This document shows, in pieces, positions 1 to 64,000 of a stretch of 64,000 bases of DNA; the stretch's first letter is position 1, and each line of letters starts with the position of its first letter. The DNA lies in the NCBI RefSeq assembly GCF_009741275.1, contig NZ_WOWS01000003.1, positions 434,001 to 498,000 on the forward strand, read 5' to 3'. A program made the position numbers and the translations under genes. The stretch is from Winogradskyella endarachnes (GTDB lineage: Bacteria; Bacteroidota; Bacteroidia; Flavobacteriales; Flavobacteriaceae). Below the pieces are notes generated by a model. It had not been told where the DNA came from, ran no database searches, and saw nothing but the letters and a program-made list of their open reading frames with translations.

Positions 1-206
1 AGATTCTAAAGAAAGATGCAAGCGATTTAAAATCTATGATAGAAGCACACGTAGCATACACAAACAGTGATTTAGGTAAATCTTTATTAAAAGATTGGGA
101 GACAAGTTTAAATCATTTTGTGCGCGTTATGCCTACGGAATACAAACGTGCTTTAAAACGTTTAGAGACAGAAGAACAAATGGTAGAAGAATTAGAAACA
201 GTATAG
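1..206 (+). CDS. gltB: Glutamate synthase large subunit, C-terminal end (partial)
   Basis: The window opens inside a gene whose last 67 codons are visible, ending with TAG at 204-206. The visible peptide ends in a short helical tail containing the motif FVRVMPTEYKRAL, which resembles the C-terminal end of the GltB alpha subunit, where the glutamate synthase chain closes with a V-x-P-x-Y-x-x-AL pattern. The next gene, gltD, begins four bases after the stop, so the two subunits are co-transcribed. Only the tail is seen, so the assignment rests mainly on the neighbour. Confidence 0.85.
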   Translation, partial: ILKKDASDLKSMIEAHVAYTNSDLGKSLLKDWETSLNHFVRVMPTEYKRALKRLETEEQMVEELETV

Positions 207-210
207 GATA

Positions 211-1674
211 ATGGGAAAAGTAACAGGTTTTAAAGAATTCGAAAGAAAAGATGAGTCATACAAACCCGTAAAGGACCGTGTAAAACATTACAATGAGTTT
301 ACAGTGCCTTTAAAGGATAAAGACATAATTGAGCAAGGGTCACGTTGTATGGATTGTGGAATTCCATTTTGTCATAGTGGTTGTCCGCTTGGTAATTTAA
401 TTCCAGATTTTAATCATATGGTTCACCAAGGAGAATGGCAAAAGGCTTCTTGGATTTTGCACTCAACAAATAATTTCCCGGAGTTTACAGGGCGTTTATG
501 TCCTGCACCATGTGAAAAAGCTTGTGTTTTAGGGATTATTGAAGATCCAGTTTCTATCGAGAATATAGAAAAAAGTATTGTAGAACGAGCCTTTAAAGAA
601 GGTTGGATTAAACCACAGCCACCAAAAGTTAGAACAGAAAAAACAATAGCGATTGTTGGTTCTGGTCCTGCAGGTTTGGCTGCTGCTCAACAATTAAATA
701 GAGCTGGTCATACAGTAACTGTTTTTGAGCGTGATGATGCTATTGGTGGATTGTTGCGATACGGAATCCCGAATTTTAAAATGGAAAAAGGCATCATTGA
801 TCGACGTTTAGCTATTCTTAAAGCGGAAGGTATTGTATTTAAAACCAATGTTAATGTTGGTGTAAACTATGATGTTGAAGAATTGAAAAAATTTGATGCA
901 GTTGTGCTTTGTGGTGGTGCAACAGAAAGAAGAAGTTTGCCAACTCCTGGAATTGATGCAGATGGCGTAGTACAAGCTATGGATTTTTTAACACAACAGA
1001 CTAAAGTGGTATTTGGGCAAAAAATAAAAGATCAAGTTTTAGCAACTGGTAAAAATGTGATTGTTATTGGAGGTGGAGATACAGGAAGTGATTGTATAGG
1101 AACCTCTAATCGTCAAGGTGCAAAATCAGTTGTAAATTTTGAAATAATGCCAAAACCGCCAGGTCATCGCTCGCCAACGACTCCATGGCCATATTGGCCA
1201 CTGCAGTTAAAGACTTCAACATCTCACAAAGAAGGTGTAGAACGTAACTGGTTAATCAATACAAAAGAGTTTGTAACCAATGCAAAAGGAAAATTAACAG
1301 CTCTAAAAACGGTTAATGTAGAATGGGAAATGATTCCTGGAGAACGACCTAAATTAATAGAAGTTCCTGGTACAGAAAAAACTTGGAAATGCGATTTAGC
1401 CTTATTGGCACTTGGATTTACTGGGCCAGAATCAACACTTGCTGAGAAACTTGGTATAAAACGAGATGCGCGCTCTAACTATAAAGCTGAATACGGAAAA
1501 TATCAAACTAATATTCCAAATATTTTTACAGCAGGAGATATGCGAAGAGGGCAATCTCTAATTGTTTGGGCAATTTCTGAAGGTAGGGAAGCTGCTAGAC
1601 AAGTTGATATTTACCTAATGGGAAAATCAGATTTGGCTACTAAAAATGAAGAAGGTGATTTGGTAGGACTATAA
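211..1674 (+). CDS. gltD: Glutamate synthase [NADPH] small subunit
   Basis: This 487-residue beta subunit of glutamate synthase passes electrons from NADPH through FAD and Fe-S clusters to the large subunit, which makes two glutamates from glutamine and 2-oxoglutarate in the cytoplasm. The N-terminal Fe-S region carries C46, C49, C54, C58 and C97, C101, C105. The FAD-binding GSGPAG motif is at about 150-155 and the NADPH-binding GGGDTG at 287-292. Length fits the family. The start ATG at 211 lies four bases after the gltB stop, indicating one operon, and a strong hairpin terminator follows about 70 bases after the stop. Confidence 0.96.
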   Translation: MGKVTGFKEFERKDESYKPVKDRVKHYNEFTVPLKDKDIIEQGSRCMDCGIPFCHSGCPLGNLIPDFNHMVHQGEWQKASWILHSTNNFPEFTGRLCPAPCEKACVLGIIEDPVSIENIEKSIVERAFKEGWIKPQPPKVRTEKTIAIVGSGPAGLAAAQQLNRAGHTVTVFERDDAIGGLLRYGIPNFKMEKGIIDRRLAILKAEGIVFKTNVNVGVNYDVEELKKFDAVVLCGGATERRSLPTPGIDADGVVQAMDFLTQQTKVVFGQKIKDQVLATGKNVIVIGGGDTGSDCIGTSNRQGAKSVVNFEIMPKPPGHRSPTTPWPYWPLQLKTSTSHKEGVERNWLINTKEFVTNAKGKLTALKTVNVEWEMIPGERPKLIEVPGTEKTWKCDLALLALGFTGPESTLAEKLGIKRDARSNYKAEYGKYQTNIPNIFTAGDMRRGQSLIVWAISEGREAARQVDIYLMGKSDLATKNEEGDLVGL

Positions 1675-1745
1675 TTAAAAACTTAATAAATAAACTTCTA
1701 CTACTATACAATTTTAAGGGTCAGTCTATTATTAGGGTAGAAAGT

Positions 1746-1779
1746 AAAAGCATCTGGAAACAGATGCTTTTTTTATTTT
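1746..1779 (+). terminator. Rho-independent terminator of gltBD
   Basis: A perfect 11-bp stem (AAAAGCATCTG paired with CAGATGCTTTT) closes on a GAAA tetraloop and runs directly into a T-rich tract. It lies about 70 bases downstream of gltD on the same strand. Confidence 0.9.
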
Positions 1780-1859
1780 GTAACTAATACCAGTTGCACA
1801 ATAATGTTTACTTTTAATATAAGTAGTTTATTAATTACGTTTTCAAATTGTAATAGAAT

Positions 1860-1891
1860 AAAAAGAGGACATCAATTTGATGTCCTTTTTT
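1860..1891 (-). terminator. Terminator of the peroxiredoxin gene (bidirectional)
   Basis: The arms AGGACATCAA and TTGATGTCCT (1866-1875 and 1877-1886) form a near-perfect palindrome flanked by A-runs on the left and T-runs on the right. It can therefore end transcription in both directions. It sits 12 bases past the stop of the minus-strand peroxiredoxin gene and also backs up the gltD terminator. Confidence 0.85.
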
Positions 1892-1902
1892 AGATGCGTT
1901 AA

Positions 1903-2541
1903 CTATAAGTTTGGTTGAGGGGTTAACCTTAAATATGGCTTAACTTCTTTGTGTCCCTTCGGAAATAATTCTGGAATTTGTTCATTGGTCACAGCAGGTG
2001 AGATTACGCAGTCTTCTCCGTTTTTCCAGTTTGCAGGAGTCGCAACCTTATGGTAAGCTGTTAATTGTAAAGAATCTACTACTCTTAATAATTCTTCAAA
2101 ATTTCTACCAGTTGAAGCAGGATACACAATGATTAATTTTACTTTCTTATCAGGATCTATAACAAATACAGATCTAACGGTTAAATTATTGTCTGCATTT
2201 GGATGAATCATATCATACAAATTTGAAACTTTTTTATCTTCATCTGCTATAATAGGAAAATCTACAGACGTGCTCTGTGTTTCATTAATATCTTTAATCC
2301 AGCTTTTGTGAGAGGAAAGACCATCTACACTTAAAGCTATGGTTTTTACATTTCTTTTTTCAAATTCACTTTTGTATTTCGCAACAGTCCCTAATTCTGT
2401 TGTGCAAACAGGTGTGTAATCCGCTGGATGAGAAAATAATATTCCCCAACTATCGCCTAACCAATCATGAAAGTTGATTTCTCCTTCTGAAGTTTGTGCT
2501 GTAAAGTTTGGTGCTTCATCACCTAATCTAATTACGCTCAT
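1903..2541 (-). CDS. Peroxiredoxin, 1-Cys (Prx6) type
   Basis: This 212-residue thiol peroxidase reduces hydrogen peroxide and organic hydroperoxides. The conserved active-site motif HPADYTPVCTTE places the peroxidatic cysteine at C46, with T43 and R123 completing the usual active site. The PVCTTE form plus a C-terminal extension of about 50 residues is typical of the Prx6 subfamily rather than the AhpC/Prx1 type. A second cysteine, C178, lies in the tail (GEDCVISP), but whether it resolves the disulfide cannot be told from sequence. The gene is monocistronic, with its own terminator. Confidence 0.93.
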   Translation of the reverse strand: MSVIRLGDEAPNFTAQTSEGEINFHDWLGDSWGILFSHPADYTPVCTTELGTVAKYKSEFEKRNVKTIALSVDGLSSHKSWIKDINETQSTSVDFPIIADEDKKVSNLYDMIHPNADNNLTVRSVFVIDPDKKVKLIIVYPASTGRNFEELLRVVDSLQLTAYHKVATPANWKNGEDCVISPAVTNEQIPELFPKGHKEVKPYLRLTPQPNL

Positions 2542-2611
2542 ATTATTTAATTTTTAAAGATTAATATTTTTTAAAACTCTTAACGTTTAAATTATTTGTT
2601 GCTTTAGTCTC

Positions 2612-3886
2612 TTATTTTGGATATTTCTTATTGATTTTATCCAAACATAAATTATGAATACTTCCAATATGCGAATGTTCTTTTCCTAAATCGGGTTGAT
2701 ACGTTCCGTCTTGTACTTGGCTACCAATTTTTTGATAGGCTTCTCTAAAACTCATACCATCAACTACCAAATTATTGATGCTATCTACCGTAAATAAGTA
2801 TTGGTATTTCTCATCGTTAAGGTCAATATCTTTTACAATGATTTGCTGAATGGCATACGTAAAAATGTCTAAAATGTCTTTTACATCTTCAAAAGCATTG
2901 ATAATGTTTTCTTTTAATAATTGAAAATCTCTATGGTAGCCACTTGGTAGATTATTCGTGATGAGTAGCATTTCAGAATGTAAAGCTTGAATTTTATTGC
3001 ACTTACCTCTAATTAATTCAAACACATCAGGATTCTTTTTGTGTGGCATAATGCTACTTCCTGTGGTTAATTCATCTGGAAATGTAATAAATCCAAAATT
3101 CTGACTCATATACAGACAAATATCCATTGCAAATCGTGCCATGGTATTACACAAACCACCTAAGGCACTCGCAATAGCACGTTCGCTTTTTCCTCGGCTC
3201 AATTGTGCTGCAACTACATTATATTTTAAAGTTGAAAACCCTAATTCTTTTGTTGTAATTTCTCTATCTATAGGAAATGAACTTCCGTAACCAGCGGCCG
3301 AACCTAAAACATTTTGATCGGTAATTTTTGATACAGCATTTAAAACGTAAACATCATCAATTAATAATTCCCCATAGGCCGAAAACCACAATCCGAAAGA
3401 GGATGGCATGGCAACCTGTAAATGTGTATAACCAGGTAAAAGTTTTGTTTTATGTGTTTCAGCAAGGTCTAAAAGTGTATCGAAAAACGTCTTCGTTTTA
3501 TCATTTATGATTTGTAAGTTTTCTTTGTAGTATAACTGAAGTGCGACTAAAACTTGGTCGTTTCTAGAACGTGCGGTGTGTATTTTTTTTCCGACATCGC
3601 CTAAGGTTTTTGTAAGCTCGTGTTCAATTTTAGAATGTACATCTTCAAAGGTGTCTTCAATAGTAAATGTGCCAGCTTCAATAGATTCTGCTAAAACCTT
3701 TAATCCTGATTTTAATTGTTCTAATTCATCCGAACTAATAATTCCGATAGTTTCTAACATAATGGCATGCGCTAAAGAGGCTTGCACATCGTATTTTGCA
3801 ATATGCATGTCAATTTCTCGGTCGTTACCAACGGTGAATAATTCTATTTTTTTATCTATTGAAAAGCCTTTGTCCCAAAGTTTCAT
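2612..3886 (-). CDS. argH: Argininosuccinate lyase
   Basis: This enzyme cleaves argininosuccinate to arginine and fumarate, the last step of arginine synthesis. The superfamily signature GSSIMPHKKNPD, carrying the catalytic serine, is intact, as are HTARSRNDQ and the GYTHLQ histidine motif. I place the start at ATG 3886, giving a protein that begins MKLWDKGFS. An in-frame ATG 33 bases upstream would add residues encoded by a palindromic repeat and is unlikely. At 424 residues it is somewhat shorter than the roughly 460 of the enterobacterial enzyme. It is the last gene of the arg operon and is separated from the preceding gene by repeats. Confidence 0.95.
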   Translation of the reverse strand: MKLWDKGFSIDKKIELFTVGNDREIDMHIAKYDVQASLAHAIMLETIGIISSDELEQLKSGLKVLAESIEAGTFTIEDTFEDVHSKIEHELTKTLGDVGKKIHTARSRNDQVLVALQLYYKENLQIINDKTKTFFDTLLDLAETHKTKLLPGYTHLQVAMPSSFGLWFSAYGELLIDDVYVLNAVSKITDQNVLGSAAGYGSSFPIDREITTKELGFSTLKYNVVAAQLSRGKSERAIASALGGLCNTMARFAMDICLYMSQNFGFITFPDELTTGSSIMPHKKNPDVFELIRGKCNKIQALHSEMLLITNNLPSGYHRDFQLLKENIINAFEDVKDILDIFTYAIQQIIVKDIDLNDEKYQYLFTVDSINNLVVDGMSFREAYQKIGSQVQDGTYQPDLGKEHSHIGSIHNLCLDKINKKYPK

Positions 3887-3898
3887 AATATATTCCTT

Positions 3899-3932
3899 CG
3901 AAGGCAGTCCCGAAACCATCGGGATGCCTTCA
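3899..3932. repeat. Palindromic repeat in the argH leader
   Basis: GAAGGC-x-GTCCCGA and TCGGGAT-GCCTTC form an imperfect stem of about 13 bp around a five-base loop (AACCA). It ends only about 13 bases upstream of the argH start, so a transcript from the upstream arg genes would carry this hairpin next to the start codon. It belongs with the other palindromes of the arg operon. Read on the plus strand it is followed by T6, but no plus-strand gene ends here. Confidence 0.7.
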
Positions 3933-3967
3933 TTTTTTAATTATACTTAATTCTTTATTCTTAGCTT

Positions 3968-3982
3968 AGACCTGCTAGGTCT
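3968..3982. repeat. Short AGACCTGCTAGGTCT palindrome
   Basis: A 15-base palindrome, AGACCTGCTAGGTCT, lies in the gap between argH and the argE-like gene. A longer relative is found at 10041-10072 in the same operon, between argC and argG, sharing AGACCTGCTAGGT. The two appear to be members of one dispersed repeat family. Confidence 0.65.
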
Positions 3983-3994
3983 ATCGTCTTTTTT

Positions 3995-4068
3995 GTCATT
4001 CCTGCGAAGGCAGGAATCTATTTTTAAATTTCAGTTTGTGTTTGGATTCCTGCCTTCGCAGGAATGAC
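3995..4068. repeat. 74-bp repeat element with perfect 24-bp inverted arms
   Basis: The arms at 3995-4018 and 4045-4068 are exact reverse complements over 24 bases. Each is itself a hairpin built on CCTGCGAAGGCAGG or its complement. The outer ends read GTCATTCC and GGAATGAC, and the spacer is 26 bases. A second element of the same design lies at 5924-5988. The element sits between argH and the argE-like stop codon at 4075, in non-coding DNA. It looks like a non-autonomous palindromic element and no transposase gene is present. Confidence 0.9.
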
Positions 4069-4074
4069 AGCATC

Positions 4075-5136
4075 TTACAATACCTTCTCCAACAACTTAA
4101 TATACAAATCAACACCTTCTTCAATCTCAGCCAAATAAATAAACTCATCTGCGGTATGCGAACGCGTGCTGTCTCCTGGTCCTAATTTTAAGGACTGACA
4201 AGTTAAAACAGATTGGTCAGAAAGCGTTGGCGAACCGTAAGTTTCTCTTCCTAATGCAATGCCTGCTTTTACTAGTTCATGATGACTAGAAATTGAGGAT
4301 GAATTTAATCGTAAACTTCTAGCAGTAATACTAGAACATGGCGATTTTTGAGTTAAAATATCTGCAATTTCTTGATTGGTGTATTTGTCATTTACACGTA
4401 CATCAATAACTAAATCCACTTCTGCTGGTACAGCATTGTGTTGTTTGCCTGCGTTAATTTGTGTAACGGTCATTTTTACATCGCCTAAAACTGGTGATTT
4501 TCTTTCAAATTTATACTCTTTAAACCATTTTAAAACATTAATAGTATTGTAAATGGAATTATCATTATTTGGGTGAGCAGCATGGCTAGCGGTTCCTTTT
4601 ACTTTAGCATCAAAAACCACCAAGCCTTTTTCGGCGATGGCTAAATTCATTAAAGTGGGTTCGCCAACAATGGCCACATCGATTTTTGGGATGATACTTA
4701 ACATACTATTTAGTCCGTTTGGACCACTGCTTTCTTCTTCAGCAGATGCCACAATAACTAAGTTGTAGTTGAGGTCTTTTTTATCGTAAAAATATGTGAA
4801 CGTTGCAATTAAAGATACCAAACATCCACCTGCATCATTACTGCCCAAACCGTAAAGTTTCCCGTCTTCTACAATGGCTTTAAATGGGTCTTTAGTGTAA
4901 CCGTTGTTAGGTTTTACCGTATCGTGATGCGAGTTTAATAATAAGGTTGGCTTGCTGTCATCAAAATATTTGTTGGTAGACCAAACATTATGATTATTCC
5001 TTTTAAAAGGGATATGGTGTGTTGTAAACCAATTTTCAATGAGCAATGCCGTGTTATCTTCTTCAGAAGAAAATGACTGTGTTTCTATGAGTTGCTTTAA
5101 TAAAGCAATGGCTTCAGTTGTTAGTTTTTCAATCAT
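4075..5136 (-). CDS. M20-family amidohydrolase, probable N-acyl-citrulline/ornithine deacylase
   Basis: This is a 353-residue metallopeptidase-fold hydrolase of the ArgE/DapE (M20) family. Metal-binding motifs are visible in order: NSHHDTV, GSNDAGG, the acidic pair in SAEEESSG, VGEPT, and a C-terminal SHTADEF histidine. Because this operon encodes an acyl-ornithine carbamoyltransferase, the likely substrate is the N-acylated citrulline made by that enzyme, so it would release citrulline for argG. Whether the acyl group is acetyl or succinyl is not decided by sequence. I chose ATG 5136, which overlaps the argB stop as ATGA; the 20-codon longer frame would overlap argB deeply. Confidence 0.88.
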   Translation of the reverse strand: MIEKLTTEAIALLKQLIETQSFSSEEDNTALLIENWFTTHHIPFKRNNHNVWSTNKYFDDSKPTLLLNSHHDTVKPNNGYTKDPFKAIVEDGKLYGLGSNDAGGCLVSLIATFTYFYDKKDLNYNLVIVASAEEESSGPNGLNSMLSIIPKIDVAIVGEPTLMNLAIAEKGLVVFDAKVKGTASHAAHPNNDNSIYNTINVLKWFKEYKFERKSPVLGDVKMTVTQINAGKQHNAVPAEVDLVIDVRVNDKYTNQEIADILTQKSPCSSITARSLRLNSSSISSHHELVKAGIALGRETYGSPTLSDQSVLTCQSLKLGPGDSTRSHTADEFIYLAEIEEGVDLYIKLLEKVL

Positions 5137-5909
5137 TTTGTGATGGTTGTATGTTTGTTGTTGGTATGGAAAAGCATCTCTGATTTTCCGATACAAACTT
5201 TTTGAACGTTTTTATTTATAGCGTGAAAACAGTTATCTAATTTAGGTAGCATGCCTTCGAAAATGATATTGTTTTCTTTTAATGTTTTGTAGCTTTCTAT
5301 GTTGATGTTTTCGATAACGGAATCCTCATTTTCTACATCTTCAAGCACACCATTTTTCTCAAAACAATAGTATAATTCAGTGTTGAAAACGGTAGATAAG
5401 CCAATCGCTAATTCCGAAGCAATCGTATCGGCATTGGTATTTAGTAATTGGCCGTTTTCGTCATGAGAAATTGCACAAAATACAGGCGTAATGTTATTGT
5501 TTAGTAATACTTCTAAAGCGTCAGTGTTTACTTTTTTTACATCGCCAACAAAACCGTAATCTATGGTTTTAATAGGTCGTTTTTCTGAAACAATAGTGTT
5601 GCCATCTGCACCAGAAAACCCAATAGCATTGCAATGATGCGCCTGTAATTGCGCTACAATGTTTTTGTTGATTTTACCTGCGTAAACCATGGTAATAATA
5701 TCTAAAGTCGCTGCGTCAGTAATACGTCTACCTTCATGCATTTTTACTGGAATATTCATTTGTTCGGCTAATTTAGTGGCTATTTTTCCACCACCATGCA
5801 CCAAAACTTTAGGGCCAGATATGGTTGCGAAATCTTTGATGAATTCAGCTAAGGCTTCTTCGTTATCGATGATGTTTCCACCTATTTTTATGACTTTTAT
5901 TGTTTTCAT
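5133..5909 (-). CDS. argB: N-acetyl(acyl)glutamate kinase
   Basis: This 258-residue amino-acid kinase-fold protein phosphorylates the gamma-carboxylate of N-acylglutamate. Visible motifs are KIGGN at 8-12, VHGGGK, GRRITD, NTNADT and GMLPK near the end, which together form the substrate and ATP sites. In Bacteroides the same family works on N-succinylglutamate, so the acyl group here is uncertain. Its stop codon overlaps the start of the downstream deacylase by four bases, indicating translational coupling. A palindromic repeat lies 15 bases upstream of the start. Confidence 0.94.
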   Translation of the reverse strand: MKTIKVIKIGGNIIDNEEALAEFIKDFATISGPKVLVHGGGKIATKLAEQMNIPVKMHEGRRITDAATLDIITMVYAGKINKNIVAQLQAHHCNAIGFSGADGNTIVSEKRPIKTIDYGFVGDVKKVNTDALEVLLNNNITPVFCAISHDENGQLLNTNADTIASELAIGLSTVFNTELYYCFEKNGVLEDVENEDSVIENINIESYKTLKENNIIFEGMLPKLDNCFHAINKNVQKVCIGKSEMLFHTNNKHTTITK

Positions 5910-5923
5910 ATTATTAATTTTTT

Positions 5924-5988
5924 GTCATTCCCGTGAAAACGGGAATCCACAAATGTTAATTTTAGATTCCTGCCTGCGCAGGAATGAC
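5924..5988. repeat. 65-bp repeat element, second copy of the GTCATTCC family
   Basis: Left arm 5924-5947 is a hairpin with stem ATTCCCGT/ACGGGAAT and outer GTCATTCC. Right arm 5965-5988 is a hairpin with stem TTCCTGC/GCAGGAA and outer GGAATGAC. The outer bases are shared with the 3995-4068 element while the hairpin cores differ, so the cores evolve by compensating changes. It fills the argF'-argB gap and starts 15 bases upstream of the argB start codon. Confidence 0.88.
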
Positions 5989-6000
5989 AATGGATTATCA

Positions 6001-6936
6001 TCATAGTTTTTCTAAAATCTGCTTCAACACTATTTGCGCAGCATAAGTTCTATTGTTTGCTTGTTTAATAACTACAGATTGTTCGCTGTCTAAAACCGCA
6101 TCTTCTACAATTACATTTCGTCTTACAGGTAAGCAATGCATAAATTTTGCATGTCCTAATTTAGCTTTAGTGAGCATCCAATTGTTATCTTGATTTAATA
6201 CTTTTCCATAATCGTTATAACTGCTCCAGTTTTTTACGTACACAAAATCGGCATCTTTTAAAGCGTCTTCTTGGTTGTAATTTATGGGTGTGTCTTTAGT
6301 GATTTCTTCGCTTAATTCGTAACCTTCAGGATGTGTAATAGTTAAATCTACTTCTAACTCTTGCATCATTTCTACAAACGAATTGGCAACCGCTTGCGGT
6401 AAAGCCTTTGGGTGAGGTGCCCAAGACAGTACTACTTTTGGTTTTGCTTTCTCTGTAAGTTCAGTTATGGTTATAGCATCAGCCAAAGCTTGTAATGGAT
6501 GGGCCGTTGCACTTTCCATGTTTACAATTGGCACTGTTGCATATTTTTTAAAATTATTAAGAATGTATTCCGATTCGTCTTTTGCTTTATCTTGAAGTGT
6601 TGGAAAAGCCCTCACAGCAATGACATCTGCGTATTGCGAAATGACCTGAGCTGCCTCCTTGATGTGTTCAGATTTATCCATATTCATTATGGTGCTATCT
6701 TCAAATTCTAAATTCCAAGCATCGTTGATGTTTAAAATCATCACTTCCATACCTAAGTTTTTTGCAGCTTTTTCGGTACTTAATCGTGTTCTTAAACTCG
6801 AATTAAAAAAGAGCATTACTAAGGTTTTGTGTTTTCCTAAATCTTGAAATTCAAATGGGTTCATCTTTAATAAAATGGCATCCTTAATAGTTTCAGAAAG
6901 GTTGGAAATATCTTTTATTTTGGTGTAGTTTTTCAT
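6001..6936 (-). CDS. argF': N-acyl-L-ornithine carbamoyltransferase (SOTCase/AOTCase group)
   Basis: This transfers the carbamoyl group of carbamoyl phosphate to an N-acylated ornithine. The carbamoyl-phosphate loop is FFNSSLRTR (residues 43-51), the form found in acyl-ornithine enzymes, instead of the STRT of ordinary ornithine carbamoyltransferase. HCLPVRRN lies near the C-terminus. At the position known to set acetyl versus succinyl specificity (Pro90 in the Bacteroides fragilis enzyme, Glu92 in Xanthomonas) it has Ser89, in DKSEH. The acyl group is therefore not predicted. The start ATG 6936 gives 311 residues; an upstream in-frame ATG four codons earlier is possible but less likely. Confidence 0.92.
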   Translation of the reverse strand: MKNYTKIKDISNLSETIKDAILLKMNPFEFQDLGKHKTLVMLFFNSSLRTRLSTEKAAKNLGMEVMILNINDAWNLEFEDSTIMNMDKSEHIKEAAQVISQYADVIAVRAFPTLQDKAKDESEYILNNFKKYATVPIVNMESATAHPLQALADAITITELTEKAKPKVVLSWAPHPKALPQAVANSFVEMMQELEVDLTITHPEGYELSEEITKDTPINYNQEDALKDADFVYVKNWSSYNDYGKVLNQDNNWMLTKAKLGHAKFMHCLPVRRNVIVEDAVLDSEQSVVIKQANNRTYAAQIVLKQILEKL

Positions 6937-6942
6937 CTTTGT

Positions 6943-6957
6943 GCCCACGAAAGTGGG
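6943..6957. repeat. Short CCCAC-GAAA-GTGGG hairpin
   Basis: A small stem-loop with a GAAA loop occupies most of the 32-base gap between argD and argF', seven bases upstream of the argF' start. CCCACGAAAGTAGG at 47281-47294, upstream of engB, matches it with one arm changed. It may be a trimmed member of the palindrome families in this operon, or a translation-control hairpin. Confidence 0.5.
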
Positions 6958-6968
6958 TAACTGTTTAA

Positions 6969-8096
6969 TTAAACTAATTCTTTTTCTAAAGCTTCAAAAA
7001 ATACGTCAATATGCTTTTTCTGAATGGTTAAAGGTGGAAGAATCCTTAATAAGTTAGGATTTTTAGCACTTCCTGTAAAAATATGGTGGTCAAAAATTAA
7101 CTTCTTCCGTAAGTCTGAAATTGGAAAATCAAATTCTAAACCTAACATTAATCCGCGTCCTTTAATCGATTTTAAATGTGGTAAAGACTTTGCTTTTTCT
7201 TGAAAATAGTCTGAAATTATTTTAGCATTTTCCATTAACTTTTCTTCTTCCAAAACTTCTAAAACAGAACGTGTAGCTGCACATGCCAAATGATTACCGC
7301 CAAAGGTTGTACCTAATAAGCCAAAAGATGCTTTAATATTTGGATGAATTAAAATGCCGCCAACCGGAAATCCATTGCCCATGCCTTTGGCTATAGAAAT
7401 AATATCTGGTGATATGTTGTGTTTTTGAAAAGCAAAAAAGTCGCCAGTTCTTCCAAATCCAGATTGTACTTCATCAGCAATTAAAGCGGTATTATATTGT
7501 TTACAAAGTTTGTCTAAACCTTGGTAGAATTCCGTTGTACTTTGGTCTAAACCACCAACACCTTGGATAAATTCAACGATAACAGCACAAGTTTGGTTTT
7601 GTTTTAAGATAGTTTCAACAGCTTCTAAATCGCCTAATTCTACGAAATCAACTTCTTGTTGTGCGTTTATAGGTGCCACAATTTTAGGATTGTCGGTTGC
7701 AGCAACAGCAGCGGACGTTCTACCATGAAACGAATTTTTAAAGGCCAACACTTTGCTTTTACCATTATGAAACGATGCTAGTTTTAAAGCATTCTCGTTG
7801 GCTTCTGCACCAGAATTACATAAAAATAACTGGTAATCTTTACAGCCAGATAAGGCTTCAAGCTTATCCGCTAATTCAACTTGCATTGGGTTTTGAATAG
7901 CATTACTATAAAAACCAAGTTTGCTGACTTGATTAGAAATAGCAGCAACATATTTTGGATGTGAATGTCCGATTGAAATCACAGCATGTCCTCCGTAAAG
8001 GTCTAAATATTCAACATTTTTATCATCGTAAACGTAAATGTCTTTTGCGCTTACTGGTGTAATGTCGAAAAGTGGGTAAACATTAAATAAACTCAT
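6969..8096 (-). CDS. argD: Acetylornithine/acylornithine aminotransferase
   Basis: This is a class III PLP-dependent aminotransferase of 375 residues, which makes N-acylornithine from N-acylglutamate semialdehyde using glutamate. The PLP lysine is K237 in SIAKGMGNGFPVGG, preceded by IADEVQSGFGRTG (206-218), which contains the pyridine-nitrogen aspartate. CNSGAEANENALK at 93-105 binds the cofactor phosphate. The start ATG overlaps the stop of proC as ATGA, so the two are translationally coupled. Confidence 0.93.
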   Translation of the reverse strand: MSLFNVYPLFDITPVSAKDIYVYDDKNVEYLDLYGGHAVISIGHSHPKYVAAISNQVSKLGFYSNAIQNPMQVELADKLEALSGCKDYQLFLCNSGAEANENALKLASFHNGKSKVLAFKNSFHGRTSAAVAATDNPKIVAPINAQQEVDFVELGDLEAVETILKQNQTCAVIVEFIQGVGGLDQSTTEFYQGLDKLCKQYNTALIADEVQSGFGRTGDFFAFQKHNISPDIISIAKGMGNGFPVGGILIHPNIKASFGLLGTTFGGNHLACAATRSVLEVLEEEKLMENAKIISDYFQEKAKSLPHLKSIKGRGLMLGLEFDFPISDLRKKLIFDHHIFTGSAKNPNLLRILPPLTIQKKHIDVFFEALEKELV

Positions 8097-8893
8097 ATCT
8101 GCTCTTTTTTAATGTTATTAATCTTATTAAATGAAGCTACCATACCTTGTATAAGAGAAGAGCTCAGTCCTTTGTGTTCCATTTCGTTGAGTCCTTCAAT
8201 AGTACAACCTTTTGGTGTGGTTACTCTATCAATTTCTTCCTCTGGATGATTACCATTTGTAATTAATAAACTTGCTGCACCTTCACTGGTGTACATGGCT
8301 AGTTCTTGGGCTTCTTTAGCATCAAAACCTAACTGAATGGCAGCTTGTGTTGTTGCTCTGATGAGTCGCATCCAAAATGCAATTCCGCTAGCGCAAACCA
8401 CAGTTGCCGCTTGCATTTGTGATTCAGGAATAGCTAATGTATGTCCTAATCTGTCAAAAATCGCTTCGGCAATTTTAAGGCGTTTTGTACCTTTTTCATT
8501 GCTACACATGCAAGTCATAGATTTACCAACCGCAATGGCTGTATTTGGCATAGCTCTAATGATGAATTGGTCTGTACCAACAATAGCTTCAATTTTAGGA
8601 ATAAGGAATCCGGTTATGGTCGAAATTAAAACGTGTTTTTCTGTTAAATACGGTTTAATATCGTTTAAAATGGTTTCAAAATGTCTGGGTTGTATAGCGA
8701 ATATTAGAATATCGGATTGTTTTACGGCTTCAATATTATCTGTGGTTAAATGCACGTTTTTATACCCTTCTAAATCTTGAATATCGTCCAAGTTACGTTT
8801 GGTTAAATACAATGTGGTTATGGCGTTGTTAGTGATGAGCCCTTTTGCAATGGACTTTCCTAAGTTTCCTGTTCCTATGATTGCTATTTTCAT
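8093..8893 (-). CDS. proC: Pyrroline-5-carboxylate reductase
   Basis: This catalyses the last step of proline synthesis, the NAD(P)H-dependent reduction of pyrroline-5-carboxylate. The Rossmann motif GTGNLG (7-12) is at the N-terminus, and the C-terminal dimerisation domain carries the family signature in the form TTPKGCTIEGLNEME. The protein is 266 residues, the normal size. Its place inside the arginine operon, with a four-base overlap to argD, suggests joint control of the two glutamate-derived pathways. The substrate of the semialdehyde branch also appears in ornithine breakdown. Confidence 0.93.
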   Translation of the reverse strand: MKIAIIGTGNLGKSIAKGLITNNAITTLYLTKRNLDDIQDLEGYKNVHLTTDNIEAVKQSDILIFAIQPRHFETILNDIKPYLTEKHVLISTITGFLIPKIEAIVGTDQFIIRAMPNTAIAVGKSMTCMCSNEKGTKRLKIAEAIFDRLGHTLAIPESQMQAATVVCASGIAFWMRLIRATTQAAIQLGFDAKEAQELAMYTSEGAASLLITNGNHPEEEIDRVTTPKGCTIEGLNEMEHKGLSSSLIQGMVASFNKINNIKKEQI

Positions 8894-8990
8894 CTTTTTA
8901 GTAATTAGTGTATGGTTGATAGTGTTTTGTATGCACTTAAACTCAATAATGATGCTTGGTTTATGTTTCTACTTTTTAGTTATTACTGCT

Positions 8991-9004
8991 TTCGCAAGAA
9001 TGAC
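8991..9004. repeat. Degenerate half copy of the GTCATTCC repeat
   Basis: TTCGCAAGAATGAC in the argC-proC gap matches the right end of the 3995-4068 element (TTCGCAGGAATGAC) with one change. No partner arm is visible, so it is a decayed fragment. Confidence 0.6.
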
Positions 9005-9010
9005 AGAAGT

Positions 9011-9994
9011 TTAAAAATAATTTGCTTTTAATTGTAAACCTTCGGTTTCTATAAAACCATGCATTAAATTCATGTTTTGTATGGCTTGTCCTGAGGCACC
9101 TTTCAGTAAATTATCAATGATGCTTGTTACTAGTAATTTGTCTTCATGTTTGTGTAAATGAAGGATACATTTATTAGTATTCACAGCTTGTTTTAAATGA
9201 ATGTCTTCATCCGAAATAATTGTGAAAATGGCATCTTTATAATAAGCCTTATATAATTGTTTGGCGTCTTCTAATGTGCCTTCAAATTTAGTGTAAAGCG
9301 TAGCAAAAATGCCTCTTGAGAAATTACCACGATTTGGCATAAAGTTGATATCAGAATTAAAACCAGATTGCAATTGGTTAACCGTTTGATTAATTTCTCC
9401 TAAATGCTGATGTGTAAATGCTTTGTAATGCGAAAAATTATTATCTCTCCACGTAAAATGAGTGGTTTTAGATAGCGATGTTCCTGCACCTGTGGCACCA
9501 GTAACAGCATTGATATGTATATCGTTTTGTAAAACTTCAGCTTTTGCTAATGGTAATAACGCTAGTTGAATGGCTGTAGCAAAACAACCAGGATTGGCAA
9601 TATAATTCGCCTGTTTTATAGCATCTTTATTCAATTCTGGTAAGCCGTAAACGAATTCTTTTCCTTCAAAATTTTTATCAGCTACTAATCTGAAATCATT
9701 ACTTAAATCGATGATTTTAGTGTGGTCTGAAAATGAGTTTTTTTCAAGAAAAGCCGTAGAATTTCCATGACCTAAACACAAGAATAAGACATCGACTTCT
9801 GAATTGATGCTGCTCGTAAATTCTAAGTCCGTAGAACCAATTAAATCTTGATGGATTTTATGAATTTTGTTTCCTGCATTAGAGGTACTGTAAATGAAAT
9901 TGAGGTTCGTTTTAGGATGGTTAATTAATAATCTAATTAACTCACCTGCTGTGTATCCTGCGCCTCCAATAATTCCTATTTCTAATTTTTTCAT
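9011..9994 (-). CDS. argC: N-acetyl(acyl)-gamma-glutamyl-phosphate reductase
   Basis: This 327-residue NADPH-dependent reductase converts N-acylglutamyl phosphate to the semialdehyde. The nucleotide-binding GGAGYTAGEL is at 10-19 and the catalytic cysteine is C137 in NPGCFAT. The C-terminal catalytic domain contains the conserved PNRG(N)FSRG stretch. It lies between argG and proC with repeat fragments on both sides. Confidence 0.95.
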   Translation of the reverse strand: MKKLEIGIIGGAGYTAGELIRLLINHPKTNLNFIYSTSNAGNKIHKIHQDLIGSTDLEFTSSINSEVDVLFLCLGHGNSTAFLEKNSFSDHTKIIDLSNDFRLVADKNFEGKEFVYGLPELNKDAIKQANYIANPGCFATAIQLALLPLAKAEVLQNDIHINAVTGATGAGTSLSKTTHFTWRDNNFSHYKAFTHQHLGEINQTVNQLQSGFNSDINFMPNRGNFSRGIFATLYTKFEGTLEDAKQLYKAYYKDAIFTIISDEDIHLKQAVNTNKCILHLHKHEDKLLVTSIIDNLLKGASGQAIQNMNLMHGFIETEGLQLKANYF

Positions 9995-9999
9995 CTTAA

Positions 10000-10072
10000 T
10001 GACCGTGAAAACGGTTATCTTTTTTGATTATAATTTGTTTAGACCTGCTAGGTTTTAAAAACCTGCAAGGTC
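10000..10072. repeat. Two palindromic repeats between argG and argC
   Basis: GACCGTGAAAACGGTTATC at 10001-10019 is a shortened relative of the left arm at 5924-5947. At 10041-10072 a 32-base imperfect palindrome pairs GACCTGCTAGGTTTT with AAAACCTGCAAGGTC and starts like the 3968-3982 palindrome. Together they occupy most of the 87-base spacer. Confidence 0.75.
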
Positions 10073-10081
10073 ACGAAATGA

Positions 10082-11263
10082 CTAATTATTCACCTGCTGA
10101 TAAATCTTATTTTGGTTACCAACTATTTTAATGAAGCCTTTAGCTTCATCTGCTGTCCAGCCTTTATTTTCTTCACCGTAACTTCCGAATTTAGCACTCA
10201 TTAAATCGTGTTTAGAAGAAATGCCATCTAAATCAAAATGATAAGGCTTCAAGTTTACAAAAACATCGCCTGTTACTTTGTCTTGACTACTTTGTAAAAA
10301 AGCTTCCATATCGCGCATTACTGGGTCTAAATATTGACCTTCATGCAGATGCATTCCGTAGAAATTGGACATGTAATCTTTGTGTTGTAATTGCCATTTG
10401 GTTAGTGTGTGCTTTTCTAATAGATGATGTGCTTTTATTATAATTAAAGCAGCAGCAGCTTCAAAACCAACGCGTCCTTTGATACCAACAATAGTATCTC
10501 CAACATGAATATCTCTTCCAATGGCATAAGCTGAAGCGAGCGTGTTTAGCACTTCAATATTAATTTCAGGACTATTTTCTTCTCCATTTATTGCTACTAA
10601 TTCCCCTTTAGAAAAGGAAAGCACTACTTTTTCTGGTTCGGTATGTTTTAATTGCGAAGGAAATGCAGATTCTGGCAAAGGTTTTTCAGAAGTCAAGGTT
10701 TCAGAACCACCAACACTAGTTCCCCAAAGTCCTTTGTTTACCGAATATTTAGCTTTTTCCCAAGACATGTCGATGCCGTTGTCTTTTAGGTAATCAATTT
10801 CTTCTTGTCGGCTTAAACTTCCATCTCTAATAGGCGTAATAATCTTAATGTTTGGTGCTAAGGTTTGAAAAATCATATCAAAACGCACTTGGTCGTTTCC
10901 TGCACCTGTACTTCCGTGTGCAATGTATTCAGCATTAATACTTTTTGCATATTCAATAATTTCAATGGCCTGAATAATACGTTCTGCACTCACTGAAAGG
11001 GGATAGGTATTATTCTTCAATACATTTCCAAAGATTAAATATTTAATTACTTTATCATAATACGAAGCAATGGCATCAATATTCTTATAAGTAGACACTC
11101 CCATTTTATATGCGTTTTGCTCAATAGTGGCAATTTCTTCCTGAGAAAATCCTCCAGTATTGACACTTACAGCATGCACGTCGTAACCTGCTTTACTTAA
11201 ACTTACTGCGCAATAGGATGTATCTAATCCACCACTGTATGCTATAACTAATTTCTTACTCAT
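10082..11263 (-). CDS. argG: Argininosuccinate synthase
   Basis: This ATP-dependent ligase joins citrulline and aspartate to make argininosuccinate. The N-terminal PP-loop AYSGGLDTS (8-16) binds ATP, and HGSTGAGNDQVRF is the conserved citrulline/aspartate-site region. The 393-residue length is close to the family norm of about 400. The start codon overlaps the end of the GNAT gene by eight bases, so it is translationally coupled to it. Confidence 0.95.
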   Translation of the reverse strand: MSKKLVIAYSGGLDTSYCAVSLSKAGYDVHAVSVNTGGFSQEEIATIEQNAYKMGVSTYKNIDAIASYYDKVIKYLIFGNVLKNNTYPLSVSAERIIQAIEIIEYAKSINAEYIAHGSTGAGNDQVRFDMIFQTLAPNIKIITPIRDGSLSRQEEIDYLKDNGIDMSWEKAKYSVNKGLWGTSVGGSETLTSEKPLPESAFPSQLKHTEPEKVVLSFSKGELVAINGEENSPEINIEVLNTLASAYAIGRDIHVGDTIVGIKGRVGFEAAAALIIIKAHHLLEKHTLTKWQLQHKDYMSNFYGMHLHEGQYLDPVMRDMEAFLQSSQDKVTGDVFVNLKPYHFDLDGISSKHDLMSAKFGSYGEENKGWTADEAKGFIKIVGNQNKIYQQVNN

Positions 11264-11885
11264 TTGTTTTATCTTTTTTTAAGAACATAGATTGTTTTAA
11301 ATTTTTCAACCTTGTCCAAGCTTTTTTATCGTAATTGTGTTCTTTTGGTTTTGATTCTTCTGTTTTTTTAGGGTCGTAGAGCATACCTGTACATAGGCAC
11401 ATTTTTTGTTCTGTTCTTGTTAAAACATCGAAGTTTTTACAGGTTTGGCAACCTTTCCAGAAGGATTGGTCATCAGTTAATTCTGAAAACGTCACAGGTT
11501 TATAGCCGAGTTCGCTATTCATTTTCATAACCGCTAAACCTGTGGTGATACTAAAAACTTTAGCGTCTGGGAATTTAGTTCTAGAATGTTCAAAAATGAC
11601 TTTCTTAATCTTTTTGGCAAGACCGAGATTTCTAAAATCTGGGTGAACAATTAAGCCCGAATTGGCCACAAATTTACCATGGCTCCATGCTTCTATATAG
11701 CAGAATCCAGCGAATTTATCACCATCTAAAGCAATAACAGCATTGCCGTTTTCCATTTTGGTAATGATGTATTCTGGTTTACGCTTAGCGATACCAGTAC
11801 CTCTTACTTGCGCGGCATCTGCAATAGTGTTGCATATCGTTTCTGCGTATATGCTATGTGATTTATCAGCAATGACAATTTTCAT
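11256..11885 (-). CDS. GNAT N-acyltransferase with C-terminal cysteine cluster, probable acylglutamate synthase
   Basis: This 209-residue protein is the first gene of the arginine operon. Residues 1-135 look like a GNAT domain, with the acyl-CoA loop RNLGLAKKI at 85-93. The C-terminal part adds a C146-x2-C149 ... C163-x-C165 cluster, which may bind zinc, and a lysine-rich tail. No other gene in the operon could make N-acylglutamate (there is no argA or argJ), so this is the natural candidate for that first step. That assignment is an inference from operon position and fold, not from a known active-site signature. It overlaps argG by eight bases. Confidence 0.75.
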   Translation of the reverse strand: MKIVIADKSHSIYAETICNTIADAAQVRGTGIAKRKPEYIITKMENGNAVIALDGDKFAGFCYIEAWSHGKFVANSGLIVHPDFRNLGLAKKIKKVIFEHSRTKFPDAKVFSITTGLAVMKMNSELGYKPVTFSELTDDQSFWKGCQTCKNFDVLTRTEQKMCLCTGMLYDPKKTEESKPKEHNYDKKAWTRLKNLKQSMFLKKDKTNE

Positions 11886-12306
11886 TGTAATTGAGTTTTA
11901 AATTATAAAATTTTATGTTTTGCGGTTTGAAATCGGAACTGGACTCACCTTTAGTTCCATGAGAAATAGAATACCCTTACGGGCGACGCAGAAATTCACG
12001 GCGTACCAATACATTGTTATTTGGTGAAATAACTACGGGATTAAAAAACGATATCTGTAAAGGTGTATTCAATGTGGTTAAATAAAAATAGGTTACTAAT
12101 TGGCTTGGTTTTGAGCATTAGCGACGTCGCTCAGAAAGTATTGAGCGTGTGGGTGAAATTACCCTATTTTTATTTATTGTTAAAATCATACTACAAAACT
12201 ATAAATTAATTGGTTACTAAGACTCGTTTTGTTTCATTTTTAATGAAATTTTACGAATTCGATATTTTAATGGCTTGAAATTCAATTATAATTCAAGATT
12301 CTTGGG
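11886..12306. other. 421-base gap between gapN and the arg operon
   Basis: No convincing gene is present. The gap holds a long inverted repeat (listed separately) and a stretch around 11975-12010 that is clearly richer in G+C than its surroundings (GGGCGACGC, ACGGCG). A 33-codon minus-strand frame (12014-11913) crosses this stretch, but I do not recognise the peptide. CAAAACTA at 12194-12201, read on the minus strand, is TAGTTTTG, a fair match to the TAnnTTTG element. No matching TTG is seen at the right distance, so the arg promoter is not located with confidence. Confidence 0.5.
12079..12176. repeat. 98-bp inverted repeat with perfect 14-bp arms
   Basis: TAAATAAAAATAGG at 12079-12092 is exactly complementary to CCTATTTTTATTTA at 12163-12176. 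Inside lies a second palindrome, AGCGACGTCGCT (12120-12131), followed by a repeated GAGCGTG-type word. The element has a MITE-like shape, but no transposase and no clear target duplication are visible. It could instead be a structured leader of the arg operon. Confidence 0.6.
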
Positions 12307-13905
12307 TTATAAGATGTAGTCTGTGTTAACAAAGTTTGATGCCTTTGAATCTAATAAGTTATTTAGAATAGCATTATTATAGTCATTGTCTTTGGAAGCT
12401 ACAAAAGTTCTAATTGAAAATGAGCGTAATGCATCGTGTACACTTAAAGTTCCTACGGCCGAATCTTTACGGCCTGTAAATGGATATACATCAGGTCCAC
12501 GTTGACAAGAACTGTTTAAGTTTACTCTGCATACTAAATTTACTAAAGTGTCGATTAAAGGTGCTAATGTTTTTACATCTCTTCCAAATAAACTGACCTG
12601 CTGTCCGTAATTAGATTCTGCCATATCATCTAAAGGTTCTTCTATGTCTGAGAATGGTACTATAGGAATTATTGGTCCAAACTGCTCTTCTTGAAAGACT
12701 TTCATTTCCTTTGTCACCGGAAACATAACGGCAGGAAAAATATAGTTTTCTGTTGTTTCTCCACCTTTAGTATTGATTATTGAAGCGCCTTTCTCAATAG
12801 CATCATCAATTAAACCTTGAATGTACAGTGGCTTGTCTGGTTCTGGCAATGGTGTAAGTTTTACGCCTTCTTCCCAAGGATTTCCAAATTTAAGCGCATC
12901 TACTTTAGCCGAAAAACGTTTATTGAATTCTTCTACAATTGCTTCATGTACGTACAAAACCTTTAAGGCTGTACAACGTTGGCCGTTAAATGAAGTAGTG
13001 CCGGCAATACATTCGTCTATGGCCAAATCTAAATCTGCATCTGGTAAGACTATGGCAGGATTCTTAGCTTCTAATCCTAAAACCAGACGTAGTCTGTTGC
13101 TTTTAGGATGTTGCGTTTGTAAAGCGTTGGCAGACTTACTGTTTCCTATTAATGCTAAAACATCTATTTTACCAGTTTGCATTATTGGTGCAGCAACTGT
13201 TCTGCCACGTCCATAAATAATATTTACCACACCTTTTGGAAAGCTATCTCTGAATGCTTCTAGCAATGGCGAAATTAGGAGAACACCATGTTTTGCGGGT
13301 TTAAAAATAGCGGTGTTTCCCATGATTAATGCCGGAATGAGCAGTGCAAATGTTTCATTTAAAGGATAATTGTAAGGCCCTAAGCAGAGTACAACACCTA
13401 AAGGGCCTCTTCTAATGTGTGCATGTACGCCATCGTGTTTTTCGAATTTGGCGCTGTTTCGGTCCATTTGTTTATAATCTTCAATGGTATCGTAAATATA
13501 TTCAACGGTTCTGTCAAATTCCTTTTGAGAATCAGGAAGCGTTTTGCCAATTTCCCACATTAATAATTTTACAACTTCAGAGCGCTTGGTTTTCATTTGT
13601 TCTACAAACTTTTCCATGCAAGCAATTCGGTCTACAACTTTCATTGTGGGCCATAACCCTTGTCCTTTATTGTATGCTGATACCGCTGAATCTAGAGCTC
13701 TTATGGCTTCTTTTTTTCCAAGTGTAGGGATTGTACCTAATAAGGTTTTCTGGTAATCTGGTCTTGGTACAGATGATATCGTTGAATATACATTTGAAGT
13801 TTCGCCTCGCCAAGGTATTAATGCACCTTCTACTAGGTAGGTGTTTTGTTCAACTAAATTATTAATTTGATATTTTTCTGGAATGGCATTAAATGTAGAG
13901 GACAT
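12307..13905 (-). CDS. gapN: NADP-dependent non-phosphorylating glyceraldehyde-3-phosphate dehydrogenase
   Basis: This is a 532-residue aldehyde dehydrogenase. The catalytic cysteine is C311 in [10 protein letters not shown] and the general base is E279 in [10 protein letters not shown]180 in GPYNYPLNE is the oxyanion asparagine. The FNGQRCTA form and the overall best resemblance are to GapN, which oxidises glyceraldehyde 3-phosphate directly to 3-phosphoglycerate and yields NADPH. Other aldehyde substrates cannot be excluded. It follows ilvA by 67 bases on the same strand and may share its transcript or have its own promoter. Confidence 0.82.
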
Positions 13906-13972
13906 AATGACTTATTTAAGTTTCTTAAAAATACAAAAAATACCGCATTACTTCGGTTAAATCAATGTTAAG

Positions 13973-15241
13973 CTATACTAGAAACTGAAATAAATCTGGC
14001 TTATCATTTAAGTAATCACCAAAAAAATTATGTTGTTTCATTTTAGTAATCAATGGTTCAAGGTCTGAGGGTGATTTAAGTTCTAACCCAACAACGGCGA
14101 CATCATTTTCTCTATTTACTTTTTTGGTGTATTCAAAATGTGTAATATCATCAGTTGGTCCCAAAATATCTACTACAAATTCTCGTAATGCACCGGCACG
14201 TTGTGGAAATTTTATAATAAAATAATGTTTTAGATTAGCGTATAATAGAGCACGTTCTTTAATTTCTGGTGTTCTTGTAATATCATTATTGCTTCCGCTT
14301 ATAACGCATACTACATTTTTGCCCTTTATTTCTTCAGAAAATTGTTCTAGTGCAGAAACGCTTAAGGCACCAGCTGGTTCTACAACAATGGCGTCTTTAT
14401 TGTATAATTCTAAGATGGTTTGGCAAATTTTACCTTCATCCACAAGTACTACATCGTGTAAATTTTCTTTACAAATAGCAAAATTTAAATCACCAACACG
14501 CTTAACGGCTGCGCCGTCTACAAAATTTTCAATTGCAGTTAATTCAGTATTTTTATTATTTTTTATTGAAGTGAGCATGGAAGGTGCGCCCTTGGGTTCT
14601 ACTCCAATAATTTTTGTTTGAGGTGATAAAATTTTAAAAACTGAGGATAAACCTGCTGATAGTCCACCACCTCCAATTGGTACAAAGATGTAGTGGATTG
14701 GGTGTACTTTAGTTTGGTCTATAATTTCTAGACCAACTGTTGCTTGTCCTTCAATAACTTTTTCGTCGTTAAATGGATGAATGAATGTTTTGTTTAAACG
14801 GTTACATTCTTCTATAGCAGCGTGATAAGCATCGTCAAAGGTGTCACCAACTAAAACAACATCTATATAAGCTTCACCAAACATTTTTACTTGTTCTATT
14901 TTTTGGTTTGGCGTTGGTGAAGGCATAAAAATGGTGCCTTTTATTTTTAATAATTTACATGAAATTGCTACACCTTGTGCATGGTTCCCAGCACTTGCAC
15001 AAACGATTTCGTTTGCTTTTTGAGGTTCTGTTAAAGAAGATATTTTGTTGTATGCTCCACGGATTTTATAAGAACGGACTTCTTGTAAATCTTCTCTTTT
15101 AAAAAATACATTTGCACCAAATTGCCTAGAATATTGCGTGTTTTTAATTAATGGTGTTACAGAGGCAATTCCATTAAGTCTTTTAGCCGCAGCTTCAATG
15201 TTTTTTAGTGATGGTTTATATATGGTTGTGGCTTCTTTCAT
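13973..15241 (-). CDS. ilvA: Threonine dehydratase (biosynthetic)
   Basis: This PLP enzyme converts threonine to 2-oxobutyrate, the entry to isoleucine synthesis. The PLP lysine is K59 in VRSYKIRGAYNK and the phosphate-binding loop is VPIGGGGLSAG. A single C-terminal ACT-like regulatory domain follows at about 335-415, so the enzyme has 422 residues and resembles the shorter form with one regulatory domain rather than the 514-residue E. coli form with two. Isoleucine feedback is expected but not shown by sequence. It is the last ilv gene on this strand. Confidence 0.94.
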   Translation of the reverse strand: MKEATTIYKPSLKNIEAAAKRLNGIASVTPLIKNTQYSRQFGANVFFKREDLQEVRSYKIRGAYNKISSLTEPQKANEIVCASAGNHAQGVAISCKLLKIKGTIFMPSPTPNQKIEQVKMFGEAYIDVVLVGDTFDDAYHAAIEECNRLNKTFIHPFNDEKVIEGQATVGLEIIDQTKVHPIHYIFVPIGGGGLSAGLSSVFKILSPQTKIIGVEPKGAPSMLTSIKNNKNTELTAIENFVDGAAVKRVGDLNFAICKENLHDVVLVDEGKICQTILELYNKDAIVVEPAGALSVSALEQFSEEIKGKNVVCVISGSNNDITRTPEIKERALLYANLKHYFIIKFPQRAGALREFVVDILGPTDDITHFEYTKKVNRENDVAVVGLELKSPSDLEPLITKMKQHNFFGDYLNDKPDLFQFLV

Positions 15242-15268
15242 TTAATGTAGCAACGTTGCACTATTTTA

Positions 15269-15315
15269 ACTACCAAGATTTAAGATTAAATACATAACTC
15301 ATAAATCTTGGTAGT
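15269..15315. repeat. Inverted repeat in the ilvC-ilvA gap
   Basis: ACTACCAAGATTTA at 15269-15282 pairs perfectly with TAAATCTTGGTAGT at 15302-15315 across a 19-base loop. On the transcribed minus strand the stem is followed by TTAAAATAG rather than a T-run, so it is not a typical terminator. A small palindrome GCAACGTTGC sits next to it at 15250-15259. It could stabilise the ilvC end of the transcript or lower ilvA expression. Confidence 0.7.
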
Positions 15316-15321
15316 ATTTAT

Positions 15322-16824
15322 TTAAGCTAATATTTTTTCTTCTGTTTTTATATCAGACTTTATAACTTTCATTGCAGTCATTGCAGCACGTAGTTTTTGA
15401 CCAACAGCCTCAATTGGGTGATTTCGTATAGCGTCATTCACTGCAATTAACTCTACATTATCAACGCTATTTGTAGTTGAATACGGTTTACCGATAATTG
15501 TGGTGTCTACGGTTTTCATAAAATCTGTTAGCAACGGTTTGCATGCATGGTCAAATAAATAGCAACCATATTCTGCTGTATCTGAAATAACTCTGTTCAT
15601 TTCAAATAACTTCTTTCTTGCTATTGTATTAGCTATTAATGGTAGTTCATGTAAAGATTCGTAGTATGCAGAATCTTCAATAATACCTGCGGCAACCATG
15701 GTTTCAAAAGCTAATTCTACACCAGATTTAACAAAGGCTACTAATAAAACACCATTATCAAAATATTCTTGTTCTGAGATATGGTCTGTAGTTAAAGCTG
15801 TTTTTTCAAAAGCAGTTTCTCCTGTTGCAGCTCTCCAGGTTAATAAATTAACATCATCATTAGCCCAGTCTTCCATCATTGTTTTAGAAAAATGACCAGA
15901 AATAATATCGTCCATATGCTTTTCAAATAAAGGGCGCATAATGTCTTTTAATTCCTCTGATAATTGGTACGCTTTAATTTTAGCAGGATTAGATAAACGA
16001 TCCATCATATTAGTAATGCCACCATGCTTTAAAGCTTCTGTAATGGTTTCCCAACCAAACTGAATTAATTTTCCAGCATAACCTGGCTCAATACCTTCTT
16101 CAACCATTTTATCAAAAGATAAAATTGCACCTGTTTGTAAAAGTCCACAAAGAATGGTTTGCTCACCCATTAAATCAGATTTAACTTCAGCCACAAAGGA
16201 TGATTCTAAGACACCAGCTCTGTGTCCACCTGTAGCTACAGCATAGGCTTTAGCTTGAGCCCAACCTTTTCCTTCTGGGTCATTTTCTGGGTGTACGGCC
16301 GTAAGTGTTGGTACACCAAATCCACGTTTGTACTCTTCTCGAACTTCGCTACCTGGACATTTTGGCGCTACCATAATTACGGTTAAATCCTCTCGGATTT
16401 GTGTACCTTCTTCAACAATATTGAAACCATGAGAATAGCTTAAAGTAGCACCTTTTTTCATTAAAGGCATTACTGTATTTACCACGTTGGTGTGCTGCTT
16501 GTCTGGTGTTAAGTTTAACACTAAATCTGCAGTTGGTATTAACTCTTCGTAGGTACCAACTGTAAATCCGTTAGATGTTGCGTTTTTGTAAGATTCTCGT
16601 TGTTGGTCAATTGCGGCCTGACGTAGTGCATAAGAAATATCTAAGCCAGAATCTCTCATATTTAAACCCTGGTTTAGACCTTGGGCGCCACAACCTACGA
16701 TTACGATTTTCTTTCCTTTTAAAGCGTCTACACCATCTTCAAATTCTGAAGCGTCCATAAAACGACACTTTCCTAATTGCTCTAATTGTTCTCTTAATGG
16801 TAATGTGTTAAAATAATTTGACAT
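15322..16824 (-). CDS. ilvC: Ketol-acid reductoisomerase, class II
   Basis: This NADPH- and Mg-dependent enzyme rearranges and reduces acetolactate or acetohydroxybutyrate. The Rossmann motif GCGAQG is at 44-49. At 500 residues it is the long class II form with a duplicated C-terminal knotted domain, like the E. coli enzyme (491) and unlike the roughly 330-residue class I form. The start ATG 16824 gives the expected N-terminus ([14 protein letters not shown]). It lies between ilvN and ilvA in the same orientation. Confidence 0.96.
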
Positions 16825-16843
16825 TGTTTTTTTGTTTAGAAAA

Positions 16844-16950
16844 TAGAAGTTAGAAATAAGAGAATAGACTGCTTATTAACAGCAAAAATCTCAATATTTC
16901 ATTTTATCTATTCCATTTAATTATTGTTTAGTCTAGAGTCTAACCTCTAT
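16844..16950. repeat. Imperfect inverted repeat in the ilvN-ilvC gap
   Basis: TAGAAGTTAGA at 16844-16854 and TCTAACCTCTA at 16940-16950 pair with one G-T wobble across about 85 bases. The left side runs on into purine-rich AGAAATAAGAGAATAGAC. Similar purine-rich wording recurs upstream of murG at about 58276-58342, which suggests a dispersed low-complexity repeat. Confidence 0.4.
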
Positions 16951-16968
16951 ATTATTGTTTCTAAAATC

Positions 16969-17499
16969 TTATTCTTGAAATGCTTTTAGTAATGTTGAAA
17001 TTTTCATTTCGTCTTTAGTTACAGCTACTCGTCCAGAACGTGTAAATTGCATTATTCCAAAAACATTTAATTCTCTGTAGAGTAAATCTATTTCTTCTTT
17101 TCGTCCTGATTTTTCAAGAACAAAGAATTGTTTGTTTACTGTGACAATTCTGGCATTACTATCTTTAATTATATTTTGAATTTGACGTTCATCAAATAAT
17201 AATTCTGATTTTATTTTAAATAAACACGATTCTTGATAAATGATTTCATCTTCGGTGTGATAAAAAGCTTTTATGACTTCAACCTGCTTTTCAATTTGAC
17301 CAATAATTTTTTTCATTTGAGATTCTGTAATATTTACTACAATAGTAAATCTAGAGACACTCTCTATTTCAGATGGTGATGTGTTTAGACTCTCAATATT
17401 AATATGTCTTCTTTGAAATATTGCTGAGATTCTGTTTAATAATCCTATGTTGTTTTCCGTATATACTGAAACGGTAAATTGTTTGTTCTCTGTACTCAT
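16969..17499 (-). CDS. ilvN: Acetolactate synthase small (regulatory) subunit
   Basis: This 176-residue regulatory partner of IlvB contains an N-terminal ACT domain (residues about 6-80, beginning FTVSVYTENNIGLLNRIS) that normally binds valine. It is followed by the C-terminal ALS_ss_C domain that contacts and activates the catalytic subunit. Size and order match the long IlvH/IlvN type. It is encoded directly downstream of ilvB, as is usual for the pair. Confidence 0.94.
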   Translation of the reverse strand: MSTENKQFTVSVYTENNIGLLNRISAIFQRRHINIESLNTSPSEIESVSRFTIVVNITESQMKKIIGQIEKQVEVIKAFYHTEDEIIYQESCLFKIKSELLFDERQIQNIIKDSNARIVTVNKQFFVLEKSGRKEEIDLLYRELNVFGIMQFTRSGRVAVTKDEMKISTLLKAFQE

Positions 17500-17519
17500 T
17501 CTTTTAAAAGATAATAGAA

Positions 17520-17595
17520 AAAAGATAATAGAAAATAGGCTTTTACAGTCATTAAGAATTTTGAAATCTTTGTTTTCTATTCTAGTTTCTTTGTT
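17520..17595. repeat. Purine-rich/pyrimidine-rich imperfect palindrome, ilvB-ilvN gap
   Basis: Repeats of GATAATAGAAAA on the left face TTTTCTATTCTAG-type words on the right, which could form a long imperfect A/T stem. It resembles the element in the next ilv gap. No clear function can be read from it. Confidence 0.3.
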
Positions 17596-17601
17596 CTTAT
17601 T

Positions 17602-19338
17602 TTATTCTAATCTTATATCAGATACGCTAGCTCCTGTAGGTATCATTGGAAAAACGTTGTCTTCCTTTTCTACTCTTACTTCTAAGAAATAAGGACCTTC
17701 ACATTCTATCATTTCTTTAATAGCTACTTTTAAATTTTGTCTATTTGATACTTTTTTAGCATCAATATGATACCCTTTTGCAATGGTTACAAAGTCTGGA
17801 TTAACCATTTCTGTTGAGGCGTAACGTTTATCAAAAAACAATTGTTGCCACTGACGTACCATGCCGAGGAATTCATTGTTTAAGACTACAATTTTTACGG
17901 GTACTTTTTGTTGAAAAATGGTTGCTAATTCTTGTATGTTCATTTGATAGCCACCATCACCAGCAATCATAATAACTTCGCGGTCTGGTGCTGCCATTTT
18001 TGCCCCAATTGCAGCAGGTAATGCAAAGCCCATGGTTCCTAAGCCACCAGAGGTGATGTTGCTTTTAGAAATATTGAATTCTGCGTAACGGCATGCTATC
18101 ATTTGGTGCTGACCAACATCGCTAACTATAGCGGCTTTTCCTTCTGTTTGAATGTTGATTTCTTTTAACACTTCGCCCATAGTTAAGCCATCCTTTGTGG
18201 GATGTAAGTCATTTTTTATAACTTTATTGTATTCTATTTGGTATAAATCTTTAAATTTTTGATGCCAATCTGCATGAGAATTTGATTTAAGTAAAGGCAA
18301 CAATTTTTTTAAACTGTCTTTAGAGTCGCCAAGAACAGCAATATGCGTTTTTACATTTTTATCAATTTCAGCAGGATCAATTTCAAAATGAATAATTTTA
18401 GCCTGCTTTGCATAAGTTTCTAAGTTACCTGTTACCCGATCATCGAATCGCATACCTATAGCAATTAAAACATCACATTGATTCGTTAAAATATTTGGAG
18501 CATAGTTTCCATGCATACCAACCATTCCTACATTAAGCGGATGTGAAGTTGGTATTGCGGAAGCACCTAATATGGTCCAGGCAGAAGGAATTCCTGTTTT
18601 TTCAATAACCGCTTTAAATTCTTCTTCAGCTTTACCTAAAATGACACCTTGTCCCCAAACTATTAATGGTTTTTTTGCGCTATTAATTAGTTCTGCTGCA
18701 GCTTTTAGTGCAGTTTCATCAGTTTTTGGTACCGGTTTGTAACTTCTAACCCCTTTACATTTTTCGTATTTAAAATCGAATTCTTCAAATTGAGCATTTT
18801 TAGTAATGTCAATTAAAACAGGTCCTGGTCTTCCACTTCTTGCAATGTAAAATGCTTTAGCAATAGCACCAGGAATCTGAGATGCTTCTGTAATTTGGCA
18901 ATTCCATTTAGTGACAGGTGTAGAAATACCTACAATATCCGTTTCTTGAAAAGCATCACTACCTAATAAATGAGATCCTACTTGACCAGTAATGCAGACT
19001 AAAGGCGTAGAGTCAATTTGAGCATCTGCAATACCAGTTATTAAATTAGTAGCGCCTGGTCCTGATGTTGCCATGGCAACACCAACTTTTCCGGAAATTC
19101 TTGCATAACCTTGGGCTGCGTGGGCAGCACCTTGTTCATGACGCGTTAATACATGATGAATTTTATCTTGATATTTGTATAATTCATCATATACAGGCAT
19201 TATTGCGCCTCCTGGATATCCATAGAGGGTTGAAACGCCTTCAGCTAATAAGCACTTAATAACTGCCTCACTACCAGAAATTCGTTCTGTAGTTTCAGTG
19301 CTTTTAGAATTGTTGTTTATAGTTTGAGTTTCTTTCAT
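17602..19338 (-). CDS. ilvB: Acetolactate synthase large (catalytic) subunit
   Basis: This 578-residue TPP enzyme condenses pyruvate with pyruvate or 2-oxobutyrate, the first common step of valine, leucine and isoleucine synthesis. The catalytic glutamate is E68 in LTRHEQGAAHAAQGYAR. The TPP/Mg motif begins GDGGYQM at 460 and ends with the Asn pair at 487-488. The IGMRFDDRVTG stretch at 294-304 is in the FAD-binding middle domain. The start ATG 19338 lies 85 bases after ilvD. Confidence 0.96.
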   Translation of the reverse strand: MKETQTINNNSKSTETTERISGSEAVIKCLLAEGVSTLYGYPGGAIMPVYDELYKYQDKIHHVLTRHEQGAAHAAQGYARISGKVGVAMATSGPGATNLITGIADAQIDSTPLVCITGQVGSHLLGSDAFQETDIVGISTPVTKWNCQITEASQIPGAIAKAFYIARSGRPGPVLIDITKNAQFEEFDFKYEKCKGVRSYKPVPKTDETALKAAAELINSAKKPLIVWGQGVILGKAEEEFKAVIEKTGIPSAWTILGASAIPTSHPLNVGMVGMHGNYAPNILTNQCDVLIAIGMRFDDRVTGNLETYAKQAKIIHFEIDPAEIDKNVKTHIAVLGDSKDSLKKLLPLLKSNSHADWHQKFKDLYQIEYNKVIKNDLHPTKDGLTMGEVLKEINIQTEGKAAIVSDVGQHQMIACRYAEFNISKSNITSGGLGTMGFALPAAIGAKMAAPDREVIMIAGDGGYQMNIQELATIFQQKVPVKIVVLNNEFLGMVRQWQQLFFDKRYASTEMVNPDFVTIAKGYHIDAKKVSNRQNLKVAIKEMIECEGPYFLEVRVEKEDNVFPMIPTGASVSDIRLE

Positions 19339-19423
19339 CTCATTTGTTTTTGAGATCCTATTAATTTATTACAGAATTTATACTGTTTTTTAAGGATAGT
19401 TTATTGTAATAATTCTAACGTAT

Positions 19424-21103
19424 TTAGAATTCATCAGTTACACATCCTTTAGATGCTGATGATACTGTTTTTGCATATTTGTATAAGACACCACGTTCAA
19501 ACTTTAATTCTGGTGCTTTCCATTTTAGACGTCTTTTTTGTAATTCTGTTTCAGAAACTTCAAGAGAAATGGAATTGGTTTCTGCATCAATGGTAATAAT
19601 ATCACCATCTTTAACTACGGCTATTGTTCCACCTTCTTGAGCTTCAGGTGTAATGTGGCCTACAACAAAACCGTGAGTTCCACCAGAGAATCTTCCATCT
19701 GTAATTAAAGCAACGTCTTTACCTAAACCGGCTCCCATAATTGCGGCGGTTGGTTTTAACATTTCTGGCATTCCAGGGCCGCCTTTTGGGCCTTCATACC
19801 TAATGACAACAACGTCTCCTTTTTCTACTAAACCATCTCTAATACCATCGTTAGCTGCGTATTCTCCTTCGAAAACTTTAGCTTTTCCTCTAAAACTTAA
19901 GCCTTCTTTACCGGTTATTTTTGCAACACTTCCTTCTGAAGCTAAATTGCCATAAAGCATTCTTAAGTGTCCTGAAATTTTAATAGGTTTTTCAATAGGT
20001 TTTATTACATCTTGACCTTTGGTTAAATCTGGTACATCTAATAAATTTTCTGCAATAGTTTTTCCTGTAACGGTTAAACAATCACCATGAATTAAGCCTT
20101 TTTTCAAAAGATATTTTAGTACTGCAGGTATGCCTCCAACAGCATGTACATCTTCCATTAAATATTTACCGCTTGGTTTTAAATCGGCTAAAAATGGCGT
20201 ATTGTCACTTATATCTTGAAAATCTTTCAGTGTAAAATCTATTTGAGCAGCTCTTGCAATAGCTAAAAAATGTAATACAGCGTTTGTAGAACCTCCTAGG
20301 ATAGTAACTAATCTTACGGCATTTTCAAGAGATTTTCTTGTAATTATATCTGAAGGTTTAATGTCTTTTTCTAATAAAGTTCGTAGTGCTTCACCAGCTT
20401 TAACAGATTCTTCTTTTTTTGCATCACTTAATGCAGGATTAGAAGAGTTGAAAGGCAATGTCATCCCAAGAGCTTCAATCGCAGATGCCATTGTGTTTGC
20501 AGTATACATTCCACCGCAAGCACCAGCACCAGGACATGCTTTTTCAACTATATTTTGGTATTCGCCTTCGTCCATAGTTCCAGCAACTTTACTTCCCCAA
20601 GCTTCAAAGGCAGATACAACGTCTAACTTTTTTCCGTTATGACAACCAGAATCTATAGTGCCGCCATAAACTAAAATTGAAGGTCTGTTTAAACGAATCA
20701 TTGCCATTAAAGCGCCAGGCATATTTTTGTCGCATCCAACAACCGTAACTAGCCCATCGTAGCTCATCGCTTGCACTACAGTTTCCATAGAATCTGCAAT
20801 AATATCTCGTGAAGGTAAGGAGTAACGCATTCCTGGTGTTCCCATAGAAATACCATCACTAACACCGATGGTGTTAAAAATTAAACCGACTACGTCTTCG
20901 TTTTTTGTGCCTTCTTTAACCAATTTGGCTAAATCATTAAGGTGCATGTTACAAGGGTTGCCTTCGTAACCTGTACTTGCAATACCAACAATTGGTTTAA
21001 AGAAATCTTCTTTTGTTAATCCAATGGCATGCAACATAGCTTGTGCTGCTGGTTGAGTAGGATCTTGGGTTACTGTTTTACTGTATTTATTTAGTTGACT
21101 CAT
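19424..21103 (-). CDS. ilvD: Dihydroxy-acid dehydratase
   Basis: This Fe-S dehydratase makes the 2-oxo acid precursors of valine and isoleucine. The three conserved cluster cysteines are C51 (NPCNMHL), C124 (GCDKNMPG) and C196 ([13 protein letters not shown]). The length of 559 residues is normal. It is the first structural gene of the ilv operon. A 230-base leader upstream of it contains a branched-chain-rich peptide and a terminator, so expression is very probably governed by attenuation. Confidence 0.96.
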
Positions 21104-21280
21104 AGTTTTATTTAGGCAAATTTTATTTGCAAAATCTAAATTAATTGATATGTTATAATTATAGATAAGATTATTATTTTTTAATCTAAATTCAAGATTG
21201 TTAAGTGTAGCTTATTTTATTGTAATTCAATAAGTTAGATTGATTTAAATATGACGTTCAAAAGTGTTAATTTTTTGCAT

Positions 21281-21307
21281 AAAAAAAGCCTTCCGTTTTG
21301 GAAGACT
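21281..21307 (-). terminator. Attenuator terminator of the ilv operon
   Basis: On the minus strand, AGTCTTCC (21307-21300) pairs with GGAAGGCT (21294-21287) around an AAAAC loop and is followed by seven T. It begins 26 bases after the leader peptide stop and lies about 180 bases before the ilvD start, inside the leader transcript. The 5' arm can instead pair with GAAGGC inside the leader peptide coding region (21352-21347), which would prevent the terminator from forming. Confidence 0.85.
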
Positions 21308-21332
21308 TGGAATAAATATATGTTTTAAGTTG

Positions 21333-21407
21333 TTATAACATTCCTTGCCTTCGTAAAATTTTTACGACGCGAACAATAGAAATGATATAAATAAAATGTC
21401 TGTTCAT
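21333..21407 (-). CDS. ilv operon leader peptide (24 aa)
   Basis: This is a 24-codon frame, ATG at 21407 and TAA at 21333, too short for usual gene calling. It encodes five Ile, three Val and two Leu among 24 residues, with the run IYIISIVRVVKIL at residues 6-18. It lies on the same strand as ilvDBNCA and is followed directly by a T-tailed hairpin, which is the classical layout of amino-acid attenuation. The last codons (CGA AGG CAA) are part of the alternative hairpin. Family knowledge: leader peptides of this kind are known for ilv and leu operons of Proteobacteria and have been predicted in Bacteroidota. Confidence 0.8.
   Translation of the reverse strand: MNRHFIYIISIVRVVKILRRQGML
21347..21366 (-). 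promoter_or_regulatory. Pause/antiterminator segment of the ilv leader
   Basis: On the minus strand the leader carries CGTAAAA (21366-21360) and TTTTACG (21358-21352), able to form a pause-type hairpin within the Val-Val-Lys-Ile-Leu codons. Immediately after, GAAGGC (21352-21347) can pair with GTCTTC, the 5' arm of the terminator, with one G-T wobble. These are segments 1, 2, 3 and 4 of a standard attenuator. A ribosome stalled at the Ile/Val codons would cover segment 1 and leave 2 free to pair with 3. Confidence 0.7.
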
Positions 21408-21415
21408 TGTACAAA

Positions 21416-21446
21416 CAAAAATGAGATTTTAATAAATAGTAAACAA
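21416..21446 (-). promoter_or_regulatory. Candidate ilv operon promoter
   Basis: On the minus strand TTG (21446-21444) is followed after 20 bases by CATTTTTG (21423-21416), a 7-of-8 match to the Bacteroidota TAnnTTTG element. The expected start of transcription falls near 21410, almost at the leader peptide ATG, so the leader would be translated with little or no untranslated region. Confidence 0.5.
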
Positions 21447-21476
21447 TATTTTTTGTAAAATAAATGGTAGTAAACC

Positions 21477-21506
21477 AAAAATCCCAATTCATATGAATTG
21501 GGATTT
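21477..21506 (-). terminator. Terminator downstream of tRNA-Phe
   Basis: AAAATCCCAATTC and GAATTGGGATTTT form a perfect 13-bp stem around a four-base centre (ATAT), four bases after the tRNA 3' end. The transcribed strand ends in GGGATTTTTGG. It separates tRNA transcription from the ilv leader. Confidence 0.85.
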
Positions 21507-21509
21507 TAG

Positions 21510-21585
21510 TGGTGGTGCCTCCAGGAATCGAACCAGGGACACAAGGATTTTCAGTCCTTTGCTCTACCAACTGAGCTAAGGCACC
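21510..21585 (-). tRNA. tRNA-Phe (anticodon GAA)
   Basis: On the minus strand the 76-base sequence starts GGTGCCT and ends AGGCACC-A-CCA, with a perfect seven-pair acceptor stem and a genome-encoded CCA. The D-arm AGCTCAGTTGGTAGAGC, anticodon arm AGGACTGAAAATCCT with anticodon GAA, and TpsiC arm with GGTTCGATTCC are all present. It is a single tRNA unit with its own promoter and terminator. Confidence 0.97.
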
Positions 21586-21606
21586 AATTGCTTAATTAAG
21601 CGGGTG

Positions 21607-21636
21607 CAAATATAAATGCATTTTTTATATACACAA
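21607..21636 (-). promoter_or_regulatory. tRNA-Phe promoter
   Basis: On the minus strand TTTTTG (TTG at 21636-21634) and, after 19 bases, TATATTTG (21614-21607) match the Bacteroidota consensus TTG-N19-TAnnTTTG exactly. The predicted start of transcription is around 21601, about 16 bases before the mature tRNA 5' end. Confidence 0.75.
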
Positions 21637-21642
21637 AAAGAA

Positions 21643-21670
21643 TTTGATAAAATTTGATTTTATAAATTTG
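21643..21670 (+). promoter_or_regulatory. coaX operon promoter
   Basis: TTTG at 21643-21646 and TAAATTTG at 21663-21670, a perfect TAnnTTTG match, are separated by 16 bases, slightly short of the usual spacing. The predicted start of transcription lies about 13 bases before the coaX ATG. It is back-to-back with the tRNA-Phe promoter. Confidence 0.55.
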
Positions 21671-21688
21671 CAGCTTTAGTTAAAAGAT

Positions 21689-22417
21689 ATGAATCTTATT
21701 GTAGATGTGGGTAATACGTATGTAAAATTTGCTGTGTTTAAAAACAGAAATTTATTACATAAGTTAAGTTTTAAGCTAACTGAGTTTAAAAATCAATACA
21801 ACAACCTTAAAAAAGAGTACCCAAAAATAGAAAAAGCGATTATTTCTTCAGTTGGTCTTTTGTCTAAACAAGAGGTTGAGTTAATTCGTTTAGATTTTCC
21901 GGTTGTAGAGCTTAGCTCTGAAACAAATTTGCCTTTTGAGAATTTGTATGCCACTCCAAAAACTCTAGGTGTAGACAGAATAGCTTTAGTAAGTGCATCT
22001 GTTGATCAGTTTTCTGATAGAAATGTATTAATTATAGATGCTGGCACTTGTATCACTTATGATTTTATAAACAAGAAAAACCAATATTTAGGAGGTGCAA
22101 TCTCTCCAGGTCTGAGATTACGATATAAAACTTTAAATAATTTAACGGCTAATCTTCCGTTGTTAGAAACACAAATGCCTGAAAGTTTGATAGGCAATTC
22201 AACAGATACTTCAATTCACTCTGGTGTGGTAAATGGCGTGGTAAAGGAATTAGACGGTATAATTGATGAATATTTAATGAATTATTCGGATTTAACAATT
22301 ATTTTAACAGGAGGTGATACTAAATTTTTGTTAAACCAATTAAAAAATACCATATTTGCGAATTCAGATTTTCTTTTAGAGGGTTTGAATTTTATTCTAG
22401 AATATAATTCAAAATAA
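21689..22417 (+). CDS. coaX: Type III pantothenate kinase
   Basis: This 242-residue ASKHA-fold kinase phosphorylates pantothenate, the first step of coenzyme A synthesis. The phosphate motif DVGNTYVKF begins at residue 6, the middle motif contains TPKTLGVDRIALV, and DAGTCITYDFI is the second ATP-site motif. Type III enzymes depend on a monovalent cation and are not inhibited by CoA (family knowledge). The stop codon shares one base with the next start (TAATG), so it leads an operon of envelope genes. Confidence 0.95.
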   Translation: MNLIVDVGNTYVKFAVFKNRNLLHKLSFKLTEFKNQYNNLKKEYPKIEKAIISSVGLLSKQEVELIRLDFPVVELSSETNLPFENLYATPKTLGVDRIALVSASVDQFSDRNVLIIDAGTCITYDFINKKNQYLGGAISPGLRLRYKTLNNLTANLPLLETQMPESLIGNSTDTSIHSGVVNGVVKELDGIIDEYLMNYSDLTIILTGGDTKFLLNQLKNTIFANSDFLLEGLNFILEYNSK

Positions 22418-23736
22418 TGATAAAAAGATTCATTGTAATTTGTATTACAATTATTAGTTCTTCGGTATTTGCACAACAAGGAACAGGTTCGCCGTATTCG
22501 TTTTATGGAATAGGTAGTCTTAAGTTTAAAGGAACGGTAGAAAACCGTAGTATGGGAGGAATGAGTGTGTATTTAGATAGTATTCATTTAAATTTAAGTA
22601 ATCCAGCTTCTTATGCTGGTAAAAATTTAGAATCTTCAAATTATAGAGGTGAAAGTAGACCTATAAAATTTTCTGTAGCAGGTACTACATCTACAAGTAC
22701 GCTAAAGAGCGCTTCAGAAAAAGGGAATGCAAGCAGTACGATATTTGATTATATTGCATTGTCAGTGCCAGTGGGTAAATTTGGCTTTGGCTTTGGTTTA
22801 ATGCCATATACAGCGGTTGGTTATAAATTAGATGATATAAATAATGAAGCTTTATTAGTGAATCGTTTTAATGGTGAAGGTGGTATAAATAGAGTGTTTA
22901 CTGGTATTGGTTATCAAATTAATGACAAATTAAGTGTAGGTCTAGATGTTAATTACAATTTTGGAAATATTCAAAACACAGCCATTGAAGTAGCTTATAC
23001 AGATGAAGGAGATATAGTGCAATACCAAACAAGGCAGTTTAATAGATCAGATTTAAATGGTTTAAACTTTAATTTTGGTGTGGCATACAAAACTATGATC
23101 ACTAATAAATTAGAATTGTCTGCAACAGCAACATTTACTCCAGAAAGTAGATTAAATTCTGATAATGTTAGAAGTTTCTCAACAGTGACTTTAGATACTG
23201 ATTATGAAGTTATCGGTGTGTCTAATACTATTGATTCTGATTTAGAAGCACAAGGTCGCGATAAAACAAAATTAACGCTGCCATCTAAATTTACTTTTGG
23301 CGTAGGTATTGGTCAACCAAAATCTTGGTTTGTGGGTACAGAATACACGTTTCAGAGTACAAGTGATTTCTCAAATCCTATTTTTCCAGTGAATTCAGCA
23401 ACTTATGAAAACTCGTCTGAAATTTCGCTTGGAGGATTCTATATTCCTAAGTATAATGCCTTTTCTGGTTATTTTAATCGCGTAGTTTATAGAGCAGGTT
23501 TAAAATACGAAAATACAGGTATGGTAATAAAAAGAGAGCCAATAAATGAGTTTGGCATATCTTTTGGACTAGGATTACCAGTTGGGTCTCGTAATTTATT
23601 TTCTAACGCTAATTTTGGCTTTGAAATTGGACGACGAGGAACAAGAGAGAAAAATTTAATTCTAGAGAATTTTGTAAACTTTAATGTAAGTTTATCTTTG
23701 AACTCTAGATGGTTTGAACAAAAAAAATATTACTAA
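22417..23736 (+). CDS. Putative outer-membrane beta-barrel protein
   Basis: The 439-residue protein begins with a clear signal peptide (MIKRFIVICITIISSSVFA, cleavage before QQ). The mature part is rich in alternating aromatic/polar strands and Gly, with GFGFGLMPYTAVGY-type segments, and ends in strands typical of outer-membrane barrels. It has distant resemblance to the FadL/OmpP1 group, but I cannot assign a substrate. Position between coaX and a TPR/lptC pair suggests an envelope function. The start overlaps the coaX stop by one base. Confidence 0.7.
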   Translation: MIKRFIVICITIISSSVFAQQGTGSPYSFYGIGSLKFKGTVENRSMGGMSVYLDSIHLNLSNPASYAGKNLESSNYRGESRPIKFSVAGTTSTSTLKSASEKGNASSTIFDYIALSVPVGKFGFGFGLMPYTAVGYKLDDINNEALLVNRFNGEGGINRVFTGIGYQINDKLSVGLDVNYNFGNIQNTAIEVAYTDEGDIVQYQTRQFNRSDLNGLNFNFGVAYKTMITNKLELSATATFTPESRLNSDNVRSFSTVTLDTDYEVIGVSNTIDSDLEAQGRDKTKLTLPSKFTFGVGIGQPKSWFVGTEYTFQSTSDFSNPIFPVNSATYENSSEISLGGFYIPKYNAFSGYFNRVVYRAGLKYENTGMVIKREPINEFGISFGLGLPVGSRNLFSNANFGFEIGRRGTREKNLILENFVNFNVSLSLNSRWFEQKKYY

Positions 23737-23751
23737 TAAAATTAACAAAAG

Positions 23752-25122
23752 ATGAAGACGAGAATTACAATACTATTTTTTGCTCTATTAATGAGTGTTA
23801 ACTTAGGTTTTGCTCAAGATGAAACTCAAGAAGAGTGTATGAATAATTTATCACTTTTTGATGGTTATGCAAAAAGTAAAAAGTATGATGAAGCATATGA
23901 ACCATGGAAAATAGTTAGAGAAAAGTGCCCTAAATTTAATAGAGCTATTTATGTACGTGGAGAAAAAATCTTATTACATAAAATTGAAAATTCTACAGGA
24001 GAAGAGCAATTAGCACATATCAAAGACTTAATGTTATTGCACGATCAGAGTAGAGAGCATTTTGCGTCTAAATATGATTTTGCAGATGTAACTGTTGATA
24101 AAGCAAACTTAGCTAATAAGTATAAAACAGAACTTGGTATGAGTGATGAGCAAGTTTATAAGATGTTTGATGAAGCTTATACAAAAGATGCTAAAAACTT
24201 TACTGATCCAAAAGGGTTATATTCTTATTTTTCATTAGCAGTAGATTTATATGATGCTGGGAAGTTATCAGCACAACAAATGTTTGATAAATATGATGAT
24301 GTTAACGAAATTATAGAACGTATTATTGATAGTAATACAGTGAAGCTTAACAAATATGCTGAAAAAGAAGAAGCAGGTACAGAGTTAACAAAAAAGGAGT
24401 CTAAGTATAAAGCTAGTTATGAATCATATATAAACGTATTTGAAGGTAAAATTTTACCAAGTATGGATCAAAAACTTGGAAAAAGAGCAACTTGCGATAT
24501 CTTAGTGCCTTTATATGAAAAAGATTTTGAAGAAAACAAAAATAATGGTGTTTGGTTGCAACGTGCAATGAATAGAATGTATGCTAAGGATTGTAAGGAA
24601 GATCCATTATTCTTAAAATTAGTTCAACAAAAAAACACAATAGAGCCAAGTGCAGATACATCATACTATTTATATTTACTTACAGGTGAGCAAAAGTATT
24701 TAGATCAAACTATTTCTTTATCTACGGATCCTTTAAAAAAGGCGAAATTATACAAAGGTTTGGCTAATGAGTTGAAGTCTAAAGGTAGCTATGGTAAAGC
24801 TAGACAGTATTATAATGAAGCATTAAAATTAAATCCTTCAGATGGTTCTCCGTACCTACAAATTGCAGCAATGTATGCTAAAAGTGCTAATAGCTGTGGA
24901 GATACAAACTTTAATAAAAGAGCTGTATTTTGGTTAGCTGCTAATGAAGCTGAAAAAGCAGGTAGAGTAGATGGTAGATTAAGATCTACAGCTGCAAAGA
25001 CAGCTGCTAGTTACAGAGCTAGTGCTCCTTCTAAATCAGATATATTTTCTTGTAGCTGTTCTGGAACAGTAATTAAAATAGGCTGTTGGATAGGACGTTC
25101 AGTAACCGTTCCTAGTATTTAA
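23752..25122 (+). CDS. Exported TPR-repeat protein of unknown function
   Basis: This 456-residue protein has a signal peptide ending LGFAQ at about residue 22. The body is helical, with tetratricopeptide-like repeats; the clearest is near residues 340-375 (GKARQYYNEALKLNPSDGSPYLQIA). A short C-terminal segment contains several cysteines (SCSCSGTVIKIGC), unusual for this kind of protein. It is probably periplasmic. The stop overlaps the lptC start by one base, so the two are translationally coupled. Confidence 0.75.
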   Translation: MKTRITILFFALLMSVNLGFAQDETQEECMNNLSLFDGYAKSKKYDEAYEPWKIVREKCPKFNRAIYVRGEKILLHKIENSTGEEQLAHIKDLMLLHDQSREHFASKYDFADVTVDKANLANKYKTELGMSDEQVYKMFDEAYTKDAKNFTDPKGLYSYFSLAVDLYDAGKLSAQQMFDKYDDVNEIIERIIDSNTVKLNKYAEKEEAGTELTKKESKYKASYESYINVFEGKILPSMDQKLGKRATCDILVPLYEKDFEENKNNGVWLQRAMNRMYAKDCKEDPLFLKLVQQKNTIEPSADTSYYLYLLTGEQKYLDQTISLSTDPLKKAKLYKGLANELKSKGSYGKARQYYNEALKLNPSDGSPYLQIAAMYAKSANSCGDTNFNKRAVFWLAANEAEKAGRVDGRLRSTAAKTAASYRASAPSKSDIFSCSCSGTVIKIGCWIGRSVTVPSI

Positions 25123-25688
25123 TGATACAAAGAAACTTACATATAATAAGAAACTTAGTCACAGCAATTGTTGTGACTTTGTTTTTTTCATGTACCAACG
25201 ATTTTAATGAGGTGCAAAAGGTAGGTGTGTTGCAAAATAAGCCTATAAGTGAGGCCGAAAATATAGACTTAAAGTACACCGAATTTAAAGATGATACGGT
25301 AAGGTTGTTAGCAAACTTACTAAGTCCTAAAATGTTAGACTACTCTAATAGAAATTTCCCGTTTTCAGAATTTCCTAAAGGTATTAAACTAATAACTTAC
25401 GACGAGGATAAAAATAAAACAACAATAACCTCAGATTACGCTATTGTGTATAACGATACTGATATTATTGATTTACAAGGTGATGTTAAGATTGTTACAC
25501 AGCAAAGCGATACGCTATTTACAGAACAATTATTTTACAACCAAAAGTTAGAATGGTTGTTTACTAATGAACCATGGTTGTTTAAGCGAGCTATAGCACC
25601 ACTGCATGGAATTAGTTTTGATTCGGATAAAAATTTTAAAAATTTTCAAATGCTTGAAATGGGTGGCGAGTTTGAGCTCGATAAATAG
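25122..25688 (+). CDS. lptC: LptC-like lipopolysaccharide export lipoprotein
   Basis: The 188-residue protein starts with a lipoprotein signal peptide ending LFFSC, giving a lipidated cysteine at about position 24. Residues 50-180 resemble the LptC fold, a stack of beta strands (DYAIVYNDTDIIDLQGDVKIVTQQSDTL) that carries LPS across the periplasm from the LptBFG transporter to LptA. The LptC of Bacteroidota is often a lipoprotein rather than a single-pass membrane protein. Assignment rests on the strand pattern and the neighbours. Confidence 0.8.
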   Translation: MIQRNLHIIRNLVTAIVVTLFFSCTNDFNEVQKVGVLQNKPISEAENIDLKYTEFKDDTVRLLANLLSPKMLDYSNRNFPFSEFPKGIKLITYDEDKNKTTITSDYAIVYNDTDIIDLQGDVKIVTQQSDTLFTEQLFYNQKLEWLFTNEPWLFKRAIAPLHGISFDSDKNFKNFQMLEMGGEFELDK

Positions 25689-25720
25689 TTACCTTTACAT
25701 AATAATCAGTTTATTTAATT

Positions 25721-25912
25721 ATGAAAATACAGAAGATTTTTCATTACGCATATCTTGTTTTTGCAGTACTTTTTCTCTATGATGCTATTACTAAATGGTC
25801 AGACAATAGAAACGGTGCATATATGTCATTAGTTTTTGTAGCATTAGCTACGTTTATGTTTTTCTTCAGAAAACGTTTCAGTAAAAAGTTTGAAGATCGT
25901 AACAAACAGTAA
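25721..25912 (+). CDS. Small membrane protein, unknown function
   Basis: A 63-residue protein with two hydrophobic segments (about residues 8-22 and 33-50) and a basic tail (FFRKRFSKKFEDRNK). I do not recognise a named family. It sits 32 bases after lptC and four bases before the CNNM-type gene, so it is in the same operon and probably an inner-membrane protein. Confidence 0.65.
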   Translation: MKIQKIFHYAYLVFAVLFLYDAITKWSDNRNGAYMSLVFVALATFMFFFRKRFSKKFEDRNKQ

Positions 25913-25915
25913 TCT

Positions 25916-27205
25916 ATGACTGTTGATGTAGTTATAATAATAAGTACACTTATACTTTCAGCCTTTTTTTCGGGTATGGAAATTGCTTTTGTATCTGCTA
26001 ATAAAATTCATATAGAGTTAGAGAAGAAACAAGGTGATTTTTTAGGTAAAATATTAGGAAAACTCACAGCAAGACCTTCTAAATACATTGCCACTATGCT
26101 TATTGGCAATAACATTGCTTTAGTTATCTATGGTTTTAAAATGGGAGATCTTTTGGTGAGCTGGTTTCAATCTATGTTGCCATTAGATAGCTCTACATTA
26201 ACATACCTGTTTACAGATTTACAATTATTAACGCAGACTATAATTTCTACCTTAGTTATTTTAATTACAGCTGAGTTTTTGCCTAAAGTGTTCTTTCAAA
26301 TTTATTCAAATTCTCTTTTAAAGGTTTTAGCATTTCCAACATATATATTTTATGTGCTTTTTTCATGGATTTCAGATTTTGTAATTTGGATTTCAGATGC
26401 GGTTTTAAAATATGTTTTTAAAGCAGGAGGTGAAGATGTTGCCTTGGCAATGACCAAAGTAGAGTTAGGAAACTATATTAGTGAACAAATGGAGTCTGTT
26501 GAGGATCACGATGAAGTAGATAGTGAAATTCAGATTTTTCAAAATGCACTAGAATTCTCAGATGTAAAAGCACGTGAAGTGATGGTGCCACGTACAGAAA
26601 TTACTGCTGTTGATATTTCTGAATCTATAGAAAACCTCACTCAACTTTTTATTGAATCTGGCCGAACCAAGATTATTGTTTATAAAGATAGTATCGATGA
26701 TATTTTAGGTTACGTGCATTCTTTTGAATTGTTTAAAAAACCAAAATCTATAAAATCTATAATTATACCTGTAGGCTTTGTACCAGAAACAATTTTTATA
26801 AAAGATGTTTTAAATATTCTTACAAAAAAACGTAAAAGTATAGCAGTTGTTATTGATGAGTATGGTGGAACTTCTGGTATTATGACTGTTGAGGATATTA
26901 TAGAGGAATTATTTGGGGAAATTGAGGATGAGCATGATACTATTGAAATGGTAGAAGAACAACTAGATGACAATACATATAAATTTTCTGCTAGGTTAGA
27001 GGTAGATTATATTAATGAAACTTATAAATTAAATCTTCCTGAAAGTGAAAATTATGAAACCTTAGGTGGATTAATTGTAAATACAACAGAGGAAATTCCA
27101 CAAGAAAACGAGGACGTTCTTATCGATAATTTTAAGTTTACTATTACGGAAGTTTCCTCTACCAAAATAAATGAAGTTCTTTTAAAAATACGCGAAGTAG
27201 ATTAA
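25916..27205 (+). CDS. CNNM/CorC (HlyC) family membrane protein with CBS domains
   Basis: The 429-residue protein has an N-terminal DUF21/CNNM membrane domain of several segments (about 1-165), a CBS pair (about 205-335, starting after AREVMVPRTEI) and a C-terminal CorC_HlyC domain (about 350-425). VIDEYGGTSGIMTVEDIIEE is the conserved second CBS stretch. Such proteins are linked to magnesium or other cation efflux. In flavobacteria this type includes the gliding protein GldE, but nothing here proves that role. The frame starts with ATG at 25916, four bases after the previous stop. Confidence 0.85.
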   Translation: MTVDVVIIISTLILSAFFSGMEIAFVSANKIHIELEKKQGDFLGKILGKLTARPSKYIATMLIGNNIALVIYGFKMGDLLVSWFQSMLPLDSSTLTYLFTDLQLLTQTIISTLVILITAEFLPKVFFQIYSNSLLKVLAFPTYIFYVLFSWISDFVIWISDAVLKYVFKAGGEDVALAMTKVELGNYISEQMESVEDHDEVDSEIQIFQNALEFSDVKAREVMVPRTEITAVDISESIENLTQLFIESGRTKIIVYKDSIDDILGYVHSFELFKKPKSIKSIIIPVGFVPETIFIKDVLNILTKKRKSIAVVIDEYGGTSGIMTVEDIIEELFGEIEDEHDTIEMVEEQLDDNTYKFSARLEVDYINETYKLNLPESENYETLGGLIVNTTEEIPQENEDVLIDNFKFTITEVSSTKINEVLLKIREVD

Positions 27206-27312
27206 TACAACTACTTCATTTATAAAAACTGCGTTACTCCTTTTATTATTTACTAGAAAATAGTATTTTCGCGGACTTATTTACACCAAAATAAACAATA
27301 CATACAAAGACT

Positions 27313-29460
27313 ATGGCAGTTTTAAATAAAATTAGACAACGATCTCTAGTGTTAATTTTTGTAATAGCAATGGCATTATTTGCATTTGTTATTGGAGATT
27401 TATTTAAAAATTCTTCTGTATTTTCAGGAGGTTCTCAAGATGTTGTTGCTACAATTAACGGTAAAGATATCAATCGTGTTGAGTTTCAGCAAAAAGTAAA
27501 AAACTACCAAGACGGTTCTGGTGGAAGACAAACCTCTACACAAGCTATGAATACAATTTACAACCAAGAGCTTCGTAAAATTGTATTACAATCTGAATTT
27601 GATAAATTAGGGTTATCGGTTGAAAAAGATGAAATGAGAGATTTGTTAAAAACGAGCTTTTCTTCTTATCCAGAATTTCAAGATGAAAATGGAAATTTTG
27701 ATGTAAATCGTTTAAATGGATTCATTTCTAACCTAAAAGATTTAAATGGCGCTACTGCACCTCTTGGAAACTTTTTAGTTAATTACGATAGTTGGACAAA
27801 CAATGAGCAATCTATTGCTGCAAATGCTGTTCAGCAAACGTATTATAATATGATTAAAGCTGGTATTAGTACCACAATTTCAGAAGCTGAAGCTGATTAT
27901 TATGGAGATGCTAAAACTAGAGATGTACGTTATGTACAAATTCCTTATACATCAATCGCAGATAGCTTAGTAACGGTTTCTAAAAGTGATATTCAATCTT
28001 ATATAAATGACCATAAAGATGAATATGAAGCTGAAGCCAGTAGAGAGGTGGTTTATGTAGAATTTAAAGAAGTAGCTTCTAAAGAAGATGAAGCGCAAAT
28101 AAAAGCTGATTTATTGGCTTTAAAAGCGGATAGAAATGAATATAACGAAAGTAGTAAGAATACTGAAACAATCCCTGGATTTGATTCTGCAAAAGACATA
28201 GAAGAGTTTGTTAACACGTACTCAGATATAAAATACAATGACTCTTTTTTAAGAGCAGCAGAATTACCAGCTGTAGCTAAAGACACATTATTCAAATTAA
28301 ATGTTGGTGATTATTACGGTCCTTACAAAGATGGTGAATATTATAAGCTATCTAAAGTTATTGCTACTAAGCAATTGCCAGATTCTGTAAAAGTTCGTCA
28401 TATATTAATACCTAATATTGGTGGGCAGAGAGCAGATGCATCTGTAACTAAAACACCAGAAGAAGCAAAGAAAACTGCAGATAGTATCTTAGCTAAAATT
28501 AAAAATGGTACTAAGTTTATGGATTTATTAGAATTATCTTCTGATAAAGTAAGTAACGAAAAAGATGGAGAGATTGAATTTGACTATAAAGCAGGAATGG
28601 CTCCAGAATTTAAAGCTTATGCTTTTGATAATAAAGTAGGTGATGTTGATGTTGTACAAACGTCATTTGGTTACCACGTCATTGAAATATTAGACCAAAA
28701 GAGTTTTAATAATACAGTTAAAGTTGCAACTATAGCAGATAAGATAGAACCTTCAGATGCTACGTTACAAGAGGTGTTTAATAAAATGTCTAAGTTCGAA
28801 ATAGCTGCAAAAGATGGTGATTTTAATGCATTAGCAAAAGAGCGTGATTTAACAGTTAAGCCAATTTCTTTTAAAGCCTTAGATGAAAATATTCCTGGCT
28901 TAGGTAGTCAGAGAGAAGTTGTACGTTGGTCTTTTGATGAAGATACTGAAACTGGAGATTTTAAAAACTTTTCAATTTCTAACTTTGGTTACATAGTGGC
29001 TAAAGTGGTTGAGAAAAAGGAGAAAGGATTAATGAGTACAGAAGATGCTTCAATTACAGCTTTACCAATTATTAGAAATGAAAAGAAAGCAAAATTGATC
29101 CGCGAAAAAATAAAAAGTACTACAGTTGCAGATATTGCTACTAACCAAGGCGTGAGTCCAAGATCAGCAGCAGCAATTACTTTAAAAAACACAACGCTTT
29201 CTGGAGCAGGTGTTGAGCCTAAAGTAGTAGGTGCAGCATTTGGTTTAGCAGAAGGTGGAACATCGCAACCAATTGATGGTGAAAAAGGTGTCTATATTAT
29301 AGAAGTAACCAAAATTAATGAAGCTACCAAATTAGATAATTACACGTCTATAATGAATAGATTAAACAATGAGCGTAGAGCAGCAGCACAGACTGCAGTG
29401 TATAATGCATTAGAAAAAGCGGCTGATATTGAAGATAATAGAGCAAAAACAGTTTACTAA
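27313..29460 (+). CDS. PpiD-like periplasmic peptidyl-prolyl isomerase/chaperone
   Basis: The 715-residue protein has one N-terminal membrane anchor (about 12-30), then a SurA_N-like chaperone region, and a parvulin-type PPIase domain at about 355-465 starting VRHILIPN and ending near TSFGYHVIEIL. A second, weaker parvulin-like region may lie further on. This arrangement matches PpiD, the inner-membrane folding factor for outer-membrane proteins. It lies directly after the LptC/CNNM genes and ends before a strong bidirectional terminator. Confidence 0.88.
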   Translation: MAVLNKIRQRSLVLIFVIAMALFAFVIGDLFKNSSVFSGGSQDVVATINGKDINRVEFQQKVKNYQDGSGGRQTSTQAMNTIYNQELRKIVLQSEFDKLGLSVEKDEMRDLLKTSFSSYPEFQDENGNFDVNRLNGFISNLKDLNGATAPLGNFLVNYDSWTNNEQSIAANAVQQTYYNMIKAGISTTISEAEADYYGDAKTRDVRYVQIPYTSIADSLVTVSKSDIQSYINDHKDEYEAEASREVVYVEFKEVASKEDEAQIKADLLALKADRNEYNESSKNTETIPGFDSAKDIEEFVNTYSDIKYNDSFLRAAELPAVAKDTLFKLNVGDYYGPYKDGEYYKLSKVIATKQLPDSVKVRHILIPNIGGQRADASVTKTPEEAKKTADSILAKIKNGTKFMDLLELSSDKVSNEKDGEIEFDYKAGMAPEFKAYAFDNKVGDVDVVQTSFGYHVIEILDQKSFNNTVKVATIADKIEPSDATLQEVFNKMSKFEIAAKDGDFNALAKERDLTVKPISFKALDENIPGLGSQREVVRWSFDEDTETGDFKNFSISNFGYIVAKVVEKKEKGLMSTEDASITALPIIRNEKKAKLIREKIKSTTVADIATNQGVSPRSAAAITLKNTTLSGAGVEPKVVGAAFGLAEGGTSQPIDGEKGVYIIEVTKINEATKLDNYTSIMNRLNNERRAAAQTAVYNALEKAADIEDNRAKTVY

Positions 29461-29481
29461 ATAGATTGTTTTAAGAGATAT

Positions 29482-29517
29482 AAAAAAGGCTTTACACATT
29501 GTAAAGCCTTTTTTTAT
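29482..29517. terminator. Bidirectional terminator between ppiD-like gene and GHMP kinase
   Basis: AAAGGCTTTAC and GTAAAGCCTTT form a perfect 11-bp stem around ACATT, with A-runs before and T-runs after it. It serves both convergent transcripts. Confidence 0.9.
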
Positions 29518-29563
29518 CGATAAAGGTAAGATCAAATCTAAAATTGATTTTAACTAAATTGCC

Positions 29564-30496
29564 TTATAAAATCATATCATTATAAGATATCACAGTATCT
29601 AGTTCTTTTGCTTTAAAATAATCAGTTGGATTACGGTTAGAGGTTACCAATACAAAATCACCTCCCCAAGCACCTAAGCTTTTTACAGCACCTTTAAAAT
29701 CTGAAAACAAACGTTTTTTAATAGGTTCTTGTTGTATAAGATTACCAATTAGAGTTTCATGGGTATTTATTAAGTCTTCAAATTCTAGAAGAGACTTACA
29801 TGTGCTCATGGCTTCTGTAACGTTATTAATAGTACTTATAATTTCACTATTAATTCTATTTAGTTTTTTATAAGCCGAAATACCATCTCTACTATTTTGC
29901 TTCTGATTAAGGTACACAAAATACAAATTGTTTTTAAATTTAGGTTTAAAATCAACAGGAGTAACTAATGGTTGTTTATCATTTTGAAGTTGAAAATTTA
30001 TAGGAGTATCATTTTGTGCACATGCAATATCATAACCGCTACCACCAAAAGTTTTTTCTAATAACTGAAAAGCATTGACATTAGCCCAATCAGCAATATT
30101 ATTTATTAACGTAGAAGACGTACCTAAACCCCAAAGTCTATTAAAATCTTGATGCGTTGTTATATCAAAACCTGGATGTTTAGATAAAAATTCAGGATTC
30201 AAATTTTGAGTTGCTTTTAGTATGTCTATAAGTCTCTTAGAAATGTCATTATTTAAAGCTGATGTTACATTGAGCCCATAAGATGTGTTTTTAATAGAAA
30301 AGACATCTTCAAACCAAATATCTTCTAGTTCATTAAAACTTTTCCAATTAATAGTGTTAGAATCATTTTGAGTAACCTTTAAACTTTGACCATATTTTGT
30401 TGGTATAGCTAAAGCCTTTGCGCCATCTAAAACAGCATATTCTGCGGTGAGTAATAATTTTCCGTTACTTCTATATGATTGTGTTGAATTGCTCAA
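29564..30496 (-). CDS. GHMP-family kinase, probable mevalonate-pathway kinase
   Basis: A 310-residue GHMP kinase. Motif 1 is GKLLLTAEYAVLDGA (13-27) and the ATP loop is GLGTSSTLI. A substrate motif GGSGYDIACA follows, while the C-terminal motif 3 is altered to GAWGGDF. It is encoded nine bases downstream of HMG-CoA reductase, so it most likely phosphorylates mevalonate or phosphomevalonate for isoprenoid synthesis. Which of the two is not decided by sequence. Confidence 0.8.
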   Translation of the reverse strand: MSNSTQSYRSNGKLLLTAEYAVLDGAKALAIPTKYGQSLKVTQNDSNTINWKSFNELEDIWFEDVFSIKNTSYGLNVTSALNNDISKRLIDILKATQNLNPEFLSKHPGFDITTHQDFNRLWGLGTSSTLINNIADWANVNAFQLLEKTFGGSGYDIACAQNDTPINFQLQNDKQPLVTPVDFKPKFKNNLYFVYLNQKQNSRDGISAYKKLNRINSEIISTINNVTEAMSTCKSLLEFEDLINTHETLIGNLIQQEPIKKRLFSDFKGAVKSLGAWGGDFVLVTSNRNPTDYFKAKELDTVISYNDMIL

Positions 30497-30504
30497 TACT
30501 CTGT

Positions 30505-31821
30505 TTACTTTCTTAAATTTTTAATAGCCTCTTCTACCAAACTGTGAGAAACTACATTTGTTTTAAAATGTTCAATAAGTTGTGATTTTTCAAGGTCAGT
30601 CGCTTCAAATTGATTTAATATATTCATTAAATGCATTTTCATATGGCCTTCTTGTATACCTGTTGTCGTTAAAGATTTTACAGCTCCAAAATTTTGAGCT
30701 AAACCAGCAACAGCTACAATTTTCATTAAATCTTTAGCTGTTGGTTTTTGTAGTAGCTCTAAGGCGAATTTAACCAGAGGATGAATGCTTGTTAATCCGC
30801 CAACAGTGCCAAGCGCTAATGGAATTTCTATCCAAAATTTAAATATACCATCATTTACACTACAGTGCGTTAGGCTAGTGTAACTTCCATCTTTAGCGGC
30901 ATAAGCGTGTACGCCTGCTTCTACGGCTCTAAAATCATTACCAGTTGCTAAAACAACGGCATCTATACCATTCATAATACCTTTGTTGTGCGTTACAGCT
31001 CTGTAAGGTTCAATTTTTGCTATATCTACGGCTTGCTTAAATTTTAGGGCAAACTCTTCAGGATTTGGAATGTCTTTACTTTTTAAATCTTCCACCTTAC
31101 ATGAAACCTCTGCACGCACCACACATTCTGGTACGTAATTCGATAGAATACTCATTACAATACTGAGGTGCTTTTCTTGTTCATTAAAGGCATCAAAAAG
31201 AAGCGCTTCAGATTTAAAAGTTGAGGCAAATTGCTCTAAACACGTGTTAATGAAATTTGCACCCATAGCATCCATAGTTTCAAAAGTAGCATGGAGCTGG
31301 TAATAGTTTGGTAAATCTTCTGCTTTATTACGTAATTCAATGTCTAAAATACCTCCACCTCTGCGTTCCATACTTTTAGTTATGGCGGCTGTATCACTTA
31401 TTAGTTTTGGCTTAATATGAGCAAAAAATGCTTCTAATTTTTTAGAATCACCGTTATATATAAAATGAACTTGACCAATTTTTTCGGTAGAAATTACTTG
31501 AGCTTTAAAACCACCACGTTCTAGCCAAAACTTAGCAGCCTTGCTTGCGGCAGCAACCACAGAACTTTCTTCAATTGCCATAGGAATGGCATAAAAGGTT
31601 TCGTTTATTAAAAAGTTTGGAGCAATGCCTAAAGGTAAATAGTAATTGGTGATGGTGTTTTCAATAAATTCATCATGCAATTTTTGAAGTTTTTCATTAG
31701 TATTCCAATAACATTCTACAAGTGCTTTTGCATTATCTTTTTCCGTAAAATACGTGTCTAAAAGCCACTCAATCTTTTGAGATTTAGAAAGCTTTGAAAA
31801 GCCAGAAATGGTCTTTTGCAT
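30505..31821 (-). CDS. Hydroxymethylglutaryl-CoA reductase, class II
   Basis: The 438-residue enzyme makes mevalonate from HMG-CoA. Catalytic signatures of class II enzymes are visible: a glutamate in MAIEESSVVAAASKAA, a lysine in THNKGIMNG, an aspartate in ATGNDFRAVEAG, and a histidine in EGHMKMH near the C-terminus. There is no membrane anchor. Class II enzymes of Pseudomonas mevalonii degrade mevalonate, but beside a GHMP kinase this copy is more likely biosynthetic. The 240-base gap to the divergent DPP gene contains the promoters. Confidence 0.92.
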   Translation of the reverse strand: MQKTISGFSKLSKSQKIEWLLDTYFTEKDNAKALVECYWNTNEKLQKLHDEFIENTITNYYLPLGIAPNFLINETFYAIPMAIEESSVVAAASKAAKFWLERGGFKAQVISTEKIGQVHFIYNGDSKKLEAFFAHIKPKLISDTAAITKSMERRGGGILDIELRNKAEDLPNYYQLHATFETMDAMGANFINTCLEQFASTFKSEALLFDAFNEQEKHLSIVMSILSNYVPECVVRAEVSCKVEDLKSKDIPNPEEFALKFKQAVDIAKIEPYRAVTHNKGIMNGIDAVVLATGNDFRAVEAGVHAYAAKDGSYTSLTHCSVNDGIFKFWIEIPLALGTVGGLTSIHPLVKFALELLQKPTAKDLMKIVAVAGLAQNFGAVKSLTTTGIQEGHMKMHLMNILNQFEATDLEKSQLIEHFKTNVVSHSLVEEAIKNLRK

Positions 31822-32062
31822 ATAGGTTTTATTTTTATAAAAAACAAAGATACTAGGATTGGTATAAAAATGGTTGTAATTAATATTCTAAATGCCGATT
31901 TACTGTTAATATTAGCGATTTTTTGCATAATTTTTAGTAAACTTGGCATTGGTCTAATAAAATAAGAATTTTATAAATAGCATCTGCTTAAATTGCGCAA
32001 TTTGTCTGAGTTAAAATTAAAAGACAAGTAGCATTTGTTGTTTAAAGCATTAATATAAATAC

Positions 32063-34264
32063 ATGAAATTAAGACACTTTATTGCAATTATTGGTTTTAC
32101 AATAACCACATTAGTTTTTTCACAACAAAAACAAATTACGCTACAAGACATTTGGACTGGAGAATTTAGAACAGAAGGCATGCAGGCTTTGCATTCTATG
32201 GCAAACGGAAATCAGTATTCGGTTTTAAATTTTAATAGGCAAGACAGAACCTCAACAATAGATATTTACGATTATAAAACGTTAGAAAAAGTGAAAACCT
32301 TAATCTCATCAGCAGATATAGCTGAGATTCAAGGTTTTTTTGATTATTCGTTTAATGAAAATGAAACAAAAATAATCTTAACCACTAAGTCTAGACCTGT
32401 ATTTAGACGTTCTACGTTAGGTGAATATTATATTTATGACATCGCTTCTAAAAAGGTTGTAAAAGTATCTGACGATTTAGTGCAAGAACCAACTTTATCA
32501 CCAGATGGTACTAAAGTAGCATATGGCTTTGAAAATAACTTGTACGTTAAGGATTTAAAATCTGGTAAGGTGTCGCAAATTACAACTGATGGTGAAAAGA
32601 ATAAAATTATAAATGGCATTACGGATTGGGTGTATGAAGAAGAATTTAGTTTTGTAAGAGCTTTCGATTGGAATGCAGACAGTAACCAAATAGCATTTAT
32701 TAGATTTGATGAAACAAATGTGCCAGAATTTTCAATGGATGTTTATGGTTCTGATTTGTACCAAACACAGCACGTGTTTAAATATCCAAAAGCAGGTGAG
32801 GAAAACTCTAAAGTGTCTTTGCATTTATACAATTTAAACTCTAAAAAAGTTGAAGAATTAAAAGTAGATAAAACTTACCAAGATTTTTATATTCCGAGAT
32901 TAGAATGGACCAACGAAGCTAATGTGTTAAGTGTTCAATTTATGAATCGTCATCAAAACGAGTTAGACCTTTGGATGATTGATACAAAGACGATGACTTC
33001 ACAAAAGGTGTTAGGCGAAAAGGACAAGGCGTACATTGATGTTACTTTTAATTTAACTTTTTTAGAAGATAATAGCTTTATCTGGACGAGTGAATTAGAT
33101 GGTTTCAATCATATCTATCACTATGCTAAAAACGGAAAGTTAATTAACCAAGTAACCAAAGGGAATTGGGAAGTAACTAATTATTATGGTTTTAATGAAA
33201 AAGCAAACACTATATATTTTCAATCTACAGAAAATGGTTCTATAAATAGAGATGTGTATTCAATAAAACTAAATGGAAAGAGTAAAAAGCGTTTAACTCA
33301 AAAAGACGGAACTAACAGTGCAGCGTTTAGTGCAGATTTTACTTATTTTATAAATACCTTTTCTAGTGCAACAACACCTTATGAATATACTTTAGTAGAT
33401 GCCAAAAAGGGTGAAATAGTTAAGAATATAAAGGATAATAAAAGGTTAGTAGAACAGTTAAAAGGTTATGTATTATCTAAAAAAGAATTTAGTACTATTT
33501 CTATAAATGGTAATAATTTAAATATGTGGACTATTAAACCCGCAAATTTCGATGCTAATAAAACCTATCCATTATTTATGTATCAATATTCAGGTCCAGG
33601 TTCTCAGCAAGTCGCTAACCGTTGGAATGGTGCAAATGATTACTGGTATCAAATGTTAGCTCAACAAGGTTATATCGTTGTTTGTATTGATGGAAGAGGA
33701 ACAGGTTTTAAAGGTGCTGACTTTAAAAAAGTAACCCAAAACGAATTGGGTAAATACGAAGTAGAAGACCAAATTGAAGCGGCAAAACAACTCGGTAAAC
33801 TAGATTATATTGATGCAGAAAGAATTGGTATTTGGGGTTGGAGTTATGGTGGCTTTATGAGTAGTAATGCTTTATTTAAAGGAAACGATGTCTTTAAAAT
33901 GGCTATTGCTGTAGCACCTGTAACAAGCTGGAGATTTTACGATACCATTTATACAGAGCGCTACATGACAACACCACAAGAAAATCCAACTGGTTATGAT
34001 GAAAATTCTCCGATAAATCATGTAGATAAACTTAAGGGTGATTTTCTTTTAATTCATGGTTCTGGTGATGATAATGTACATGTACAAAATACCATGCGTA
34101 TGGTTGAAGCCTTAATTCAAGCCGATAAGCAATTTGAATGGATGATTTATCCAGATAAAAATCATGGAATTTATGGAGGAAATACAAGACTTCACCTATA
34201 TAAAAAGATGACGAATTTTATCCATGAAACATTAGGAGATAAAATTGAAGCTAATAGAGAGTAA
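32063..34264 (+). CDS. Dipeptidyl-peptidase IV family serine protease (S9B)
   Basis: The 733-residue exported protein has a signal peptide ending LVFSQQ. An N-terminal beta-propeller domain (about 30-480) is followed by an alpha/beta hydrolase domain. The nucleophile is Ser594 in GWSYGGFM, with D669/D670 in GSGDDNVH and H701 in KNHGIYGG completing the triad. The propeller contains the conserved WVYEEEF glutamate pair that anchors the peptide N-terminus. It would release X-Pro dipeptides outside the cytoplasm. It precedes two peptide transporters. Confidence 0.93.
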   Translation: MKLRHFIAIIGFTITTLVFSQQKQITLQDIWTGEFRTEGMQALHSMANGNQYSVLNFNRQDRTSTIDIYDYKTLEKVKTLISSADIAEIQGFFDYSFNENETKIILTTKSRPVFRRSTLGEYYIYDIASKKVVKVSDDLVQEPTLSPDGTKVAYGFENNLYVKDLKSGKVSQITTDGEKNKIINGITDWVYEEEFSFVRAFDWNADSNQIAFIRFDETNVPEFSMDVYGSDLYQTQHVFKYPKAGEENSKVSLHLYNLNSKKVEELKVDKTYQDFYIPRLEWTNEANVLSVQFMNRHQNELDLWMIDTKTMTSQKVLGEKDKAYIDVTFNLTFLEDNSFIWTSELDGFNHIYHYAKNGKLINQVTKGNWEVTNYYGFNEKANTIYFQSTENGSINRDVYSIKLNGKSKKRLTQKDGTNSAAFSADFTYFINTFSSATTPYEYTLVDAKKGEIVKNIKDNKRLVEQLKGYVLSKKEFSTISINGNNLNMWTIKPANFDANKTYPLFMYQYSGPGSQQVANRWNGANDYWYQMLAQQGYIVVCIDGRGTGFKGADFKKVTQNELGKYEVEDQIEAAKQLGKLDYIDAERIGIWGWSYGGFMSSNALFKGNDVFKMAIAVAPVTSWRFYDTIYTERYMTTPQENPTGYDENSPINHVDKLKGDFLLIHGSGDDNVHVQNTMRMVEALIQADKQFEWMIYPDKNHGIYGGNTRLHLYKKMTNFIHETLGDKIEANRE

Positions 34265-34312
34265 AATCTATGTTAGATTAAAAAAATACTAACTAACACT
34301 AACTAACAAATT

Positions 34313-35872
34313 ATGTCAAACGCAATTAAACAAGCGCATCAAAAGGAGCTATTTGGGCATCCAATAGGTTTATACGTATTATTTTTCACAGAAATGTGGG
34401 AACGTTTTTCTTATTATGGTATGCGAGCCTTATTAACACTTTATCTAGTTGAAAAGACAACTGCAGATAATCCTGGTTTAGGTTGGTTAGATTCCGAGTC
34501 AATTATGCTGTACGGATGGTACACAATGTTGGTTTATGTAATGTCAATTCCTGGCGGAATGATTGCAGATAAGATATTGGGGCAAAAGAAAGCTGTTCTC
34601 TATGGTGCATTAATATTGGTTGCAGGTCATGGTATTTTAGCCTTTGACCAAATGTGGGCTTTTTATTCTGGTCTAGCTCTAATTATTTTAGGTGTTGGTT
34701 TATTAAAACCAAATATTTCTACCATGGTAGGTGGTTTATACAAACCTGGAGATATTAGAAGAGATAAAGGGTTTAGTATTTTCTACATAGGAATTAATTT
34801 AGGGTCGTTACTAGCAACATTTATTGTTGGTTATGTTGGAGAACAAATTGGTTGGCATTATGGTTTTGGATTAGCCGGAATTGCGATGCTCTTAGGTTTA
34901 GTCGTCTACTTATACGGACAAAAATACCTTGTAACTGTTGGTAATAAACCAACAGAAGAAGATAAAACTACTGATGTTTCAATTGGTAAATTATTAAGTG
35001 ATTTATTTAAATCACCTGTTAATCTTGGTATTGTGGCCTTAATTATGGCTTATGCTGTTTACGCTGGTTTTACGTATAGTGGCGTAGATAGTTGGGGTTA
35101 TACAGCATTATATATTTTTATAGCTGTGGTAGCAGGTATTATGATGATGATTTATAAAAACTTAGAAACTCAAATTTCAAAAGATAGATACTTAGTACTT
35201 TTATTATCCTTTTTAATTGTAATTGTTTTTTGGGGCGCTTTTGAGCAAGCAGGTGGTTTAATGAGTATTTATACAAAAACTAATACAGACCGTGTATTGT
35301 TTGGATGGGAAATACCTGCAACTTGGTTTCAAGGGCTAAACGCAGGTTTCATTATTATTTTTGCTACAGTAGTTGCGGGTTATTGGGCCAAGCGAAAATT
35401 GAAAGGCAAAGAAGCCTCTTCTTTGTTTAAAATGGCAGTTGGTACAATGATAATGGGACTCGGTTTTGTATTTATGATATTTGCAGCGGCAGAATTTAAT
35501 GCTAAAGGTAGCTCCGCAATGTATTGGTTAGTATTAGCCTATTTGTTCCATACTATTGGAGAATTATGTTCGTCTCCTGTAGCCTTATCATTTATTACAA
35601 AATTAGCACCAGTAAAATATGCGTCATTAATGATGGGCGTTTATTTTGCAGCAACCGGACTAGGTAATAAAGTCGCTGGTGTTATTGGCGAATCTGCTTC
35701 AGAATTTGGTGAGTATGCTATCTTTTCGGGTATAACAATTTTCACCGTTGTCTTTGGAATATTAGTAATTTTATTACTTAAACCTTTGAAACGTTTAACA
35801 CATGGTGCTGAAGATAATGAAGTAGAAATGCATGATGACGAAGCTGAAGGTTTCGAACTAGCTGATAATTAA
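34313..35872 (+). CDS. POT-family proton-coupled peptide transporter
   Basis: This 519-residue transporter of the PTR2/POT family (MFS fold) imports di- and tripeptides with protons. The N-terminal segment contains the family motif FTEMWERFSYYGMRALLTLY, and the second PTR2 signature lies near the fifth segment (FSIFYIGINLGSL). About 14 hydrophobic segments are visible. It lies 48 bases after the dipeptidyl-peptidase gene and before a second POT paralogue, so the three probably act on the same peptides. Confidence 0.93.
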   Translation: MSNAIKQAHQKELFGHPIGLYVLFFTEMWERFSYYGMRALLTLYLVEKTTADNPGLGWLDSESIMLYGWYTMLVYVMSIPGGMIADKILGQKKAVLYGALILVAGHGILAFDQMWAFYSGLALIILGVGLLKPNISTMVGGLYKPGDIRRDKGFSIFYIGINLGSLLATFIVGYVGEQIGWHYGFGLAGIAMLLGLVVYLYGQKYLVTVGNKPTEEDKTTDVSIGKLLSDLFKSPVNLGIVALIMAYAVYAGFTYSGVDSWGYTALYIFIAVVAGIMMMIYKNLETQISKDRYLVLLLSFLIVIVFWGAFEQAGGLMSIYTKTNTDRVLFGWEIPATWFQGLNAGFIIIFATVVAGYWAKRKLKGKEASSLFKMAVGTMIMGLGFVFMIFAAAEFNAKGSSAMYWLVLAYLFHTIGELCSSPVALSFITKLAPVKYASLMMGVYFAATGLGNKVAGVIGESASEFGEYAIFSGITIFTVVFGILVILLLKPLKRLTHGAEDNEVEMHDDEAEGFELADN

Positions 35873-35917
35873 AATAACTAACTCTAAAATAAATCCTCCT
35901 AACTAATTAATTTTTAT

Positions 35918-38038
35918 ATGAATACAGATATTGAAAATCTATTTAAAGATAAAGTTTTAGGGCATCCTGCCGGACTTTTTGTATTATTCTTTACCGAAAT
36001 GTGGGAACGTTTCTCCTTCTACGGTATGCGTGTATTACTGGTAAATTTCCTTACTATGGCTGCCATTGGCTATAATCCGGGTTGGGAGTGGACCGTAGAA
36101 AATGCAGGTGCACTTTTTGGTACATATGCAATGCTACTTTACATTACTCCAATTATTGGTGGTTGGCTAGCAGATAAATATACTGGTTATAGAGCTGCTG
36201 TTATTATCGGCTCGCTTATAATGACAGCTGGTCACGCCTCTATGGCTTTAGAAACTGAATTTTCTTTATACTTTGGTTTGTTTTTATTAGTTGTTGGTAC
36301 AGGTTTCTTTAAACCAACCATGACGTCCATTATTTCTGATATGTATAAAACGCATCCAGAAAAGAAAGATGGTGCTTACACTATTTATTATATGGGTGTA
36401 AATGCAGGTGCGTTTTTCGGAATGATGTTATGTGGTTACTTAGCTGAAAAAGTAGGTTGGGCATACGGATTTGGACTAGCAGGGATTTTTATGCTATTAG
36501 GAACCATTCAATTTTGGTTAGCAGGTCCTTTATTTGGTAAAATTGGAGCAAAACCCTCTAAAGTACACGAAGTAGAATTGCCTCAGAATATCAATGAAGA
36601 AAGTGTTGAAATCTCAACAGAAGAGAAAGAAGAACCTTTAAACCCGTTTACAACTTTAGACAAGGTTTTAATAGTTATTGCTTCTATAATTGGTTTAGGT
36701 TATGCAATTAATGATCCAATGTCTAAAATTGCAGGTATTGATATGTTTTCATTTTTACAAATTGGTGATTTAGAAGGACAGTATACTGCAGTATTATTTG
36801 CATTAGGATTATTCCTGGTTTTAGTAGTTGGTAGAATTTTAAGATATACAGCTGTTGTTAGAGATAGAATGATAGCATTTATCATTTTTGCTTTCTTTAC
36901 CGTTTTCTTCTGGATGTCTTTTGAACAAGGTGCGTCATCATTAGTGATTTTTGCAAGAGATAATGTAGATCGTTTGTTAAGTGGAAGTTCTGCAACAATC
37001 TTTAATATTGTAAATACATTACTTACGGTTGTTCCTTTAATAATTATATCATATGTACTATTTATTTTATGGAAGAAAACTTTCAAAAAAATCCCAGGTT
37101 CAAATGTGGTTTTAGTCGTTTGCTTTGTGTTAATGTGGGGAATTGTAGGGTGGATGTTAAATAGAGATTTCAATACTACAGCTTACGATGTAAGTTATAG
37201 TGCAATTGAACAACCAGAGTTAGATGATAAAGGACAACATGTTAAAAATGATAAAGGTGAATTGCAATTTAAATACATTCCTGTAACACAAAACACGGTT
37301 ACAAATGCTTCGCAAAAAATTGTAACTAAAACCATTACTGTAGGAGAACCTTATGCAGATTATAAAGTAGGTGAAAGTAAAATTCTTATTAATAAGGATA
37401 AAGATTTAACCGAATTTTCATTTGTATCTTCAAAAGAAAAAGAAGAAGAATTAATTGCGCATGCCGCAACACTAGGAAAAGATACTGGTTTTATTAATGC
37501 TACCGTAACTAAGGTTAGAGATAATGAGGTAGAAATCACTGTATCGTGGTTTAGTATTCTTAATTCCTTCTTTATTATTGTATTTGCATCTTTCTTTTCT
37601 AAATGGTGGGAAAGTAAATACAATCCAAGTGCTGCAACAAAATATGCACTTGGTTTATCTATAATGGGACTTGGGTTTGGTCTGCTAGCTTTCGGTGCTT
37701 TTGGTCTTGTAGATGGTGTTAAAGTAAGTATGATCTGGCTGATATTAGCTTATCTATTCCATACACTCGGAGAACTATGTTTATCTCCTGTAGGCTTGTC
37801 TTATGTTAGTAAATTAGTGCCAGGTAGAATGATTGCACTAATGTTTGGAATGTGGTATTTAGCCATTGCTATTGGTAATAAAATGGCAGCTGTAGTTGGT
37901 GGACAAATTGAGAATATTACAAAAGAATATAGTTTATCTACATTCTTCTTAATATTTACTATTGTGCCTATAGCAGCGGGTCTGTTAATATTTGTTTTAA
38001 ACCCTGTATTGAAAAAATTAATGCATGGTGTTAGATAA
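35918..38038 (+). CDS. POT-family peptide transporter with large inserted domain
   Basis: This 706-residue paralogue of the upstream transporter has the same N-terminal motif (FTEMWERFSFYGMRVLL) and PTR2 signature (YTIYYMGVNAGAFFG). It carries an acidic cytoplasmic linker at about 215-240 and a hydrophilic insertion of about 130 residues at 413-543, between late membrane segments, absent from the 519-residue neighbour. Mammalian PepT1 and related POTs also hold an extracellular domain between TM9 and TM10. Whether the fold is related cannot be seen here. Confidence 0.9.
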   Translation: MNTDIENLFKDKVLGHPAGLFVLFFTEMWERFSFYGMRVLLVNFLTMAAIGYNPGWEWTVENAGALFGTYAMLLYITPIIGGWLADKYTGYRAAVIIGSLIMTAGHASMALETEFSLYFGLFLLVVGTGFFKPTMTSIISDMYKTHPEKKDGAYTIYYMGVNAGAFFGMMLCGYLAEKVGWAYGFGLAGIFMLLGTIQFWLAGPLFGKIGAKPSKVHEVELPQNINEESVEISTEEKEEPLNPFTTLDKVLIVIASIIGLGYAINDPMSKIAGIDMFSFLQIGDLEGQYTAVLFALGLFLVLVVGRILRYTAVVRDRMIAFIIFAFFTVFFWMSFEQGASSLVIFARDNVDRLLSGSSATIFNIVNTLLTVVPLIIISYVLFILWKKTFKKIPGSNVVLVVCFVLMWGIVGWMLNRDFNTTAYDVSYSAIEQPELDDKGQHVKNDKGELQFKYIPVTQNTVTNASQKIVTKTITVGEPYADYKVGESKILINKDKDLTEFSFVSSKEKEEELIAHAATLGKDTGFINATVTKVRDNEVEITVSWFSILNSFFIIVFASFFSKWWESKYNPSAATKYALGLSIMGLGFGLLAFGAFGLVDGVKVSMIWLILAYLFHTLGELCLSPVGLSYVSKLVPGRMIALMFGMWYLAIAIGNKMAAVVGGQIENITKEYSLSTFFLIFTIVPIAAGLLIFVLNPVLKKLMHGVR

Positions 38039-38057
38039 CTTACCGTTAAAAATTTGT

Positions 38058-38086
38058 AAAATGCTCCTATTTAGGAGCATTTTTTG
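38058..38086 (+). terminator. Terminator of the POT transporter operon
   Basis: AAAATGCTCC and GGAGCATTTT form a 10-bp stem around TATTTA, followed by further T. It lies 20 bases after the second POT gene. Confidence 0.88.
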
Positions 38087-38119
38087 TAAGTTAGGCTCAT
38101 TATTTGCAACAAATCTACT

Positions 38120-38671
38120 ATGATGAAAAAAATAACTTTAGGACTAATGGCAATTTTTGCGTTTTCATTGGCAGCAATAGCGCAAGATATTAATTGGTTA
38201 ACAATGGAAGAGGCTTTAGAGCTTCAAAAGAAAGAACCAAAAAAGATTTTTATGGATGTGTATACCAATTGGTGTGGTCCATGTAAAATGTTAGATAAAA
38301 ATACGTTTCAAACGGAAGATGTGGCAGCTTATATTAATGAGCATTATTATGCCGTTAAATTTAATGCAGAGGGTAATGATGAAATTACTTATAAAGATAA
38401 AACATTTTCTAACCCTAACTATGATGCCTCTAAAGAGTATAGACGAAACAGTGTACATGAGTTTTCAAGGTTTTTACAGATAAAAGCGTATCCTACAATG
38501 GTGTTTTTTGATGAAGAAGGGAATGTAATTGCACCAATCCAAGGCTATTTAAAACCACAACAATTAGAGTTGTATTTAAAAGTTTTTGAATCTGATAAAT
38601 ATAAAGAAATGACTACGCAAGAAGAATTTAGCGAATATGTAAAAGCGTTTGAACCTGAATTTGCAGAATAA
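38120..38671 (+). CDS. Exported thioredoxin-fold protein
   Basis: A 183-residue protein with signal peptide (cleavage after AAIAQ, about residue 22) and a thioredoxin fold. The redox motif is NWCGPCKML, a CxxC of the thioredoxin type (CGPC). A cis-proline region AYPTMVFFDEEG is present. The body resembles the thioredoxin_7 or DsbD-gamma-like proteins of the periplasm. Its partner is unknown. The stop is eight bases from the stop of the convergent comEC-like gene. Confidence 0.85.
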   Translation: MMKKITLGLMAIFAFSLAAIAQDINWLTMEEALELQKKEPKKIFMDVYTNWCGPCKMLDKNTFQTEDVAAYINEHYYAVKFNAEGNDEITYKDKTFSNPNYDASKEYRRNSVHEFSRFLQIKAYPTMVFFDEEGNVIAPIQGYLKPQQLELYLKVFESDKYKEMTTQEEFSEYVKAFEPEFAE

Positions 38672-38679
38672 TTATATAT

Positions 38680-40710
38680 TTAATTTATTATAAAAGCGCC
38701 CTTTTCATTTGTTTGATGGAAAGGGATTTTTTTATACTCGCAAGTAGCTTTCCAACGTTTTAAATACGATTTGTAATTACTTGCATCTGCAATAATTTGT
38801 TGCGGTTTTAAACTATCTATTAGTCTATTTAAATTCAGTTTTGGAGAATTTCGTAATAAGATATAGTTGGGCTTAAATGTAATTCCCTTATAAATGCCTA
38901 AACTATCAATGGTTAAAATAGTTTTATCTTTATATTGATAAACTGATTGTAAGCTATCGCTAATTAAAAAGTCTATGGATTTACCAACTATATAATTTTT
39001 TATAGCATGATTTGATTTGAATTGAATAGAATCTAAATTGTGAAACACCCTTAATTCTTCATTCTCTTTTATGCCAATCATTGAATAACGATTCTTATTG
39101 AAAACAATGAATTCGTCATTTTGAGTTTGATATTTATTATAAAAGTAAACCCCTTGAAGTGTAAGTATTGCAATTAGACTCATCGTTGTCCATTTAAAAT
39201 TACGCATTTTATAAACCTGTATCAAAGTAATAATTAAAATATAAGCGACTATTACTTGAAGTAGTGTAAACGGAATATCTCTAAACAAAAAGTCTTCAAA
39301 TTGAGCAACCCAAGCTATAAAACTGTTTAAACTTTCAATGATAAAACTATAAATAGAAACAAGTAGTTTAGGTAAAAATCCAATTAAAGCCAATGCAATA
39401 ACAAGCAACCCAAAACCAAGAATTAAACCAAGAAAAGGAATAACAACAATATTAGAAATAAAAAATAAGCCAGGAAACTGATGAAAATAAAATAAACTAA
39501 TAGGTACAACACCTATTTGTGCAGCCAAAGTAACGGTGAAAATCTGCCATAATTTATCTAGAATTATAAATTTAGGTTTCCACAATTTGTAAATAATAGG
39601 TTGAACGCTAACAATACCTATAATAGCTAAATAACTCATCTGGAAGCCTACAGAAAATAAAAAAACAGGATTCAATAAAAGAATTACAAATGCAGAAATT
39701 ACAAGGGTATTGTAAATATTAGTAGGTCGTTTTAGGTGCATGGCAATACTAATAATACTAAACATAGTAACAGCTCTAGTTACTGAAGGAGAGAGGCCAG
39801 CGATTACGGCAAAACTCCAAAGTATAATTACCAAAATAAAAGGCCTAATAAAATGACCATGTTTTAAATAGAGTAGTGGTTTAAATAGAAAATTTAGAAT
39901 CCACAATATAATACCAACATGTAGCCCAGAAACGGCTAGAATATGGATGGTCCCAGAATTTACATAATTATTATAAACTGACTTATCTATGGTTTGTCGT
40001 TGGCCAAGTAAAAGTGCATTAATAATACTCAGCTCTTCGTTTTTAAAACCAGCTTCAATAAGTTTTGAGTTTATTTTGGTCCGTAGTTGGTCTGCATAAC
40101 CATAAATTGTAGATTTAGAATCCGAGAGTTGTAAAATATTGGTCCGATCTAGATACAACTGATGATAAACCTGTTTTAGTTTGAGATAAGCACTATAATC
40201 AAATTGAAAGGGATTTAATGGCTTTTGAATTACTTTAAATTCTGTTGATGTAAAAATTACATCGTCAATATTTAATGTTTTCGAAAGACTATCACGTTTA
40301 ATATTAATCAATAAATGACCAATAGCTTCTTCGTTATTAAATGATTTTATAGAAGCAATATATTTATCGTTATAAATATCAGATTTTAAGCGCTCTTTAA
40401 TTTGAAAAACAATTTCATTATAAGTTTTAGAAGTATTTAAATTAGAATAATGATGTTGTCGTTGTGTTTCATCTTGAAGCTGGTACGCAATTATTCCTAT
40501 ACCAATCATACTAGTAAATGTCATAGTACCAAAAAGAGGAGAACGATTTATTTTAGATTTTAGCAAAAACCAATAAACACCAATACCTATAACTAGTAAA
40601 ACGGTAGAATATAAAACCACGTAAAAATTTAGCTTTAAATAGTGGGCTAAAATTATCCCAATGACTAAACAAAGAGTCAGTTTTATAAAAGTAAAATTTA
40701 GTAACTTCAT
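38680..40710 (-). CDS. comEC: ComEC/Rec2-family DNA-uptake membrane protein
   Basis: The 676-residue protein has N-terminal hydrophobic segments and a DUF4131 region, then the ComEC competence domain of many membrane segments (about 215-500) including the signature IHILAVSGLHVGII. The last 150 residues are soluble but lack the HxHxDH metal motif of the metallo-beta-lactamase domain found in Bacillus ComEC. It may therefore conduct DNA without its own nuclease. It is the last gene of a surE-lpxB-NlpC-comEC series. Confidence 0.88.
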   Translation of the reverse strand: MKLLNFTFIKLTLCLVIGIILAHYLKLNFYVVLYSTVLLVIGIGVYWFLLKSKINRSPLFGTMTFTSMIGIGIIAYQLQDETQRQHHYSNLNTSKTYNEIVFQIKERLKSDIYNDKYIASIKSFNNEEAIGHLLINIKRDSLSKTLNIDDVIFTSTEFKVIQKPLNPFQFDYSAYLKLKQVYHQLYLDRTNILQLSDSKSTIYGYADQLRTKINSKLIEAGFKNEELSIINALLLGQRQTIDKSVYNNYVNSGTIHILAVSGLHVGIILWILNFLFKPLLYLKHGHFIRPFILVIILWSFAVIAGLSPSVTRAVTMFSIISIAMHLKRPTNIYNTLVISAFVILLLNPVFLFSVGFQMSYLAIIGIVSVQPIIYKLWKPKFIILDKLWQIFTVTLAAQIGVVPISLFYFHQFPGLFFISNIVVIPFLGLILGFGLLVIALALIGFLPKLLVSIYSFIIESLNSFIAWVAQFEDFLFRDIPFTLLQVIVAYILIITLIQVYKMRNFKWTTMSLIAILTLQGVYFYNKYQTQNDEFIVFNKNRYSMIGIKENEELRVFHNLDSIQFKSNHAIKNYIVGKSIDFLISDSLQSVYQYKDKTILTIDSLGIYKGITFKPNYILLRNSPKLNLNRLIDSLKPQQIIADASNYKSYLKRWKATCEYKKIPFHQTNEKGAFIIN

Positions 40711-40744
40711 GATAATGAGTTACTAATATAATGAAAAAAAGAAT

Positions 40745-41254
40745 TTACAGCACGCGTCTAGCTTGTACAAATGAAAAGTACCAGTATTTTTCGGCTATAG
40801 AAGAAATCATAACACCTCTGCTGCTAGAAGCATGTATAAATTCCACATTACCAGTTCTTACACTTGTGACTATACCAACGTGATTTACTTTTCGGCTATT
40901 TTTACTCGTAGCAAAAAATACGAGGTCACCAACTCTTACTTCTTTTAAGTCTACCCAATCTCCTGTGCTTTTTAATCCAGAGGTTGTTCTTGGTAAATTA
41001 ATGTTGTGCTTGCTAAAACTGGTGTAAATTAAGCCAGAGCAATCCATGCCTTTTTTAGTGGTACCACCATATTTGTAGCGCGTGCCATCAAAGGTTTTAG
41101 CATATTCTACAATAGATGCGGCATCTTTAGATACATTTTCTGTACGTTTAGCTTTTACAGTATGGGTTTGTTTTTTCTTAGTAACAACCGTTTTTTTAGA
41201 TTTGCAACTAGTAACAATTAAAAGTAGTAGGATAAGCGGAATTAGCTTTTTCAT
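40745..41254 (-). CDS. NlpC/P60-family cell-wall hydrolase, lipoprotein
   Basis: A 169-residue lipoprotein with lipobox IVTSC (C17) and a short basic linker. The NlpC/P60 domain has the catalytic Cys-His-His triad C72 (KGMDCSGL), H125 (VNHVGIV) and H141 (EFIHASS). Such enzymes cleave peptide stems of peptidoglycan. It probably faces the periplasm, attached to the outer or inner membrane. It lies 11 bases downstream of lpxB. Confidence 0.93.
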   Translation of the reverse strand: MKKLIPLILLLLIVTSCKSKKTVVTKKKQTHTVKAKRTENVSKDAASIVEYAKTFDGTRYKYGGTTKKGMDCSGLIYTSFSKHNINLPRTTSGLKSTGDWVDLKEVRVGDLVFFATSKNSRKVNHVGIVTSVRTGNVEFIHASSSRGVMISSIAEKYWYFSFVQARRVL

Positions 41255-41265
41255 TTAGGACGATT

Positions 41266-42387
41266 TTAGTCTTCTTTAGTTCTTATAGAATCATAAATTA
41301 ACTTCGCAGTTTTTGCACTAGCACCTTGTCCACCAAGTTTCTTTTCTAATTCATAATAATCTAAGAAAAGTTCTTCACGTCTATTGGTATCTAAAATAGC
41401 GGTTAATTCTTTTTTTAGTTGTTCTTTATTTAAATCGCCTTGTATTAATTCTGTTACCACTTCGCGATCCATTATTAAATTCACTAAGGAAATGTATTTT
41501 AATGTTATAATGCGTTTTGCAATTTGATAAGAAATAGCATTTGCTTTATAACAAACCACTTGAGGAACTTTAAATAAAGCTGTTTCTAAAGTAGCAGTAC
41601 CAGAAGTAACCAATGCTGCGGTAGAAATACTTAATAAATCATAGGTTTTATTAGATATAAATTTTATGTTTTTCTTTTTGATAAAAGGTTTATAAAACTC
41701 AAAATCTTGACTTGGTGCACCTGCAATGACGAACTGATAATCTTTAAAATCGTCTACCAAGCTTAACATAACACCAAGCATTTTAGTGATTTCTTGTTTC
41801 CTACTGCCAGGCAATAGTGCAATTATAGATTCATTACTTAAGTTGTGCTCTTTTCTAAAAGATTGCTCATCTACAGGTGGTCGTTCTGCAATAGCATCAA
41901 TTAATGGATGGCCAACAAAATGAACATCGTAATCATACTTTTGGTAAAATTCCTTTTCAAAAGGAAGAATACAATACATGGCATCTACATGTTGTTTAAT
42001 TTTTTCTACTCTACTTGCTCTAGAAGCCCAAACTTGTGGCGAAATATAATAGTGCGTTTTAAAGTTTTGTGCTTTTGCCCATTTGGCTATTCTTAGATTA
42101 AACCCTGAATTATCAATAAAAATAATGACATCTGGTTGAAATTTTTCAATATCAGTTTTACAGAATTTAATATGACCTAAAACTTTTCTAAGGTTTAAAA
42201 TCACTTCAGCAAAACCCATAAACTGACGTTCCTTGTAATGCATTACCATTTCGCCACCAACATGCTGCATAAGGTCGCCTCCCCAAAATCTAATGTTTGC
42301 TTGTTGATCTTGTTTAAACAAAGCCTTCATAAGATTAGAACCATGTAAATCACCAGAGGCTTCTCCAGAAATGATGTAATATTTCAT
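41266..42387 (-). CDS. lpxB: Lipid-A-disaccharide synthase
   Basis: The 373-residue GT-B glycosyltransferase condenses UDP-2,3-diacylglucosamine and lipid X to the lipid A disaccharide at the inner membrane. The family signature SGEASGDLHGSNL is at the N-terminus, and LLPGSRKQEI and VTSGTATLETAL are the C-domain donor-site motifs. It lies 16 bases after surE. Confidence 0.95.
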   Translation of the reverse strand: MKYYIISGEASGDLHGSNLMKALFKQDQQANIRFWGGDLMQHVGGEMVMHYKERQFMGFAEVILNLRKVLGHIKFCKTDIEKFQPDVIIFIDNSGFNLRIAKWAKAQNFKTHYYISPQVWASRASRVEKIKQHVDAMYCILPFEKEFYQKYDYDVHFVGHPLIDAIAERPPVDEQSFRKEHNLSNESIIALLPGSRKQEITKMLGVMLSLVDDFKDYQFVIAGAPSQDFEFYKPFIKKKNIKFISNKTYDLLSISTAALVTSGTATLETALFKVPQVVCYKANAISYQIAKRIITLKYISLVNLIMDREVVTELIQGDLNKEQLKKELTAILDTNRREELFLDYYELEKKLGGQGASAKTAKLIYDSIRTKED

Positions 42388-42403
42388 GTCTAATAATTCT
42401 GTT

Positions 42404-43177
42404 TTACGGATTCAATTTCCAAGTGTTTAATTTCTGAATGGTATGGTGTGCCGTTAAATCAAAATGAACAGGGACTACAGAAACATAACCATGTTCTAGA
42501 GCCCACTCGTCAGTATCTTCACCTTGGTCCATGTTTACAAATTTTCCGGTTAACCAATAATAATCGCGACCCATTGGGTTAGTTCGTTTATCAAATTCTT
42601 CTTTCCAATTGGCTCTTGCTTGGCGACAAATTTTAATACCTTTTATAGCTTTTTCTTCCAAATTAGGAAGATTTACATTTAAAACAACACCATCTGGTAA
42701 ACCGTTTTCTAAAACTTGCCTAGTTATAGTTTCAACAAAACGCCTACAATGATCAAAATTTGCATTCCAGTTAAAATCTAGTAGCGAAAAACCGATAGCA
42801 GGAATACCTTCTATGCCAGCTTCTAATGCAGCACTCATTGTGCCAGAGTAAATTACATTAATAGAAGAATTTGATCCATGGTTAATACCAGAAACGCAAA
42901 TGTCTGGACGTCTCTCTAGAATTTCATTTACAGCCATTTTTACACAATCTGCAGGTGTGCCAGAGCAACTATATTCTGGTTGCTTTCCATCAATAGTTAT
43001 CTTCTCTAAGTGCAAAGTAGAATTAATGGTTATAGCATGCCCCATAGCACTTTGAGGACTGTCTGGAGCGACTACTACGACGTCTCCAATAGTATTCATT
43101 ACAGAAATTAAGGTTCTTATTCCTGGCGCTGTAATACCATCATCGTTAGTAACTAAAATTAAAGGCCGTTGAGACAT
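42404..43177 (-). CDS. surE: 5'/3'-nucleotidase SurE
   Basis: The 257-residue phosphatase releases phosphate from nucleoside monophosphates. The metal-binding TNDDGITAPG is at 10-19, and SGINHGSNSSINVIYSGT contains the other metal asparagine and phosphate contacts. The length fits the family. It opens the surE-lpxB-NlpC-comEC series; the divergent Prc gene starts 251 bases away. Confidence 0.95.
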   Translation of the reverse strand: MSQRPLILVTNDDGITAPGIRTLISVMNTIGDVVVVAPDSPQSAMGHAITINSTLHLEKITIDGKQPEYSCSGTPADCVKMAVNEILERRPDICVSGINHGSNSSINVIYSGTMSAALEAGIEGIPAIGFSLLDFNWNANFDHCRRFVETITRQVLENGLPDGVVLNVNLPNLEEKAIKGIKICRQARANWKEEFDKRTNPMGRDYYWLTGKFVNMDQGEDTDEWALEHGYVSVVPVHFDLTAHHTIQKLNTWKLNP

Positions 43178-43195
43178 TTGGTTTAAATGATTTAT

Positions 43196-43290
43196 ATGAA
43201 ATGTAAAAGTAATAAAAAAGGGTTTGTTCTGTTTGTAATTGTTGCTTTAACAAAAAATTAGTGTCATGTTTTTTTATGGCACGGTTTTTT
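43196..43290 (+). promoter_or_regulatory. Possible hairpin/terminator and 21-codon frame between surE and prc
   Basis: GTGTCAT (43261-43267) and ATGGCAC (43276-43282) form a seven-pair stem with a T-rich loop, followed by GG and six T. On the plus strand it follows directly after a 21-codon frame (43196-43261) with a basic N-terminus and hydrophobic core (FVLFVIVAL). This could be a coincidence, a small transcript, or a leader. No clear promoter was found for it. The rest of this 251-base gap shows nothing I can name. Confidence 0.3.
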
Positions 43291-43428
43291 CTTCTATTTT
43301 AGTGAAATATTCAGTGCCTACTTAAAAAGAGTTTTAAGAAAAGTGAATTTTGCTATAAGAGAGGAGTGTTCTATTGAAGCAATAAGGTGTATGGCAAAAA
43401 CATTTTACCAAATTAAAAATAAAAAAGA

Positions 43429-45558
43429 ATGAAAGGGAATTATAAATTTTTACTACTTGCATTGTTAATCGCATTTGCCTCATGTAGTTTTACCAGTAAA
43501 AAGTTTGATGATCCAGATAAGGACAAATTATTAATACAATTAATTACCTATCTTTTAGACCAAGGTCATTTTGATCCAAAAGATATTAATGATGATTTTT
43601 CATCCAACGTTTTTGATGCTTATTTAGATAACTTAGACCCATTTAAACGTTATTTCTATGCTTCAGATATTAAAGAATTTGAGGCGTATAAAAATAGTAT
43701 AGATGATGAAATTAAGGCTTACGATTTGTCATTCTTTAATCTTACACACGATCGTTTGCTACAACGTATTGCAGAATCTAAAGAAGTCTACAATAAGATA
43801 TTAAGCAAGCCTTTTGATTTTTCAATCAATGAAGAATACTCAGCAGATTATGATGATTTAGCATATGTGAATAATAAGAAAGAAATGAATGAGCGTTGGA
43901 GATTGCAATTAAAGTTTTCTACAATTGCTAATTACGACGATGCTCTTTCACAACAAGATTCTGAAAATAGAGAGATAAAAACCAATAAGTCTAAAAAAGA
44001 GATAGAGGCAGAAGCTAGAGAAGTAACTAAAAAATCTCTAGATGAGCTTTACGATTACATTGAAGATAGAAGAAGAGAAGATTGGTTCTCAGTATACATT
44101 AACGCTATTGTAGAAGAGTTTGATCCACATACATTTTATTTTGCGCCAGAAGATAAAGAGCGTTTTGATAGAGATATCTCTGGAAAATTTGAAGGCATTG
44201 GAGCTAGACTTCAGAAAAAGGTCGATGGCATTATGGTAAACGAAATTATAAGTGGAGGACCAGCATGGAGAGCAAACGAGTTAGAAGTTGGTGATCAAAT
44301 TCTAAAAGTAAAACAAGAAGACGAAGAAGAAGCATTAAACGTGGTTGGTATGCGTTTAGATGATGCTATTAAGTTTATTAAAGGACCAAAAGGCACTGTA
44401 GTAACCTTAACATTAAAGAAAGTAGATGGTACCATTAAAGATATTTCAATTAAAAGAGATATCGTTGAGCTAGAAGAAACTTATGCTAAATCTTCTATTG
44501 TTGAAAAGGAAGGAAAGAAATTTGGCCTTATCAACCTACCAAAGTTTTATATCAATTTTGAAGACTATAACAAACGAAATGCAGCTTCAGATATTAAGCA
44601 AGAAATTATAAGATTAAAAAAAGAAGGCGTAGAAGGGCTTGTAATGGATTTACGTAATAATGGTGGCGGTTCTTTACAAACTGTAGTTGATATTGCAGGT
44701 TTGTTTATTGAAGAAGGACCAGTTGTGCAAGTAAGAGAAACAGGTAGTCCTAAAGAGGTATTGAGTGATAAAGATAAATCTATAGTTTGGGATGGTCCAT
44801 TAGTAATTTTAGTAAATGAATTGTCTGCCTCGGCTTCAGAAATATTGGCTGCAGCTATGCAAGATTATAAAAGAGCAATTGTGATAGGAAGTAAGCAGAC
44901 TTACGGAAAAGGAACTGTGCAAACCGTTTTTGATCTCAATCGTATGGTAAGAAATAACACCAATGGAGATATGGGAGCATTAAAGTTTACCACTCAAAAA
45001 TTTTATAGAATTAATGGAGGGTCTACACAATTAGAAGGCGTGAAGAGTGATGTTGTTGTTCCGGATCGTTATAGTTATATAGATATAGGGGAAAAGGATC
45101 AAAACAACCCATTACCTTGGGATAAAATAGATGCAGCTGATTATGAAGAATGGCAAAATTATTTTGATTATGAAGCAACAATAAATAAAAGTAAAGCTCG
45201 TATGGCGGCAAATGAGCAGCTAAAATTAATTGATGCTAATGCACAATGGGTTAAGAAAATTAGAGATCGTGAAACGTATTCTTTAAACTATGAAGATTAC
45301 AAAAAAGAAATGGAAATAAATGAAGAAGAAGCCAAACGTTTCTCTAAGCTTTCTGAGTATAAAACAAACTTAACTTTTAATTCTTTACCCTACGAATTAA
45401 AATTAATGGATAAAGACACTATTTTAAAAGAAAAACGTAACCGTTGGCATTTAAGTTTAGCAAAAGATGTATATGTAGAAGAAGCTGTAAATGTGTTACA
45501 CGACTTAAATATTGCCCATGGCATTAAACGTACAATGGTTAATTCTGTTAAGAATTAA
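43429..45558 (+). CDS. prc: Carboxy-terminal (tail-specific) processing protease
   Basis: A 709-residue S41 protease. The N-terminus has a lipoprotein signal (lipobox AFASC, C19), then a Prc-type N-terminal domain, a PDZ domain at about 240-330, and the S41 core. The catalytic serine is in LSASASEILAAAMQDY (about residue 470) and the lysine in SKQTYGKGTVQ (about 493), as in E. coli Prc. A C-terminal DUF3340-type region follows. It cleaves periplasmic proteins from the C-terminus and helps control peptidoglycan hydrolases. Six bases separate it from the next gene. Confidence 0.94.
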   Translation: MKGNYKFLLLALLIAFASCSFTSKKFDDPDKDKLLIQLITYLLDQGHFDPKDINDDFSSNVFDAYLDNLDPFKRYFYASDIKEFEAYKNSIDDEIKAYDLSFFNLTHDRLLQRIAESKEVYNKILSKPFDFSINEEYSADYDDLAYVNNKKEMNERWRLQLKFSTIANYDDALSQQDSENREIKTNKSKKEIEAEAREVTKKSLDELYDYIEDRRREDWFSVYINAIVEEFDPHTFYFAPEDKERFDRDISGKFEGIGARLQKKVDGIMVNEIISGGPAWRANELEVGDQILKVKQEDEEEALNVVGMRLDDAIKFIKGPKGTVVTLTLKKVDGTIKDISIKRDIVELEETYAKSSIVEKEGKKFGLINLPKFYINFEDYNKRNAASDIKQEIIRLKKEGVEGLVMDLRNNGGGSLQTVVDIAGLFIEEGPVVQVRETGSPKEVLSDKDKSIVWDGPLVILVNELSASASEILAAAMQDYKRAIVIGSKQTYGKGTVQTVFDLNRMVRNNTNGDMGALKFTTQKFYRINGGSTQLEGVKSDVVVPDRYSYIDIGEKDQNNPLPWDKIDAADYEEWQNYFDYEATINKSKARMAANEQLKLIDANAQWVKKIRDRETYSLNYEDYKKEMEINEEEAKRFSKLSEYKTNLTFNSLPYELKLMDKDTILKEKRNRWHLSLAKDVYVEEAVNVLHDLNIAHGIKRTMVNSVKN

Positions 45559-45564
45559 TAGTTT

Positions 45565-46659
45565 ATGAGTAAGCAGAAAAATGCTTTGTCAAAATTGGCG
45601 CTTCAAAAGTTTAAAAAGAACTTTTGGGGCGTTTTTAGTTTAGGAATTATTTTTTGTATTGGTTTAATTTCAATTTTCGCCTATTTGTTTGCACCTGATG
45701 CCTCCAAGAATGCAAATCAGATGCATTTATCTATTCATTCTAAAGCACCAGGATTTAAAGTGGAAATATTAAAGATGCCTTCAGATATTCCATCAAATCA
45801 AAACTTTTTATCAAAATTATTCTTCGGAAAAAATAATACAGACACTGAAATTCCTATACAATCCTATGAGGTAAATGAGAATATACTAACTTATGTAGAA
45901 TATGCATCAGATGGATTAAAAGGGTTACATAAACAAATTAAAATATCCAAGTTTCCTAATTCTAATTATAAAGAATTTATAGACACAAGAACCTTTGTTT
46001 TTGGTACCGACAAATATGGAAGAGATTATTTAAGTCGTGTTTTAATTGGTTCTAGAATTTCATTCTTTATAGGTTTTATAGCTGTGTTAATTTCATTAAT
46101 TGTTGGCCTTTTATTTGGTAGTTTAGCCGGATATTATGGTGGAAAAATAGATGCTGTTATCATGTGGATAATTAATATAACTTGGTCTATTCCTACATTA
46201 TTGTTAGTTATAGCTATCACAATAGCCCTAGGAAAAGGCTTTTGGCAAGTTTTTATAGCAGTAGGCTTAACCATGTGGGTAGAAGTGGCTAGAGTTGTGC
46301 GAGGACAAATTATTAGTGCTAAGCAGATGCAATATGTAACAGCAGCAAAAGCCTTAGGTTACAATGATTACAGAATCATTACAAAACACATTTTACCTAA
46401 TATATTTGGCCCATTAATTGTAATTTCTGCAGCTAATTTTGCAGCAGCCATTTTAATAGAAAGCGGTTTAAGTTTTTTAGGTATTGGTGCGCAACCACCA
46501 ATGGCTAGTTGGGGCGCAATGATAAAAGACCATTACAACTATATTATCTTGGGTAAGCCTTACTTAGCTTTAATTCCAGGTCTTTGTATTATGTTATTGG
46601 TAATGGCTTTTATGTTGGTTGGTAATGCCCTTAGAGATGCTTTGGATGTAAAAACTTAA
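45565..46659 (+). CDS. ABC transporter permease, oligopeptide (DppC/OppC) type
   Basis: A 364-residue inner-membrane permease. A first membrane segment (about 20-42) is followed by a long extracytoplasmic stretch (about 45-140) and then five segments of the BPD_transp_1 domain. The EAA loop, which contacts the ATPase, is visible as AAKALGYNDYRIITKHILPN. No ATPase, second permease or binding protein is encoded nearby, so its partners are elsewhere. Its stop overlaps that of the convergent engB gene by four bases. Confidence 0.88.
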   Translation: MSKQKNALSKLALQKFKKNFWGVFSLGIIFCIGLISIFAYLFAPDASKNANQMHLSIHSKAPGFKVEILKMPSDIPSNQNFLSKLFFGKNNTDTEIPIQSYEVNENILTYVEYASDGLKGLHKQIKISKFPNSNYKEFIDTRTFVFGTDKYGRDYLSRVLIGSRISFFIGFIAVLISLIVGLLFGSLAGYYGGKIDAVIMWIINITWSIPTLLLVIAITIALGKGFWQVFIAVGLTMWVEVARVVRGQIISAKQMQYVTAAKALGYNDYRIITKHILPNIFGPLIVISAANFAAAILIESGLSFLGIGAQPPMASWGAMIKDHYNYIILGKPYLALIPGLCIMLLVMAFMLVGNALRDALDVKT

Positions 46660-47270
46660 TGAGATTTAAGTTGCTCAATCTCGTTATTAGTTGCTTCAAT
46701 GAACCCTAAAACCTCTTCTTGTCCAATAGTTTTTGAAGATGATGTTATAAAATAAGGCGGTAGTTCTTCCCAGAATTTAAGTAGTTCTTGGCAGTACTCC
46801 GCTACGTGGCGCTCAATAGCCTGAGGTTTTAGTTTATCTGCTTTAGTAAAAATGATACCAAATGGAATCTCATTTTCGCCTAAATACTGCATAAATTCTA
46901 AATCTATAGGTTGAGGTTTGTGTCTAATATCAACTAAAACAAAAGCAGAAACGAGTTGCTTTCTTTGTTCAAAATAATTAGTAATAAATTTCTGAAATTT
47001 CTTTTTTGAAGATTTAGAAACACGTGCATAACCGTAACCAGGTAAATCTACCAAATACCAATTTTTATTGATTAAAAAGTGGTTAATAAGTTGCGTTTTT
47101 CCTGGTCGTCCCGAGGTTTTAGCTAAACTCTTTCGGTCAGTAAGCATGTTAATCAGTGAAGATTTTCCAACATTACTTCTGCCAATAAAGGCATATTCTG
47201 GTAGTAGGTTTTTAGGACACTTTTCTACCTCAGAATTACTTACTACAAATTCAGCTGATTTTACTCTCAT
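46656..47270 (-). CDS. engB: Ribosome-biogenesis GTPase EngB/YsxC
   Basis: This 204-residue GTPase is needed for assembly of the large ribosomal subunit. The G1 motif is GRSNVGKSS (about 31-39), G2/G3 follow as TSGRPGKTQ and DLPGYGYA, G4 is FTKADK and G5 TSSSK. The length is typical. It is transcribed toward the permease gene and shares four bases with it. Confidence 0.95.
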   Translation of the reverse strand: MRVKSAEFVVSNSEVEKCPKNLLPEYAFIGRSNVGKSSLINMLTDRKSLAKTSGRPGKTQLINHFLINKNWYLVDLPGYGYARVSKSSKKKFQKFITNYFEQRKQLVSAFVLVDIRHKPQPIDLEFMQYLGENEIPFGIIFTKADKLKPQAIERHVAEYCQELLKFWEELPPYFITSSSKTIGQEEVLGFIEATNNEIEQLKSH

Positions 47271-47280
47271 CTCAAACTTC

Positions 47281-47295
47281 CCACGAAAGTAGGCG
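47281..47295. repeat. Fragment resembling the CCCACGAAAGTGGG hairpin
   Basis: CCCACGAAAGTAGG upstream of engB matches the 6943-6957 hairpin except for one base, which breaks the stem. It is probably a decayed copy. Confidence 0.4.
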
Positions 47296-47414
47296 TCTCT
47301 TTATATTATACTTTAAGGTAATTCTGTTTTACGCAATAAAGTGCAAATTTATTTTAATAGGCTTTTATTTCTACAACAGTATTTCCTTTCTCTTGGCAAG
47401 GATTAATGCTAAGA

Positions 47415-48179
47415 TTAAAATCCACGTTTTTCTAACCATCCATTCAAAATAGTATTAAATTTTTCGGGATGTTCCATCATTGCAGCGTGGCCACATTTAT
47501 CAATCCAGAATAATTCAGAATCTGGCAATAATTCATCAAACTCCACTGCAACTTCAGGTGGTGTAACACTATCATTTTTACCCCAAATGATACAAACAGG
47601 AATGTTCATATTAGGTAAATCTTTTGCCATGTTGTGTCTAATTGCACTTTTAGCAATGGCTAAAGTTTTAATAAGTTTGTTGCGGTCATTTACTGTTTCG
47701 TAGACTTCATCAACAATTTCTTTTGTGGCTACAGCTGGGTCATAAAAAACGTCTTGTGCTTTCTTTTTTATAACTTCGTAATCACTTCTTTTAGTGTAAC
47801 CACCGCCCATTGCGCTCTCGTATAATCCAGAACTTCCGGTAATAATAAGAGCTTTAACTTTTTCAGGGTTTAGTTTTGTATAGTATAGTCCAATATGTCC
47901 GCCAAGTGAATTTCCGAGTAAAATAACTTTGTCTAATCCTTTATATTCAATAAATGATTTTAGGTAATTAGCGAAGCTTTTTACGTTGGTTTTTAGTAAA
48001 GACATCGTGTAAATGGGTAACTCTGGTATAATTACTTTATAGCCTTGTGAGCTAAAGTGCTTAGTAACAGCGTCAAAGTTACTGAGTCCTCCCATAAGTC
48101 CGTGTAACACTATAATTGGTGTACCTTCTCCTACTTCAATATATCTATAATCCTTTTCTTTTTTTAAAAGGTGTGCCAT
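47415..48179 (-). CDS. Alpha/beta-fold hydrolase
   Basis: The 254-residue protein is an alpha/beta hydrolase with the oxyanion motif LHGLMGG (25-31). The nucleophile elbow is GNSLGG, an aspartate lies in GKNDSVTPPE, and the final histidine in CGHAAMMEHPE. No signal peptide is present. The substrate cannot be predicted; esters or lactones are possible. It is divergent from the dcw cluster, with about 284 bases between. Confidence 0.85.
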   Translation of the reverse strand: MAHLLKKEKDYRYIEVGEGTPIIVLHGLMGGLSNFDAVTKHFSSQGYKVIIPELPIYTMSLLKTNVKSFANYLKSFIEYKGLDKVILLGNSLGGHIGLYYTKLNPEKVKALIITGSSGLYESAMGGGYTKRSDYEVIKKKAQDVFYDPAVATKEIVDEVYETVNDRNKLIKTLAIAKSAIRHNMAKDLPNMNIPVCIIWGKNDSVTPPEVAVEFDELLPDSELFWIDKCGHAAMMEHPEKFNTILNGWLEKRGF

Positions 48180-48385
48180 GTATAAGTTAGCCTTGTGTAT
48201 TTAAAACAAATATAACTAAATCCTTTAGAATATAAATAATATACGAAAATTATAAGTCATTTTTTTAAATGGAAAACATCAAATCAGTTGTTAATAATTA
48301 CCACTTTTTAAATGCTGCTTTAATATAGGATTTTATTGGTGTTGAAACGAAAAAATACTGGTTTTATGTAAAACTTATCAACAAA

Positions 48386-48410
48386 TGTGGTAGAATGTGG
48401 TAAAATGTGG
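48386..48410 (+). promoter_or_regulatory. MraZ operator: three TGTGG repeats
   Basis: TGTGG occurs at 48386-48390, 48396-48400 and 48406-48410, each within AATGTGGT-A/G, an exact 10-base spacing. A weaker AGTGG stands at 48446-48450, on the same phase (+40). Family knowledge: MraZ binds three or four direct repeats spaced 10 bases apart upstream of its own gene and represses the dcw cluster. The repeats overlap the -33 region of the promoter below. Confidence 0.85.
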
Positions 48411-48430
48411 TGAATTTTTCAATATCTTTG
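48398..48430 (+). promoter_or_regulatory. dcw cluster promoter
   Basis: TATCTTTG at 48423-48430 is a perfect TAnnTTTG element. TGG at 48398-48400, inside the second MraZ box, is the best -33 candidate (consensus TTG), 22 bases upstream. The expected start lies about 48436, giving a short leader before the mraZ TTG. Confidence 0.6.
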
Positions 48431-48463
48431 ATTCTTAATCGTTAAAGTGGTAAACGAAACCTT

Positions 48464-48934
48464 TTGAATTCATTTATAGGAACATACGAATGTAAAGCTG
48501 ATGCCAAAGGAAGGCTAATGATTCCTGCTGTGCTCAAAAAGCAGTTGTCGTCGGCTTTGCAAGATGGTTTTGTTCTAAAGCGTGCGGTTTTTCAGCCATG
48601 TTTAGAATTGTATCCAATGTCTGAATGGAATAAAATGATGGAGAAGATTAACAAACTAAACCGCTTTAAGAAAAAGAACAATGATTTTATTAGGCGGTTT
48701 ACTGCTGGAGTTAAAATTGTTGAGGTAGATAGTACAGGGCGATTATTAATTCCGAAAGATTTAATCAGTTTTTCCGGAATTAGCAAACAAGTCGTTTTGG
48801 CTTCTGCTGTTAATATTTTAGAGATTTGGGATAAAGATAAATACGAACAAGCTATTGATGATGCGGCTTCAGATTTTGCTGATTTAGCCGAAGAGGTAAT
48901 GGGACAAGACGATGAAGAAAATGGAGTATCATAA
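48464..48934 (+). CDS. mraZ: Transcriptional regulator MraZ
   Basis: A 156-residue protein with two SpoVT-AbrB-like domains (about 5-50 and 80-125). The first carries the typical YECKADAKGRLMIPA and the second VDSTGRLLIPKDL. MraZ represses its own cluster by binding repeated operators, which are visible upstream. Translation must start at TTG 48464, because no ATG exists before the first domain. It overlaps rsmH. Confidence 0.95.
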   Translation: MNSFIGTYECKADAKGRLMIPAVLKKQLSSALQDGFVLKRAVFQPCLELYPMSEWNKMMEKINKLNRFKKKNNDFIRRFTAGVKIVEVDSTGRLLIPKDLISFSGISKQVVLASAVNILEIWDKDKYEQAIDDAASDFADLAEEVMGQDDEENGVS

Positions 48935-49817
48935 TGCAGTTTTACTTAAAGAAACCGTAGATGGTTTAGCAATTAAGCCAGATGGCGTTTATGTCGATGT
49001 TACGTTTGGTGGTGGAGGACATAGTCGTGAAATTTTATCGCGTTTAGGGCCAAACGGAAAATTATACGCTTTTGACCAAGATAAAGATGCTCTTGAGAAC
49101 AAGATTGATGATGAAAGGTTTGTATTAATCAATGAGAATTTTAGATACATCAAACGATTTTTAAGATTTTATGGTGTAAAAGAGGTTGATGGTGTTTTAG
49201 CTGATTTTGGGGTGTCATCGCATCAATTTGATGTCGCAGAGCGTGGCTTTTCTACAAGATTCGAGGCAGATTTAGATATGCGAATGAATCAAGATAATCA
49301 GCTTTCGGCTTTTGAGGTTATTAATGATTATGACGAAGAGCAAATAAAAGCAGTGCTTTTGCAATATGGTGAATTAAGACAGGCACCTGCTATGGCAAGA
49401 GTAATTGTTGAGGCGAGAAAACAAGGGGTAATTAAAACCAGTGAACAGTTAAAAACGGTTTTAAAGAAATTTCTAAATCATCAAAAAGAGAATAAAGTCT
49501 TGGCGCAGATTTATCAAGCAATAAGGATTGAAGTAAATCAAGAAATTGAGGTGCTAAAAGAATTGTTGCTTCAAATGCCAGAAATATTAAAGCCAGAGGG
49601 TCGCTTAAGTTTTATATCCTACCATTCTTTAGAAGATAGGTTGGTGAAACGATTCATTAGAAACGGTCTTTTTGAAGGCGAACCAGAGCGTGATGTGTTT
49701 GGGAATTTTGAAGTGCCTCTTGAAAGGGTTGGTAAATTAATTACACCTTCAAAAGAAGAAATAAAAATAAATAATAGAGCAAGAAGTGCCAAGCTTCGTG
49801 TAGCTAAAAAGCTATAA
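48912..49817 (+). CDS. rsmH: 16S rRNA (cytosine1402-N4)-methyltransferase
   Basis: The 301-residue methyltransferase modifies C1402 of 16S rRNA. The SAM motif is VDVTFGGGGHSREIL, and conserved SYHSLEDRLVKRF is near the C-terminus. The start at 48912 overlaps mraZ by 23 bases. An ATG three codons later (48921) is equally plausible, since there is no Shine-Dalgarno signal to choose. Confidence 0.95.
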   Translation: MKKMEYHNAVLLKETVDGLAIKPDGVYVDVTFGGGGHSREILSRLGPNGKLYAFDQDKDALENKIDDERFVLINENFRYIKRFLRFYGVKEVDGVLADFGVSSHQFDVAERGFSTRFEADLDMRMNQDNQLSAFEVINDYDEEQIKAVLLQYGELRQAPAMARVIVEARKQGVIKTSEQLKTVLKKFLNHQKENKVLAQIYQAIRIEVNQEIEVLKELLLQMPEILKPEGRLSFISYHSLEDRLVKRFIRNGLFEGEPERDVFGNFEVPLERVGKLITPSKEEIKINNRARSAKLRVAKKL

Positions 49818-49870
49818 AAGTTTCGGCTAGTTTAAATGGTATTATTGAGGGGACTGTTGATTGAAATAAA

Positions 49871-49899
49871 TCCTGCTAAGTTGAAAAAGCTTAGCAGGA
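49871..49899. repeat. Inverted repeat between rsmH and ftsL
   Basis: TCCTGCTAAG (49871-49880) and CTTAGCAGGA (49890-49899) pair perfectly across nine bases. There is no T-run afterwards, so it is not a plain terminator. The CCTGCTA-core resembles the AGACCTGCTAGG palindromes of the arg operon. Confidence 0.6.
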
Positions 49900-49994
49900 A
49901 TTTCAGAGAATTAACAAAATAAGAATACCTCTAAAAATAATATAGGCATATTAAAGTATAATAAAATGAGATTACTGCTTTTGGGAGCGCTGAA

Positions 49995-50321
49995 ATGAGA
50001 AAAAATATATACCACATACTCAGAGGGAAATTTCTAATCAGTGATGATTCGTTTAAAAATTGGCGTATCATCATTTTAATTTCTGTCTTAGCTATAATAA
50101 TGATTGCTAGTTCTCATAAGGCCGACCAGAAGGTTTATGAGATTGCAAAATTAACCAATGAGGTAAAAGAATTACGCTCTGCATTTGTAGATAAAAGAGG
50201 AAAGCTAATGCAGCTTAAAAAAGAATCTTTTGTAGAAGTTGAAATGAAAAAAAAAGGAATTGGGATATCCTTAAACCCACCAACAAAAATAATAGTTAAG
50301 TCGCAACAAGAAAAAGAATAA
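49995..50321 (+). CDS. ftsL: FtsL-like divisome protein
   Basis: A 108-residue bitopic protein: a cytoplasmic N-terminus of about 24 residues, one membrane segment (about 25-40) and a periplasmic coiled-coil (KLTNEVKELRSAFVDKRGKLMQLK). Its position between rsmH and ftsI, topology and size match FtsL, which together with FtsB and FtsQ recruits and activates FtsW-FtsI. The sequence itself is poorly conserved, as in all FtsL families. Its stop lies seven bases before ftsI. Confidence 0.82.
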   Translation: MRKNIYHILRGKFLISDDSFKNWRIIILISVLAIIMIASSHKADQKVYEIAKLTNEVKELRSAFVDKRGKLMQLKKESFVEVEMKKKGIGISLNPPTKIIVKSQQEKE

Positions 50322-50328
50322 ACAAGCT

Positions 50329-52341
50329 TTGGCAATAACAGAGAAAAACATATTACACAGATTGTATTTCGTGGCAGGCTGCTTGCTTGTGTTTGCGATT
50401 GCTGTGGTGTTTAAACTTGTGAATATCCAATTTGTTCAGGGTGATAAATATAGGGCACTTGCAGAAAAAAGAACGCTAGAGGATTTTGATATTCCTGCAA
50501 ATCGTGGCAATGTGTATTCTGCTGATGGTAGTTTGTTGGCGACTTCTATTCCTAAATATGATATTAGAATAGATGCTATCCAAGCAAAATCAGCCACTTT
50601 TGAAAAGTATATTGGTGCTTTAGCAGATTCGCTTCATGCGTATAAGGGTAAGCCAGCCTCTTATTACAAGAATATCATCAGAAAAGCACGAAAAAATAAA
50701 AATAGATATTTTCTTTTAGCTCGAAATATTAGCTATTCAGATTATATAAGAATGCGAAATTTTCCGCTTTTAAATCTTGGTGCCATTAAAGGTGGTTTAA
50801 TTGTAGAGCAAACTACTAGGAGAGAGCATCCAATGGGCGGAGTGGCATCACGAACTATAGGTTACGAGCGATTTGATGAAGATGGAAATGTAAGTAGGCC
50901 AGGTATCGACGGTGCTTTTGGTGTAAAATATTTAAGAGGAACAAACGGTAAACGTCGTAAACAAAAAATAGGTAATGGCCAATGGAAACCAATTGCAGAT
51001 TTCGACCAAGTGGAGCCAAAAGATGGTTATGATGTGTACACTACTATAGATGTTAATATTCAAGATATAGCGCATCATTCGTTATTAAAACAATTAGAAT
51101 TATATGAAGCTGAACATGGTTGCGTAGTTGTAATGGATGTTAAAACTGGCGAAGTTAAAGCCATTGCTAATTTGGCTAAAACCTCAAAAGGTACGTATTA
51201 CGAAAAACGAAATTATGCTGTTTATGAAGCACACGAGCCAGGTTCTACATTTAAAGTTATGGCTCTAATGGCTGCTTTAGAGGATAAAGTGATTGATACG
51301 TCAACAGTTGTAGATACTAAAAATGGTAGAAAGAAATTTTACGGTCGTTATATTACGGATTCTGGCATTGGATTTGGTGAAATTTCTGCGGCTCGTGCAT
51401 TGGAGGTGTCTTCTAATATTGGTTTGGCAACAATTATAGATGACAATTATGCGAAGCAGCCACAAAAATTTATAGATCATTTAAAAGGTTGGAAACTTAA
51501 TGATTCTCTCGATATTTCAATAATCGGCGAAGGTATTCCGGATATTCCAGAACCAGGAGCGGCTAACTGGAGTAGAAATGCATTGCCTTCTATTGCTTAT
51601 GGTTATAACCTTACAATTACACCATTACAAACATTAACGTTTTATAACGCAATTGCAAATGATGGCGAAATGATAAAGCCGCGTTTTATTAAATCGGTTA
51701 AGTCATTTGATAAGGATATTGAGGTGTTTGAAAAAGAAGTTATCATAGATAAAATATGTTCAGATAAAACCTTATCTGAGGTTCAAGATATATTGAAAAA
51801 CGTGGTCATTCGTGGTACAGGTCAGCGTATGTACTCTAAAACATTTTCTATGGCAGGCAAAACCGGAACCGCAAGAACGGATTACGCTGACTTAGAAAAA
51901 TGGTACAAAGACAAAAAATATGTGTCGTCTTTTGCGGGCTATTTTCCTGCAGATAACCCAAAGTATTCTTGTATTGTAGTGATACACAAACCAAGTACAA
52001 AAGTGGGTTATTATGGAGCAGATGTTTCAGGACCTGTTTTTAAAAGAATTGCTCAAAAGATTTATACAGATACACCAATTATAGACGAGGTTGAAGCACT
52101 CGATTTCAAAAATAAGTTGGTTGAAAACGATTTTGAAAATTATTTTGATAAGGCTCAAAAATATAGAGAATTAATGCCTAATGTTATTGGTATGCCAGCA
52201 ATGGATGCAATTGCGTTATTAGAAAACTTACCTGTAGATATTAGAGTGAAATTAACAGGAAGTGGCATCGTAAAGAAGCAATCTGTAGAGAAACATCAAA
52301 AATTAAAGTCTAACCAAACTGTCATTTTAGAAGCATCATGA
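50329..52341 (+). CDS. ftsI: Penicillin-binding protein 3 (septal transpeptidase), PASTA-type
   Basis: A 670-residue class B PBP. After a membrane anchor (about 12-32) and a dimerisation domain, the transpeptidase domain shows STFK at 306-309 (catalytic Ser306), SSN at 361-363 and KTG at 511-513. A PASTA domain follows at about 610-670, as in other Bacteroidota FtsI. It cross-links septal peptidoglycan. The start is TTG at 50329. The stop overlaps murE by four bases. Confidence 0.94.
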   Translation: MAITEKNILHRLYFVAGCLLVFAIAVVFKLVNIQFVQGDKYRALAEKRTLEDFDIPANRGNVYSADGSLLATSIPKYDIRIDAIQAKSATFEKYIGALADSLHAYKGKPASYYKNIIRKARKNKNRYFLLARNISYSDYIRMRNFPLLNLGAIKGGLIVEQTTRREHPMGGVASRTIGYERFDEDGNVSRPGIDGAFGVKYLRGTNGKRRKQKIGNGQWKPIADFDQVEPKDGYDVYTTIDVNIQDIAHHSLLKQLELYEAEHGCVVVMDVKTGEVKAIANLAKTSKGTYYEKRNYAVYEAHEPGSTFKVMALMAALEDKVIDTSTVVDTKNGRKKFYGRYITDSGIGFGEISAARALEVSSNIGLATIIDDNYAKQPQKFIDHLKGWKLNDSLDISIIGEGIPDIPEPGAANWSRNALPSIAYGYNLTITPLQTLTFYNAIANDGEMIKPRFIKSVKSFDKDIEVFEKEVIIDKICSDKTLSEVQDILKNVVIRGTGQRMYSKTFSMAGKTGTARTDYADLEKWYKDKKYVSSFAGYFPADNPKYSCIVVIHKPSTKVGYYGADVSGPVFKRIAQKIYTDTPIIDEVEALDFKNKLVENDFENYFDKAQKYRELMPNVIGMPAMDAIALLENLPVDIRVKLTGSGIVKKQSVEKHQKLKSNQTVILEAS

Positions 52342-53801
52342 TGGTATTAAAAGACATATTATACAAGGTTACCATAAACGCAGTGGTTGGTAGTACAAGC
52401 ATTACGGTTAGTAAAATAGAATTCGATTCGCGTCAAATAAAAACTAACGATGTTTTTGTAGCTATTTCTGGGACTATTACAGACGGTCATAATTACATAG
52501 AGAAAGCGATTAAAGATGGTGCAACAGCTATTATTTGTGAAGCGTTACCAGAACATCTTCAAGATGATATAACATATATAGAAGTAGAAAACTCTAATCA
52601 GGCGTTGGCTTTTATGGCTAACAATTATTATGGTCAACCATCCGAAAATTTAAAACTAGTTGGTGTTACAGGAACCAATGGTAAGACAACCGTATCTAGT
52701 TTATTGTATCAGCTATTAAAAAAAGCAGGTTATAAAGTTGGGTTATTATCTACGGTAAAAATTATGGTAGATAATACCATGTATAAGGCAACGCATACCA
52801 CACCAGATTCTTTAACTATCAACAAGTATTTGAAGATGATGAATGATGAAGGTGTAGAGTTTTGCTTCATGGAAGTGAGTTCACACGGTATTCATCAAAG
52901 CAGAACTGAAGGTTTAAAGTTTGAAGGTGGCATTTTCACAAACCTCTCTCATGACCATTTAGATTATCACGAAACGTTTGCGGAATACAGAGATGTTAAG
53001 AAAAAATTCTTTGACCAATTACCAAAAGAGGCATTTGCTTTGTCAAATATTGATGATAAGAATGGTTTGGTAATGTTTCAAAATACACAAGCTAAAAAAT
53101 ACACCTACGCTTTAAAAAACTATGCCGATTACAGAGCTCAGATATTAGAAAATGAATTCAGTGGTCTGTTATTAAAGTTAAATGATAGCGAATTATGGAC
53201 ACGTTTAATAGGAAGTTTTAATGCGTATAATATTCTGGCGATTTACGGAACTGCTGAACTATTAGGCTTAGAAAAAGATGAAATTTTAAGATTGATTAGT
53301 GAGCTTGAAAACGTAGCAGGACGCTTTCAATATTTTATTTCAGACGAAAAAATTACCGCCATTGTAGATTACGCACACACACCAGACGCTTTAATAAACG
53401 TATTGCAAACCATAAACGATATCAGAACTAAAAACGAAGAACTGATTACGGTTGTTGGCTGTGGAGGCGATAGAGATAAAACCAAACGTCCAAAAATGGC
53501 GCATATCGCTTCAGCGTTGAGTACAAAAGCCATTTTTACTAGCGATAATCCACGTGGCGAAGTACCAGAAACCATTATAGAAGATATGGAAAAAGGGGTT
53601 GAGCCTCAAAATTTCAAAAAGACATTGTCTATAACTGATAGAAAACAAGCCATTAAAACAGCTTGCCAAATGGCAGGACCAAAAGATATTATTCTAATTG
53701 CCGGAAAAGGCCATGAGAATTACCAAGAAATTAAAGGTGAACGTTTTGATTTTGATGATTATAAAATCGTTCAAGAGTATTTAAAACAATTACAGAAATA
53801 A
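52338..53801 (+). CDS. murE: UDP-MurNAc-L-Ala-D-Glu:meso-diaminopimelate ligase
   Basis: The 487-residue Mur ligase adds the third residue of the peptide stem. The ATP loop is GTNGKTT at 112-118. The DNPR motif at 403-406 is characteristic of enzymes that add meso-diaminopimelate rather than lysine. The start overlaps the ftsI stop as ATGA. A four-helix-bundle gene, not mraY, follows directly, which is unusual. Confidence 0.95.
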   Translation: MMVLKDILYKVTINAVVGSTSITVSKIEFDSRQIKTNDVFVAISGTITDGHNYIEKAIKDGATAIICEALPEHLQDDITYIEVENSNQALAFMANNYYGQPSENLKLVGVTGTNGKTTVSSLLYQLLKKAGYKVGLLSTVKIMVDNTMYKATHTTPDSLTINKYLKMMNDEGVEFCFMEVSSHGIHQSRTEGLKFEGGIFTNLSHDHLDYHETFAEYRDVKKKFFDQLPKEAFALSNIDDKNGLVMFQNTQAKKYTYALKNYADYRAQILENEFSGLLLKLNDSELWTRLIGSFNAYNILAIYGTAELLGLEKDEILRLISELENVAGRFQYFISDEKITAIVDYAHTPDALINVLQTINDIRTKNEELITVVGCGGDRDKTKRPKMAHIASALSTKAIFTSDNPRGEVPETIIEDMEKGVEPQNFKKTLSITDRKQAIKTACQMAGPKDIILIAGKGHENYQEIKGERFDFDDYKIVQEYLKQLQK

Positions 53802-53829
53802 TAGAAAAGTCAGAATTTCGATATAAGAA

Positions 53830-54202
53830 TTACGAATTAAAATTGAAACAAACATTAAAAAATAGAACTCAAAAGTATGCTGCAGATTGCTGGCATCTAT
53901 GCACTAAGTTTCCTGTGTCTAGAGAGTATAATGCGTACTGTAATCAGTTAATTAGATGTTCAAGTTCTGTTGGTGCAAATTATAGAGCTGCGTGTAGAGC
54001 GAAGTCTGATGCTGATTTCATTAATAAGTTGAAAATAGTTGAAGAAGAGGCTGATGAGAGTATGTATTTTTTAGAATTGCTGCTTCAAGTTACTGATAAA
54101 GAGCATGACGAAATGAAACGCTTGCATAAAGAAGGGAATGAGTTATTGGTAATAGTTGTAGCATCAATAAAAACCATGAGAGCCAAGAAACGTAATTCGT
54201 AA
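53830..54202. repeat. 10-bp inverted repeat flanking the four-helix-bundle gene
   Basis: TTACGAATTA (53830-53839) lies four bases before the start codon and TAATTCGTAA (54193-54202) covers the last codons and stop. They are exact reverse complements. The placement, just outside the start and right at the stop, suggests the ends of an inserted cassette, but ten bases can match by chance in A+T-rich DNA. Confidence 0.5.
53843..54202 (+). CDS. Four-helix-bundle protein (23S rRNA intervening-sequence family)
   Basis: A 119-residue protein with the SSSVGANYRAACRAKSDADFINKL motif pattern of the four-helix-bundle/S23 family, named for frames inside intervening sequences of 23S rRNA genes and related in fold to the Avd protein of diversity-generating retroelements. 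No biochemical role is known. It starts with TTG at 53843. It is not a dcw gene: it sits between murE and mraY, which are normally adjacent. It is in the same orientation, so the cluster can be read through it. Confidence 0.88.
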   Translation: MKQTLKNRTQKYAADCWHLCTKFPVSREYNAYCNQLIRCSSSVGANYRAACRAKSDADFINKLKIVEEEADESMYFLELLLQVTDKEHDEMKRLHKEGNELLVIVVASIKTMRAKKRNS

Positions 54203-54225
54203 ATCATAAATCATAAATTAAAATA

Positions 54226-55467
54226 ATGCTGTATTACTTATTTGAATATTTAGAACAACAATTCCAGTTTCCTGGAGCGTCACTTTTTGGGTTTATAACC
54301 TTTAGAGCTGCTGTGGCAATTATATTGTCGTTGTTGATTTCTACAATTTTTGGTAAGCGAATTATTCGTTTTTTACAAAGACAGCAGGTTGGCGAAACTA
54401 TAAGAGATTTAGGATTAGAAGGGCAAGTTGAAAAAGCAGGTACTCCAACAATGGGTGGAATCATCATAATCCTAGCTACTTTAATTCCTGTGTTGCTATT
54501 AGCAAAGCTTGAAAATATTTATATCATCCTATTGATTGTAACCACACTTTGGATGGGAACCATCGGTTTTATTGATGATTATATCAAGAAATTCAAAAAC
54601 GATAAAGAAGGACTAAAAGGAAAGTTTAAGGTTTTAGGTCAAGTTGGATTAGGAATCATTGTTGGTGCTACCCTGTTTTTTCATCAAGATGTAACATTAA
54701 AGGAGAAGTTGCCAATTGCTCAGCAAAATGAGATTCGTGCAGAAAATCCAGATGTGCAAGCCACTAAATTATTTAAAGCCGAGGAGAAGTCTACAAAAAC
54801 AACGATTCCGTTTTTAAAAGATAATGAATTTGATTACTCAGATTTAATCACATGGATTAGTCCTAGTTTAGAAAAATACACATGGATTGTATTTATAATA
54901 GTCAGCATATTCATAATAACAGCAGTTTCAAATGGCGCGAATTTAACCGACGGCATTGATGGACTAGCAGCAGGAACTTCAGCCATAATTGTGCTGACTT
55001 TAGGGATTTTTGCTTGGGTATCTAGTAACATCGTTTTTTCGGGTTACTTAGATATAATGTACATCCCAAGAGCTGAAGAAATCACAATATACATTGCTGC
55101 GTTTGTTGGTGCATTAGTTGGTTTTTTATGGTACAACACCTATCCAGCACAAGTGTTTATGGGAGATACGGGTAGTTTAACTATTGGTGGAATCATCGCT
55201 GTAATTGCTATTGCTGTACGTAAGGAATGGTTAATACCTATTCTATGCGGCATATTCTTGGCTGAAAATTTATCAGTGGTTATGCAGGTGAGCTATTTTA
55301 AATACACAAGAAAGAAATTTGGAGAAGGACGACGCATTTTTAAAATGTCGCCTTTGCATCATCACTATCAGAAATCAGGTTATCACGAGAGTAAGATAGT
55401 GACACGTTTTTGGATTGTAGGAATCTTGTTAGCGATTATAACGATAGTAACATTGAAAATTAGATAG
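54226..55467 (+). CDS. mraY: Phospho-MurNAc-pentapeptide transferase
   Basis: This membrane enzyme attaches phospho-MurNAc-pentapeptide to undecaprenyl phosphate, forming lipid I. The motifs FIDDYIKK (about 115-122), [12 protein letters not shown] and the C-terminal HHHYQ are in place among about ten membrane segments. At 413 residues it is about 50 longer than the E. coli enzyme because of a hydrophilic insertion at about 152-215, which contains several charged stretches. The start ATG is 23 bases after the four-helix-bundle gene. Confidence 0.95.
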
Positions 55468-55475
55468 ATGAGTTT

Positions 55476-55501
55476 GTTATTCCTGCCTATGCAGGAATGA
55501 C
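55476..55501. repeat. Single-hairpin GTCATTCC-family repeat at murD start
   Basis: TTCCTGC (55480-55486) and GCAGGAA (55491-55497) pair around CTAT, followed by TGAC. It matches the right arm of the arg-operon element. The first possible murD start codon (55497) lies inside it. Confidence 0.75.
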
Positions 55502-56912
55502 AAAAAAGAAAGTAATGAACGAAGCAACAAATAACCAGCAGAGTAAGAAGTCCTTCCCTTCTGGGGAAGGATTTAGGAAGGGGCTTCGATTAGTTATTCT
55601 TGGTGGAGGAGAAAGTGGCGTAGGAACAGCGCTTTTAGGAAAAGCAAAAGGATACGAGGTTTTTGTATCAGATAAAGGGAAAATTAAAGACAAGTATAAA
55701 GACGTTCTTTTAAATAATGAGATTGAATTTGAAGATGAACAGCATACGGAATCAAAAATTCTAAGTGCAGACATCGTCATGAAGAGTCCTGGGATTCCAG
55801 ATAAAGTGGCTTTGATAAAAAAAATTCGTGAAGCGGGAATTACAGTGGTTTCAGAAATTGAATTTGCTTCAAAATTTACAGAAGCGACTTTGGTTGCAAT
55901 AACGGGAAGTAATGGTAAAACCACAACGGCAACGTTAACACATCATTTGTTACAACAGGATTTAGATGTTGGTTTAGCTGGAAATATTGGCGACAGTTTC
56001 GCGAAGCAAATTTTAGAAAAAAATCATAATAACTACGTGTTGGAAATTAGCAGTTTTCAACTAGATGATATTATAGACTTTAAACCAAAAATTGCGATTC
56101 TAACCAATATCACACCAGACCATTTAGATAGATACGATTATAAGTTTGAAAACTATATCGCTTCAAAATTTAGAGTGGTAGAGAATCAAACCGAAGATGA
56201 TTATTTCATTTACGATGCAGATGATGAAGTCATTTTAGAGTACATGAAAACACATCAAATTCAATCAAAAAAACTGCCTTTTTCATTAACGCGAGTTATG
56301 GAGCAAGGCGCATATTTAGACAATAACAATATAATAATAACAATAGATAATAATAAAATCACTATGCCAACAGAAAATTTAGCACTAGAAGGAAAACACA
56401 ACGTGAAGAATGCCATGGCAGCTTCTACTGTGGCACATTTACTTAAAATAAGAAAGCAAACTATACGCGAGAGTTTAGAAAACTTTCAAGGAGTAGAGCA
56501 TCGATTAGAGCATGTCTTAAAAATTAATAAGGTGCAATATATTAACGATTCTAAGGCAACAAACGTTAACGCTACATATTTCGCCTTAGAAAGTATGGAA
56601 GCTCCAACGGTTTGGATTGTTGGAGGCGTAGATAAAGGTAACGACTATAAAGAGTTGTTTCCGTTTGTAAATGAAAAAGTAAAGGCTATTATCTGTTTGG
56701 GTAAGGATAATGCAAAACTTATGGACACATTTGGAAAAATGGTTGATGTTATTATTGAAACAGAATACATGAATGAAGCTGTGAAAATAGCTTACAAATT
56801 GGCTGACGCTGGAGATAATGTATTGTTATCGCCTGCTTGTGCAAGTTTCGATTTATTCGAAAATTATGAAGACAGAGGACGTCAATTTAAGAATGCGGTT
56901 AGGAATTTATAA
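55497..56912 (+). CDS. murD: UDP-N-acetylmuramoylalanine--D-glutamate ligase
   Basis: The ATP loop is GSNGKTT at 137-143, and the Rossmann-like N-domain starts RLVILGGGESGVG at residue 31. The first 30 residues are unusual: they contain KSFPSGEGFRKG (18-29), encoded by a palindromic repeat (55548-55586). Start candidates are ATG 55497 (inside a different repeat) and ATG 55515. The rest is a normal Mur ligase of about 440 residues. It adds D-glutamate to UDP-MurNAc-L-alanine. Confidence 0.93.
   Translation: MTKKKVMNEATNNQQSKKSFPSGEGFRKGLRLVILGGGESGVGTALLGKAKGYEVFVSDKGKIKDKYKDVLLNNEIEFEDEQHTESKILSADIVMKSPGIPDKVALIKKIREAGITVVSEIEFASKFTEATLVAITGSNGKTTTATLTHHLLQQDLDVGLAGNIGDSFAKQILEKNHNNYVLEISSFQLDDIIDFKPKIAILTNITPDHLDRYDYKFENYIASKFRVVENQTEDDYFIYDADDEVILEYMKTHQIQSKKLPFSLTRVMEQGAYLDNNNIIITIDNNKITMPTENLALEGKHNVKNAMAASTVAHLLKIRKQTIRESLENFQGVEHRLEHVLKINKVQYINDSKATNVNATYFALESMEAPTVWIVGGVDKGNDYKELFPFVNEKVKAIICLGKDNAKLMDTFGKMVDVIIETEYMNEAVKIAYKLADAGDNVLLSPACASFDLFENYEDRGRQFKNAVRNL
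55548..55586. repeat. CTTCCC-type repeat translated within murD
   Basis: The stem CCTTCCC/GGGAAGG (55552-55558 and 55564-55570, loop TTCTG) is followed by ATTTAGGAAGGGGCTT. The whole unit lies in frame in the murD N-terminus and encodes K-S-F-P-S-G-E-G-F-R-K-G. The same unit in the same reading frame is found in murC. Confidence 0.85.
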
Positions 56913-56926
56913 AAAGCCCATCTTGC

Positions 56927-56943
56927 TCTTCCCGAAGGGAAGA
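56927..56943. repeat. CTTCCC-type palindrome after murD
   Basis: TCTTCCC-GAA-GGGAAGA, a perfect seven-pair hairpin, lies 15 bases after the murD stop. It is followed by AACTGTTGAGG. The word GAAGGGAAGAAAC recurs at 59636-59648 before murC. Confidence 0.75.
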
Positions 56944-57037
56944 AACTGTTGAGGCGTACTGTAACTAAATGAGCAATACGTAGTGTATCGCAAAAAAAAT
57001 GAATGAGTAAATAAAAGAATCTAATAACTAATTAAAT

Positions 57038-57078
57038 TTTCCCCTAATGGGGAAATGTCTGGAAGACAAAGGGGCTGT
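57038..57078. repeat. CTTCCC-type repeat at ftsW start
   Basis: TTTCCCC-TAAT-GGGGAAA is a perfect seven-pair hairpin followed by TGTCTGGAAGACAAAGGGGCT, matching the layout of the copies in murD and murC. It lies just upstream of the ftsW ATG. An in-frame ATG within it (57055) would add nine residues but is probably not used. Confidence 0.75.
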
Positions 57079-57081
57079 TAT

Positions 57082-58269
57082 ATGCAAAACATATTTAAAC
57101 AAATAAAAGGAGATAAGGCCATTTGGGCTATAGTCGCGTTGTTGGCTATATTCTCATTTATGCCTGTTTATAGTGCTGCAAGTAACTTAGCTAATGCTGG
57201 GCACACCAATACGTTTTCCCTGTTGGTTAAACATTTTATGCACTTGTTATTGGGCTTTGTTATTATGTTTGGGGTACATAAAGTGCCTTACAAATATTTC
57301 CGTGGCTTGTCTATGGTAATGATTCCTATTGTGTTTGTTTTGTTACTGATAACAATGCTTCAGGGTACTACAATCGATGGAGCAAATGCAAGTCGTTGGA
57401 TTCAGATTCCTATTGTAAATATGTCTTTTCAAACATCAACATTAGCTTCAGTAGTATTGATGGTGTATGTGGCAAGATATTTATCTAAAATTAGAGATAA
57501 AGAAGTTAAGTTTAAGGAGACAATTTTACCACTTTGGACACCCATTTTTCTGATGCTAATTTTAATTCTTCCTGCCAATTTTTCTACAACAGCCATCATA
57601 TTTACAATGATTATGATGTTGGCATTTATTGGAGGTTATCCATTAAAATATCTGGCGTTAATGATAGTGTCTGGTATTGCTGCTTTGGCTATTTTTATAT
57701 TGGTAGCAAAAGCGTTTCCAGAAGCTATGCCAAATAGGGTAGATACTTGGATGAGTAGAATTGAAAATTTTACAAACGGAGAAGATACAGAAGCGGATTA
57801 CCAGATTGAAAAAGCTAAAATTGCAATAGCAACAGGAATTACGCCTTTAGGACCAGGGAAAAGCATACAGAAGAACTTTTTACCACAATCGTCTTCAGAT
57901 TTTATTTTTGCTATAATTATTGAAGAATACGGTTTGTTTGGTGGCATATTTATTCTGTTTTTATACATGTGGTTGTTATTTAGAATTGTGGTGGTTAGCC
58001 ATAAATCAGATTCAATATTTGGTAAATTATTAGTGTTAGGTGTTGGGTTGCCAATTGTATTTCAGGCCTTAATTAATATGGCGGTTGCTGTGGAGTTGTT
58101 CCCAGTTACTGGTCAGACCTTACCATTAATTAGTAGTGGCGGAACATCAATTTGGATGACCTGCATGGCAATTGGGATTATTCTTAGTGTAAGCGCTAAA
58201 CGCGAAGAATTAAAGCAGCAAGAAGAAGCAGAAGATAACCCATTAGCAATTTTAAGTGAAGCGATTTAG
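57082..58269 (+). CDS. ftsW: Septal peptidoglycan glycosyltransferase FtsW
   Basis: A 395-residue SEDS-family protein with about ten membrane segments. It polymerises lipid II at the septum with FtsI. The conserved PVTGQTLPLISSGGTS stretch is present near the C-terminus. The start ATG 57082 gives the usual short cytoplasmic N-terminus (MQNIFKQIKGDKAIW). It follows murD, separated by repeats. Confidence 0.93.
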   Translation: MQNIFKQIKGDKAIWAIVALLAIFSFMPVYSAASNLANAGHTNTFSLLVKHFMHLLLGFVIMFGVHKVPYKYFRGLSMVMIPIVFVLLLITMLQGTTIDGANASRWIQIPIVNMSFQTSTLASVVLMVYVARYLSKIRDKEVKFKETILPLWTPIFLMLILILPANFSTTAIIFTMIMMLAFIGGYPLKYLALMIVSGIAALAIFILVAKAFPEAMPNRVDTWMSRIENFTNGEDTEADYQIEKAKIAIATGITPLGPGKSIQKNFLPQSSSDFIFAIIIEEYGLFGGIFILFLYMWLLFRIVVVSHKSDSIFGKLLVLGVGLPIVFQALINMAVAVELFPVTGQTLPLISSGGTSIWMTCMAIGIILSVSAKREELKQQEEAEDNPLAILSEAI

Positions 58270-58500
58270 ACAGAGGCAAAAGAGAAAAGAGATTAGAATA
58301 TAGAAACAAGAACAGAGATAAAAAGGATAGAAAGAAGATATAAGTTAAAACTGATTTTGAAGAGAGTGATTGTCCCCTTGAGGATTAGTGAAAAATAAAA
58401 TATTTTTTGTTTTGAAACTACAGAGTGAAGCTCATTAGGGGTGTTTTAATAATTAAACATTTTTATAGAAAAACGATTAAAAATAAACAGAAATTAAAAT
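58270..58500. other. 231-base gap between ftsW and murG
   Basis: The first half (58276-58342) is a purine-rich low-complexity run of AGA/GATA words similar to the ilvN-ilvC gap. At 58372-58386 TCCCCTTGAGGATTA looks like a fragment of the CTTCCC-type repeat, with TTAGGGGTG 50 bases later. No gene or clear promoter was recognised. Confidence 0.45.
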
Positions 58501-59601
58501 TTGAAGCCATATAAATTCATATTATCAGGAGGAGGAACAGGAGGACATATTTATCCTGCGGTTGCCATTGCAGACGAATTAAAGTCGCGCTATCCAGATG
58601 CTGAGTTCCTTTTTGTTGGTGCATCAGATAGAATGGAAATGGATAAAGTACCACAAGCAGGTTATAAAATTGAAGGTCTATGGATTTCGGGTATTCAGCG
58701 AAAATTAACGTTGAAGAATTTAGCCTTTCCGTTTAAATTGATTTCAAGTCTTTTAAAATCACGAAAAATCATAAACGCATTTAAGCCAGATGCAGTTATC
58801 GGAACTGGTGGTTTTGCAAGTGGTCCATTATTACAAGTGGCTTCTTCAAAAGGGATTCCGTGTTTAATTCAAGAGCAGAATTCATTTCCTGGTATCACCA
58901 ATAAATTACTAGGAAAAAAAGTGAATTCCATTTGTGTGGCTTATGATGGTTTAGAACGATTTTTTCCGAAGGAGAAAGTAAAACTCACAGGAAACCCGAT
59001 TCGAAAGGATTTATTAGAAGTAAAAAATAAACAGCTAGAAGGTAAAGATGCCTTTGCACTAAAGCATAATAAGAAAACACTTTTAGTATTAGGTGGAAGT
59101 TTAGGTGCAAGACGTATCAATCAATTGATTGAAGCTAATATTGAGTATTTTGAAACTCAAGATGTCCAAATGATATGGCAATGCGGAAAATTATATTACG
59201 ACCAGTATAAACAATACAATGATTTAAACAAAGTGCAAGTGCATGCGTTTTTAAATAACATGGATTTGGCTTATGCAGCTGCGGATGTTATTATTTCTAG
59301 AGCAGGAGCAATTTCGGTTTCAGAATTATGTATTGTTGGTAAGCCTGTAATTTTTATTCCGTCGCCAAATGTGGCAGAAGACCATCAAACTAAAAATGCA
59401 AAATCAGTTGCAGATAAAAACGCAGCGATTTTAATACGAGAAAAAGATTTGGATGCTGATTTTCAGAATGAATTTTCAACATTGATTTTAAACGAAGACA
59501 AACAAAAAGAATTAAGTAAAAATATAAAAGCCTTAGCATTAGTTAATGCCACAAATGATATTGTGGATGAGGTTGAGAAGCTTTTAAAAAGCCTATCTTA
59601 A
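58501..59601 (+). CDS. murG: UDP-GlcNAc:lipid I N-acetylglucosaminyltransferase
   Basis: This 366-residue GT-B enzyme makes lipid II at the inner face of the membrane. The N-terminal motif is GGGTGGH at 10-16, and [10 protein letters not shown] and the donor-site stretch [12 protein letters not shown] follow in the C-domain. Translation must start at TTG 58501, since an in-frame stop lies two codons upstream. There is no Shine-Dalgarno signal. Confidence 0.95.
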
Positions 59602-59673
59602 TCTTCCAAAACTTAGACTGCGTTCAGCACGATAAGAAGGGAAGAAACCGAGAAAAAAAGAGACGAAATAATA

Positions 59674-61080
59674 GTGAATATTAATAATGAACATATCAGC
59701 AACAGTGAGAAGGCTCTTCCTAACGGGAAGGGTTTGGGATGGGCTACTTCTGTTTATTTCATCGGCATAGGAGGTATCGGAATGAGTGCTATTGCACGTT
59801 ATTTTGTAGCCAACGGTAAGCAAGTCGCTGGTTATGATAAAACACCCACTGAAATCACTAAAGCGCTTGAGGCTTTGGGTATTCAAATTCATTTTGAAGA
59901 TAATATAGAACACATCAATTCAGAATTTTTAAATCCTGAAAACACATTGGTGGTTTATACACCTGCTATTCCTAAAAATCATTCAGAGTTTAATTATTTT
60001 AAAGATAATGGTTTCAACGTTTTAAAACGTTCCGCAGTTTTAGGAGAAATTACGAAGCAAACTGTTTGTTTGGCAGTTGCTGGTACACATGGAAAAACCA
60101 CAACGACTAGTATTTTAGGACATTTGTTAAATACATGTAACGTGCCTGTTACGGCATTTTTAGGCGGAATAAGTGAAAATTATAATTCTAATTTAATTCT
60201 TAACGGAACAGAAGTGACGGTTGTTGAGGCAGATGAATTTGACCGTTCGTTTTTAACCTTGTCGCCAGATTTGGCTTGCATTACGTCCATGGATGCCGAC
60301 CATTTAGATATATACGGAAATGCAGAAGAGTTAGTAAAAACGTTTAAAGATTTTACAGCGTGTATAAAGCCTAACGGAAAACTATTTGTAAAAAATGGAT
60401 TGCCGTTACAAGGTATCACCTATGGTATTGAAGATGATTCTGATTACAGTGCGCAGAATATTTCAATAGAAAATGGTAGCTATATTTTTGATGTAAAAAC
60501 ACCAAAAGGCATCCAGAAAGGGTTTAAATTTAGTTTACCCGGACGCCATAATTTATCTAACGCACTAGCGGCATTAGCAATGGCAATAGAATATGGGTGT
60601 ACTTTTAATGATTTAGCTGTTGGATTAGAAACCTATAAAGGTGTGCAGCGCAGATTTACATATCAAATAAAAACCAATGATTTTGTTTTTATAGATGATT
60701 ACGCACATCATCCAGAAGAGATTAAAGCCGTTCATCAAGCTGTGAGAGAAATGTATCCAGGAAAAAAAGTATTGGCTGTTTTTCAACCCCATTTATTTAG
60801 TAGAACACAAGATTTTGTAGATGGCTTTGCAGAAAGTCTTTCAAAATTCGATGAATTATTGTTGTTAGATATTTATCCTGCAAGAGAATTGCCAATAGAC
60901 GGTGTAACCTCAAAATGGCTTTTAGAAAAGATTAAAAACCCTAATAAAAAGCTGATTCAGAAATCAGAAATAATTAATGAAATTAATAAATCTGATGCTA
61001 AAATAGTGTTGACTATTGGAGCAGGAGATATAGGAGCTGAAGTTAAACATATAAAAGAAGCCTTCTATGTTAAGAATTAA
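59674..61080 (+). CDS. murC: UDP-N-acetylmuramate--L-alanine ligase
   Basis: The ligase adds L-alanine to UDP-MurNAc. The N-domain motif SVYFIGIGGIGMSA begins at 26 and the ATP loop is GTHGKTTTT at 136-144. Between the expected first residues (MNINNEHI) and this motif lies an insertion of about 17 residues, including KALPNGKGLGWA (13-24), encoded by a palindromic repeat. The start is GTG 59674, since no ATG exists upstream in frame. It overlaps ftsQ by 14 bases. Confidence 0.94.
   Translation: MNINNEHISNSEKALPNGKGLGWATSVYFIGIGGIGMSAIARYFVANGKQVAGYDKTPTEITKALEALGIQIHFEDNIEHINSEFLNPENTLVVYTPAIPKNHSEFNYFKDNGFNVLKRSAVLGEITKQTVCLAVAGTHGKTTTTSILGHLLNTCNVPVTAFLGGISENYNSNLILNGTEVTVVEADEFDRSFLTLSPDLACITSMDADHLDIYGNAEELVKTFKDFTACIKPNGKLFVKNGLPLQGITYGIEDDSDYSAQNISIENGSYIFDVKTPKGIQKGFKFSLPGRHNLSNALAALAMAIEYGCTFNDLAVGLETYKGVQRRFTYQIKTNDFVFIDDYAHHPEEIKAVHQAVREMYPGKKVLAVFQPHLFSRTQDFVDGFAESLSKFDELLLLDIYPARELPIDGVTSKWLLEKIKNPNKKLIQKSEIINEINKSDAKIVLTIGAGDIGAEVKHIKEAFYVKN
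59710..59745. repeat. CTTCCC-type repeat translated within murC
   Basis: CTTCC (59716-59720) and GGAAG (59726-59730) pair across TAACG and are followed by GGTTTGGGATGGGCT. It aligns with the murD copy (GGGAAGG-x-TTT-x-GG-x-x-GGG-C-T) and is read in the same frame, giving K-A-L-P-N-G-K-G-L-G-W-A. Confidence 0.85.
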
Positions 61081-61789
61081 TTATAACTACATAAAAATCA
61101 TTGCATTGGTTGGTTTAGTGTGCTTTTTGTTTGCGTTTTCAAACCACAGAAATAAAGACAGAATTGTAGGTGAGCCAAACATAGAGTTCTTGGGAGAAAA
61201 CAATTTGTTTATAACAGATGAAAATGTTAGTAAATTGTTAATACAAAACCTAGAACCTGTTTCAAAGCAACCTAAAGAAATTATAGATTTGAATAAATTA
61301 GAATCTGCCCTAAATTCTAATCCAATGATTAAGCAAGCGGAAGTGTTTATGTCAGTAAACGGTGAACTTTCAGCCGAAGTTGAGCAGAAGCGACCAATTG
61401 CAAGAGTGAACACAAAAGCATCATATTATATAGATGATGAAGGTGGATTTATGCCGTTGTCCCATAATTATGCAGCAAGAGTGCCACTTATTACTGGAAA
61501 TATAGATAAAAATAAGCTTCAAAACGTCTTTCAATTCGCAAAAGCTGTTGATGAAGATGATTTTTTAAAGAAATATGTCATTGAGATTCGTCAAAACAAC
61601 GATAACACAATAGATTTTAAAATTCGAAAAAGTGATTTTACGGTTCATTTAGGAACTTTAAAGCAACTCGATAAAAAGATAAATAATTTTAAAGCATTTT
61701 ACCAAAAGGCTTTTAAAGACCAGATTTTAGAGCGCTATGCATTAGTGAATTTAAAATTTGATAAACAAGTTATTTGCACCAAAAAGTAG
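61067..61789 (+). CDS. ftsQ: Cell division protein FtsQ
   Basis: A 240-residue bitopic protein with a very short cytoplasmic end, one membrane segment (about 8-26) and a periplasmic part. The usual POTRA region is weakly conserved; the following beta domain (about 90-235) carries EVEQKRPIARV and YYIDDEGGFMPLS, recognisable in FtsQ/DivIB. It links FtsL/FtsB with FtsA. The start ATG lies inside the end of murC. Confidence 0.88.
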   Translation: MLRINYNYIKIIALVGLVCFLFAFSNHRNKDRIVGEPNIEFLGENNLFITDENVSKLLIQNLEPVSKQPKEIIDLNKLESALNSNPMIKQAEVFMSVNGELSAEVEQKRPIARVNTKASYYIDDEGGFMPLSHNYAARVPLITGNIDKNKLQNVFQFAKAVDEDDFLKKYVIEIRQNNDNTIDFKIRKSDFTVHLGTLKQLDKKINNFKAFYQKAFKDQILERYALVNLKFDKQVICTKK

Positions 61790-61792
61790 ATT

Positions 61793-63127
61793 ATGGACAA
61801 GCAAAATATTTCGGTAGGTCTAGATATAGGAACCACAAAAATTGTGGCCATGATTGGTCGCAAAAACGAGTATGATAAAGTTGAGATTTTAGGTTTAGGA
61901 AAGGCTAAAAGTATGGGTGTGCATCGTGGTGTGGTAAATAATATTACTCAAACCATTCAGTCTATACAACAAGCGGTTCAAGAAGCTGAAGCTGCAGCTG
62001 CAGAAAAAATTGAAGAGGTAACGGTTGGTATTGCTGGGCAGCATATACGTAGTTTACAACATAGTGATTACATTACACGTCCAAATTCTGATATTGTTAT
62101 TAATGAAGATGATATTGATCGTTTAATCAATCAGGTACACAAATTGGTAATGCTTCCTGGTGAAGAAATTATCCATGTATTACCACAAGAATTTAAGATT
62201 GATGGTCAAGCCGAGATTACAGAACCAATTGGTATGTACGGTGGACGATTAGAGGCTAATTTTCATGTGGTAGTTGGCCAAGTATCGTCTATTAGAAACA
62301 TTGGTAGATGCGTAAAAAGCTCTGGTTTAGCATTAGAAGGTATAACTTTAGAACCTTTAGCGTCTGCAAATGCAGTATTAAGTAGGGAAGAAAAAGAAGC
62401 TGGTGTGGCTTTGATTGATATAGGTGGCGGAACAACGGATTTGGCTGTTTTTAAAGACGGAATTATTCGGCATACAGCAGTGATTCCTTTTGGAGGCAAC
62501 GTAATTACTGAAGATATTAAAGAAGGGTGTTCTATAATTGAAAAACAAGCCGAACTTTTAAAAGTAAAGTTTGGGTCTGCATGGCCAGGAGAAAACAAGG
62601 ATAATGAGATTGTGTCTATTCCAGGATTAAGAGGAAGAGAGCCAAAGGAAATAACATTAAAGAATTTATCTAAAATTATCCATGCCAGAGTGGTAGAAAT
62701 TATAGAACAAGTTTTTGTTGAAATAAAGAACTACGGCCACGAGGAGCAAAAGAAAAAACTTATTGGTGGAATTGTTTTAACAGGTGGAGGAAGCCAGTTG
62801 AAGCACTTAAAGCAATTAGTAGAATATATTACAGGTATGGATACCAGAATTGGCTATCCAAATGAGCATTTAGCTGGTGATAGTGATGAAGATATAGCTA
62901 GTCCACTTTTTGCAACAGCTGTTGGTTTGGTAATGGATGGTTTAAAGCGTCAAGAACGAAAAAAAGCAGAGCAAATAGAAGAAGAAATGGTTGTAGAAAA
63001 TGATGCTGAAGATGTTGAAGAAATAGAAGAACCAGAAACTAAACCAGAAGAGCCAATTAAAGAGAGACGTTCGTTTTTAGATAAATTAACAGACCGTGTA
63101 AAGGATTTTTTGGATAATGCTGAGTAG
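61793..63127 (+). CDS. ftsA: Cell division protein FtsA
   Basis: A 444-residue actin-like ATPase that anchors FtsZ at the membrane. The phosphate-1 motif VGLDIGTTKIVAM is at 8-20, IDIGGGTTDLAVF is the phosphate-2 motif, and VLTGGGSQLKHL the adenosine motif. The SHS2 (1C) domain lies between. After an acidic linker (about 395-425) the protein ends in the amphipathic helix RSFLDKLTDRVKDFLD, the membrane-targeting sequence. It starts three bases after ftsQ. Confidence 0.96.
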   Translation: MDKQNISVGLDIGTTKIVAMIGRKNEYDKVEILGLGKAKSMGVHRGVVNNITQTIQSIQQAVQEAEAAAAEKIEEVTVGIAGQHIRSLQHSDYITRPNSDIVINEDDIDRLINQVHKLVMLPGEEIIHVLPQEFKIDGQAEITEPIGMYGGRLEANFHVVVGQVSSIRNIGRCVKSSGLALEGITLEPLASANAVLSREEKEAGVALIDIGGGTTDLAVFKDGIIRHTAVIPFGGNVITEDIKEGCSIIEKQAELLKVKFGSAWPGENKDNEIVSIPGLRGREPKEITLKNLSKIIHARVVEIIEQVFVEIKNYGHEEQKKKLIGGIVLTGGGSQLKHLKQLVEYITGMDTRIGYPNEHLAGDSDEDIASPLFATAVGLVMDGLKRQERKKAEQIEEEMVVENDAEDVEEIEEPETKPEEPIKERRSFLDKLTDRVKDFLDNAE

Positions 63128-63240
63128 CAGTATCACAATTCAAAATATCTAGAATAGAATTAATTAAAATATAAGTATAGAGTAGTAGTAAGCTAAACCT
63201 GTACTAACAAAAAATAAAATAATAGTTAATCCATAATATA

Positions 63241-64000
63241 ATGAGTAACAGCAACGAATTTGGAAATATTTCTTTTGATTTACCCAAGAATCAATCTAAC
63301 GTTATCAAGGTAATTGGTGTCGGTGGAGGTGGTAGTAATGCCATTAATCACATGTTTCAGCAAGGGATCAAAGGCGTTGATTTTGTTATCTGTAATACAG
63401 ATTCTCAGGCACTTCAAAATAGTGGAGTACCAAACAAAATTCAATTAGGTGTAAATCTAACAGAAGGTTTGGGCGCAGGCGCAAATCCAGATATAGGTGA
63501 AGAAGCAGCAGTAGAAAGTTTAGAAGACATCCGCAGAATGTTAGATACCAATACAAAAATGGTATTTATTACAGCCGGCATGGGTGGCGGAACTGGTACT
63601 GGAGCAGCACCTGTTATTGCCAAAATGGCAAAAGAATTAGATATCTTAACAGTGGGTATTGTTACTATGCCTTTTCAATTTGAAGGTAAAATGCGTAATG
63701 CTCAAGCCCAACGTGGTATAGAAAAATTACGTGCTCATGTAGATTCTTTAATAGTTATTAATAACAATAAACTTCGTGAAGTGTATGGAAATCTTGGTTT
63801 TAAAGCAGGTTTCTCTAAAGCAGATGAAGTATTATCAACGGCATCTCGCGGAATAGCAGAGGTAATTACACATCATTACACACAGAATATTGATTTACGA
63901 GACGCTAAAACCGTATTAAGTAATAGTGGGACAGCTATTATGGGTTCTGCAACAGCATCTGGTCAAACAAGAGCGCAAGAAGCTATTATGAGCGCTTTAG
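63241..64000 (+). CDS. ftsZ: Cell division protein FtsZ (3' end outside window)
   Basis: The first 253 residues of the tubulin-like GTPase are visible from ATG 63241. The N-terminus leads into KVIGVGGGGSNAIN, the T1 loop, and the tubulin signature GGGTGTGAAP is present (around residue 115). The T7-loop region lies beyond, since the window ends at position 64000. It follows ftsA by 113 bases, the expected last gene of this cluster. Confidence 0.96.
   Translation, partial: MSNSNEFGNISFDLPKNQSNVIKVIGVGGGGSNAINHMFQQGIKGVDFVICNTDSQALQNSGVPNKIQLGVNLTEGLGAGANPDIGEEAAVESLEDIRRMLDTNTKMVFITAGMGGGTGTGAAPVIAKMAKELDILTVGIVTMPFQFEGKMRNAQAQRGIEKLRAHVDSLIVINNNKLREVYGNLGFKAGFSKADEVLSTASRGIAEVITHHYTQNIDLRDAKTVLSNSGTAIMGSATASGQTRAQEAIMSAL

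What the first reader, a model, noticed from the sequence alone, without database searches (positions are those of the whole stretch)
21281..21446. Complete leader-peptide attenuator upstream of the ilvDBNCA operon
Between tRNA-Phe and ilvD, on the ilv strand, lies a 24-codon frame (21407-21333) with five Ile, three Val and two Leu, followed by a T-tailed terminator (21307-21281). The pieces of a classical attenuator are all present: CGTAAAA/TTTTACG inside the codons (pause hairpin), GAAGGC at the end of the frame able to pair with GTCTTC of the terminator 5' arm (antiterminator), and the terminator itself. This predicts that starvation for Ile or Val stalls the ribosome and allows ilvD transcription. 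Such gene-level detail is little described for Bacteroidota, and the peptide is too short for usual annotation. A near-consensus promoter puts the transcript start almost at the leader ATG, so initiation may be essentially leaderless.
Basis: partly seen in the sequence, partly recalled or inferred. Interest (0 to 1): 0.85.

Follow-up and report, generated by a model that had tools for sequence, protein, structure and literature searches.

The report
Isoleucine-valine leader-peptide attenuator before ilvD
A bacterium of the family Flavobacteriaceae very probably switches its isoleucine-valine genes on and off by letting a ribosome read a tiny test peptide: a trick well known in other bacteria but little described in this group, and stacked two or three in a row in some relatives.

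Summary
The minus strand between tRNA-Phe and ilvD carries a 24-codon frame (5 Ile, 3 Val, 2 Leu), a pause hairpin, an antiterminator and a T-tailed terminator. Comparison supports the interpretation. Of 213 distinct ilvD upstream regions, 112 have an Ile/Val-rich frame ending just before a terminator. The pause hairpin covaries. Leader ends fit their own terminator better than other species' leader ends do (p about 3e-19, leaders taken as independent). Modelled stalling puts Ile6-Val15 before the switch point and both Leu codons after it, so the device should sense Ile and Val, not Leu. A very short or absent 5' UTR is plausible (45 of 92 relatives with a scorable promoter box). Two additions: 21 regions carry two or three attenuators in series, type A before type B in all 15 having both; and a separate conserved promoter/operator of about 140 bp lies between terminator and ilvD. 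No expression data were available. A new member of a known kind, with unusual relatives.

The parts
21444..21446 (-). TTG, -33-like element of promoter P1
   Evidence: starts 23 nt before the -7-like box
21416..21423 (-). CATTTTTG, -7-like box of P1 (consensus TAnnTTTG, one mismatch); an alternative TTTGTTTG lies at 21419-21412
   Evidence: consensus and -12 to -5 position from PMC9723704 section 15
21333..21407 (-). leader peptide frame, 24 codons, MNRHFIYIISIVRVVKILRRQGML
   Evidence: similar frames in relatives
21349..21369 (-). pause (1:2) hairpin overlapping codons 13-20
   Evidence: covariation (5 of 7 pairs of this helix with changes on both sides)
21339..21352 (-). antiterminator 5' side: GAAGGC (21352-21347) and GGAAUG (21344-21339)
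   Evidence: swap test
21301..21314 (-). antiterminator 3' side: UAUUCC (21314-21309) and GUCUUC (21306-21301), overlapping the terminator 5' arm
21281..21308 (-). intrinsic terminator: arms 21308-21300 and 21294-21286, T-run 21287-21281
   Evidence: pair counts
21125..21265 (-). second element: conserved promoter/operator P2 (TTGAACGTCAT 21261-21251, TGAATTTAG 21194-21186, -7-like TAATTTAG 21143-21136)
19424..21103 (-). ilvD, first gene of the operon
   Evidence: TIGR00110, 742.3 bits
17602..19338 (-). ilvB
   Evidence: TIGR00118
16969..17499 (-). ilvN
   Evidence: TIGR00119
15322..16824 (-). ilvC
   Evidence: TIGR00465, NF003557
13973..15241 (-). ilvA
   Evidence: NF006390, TIGR02079

Best explanation
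A classical ribosome-mediated transcription attenuator of the ilvDBNCA operon. Transcription starts at or within a few nucleotides of the leader ATG (inferred). With Ile and Val plentiful, the ribosome runs to the stop codon, covers GAAGGC and GGAAUG, and the terminator forms before ilvD. When charged tRNA-Ile or tRNA-Val is short, the ribosome stalls at one of codons 6-15, GAAGGC and GGAAUG pair with GUCUUC and UAUUCC, the terminator's 5' arm is occupied and polymerase reads through. With the ribosome still at the start codon, the pause hairpin competes for GAAGGC and the arm stays mostly free, so termination should be the default without translation (inferred; the ribosome-free case was not modelled). 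Leu is not sensed because both Leu codons lie past the switch point. A second, separately conserved promoter-like element between terminator and ilvD probably adds another layer of control. The sequence elements and their conservation are shown; the switching is modelled; function in the cell is inferred.
For: Layout exact. Stall model for the window: terminator 5' arm sequestered 0.81-1.00 for stalls at codons 6-15, 0.49 at Lys16, 0.03 at Ile17, 0.21 at the start codon. Relatives: 112 of 213 distinct ilvD upstream regions carry a leader within 1400 nt, 134 leaders. Of these 133 of 134 have an antiterminator phase and 95.5% have the arm free at the stop codon; in those with a phase I+V are 1133 of 2290 codons up to the switch and 32 of 404 after it, Leu 114 of 2290 and 35 of 404. 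Swap test: own segment mean rank 0.249 against 0.5 expected, Wilcoxon p 3.3e-19; 3'-arm control 0.534, p 0.18. Pause hairpin plus terminator on 37 sequences: 88.6% of cells paired, 41 cells with double changes against 13.6 in shuffles, 0 of 500 shuffles as high on either. Third codon positions vary most, 0.353 against 0.259 and 0.227. Rfam Phe_leader matches 21409-21280 end to end, 30.2 bits, E 0.0034, below its 55-bit cut-off.
Against: At equilibrium the terminator wins at every ribosome position (P 0.99-1.00), so read-through must be kinetic. With the arm defined slightly otherwise, the window's sequestration is only 0.61-0.75 at codons 6-15 and 0.37 at codon 16. Shuffled upstream sequence also gives an antiterminator phase in 83 of 134 cases, so that count alone is weak. 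Column-wise covariation of the antiterminator is modest (3 of 7 pairs with double changes; 9 to 115 of 500 shuffles as high), partly because its register differs between clades. 101 of 213 regions gave no leader, only 12 of 29 distinct genus regions keep it, and L082, whose IlvD is 98% identical, lacks it. The p-values treat related leaders as independent. The leaders were chosen for Ile/Val content, so overall composition is not independent evidence; the before/after contrast is less affected. The -7 box departs from consensus at its first base. No transcript, peptide or growth data.
Confidence: 0.87

Rival explanations
1. The attenuator is vestigial in this species: the ilv operon is driven mainly by the downstream promoter-like element P2, and the leader is in decay.
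For: The P2 element is found in 28 of 29 distinct genus regions, the leader in 12; leader presence is scattered on the IlvD tree (37 changes, shuffled mean 41.8); window codon 16 is Lys where 33 of 37 aligned leaders have Ile.
Against: Frame, pause hairpin, antiterminator and terminator are all intact and fold well; the window keeps the pause hairpin through an A-U pair where 26 of 37 have G-C.
Confidence: 0.09
2. The short frame is not translated; a riboswitch or T-box-like RNA, or the plain terminator of the tRNA-Phe transcript, explains the region.
For: Strong RNA structure; the terminator lies about 200 nt past tRNA-Phe.
Against: No riboswitch or T-box among Rfam matches at the gathering cut-off in the window or at E<=5 in 21080-21480; tRNA-Phe has its own T-tailed hairpin at 21504-21477 (by eye); coding signal and Ile/Val codons placed before the switch.
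Confidence: 0.03
3. The frame encodes a functional small protein that happens to precede a terminator.
For: Closely related leaders share an N-terminal pattern such as MKKQ.LNIIS.
Against: Length and sequence outside the Ile/Val runs vary between relatives, and its codons form the hairpin arms.
Confidence: 0.01

Closest known systems
Enterobacterial ilvGMEDA / ivbL leader-peptide attenuators (recalled, no call)
   Same: leader peptide rich in control codons, pause hairpin, antiterminator, terminator, first gene of a BCAA operon
   Different: those leaders also carry Leu control codons and a Shine-Dalgarno-led start (recalled); here Leu is outside the modelled sensing stretch and the start is predicted near-leaderless
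Corynebacterium ilvB-II uORF / ilvBNC attenuator (PMC10272879, passages seen)
   Same: BCAA-rich uORF with terminator and antiterminator; the C. glutamicum leader was reported without a ribosome binding site (title of Morbach 2000 seen in its reference list)
   Different: sequence relation not tested; peptide usually 15-17 aa there, 24 aa here; once per genome there, up to three in series in relatives here
Structured 5' leaders of amino-acid operons in Flavobacterium psychrophilum (PMC9723704, passages, section 19 and first part of section 15 seen)
   Same: same family; the authors report strong clues of leader-peptide attenuation
Rfam Phe_leader RF01859
   Same: end-to-end match of the covariance model
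   Different: 30.2 bits, below the 55-bit cut-off; Ile/Val instead of Phe codons
Salmonella mgtCBR tandem attenuators (PMC3641672, abstract and outline seen)
   Same: two leader frames in one leader, as in 21 of the 112 regions with a leader
   Different: two different signals there (ATP, proline); both leaders are Ile/Val-rich here. The window has a single attenuator

Membership tests
ribosome-mediated leader-peptide attenuator | short translated frame enriched in codons for the operon's products | tested here: met
   (sequence evidence of translation only; no ribosome data)
ribosome-mediated leader-peptide attenuator | intrinsic terminator between leader and first gene | tested here: met
ribosome-mediated leader-peptide attenuator | mutually exclusive antiterminator sharing the terminator 5' arm | tested here: met
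   column covariation only modest
ribosome-mediated leader-peptide attenuator | control codons placed so that stalling there frees the antiterminator | tested here: met
   by modelling
ribosome-mediated leader-peptide attenuator | pause hairpin overlapping the end of the control codons | tested here: met
ribosome-mediated leader-peptide attenuator | termination responds to charged tRNA in the cell | not testable with these tools
   needs RNA or reporter data
Rfam Phe_leader RF01859 | score at or above the gathering cut-off | tested here: not met
   30.2 of 55 bits
T-box or known riboswitch | match to a known covariance model | tested here: not met
leaderless mRNA | transcript starts at the AUG | tested here: inconclusive
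   predicted 5' UTR 4 or 0 nt; no 5' end mapped

The most novel reading that the evidence does not exclude
In Flavobacteriaceae the ilv operon carries a modular two-layer control device. One layer is one to three near-leaderless Ile/Val leader-peptide attenuators, of two main terminator types that stand in the order A then B wherever both were found. The other is a fixed-spacing operator and promoter that seems specific to the ilv operon. Either layer can be lost independently. Serial attenuators reading the same amino acids would sharpen the response by multiplying termination.
Probability: 0.55. Interest if true: 0.65.

Novelty: new member of a known kind. Interest (0 to 1): 0.52.

Why it matters
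It gives a base-level, testable case of coupled transcription and translation in Bacteroidota, whose mRNAs lack Shine-Dalgarno sequences (abstract start of PMC6847099 in the listing). If the leader is truly leaderless, a ribosome must load at the 5' end and keep pace with polymerase within about 130 nt. The natural series of one, two and three attenuators among relatives would let one measure what stacking does to the response. The separate conserved promoter-like element points to an unidentified ilv regulator.

Tried and rejected
First scans of the 80 genome-contig loci with other cut-offs were replaced by the scan of all 213 regions.

RNA reading of the downstream element: RNAalifold finds no pair on 131 or 70 sequences; the strongest column correlations are not Watson-Crick and look like two clade forms, so I read it as a promoter/operator, not a structured RNA.

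Regulon of that element: a sequence-only model over 7 genomes gives hits below E 1e-7 only just before ilvD (6 genomes) and once 1.7 kb upstream of it (G226; gene there not identified). The seventh genome, without an ilvD match, has none below E 0.04. Only 150 of the roughly 2,000 to 8,200 first-look candidates per genome were scored, so weaker copies may be missed. Regulator: AsnC/Lrp matches in 60 genus genomes look slightly more numerous where ilvD is present (read by eye), but genome size confounds this; not pursued.

Ancestral tandem state: on a FastTree of 126 IlvD proteins leader, type A, type B and tandem need 37, 28, 10 and 10 changes; shuffled means 41.8, 38.5, 12.6, 12.6, minima 34, 32, 10, 10. 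Only type A falls below every shuffle. Parsimony puts a leader, but neither A, B nor tandem, at the root. An A-B ancestor is not shown.

The element count (129 of 213) rests on a model iterated on the same regions and is not an independent test. The opposite-strand control covers the last 800 nt only. The footprint offset (free RNA from the 13th base past the A-site codon's first base) is recalled, not from a call. No control was run for chance promoter boxes.

Full report
What was checked. The minus strand around 21281-21446 was read. The frame 21407-21333 encodes MNRHFIYIISIVRVVKILRRQGML, with 5 Ile, 3 Val and 2 Leu, as reported. The terminator GUCUUCC-AAAAC-GGAAGGC followed by seven T lies at 21306-21281; with two flanking A-U pairs it is -11.0 kcal/mol. 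tRNA-Phe is at 21585-21510 and is followed by its own T-tailed hairpin at 21504-21477 (by eye), so the leader is not its 3' end. NCBIfam names the downstream genes ilvD, ilvB, ilvN, ilvC and ilvA.

Structure in the window. The 130-nt RNA folds at -25.4 kcal/mol, z -3.65. The antiterminator piece folds into GAAGGC:GUCUUC, a 2x2 internal loop, then GGAAUG:UAUUCC and a weak inner helix, -11.9 kcal/mol, z -3.03. The inner half is compatible with the terminator in the minimum-energy fold, so the switch is the outer helix. Placing a ribosome at each codon and folding what has emerged before the terminator 3' arm gives the expected logic: 0.81-1.00 of the 5' arm is sequestered for stalls at codons 6-15, 0.49 at 16, 0.03 at 17 and 0.01-0.10 after that. 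Ile6, Ile8, Ile9, Ile11, Val12, Val14 and Val15 precede the switch; Ile17, Leu18 and Leu24 follow it. With another choice of arm positions the values are lower, 0.61-0.75 at codons 6-15 and 0.37 at 16, with the same switch. At full length the terminator always wins at equilibrium (P 0.99 or more), so antitermination has to be kinetic.

Relatives. ilvD was found in 38 of 60 genomes of the genus and 154 of 199 of the family. With 80 further stretches this gave 218 loci and 213 distinct upstream regions; the window's own genome is L081 there. L002, Winogradskyella psychrotolerans, falls among the genus members in the IlvD tree, so the host is probably Winogradskyella (inference). In the last 800 nt, 117 of 213 regions have a terminator and 87 have an Ile/Val-rich frame just before one; within 1400 nt 112 of 213 do, with 134 leaders, one kept per terminator. 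Control, last 800 nt: 99 of 142 frame-terminator pairs on the ilvD strand pass the Ile/Val criterion against 1 of 9 on the other strand; between -1400 and -800, 35 of 48 pass on the ilvD strand, other strand not tested. The scan needs an ATG and a recognisable terminator, so it misses some.

Coding and structure evidence. In 37 aligned leaders the third codon position varies most (0.353 against 0.259 and 0.227), and the indels inside the frame ahead of its variable tail are of three or nine bases (by eye). Pause hairpin and terminator together: 88.6% of cells paired and 41 cells with double changes against 13.6 in shuffles, 0 of 500 shuffles as high on either; 8 of 14 pairs have a double change, 3 of 500 shuffles as high; slid versions pair at most 51.5%. 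The window has A-U at a pair where 26 of 37 sequences have G-C. The antiterminator in one fixed register: 89.6% paired, 3 of 7 pairs with double changes, 9 to 115 of 500 shuffles as high by measure, which is weak. Taking the better of two registers, 33 of 37 form at least 6 of 7 pairs. The swap test is stronger: each terminator arm was paired with every species' leader end, and the own segment ranks on average at 0.249, p 3.3e-19 (0.241 over 101 distinct arms); own segments are in the best 5% in 16% of cases; the 3' arm control is 0.534, p 0.18. The window's own rank is 0.045. Relatedness is not corrected for.

Specificity. Over the 133 leaders with an antiterminator phase (134 tested), I+V make 1133 of 2290 codons up to the modelled switch and 32 of 404 after it; Leu makes 114 of 2290 and 35 of 404. 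The sensing stretch is thus poor in Leu. Shuffled upstream parts give a phase in 83 of 134, so the count of 133 is not strong alone.

Start of the transcript. The F. psychrophilum consensus TAnnTTTG sits at -12 to -5 (PMC9723704, section 15). Of 112 first leaders, 92 have a scorable box; in 45 of these it ends at most 9 nt before the ATG, a predicted 5' UTR of at most 5 nt; in 4 of the 45 the gap is 3 nt or less, which would put the start inside the frame. In the window the gap is 8 nt (4 for an alternative box). That paper gives a median 5' UTR of 24 nt and 5.5% leaderless mRNAs. AT-rich DNA yields chance boxes and no control was run, so this is plausible only.

Series of attenuators. 21 of the 112 regions with a leader have more than one: 20 have two and L208 has three, each with its own terminator. 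By terminator sequence (my own pattern classes), type A (CCTTCC-like) precedes type B (CCTGTATC-like) in 15 of 15 regions having both; of 91 single leaders 55 are A, 17 B and 19 others. The tree does not establish an A-B ancestor. The window has A only.

A second element. Between terminator and ilvD lies a pattern of blocks at nearly fixed spacing: TTGAAyATsATA, TTAA, TGATnATCA, TTAA, TTGAATTTAG at about +67 and a -7-like TAATTTAG or TATCTTTG at about +118. It is found in 129 of 213 regions at E<=1e-5 (the model was iterated on these regions). In eight regions the match lies near -1040 instead (one of them only at E 0.11); in L035 the sequence between reads by eye as ilvE, so the element seems to precede the first ilv gene. 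It follows the leader's terminator in 59 of 59 regions having both. 70 regions have it without a leader, 53 have a leader without it, 31 have neither. RNAalifold finds no pair. Rfam at E<=5 gives only a 17-nt microRNA-model match there, E 1.9. In 7 genomes the strong hits are all at or near ilvD. I read it as a second promoter with an operator for an unknown, possibly ilv-dedicated, regulator.

Literature. Nine searches were made. No title or abstract start listed describes an ilv attenuator in Bacteroidota; the lists show only 20 of 22, 20 of 113, 8 of 16 and 8 of 68 papers, and the library holds open-licence papers only. PMC9723704 (passages, section 19, first part of section 15) reports strong clues of leader-peptide attenuation before amino-acid operons in F. 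psychrophilum. PMC7366714 (passages) mentions sORFs reminiscent of leader peptides in B. thetaiotaomicron. PMC10272879 (passages) describes the Corynebacterium uORF. PMC3641672 (abstract, outline) describes tandem attenuators with two different signals. PMC2965389, PMC8632094 and PMC4833913 (passages) showed no Bacteroidota ilv case. Lopatovskaya 2010, seen only as a citation, may already hold Bacteroidetes predictions.

Verdict. For the window it is a new member of a known kind; the stacked versions and the second element are the less expected parts.

Noticed in passing
window 21265-21125 (-); most of L081-L218: Conserved promoter/operator-like element of about 140 bp with nearly fixed block spacing before the ilv operon, kept in many relatives without the attenuator; its regulator is unknown.
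   Followed up: partly
L005, L007, L013, L029, L030, L031, L047, L054, L117, L126, L128, L131, L134, L135, L147, L149, L171, L172, L177, L198, L208: Two (L208: three) Ile/Val-rich leader frames with terminators in series; type A before type B in the 15 regions having both.
   Followed up: partly
L082, L083, L105, L111: Genus or family relatives that keep the hairpin seen behind tRNA-Phe in the window but have no ilv leader; L105 seems to keep remnants of the terminator (by eye).
   Followed up: no
genus genomes: 22 of 60 genus genomes have no ilvD match, 17 of 52 among those at least 90% complete and at most 5% contaminated, which suggests frequent loss of branched-chain amino-acid synthesis.
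   Followed up: no
window 21409-21280 (-): End-to-end sub-threshold match to the Rfam Phe_leader model (30.2 bits, E 0.0034).
   Followed up: no
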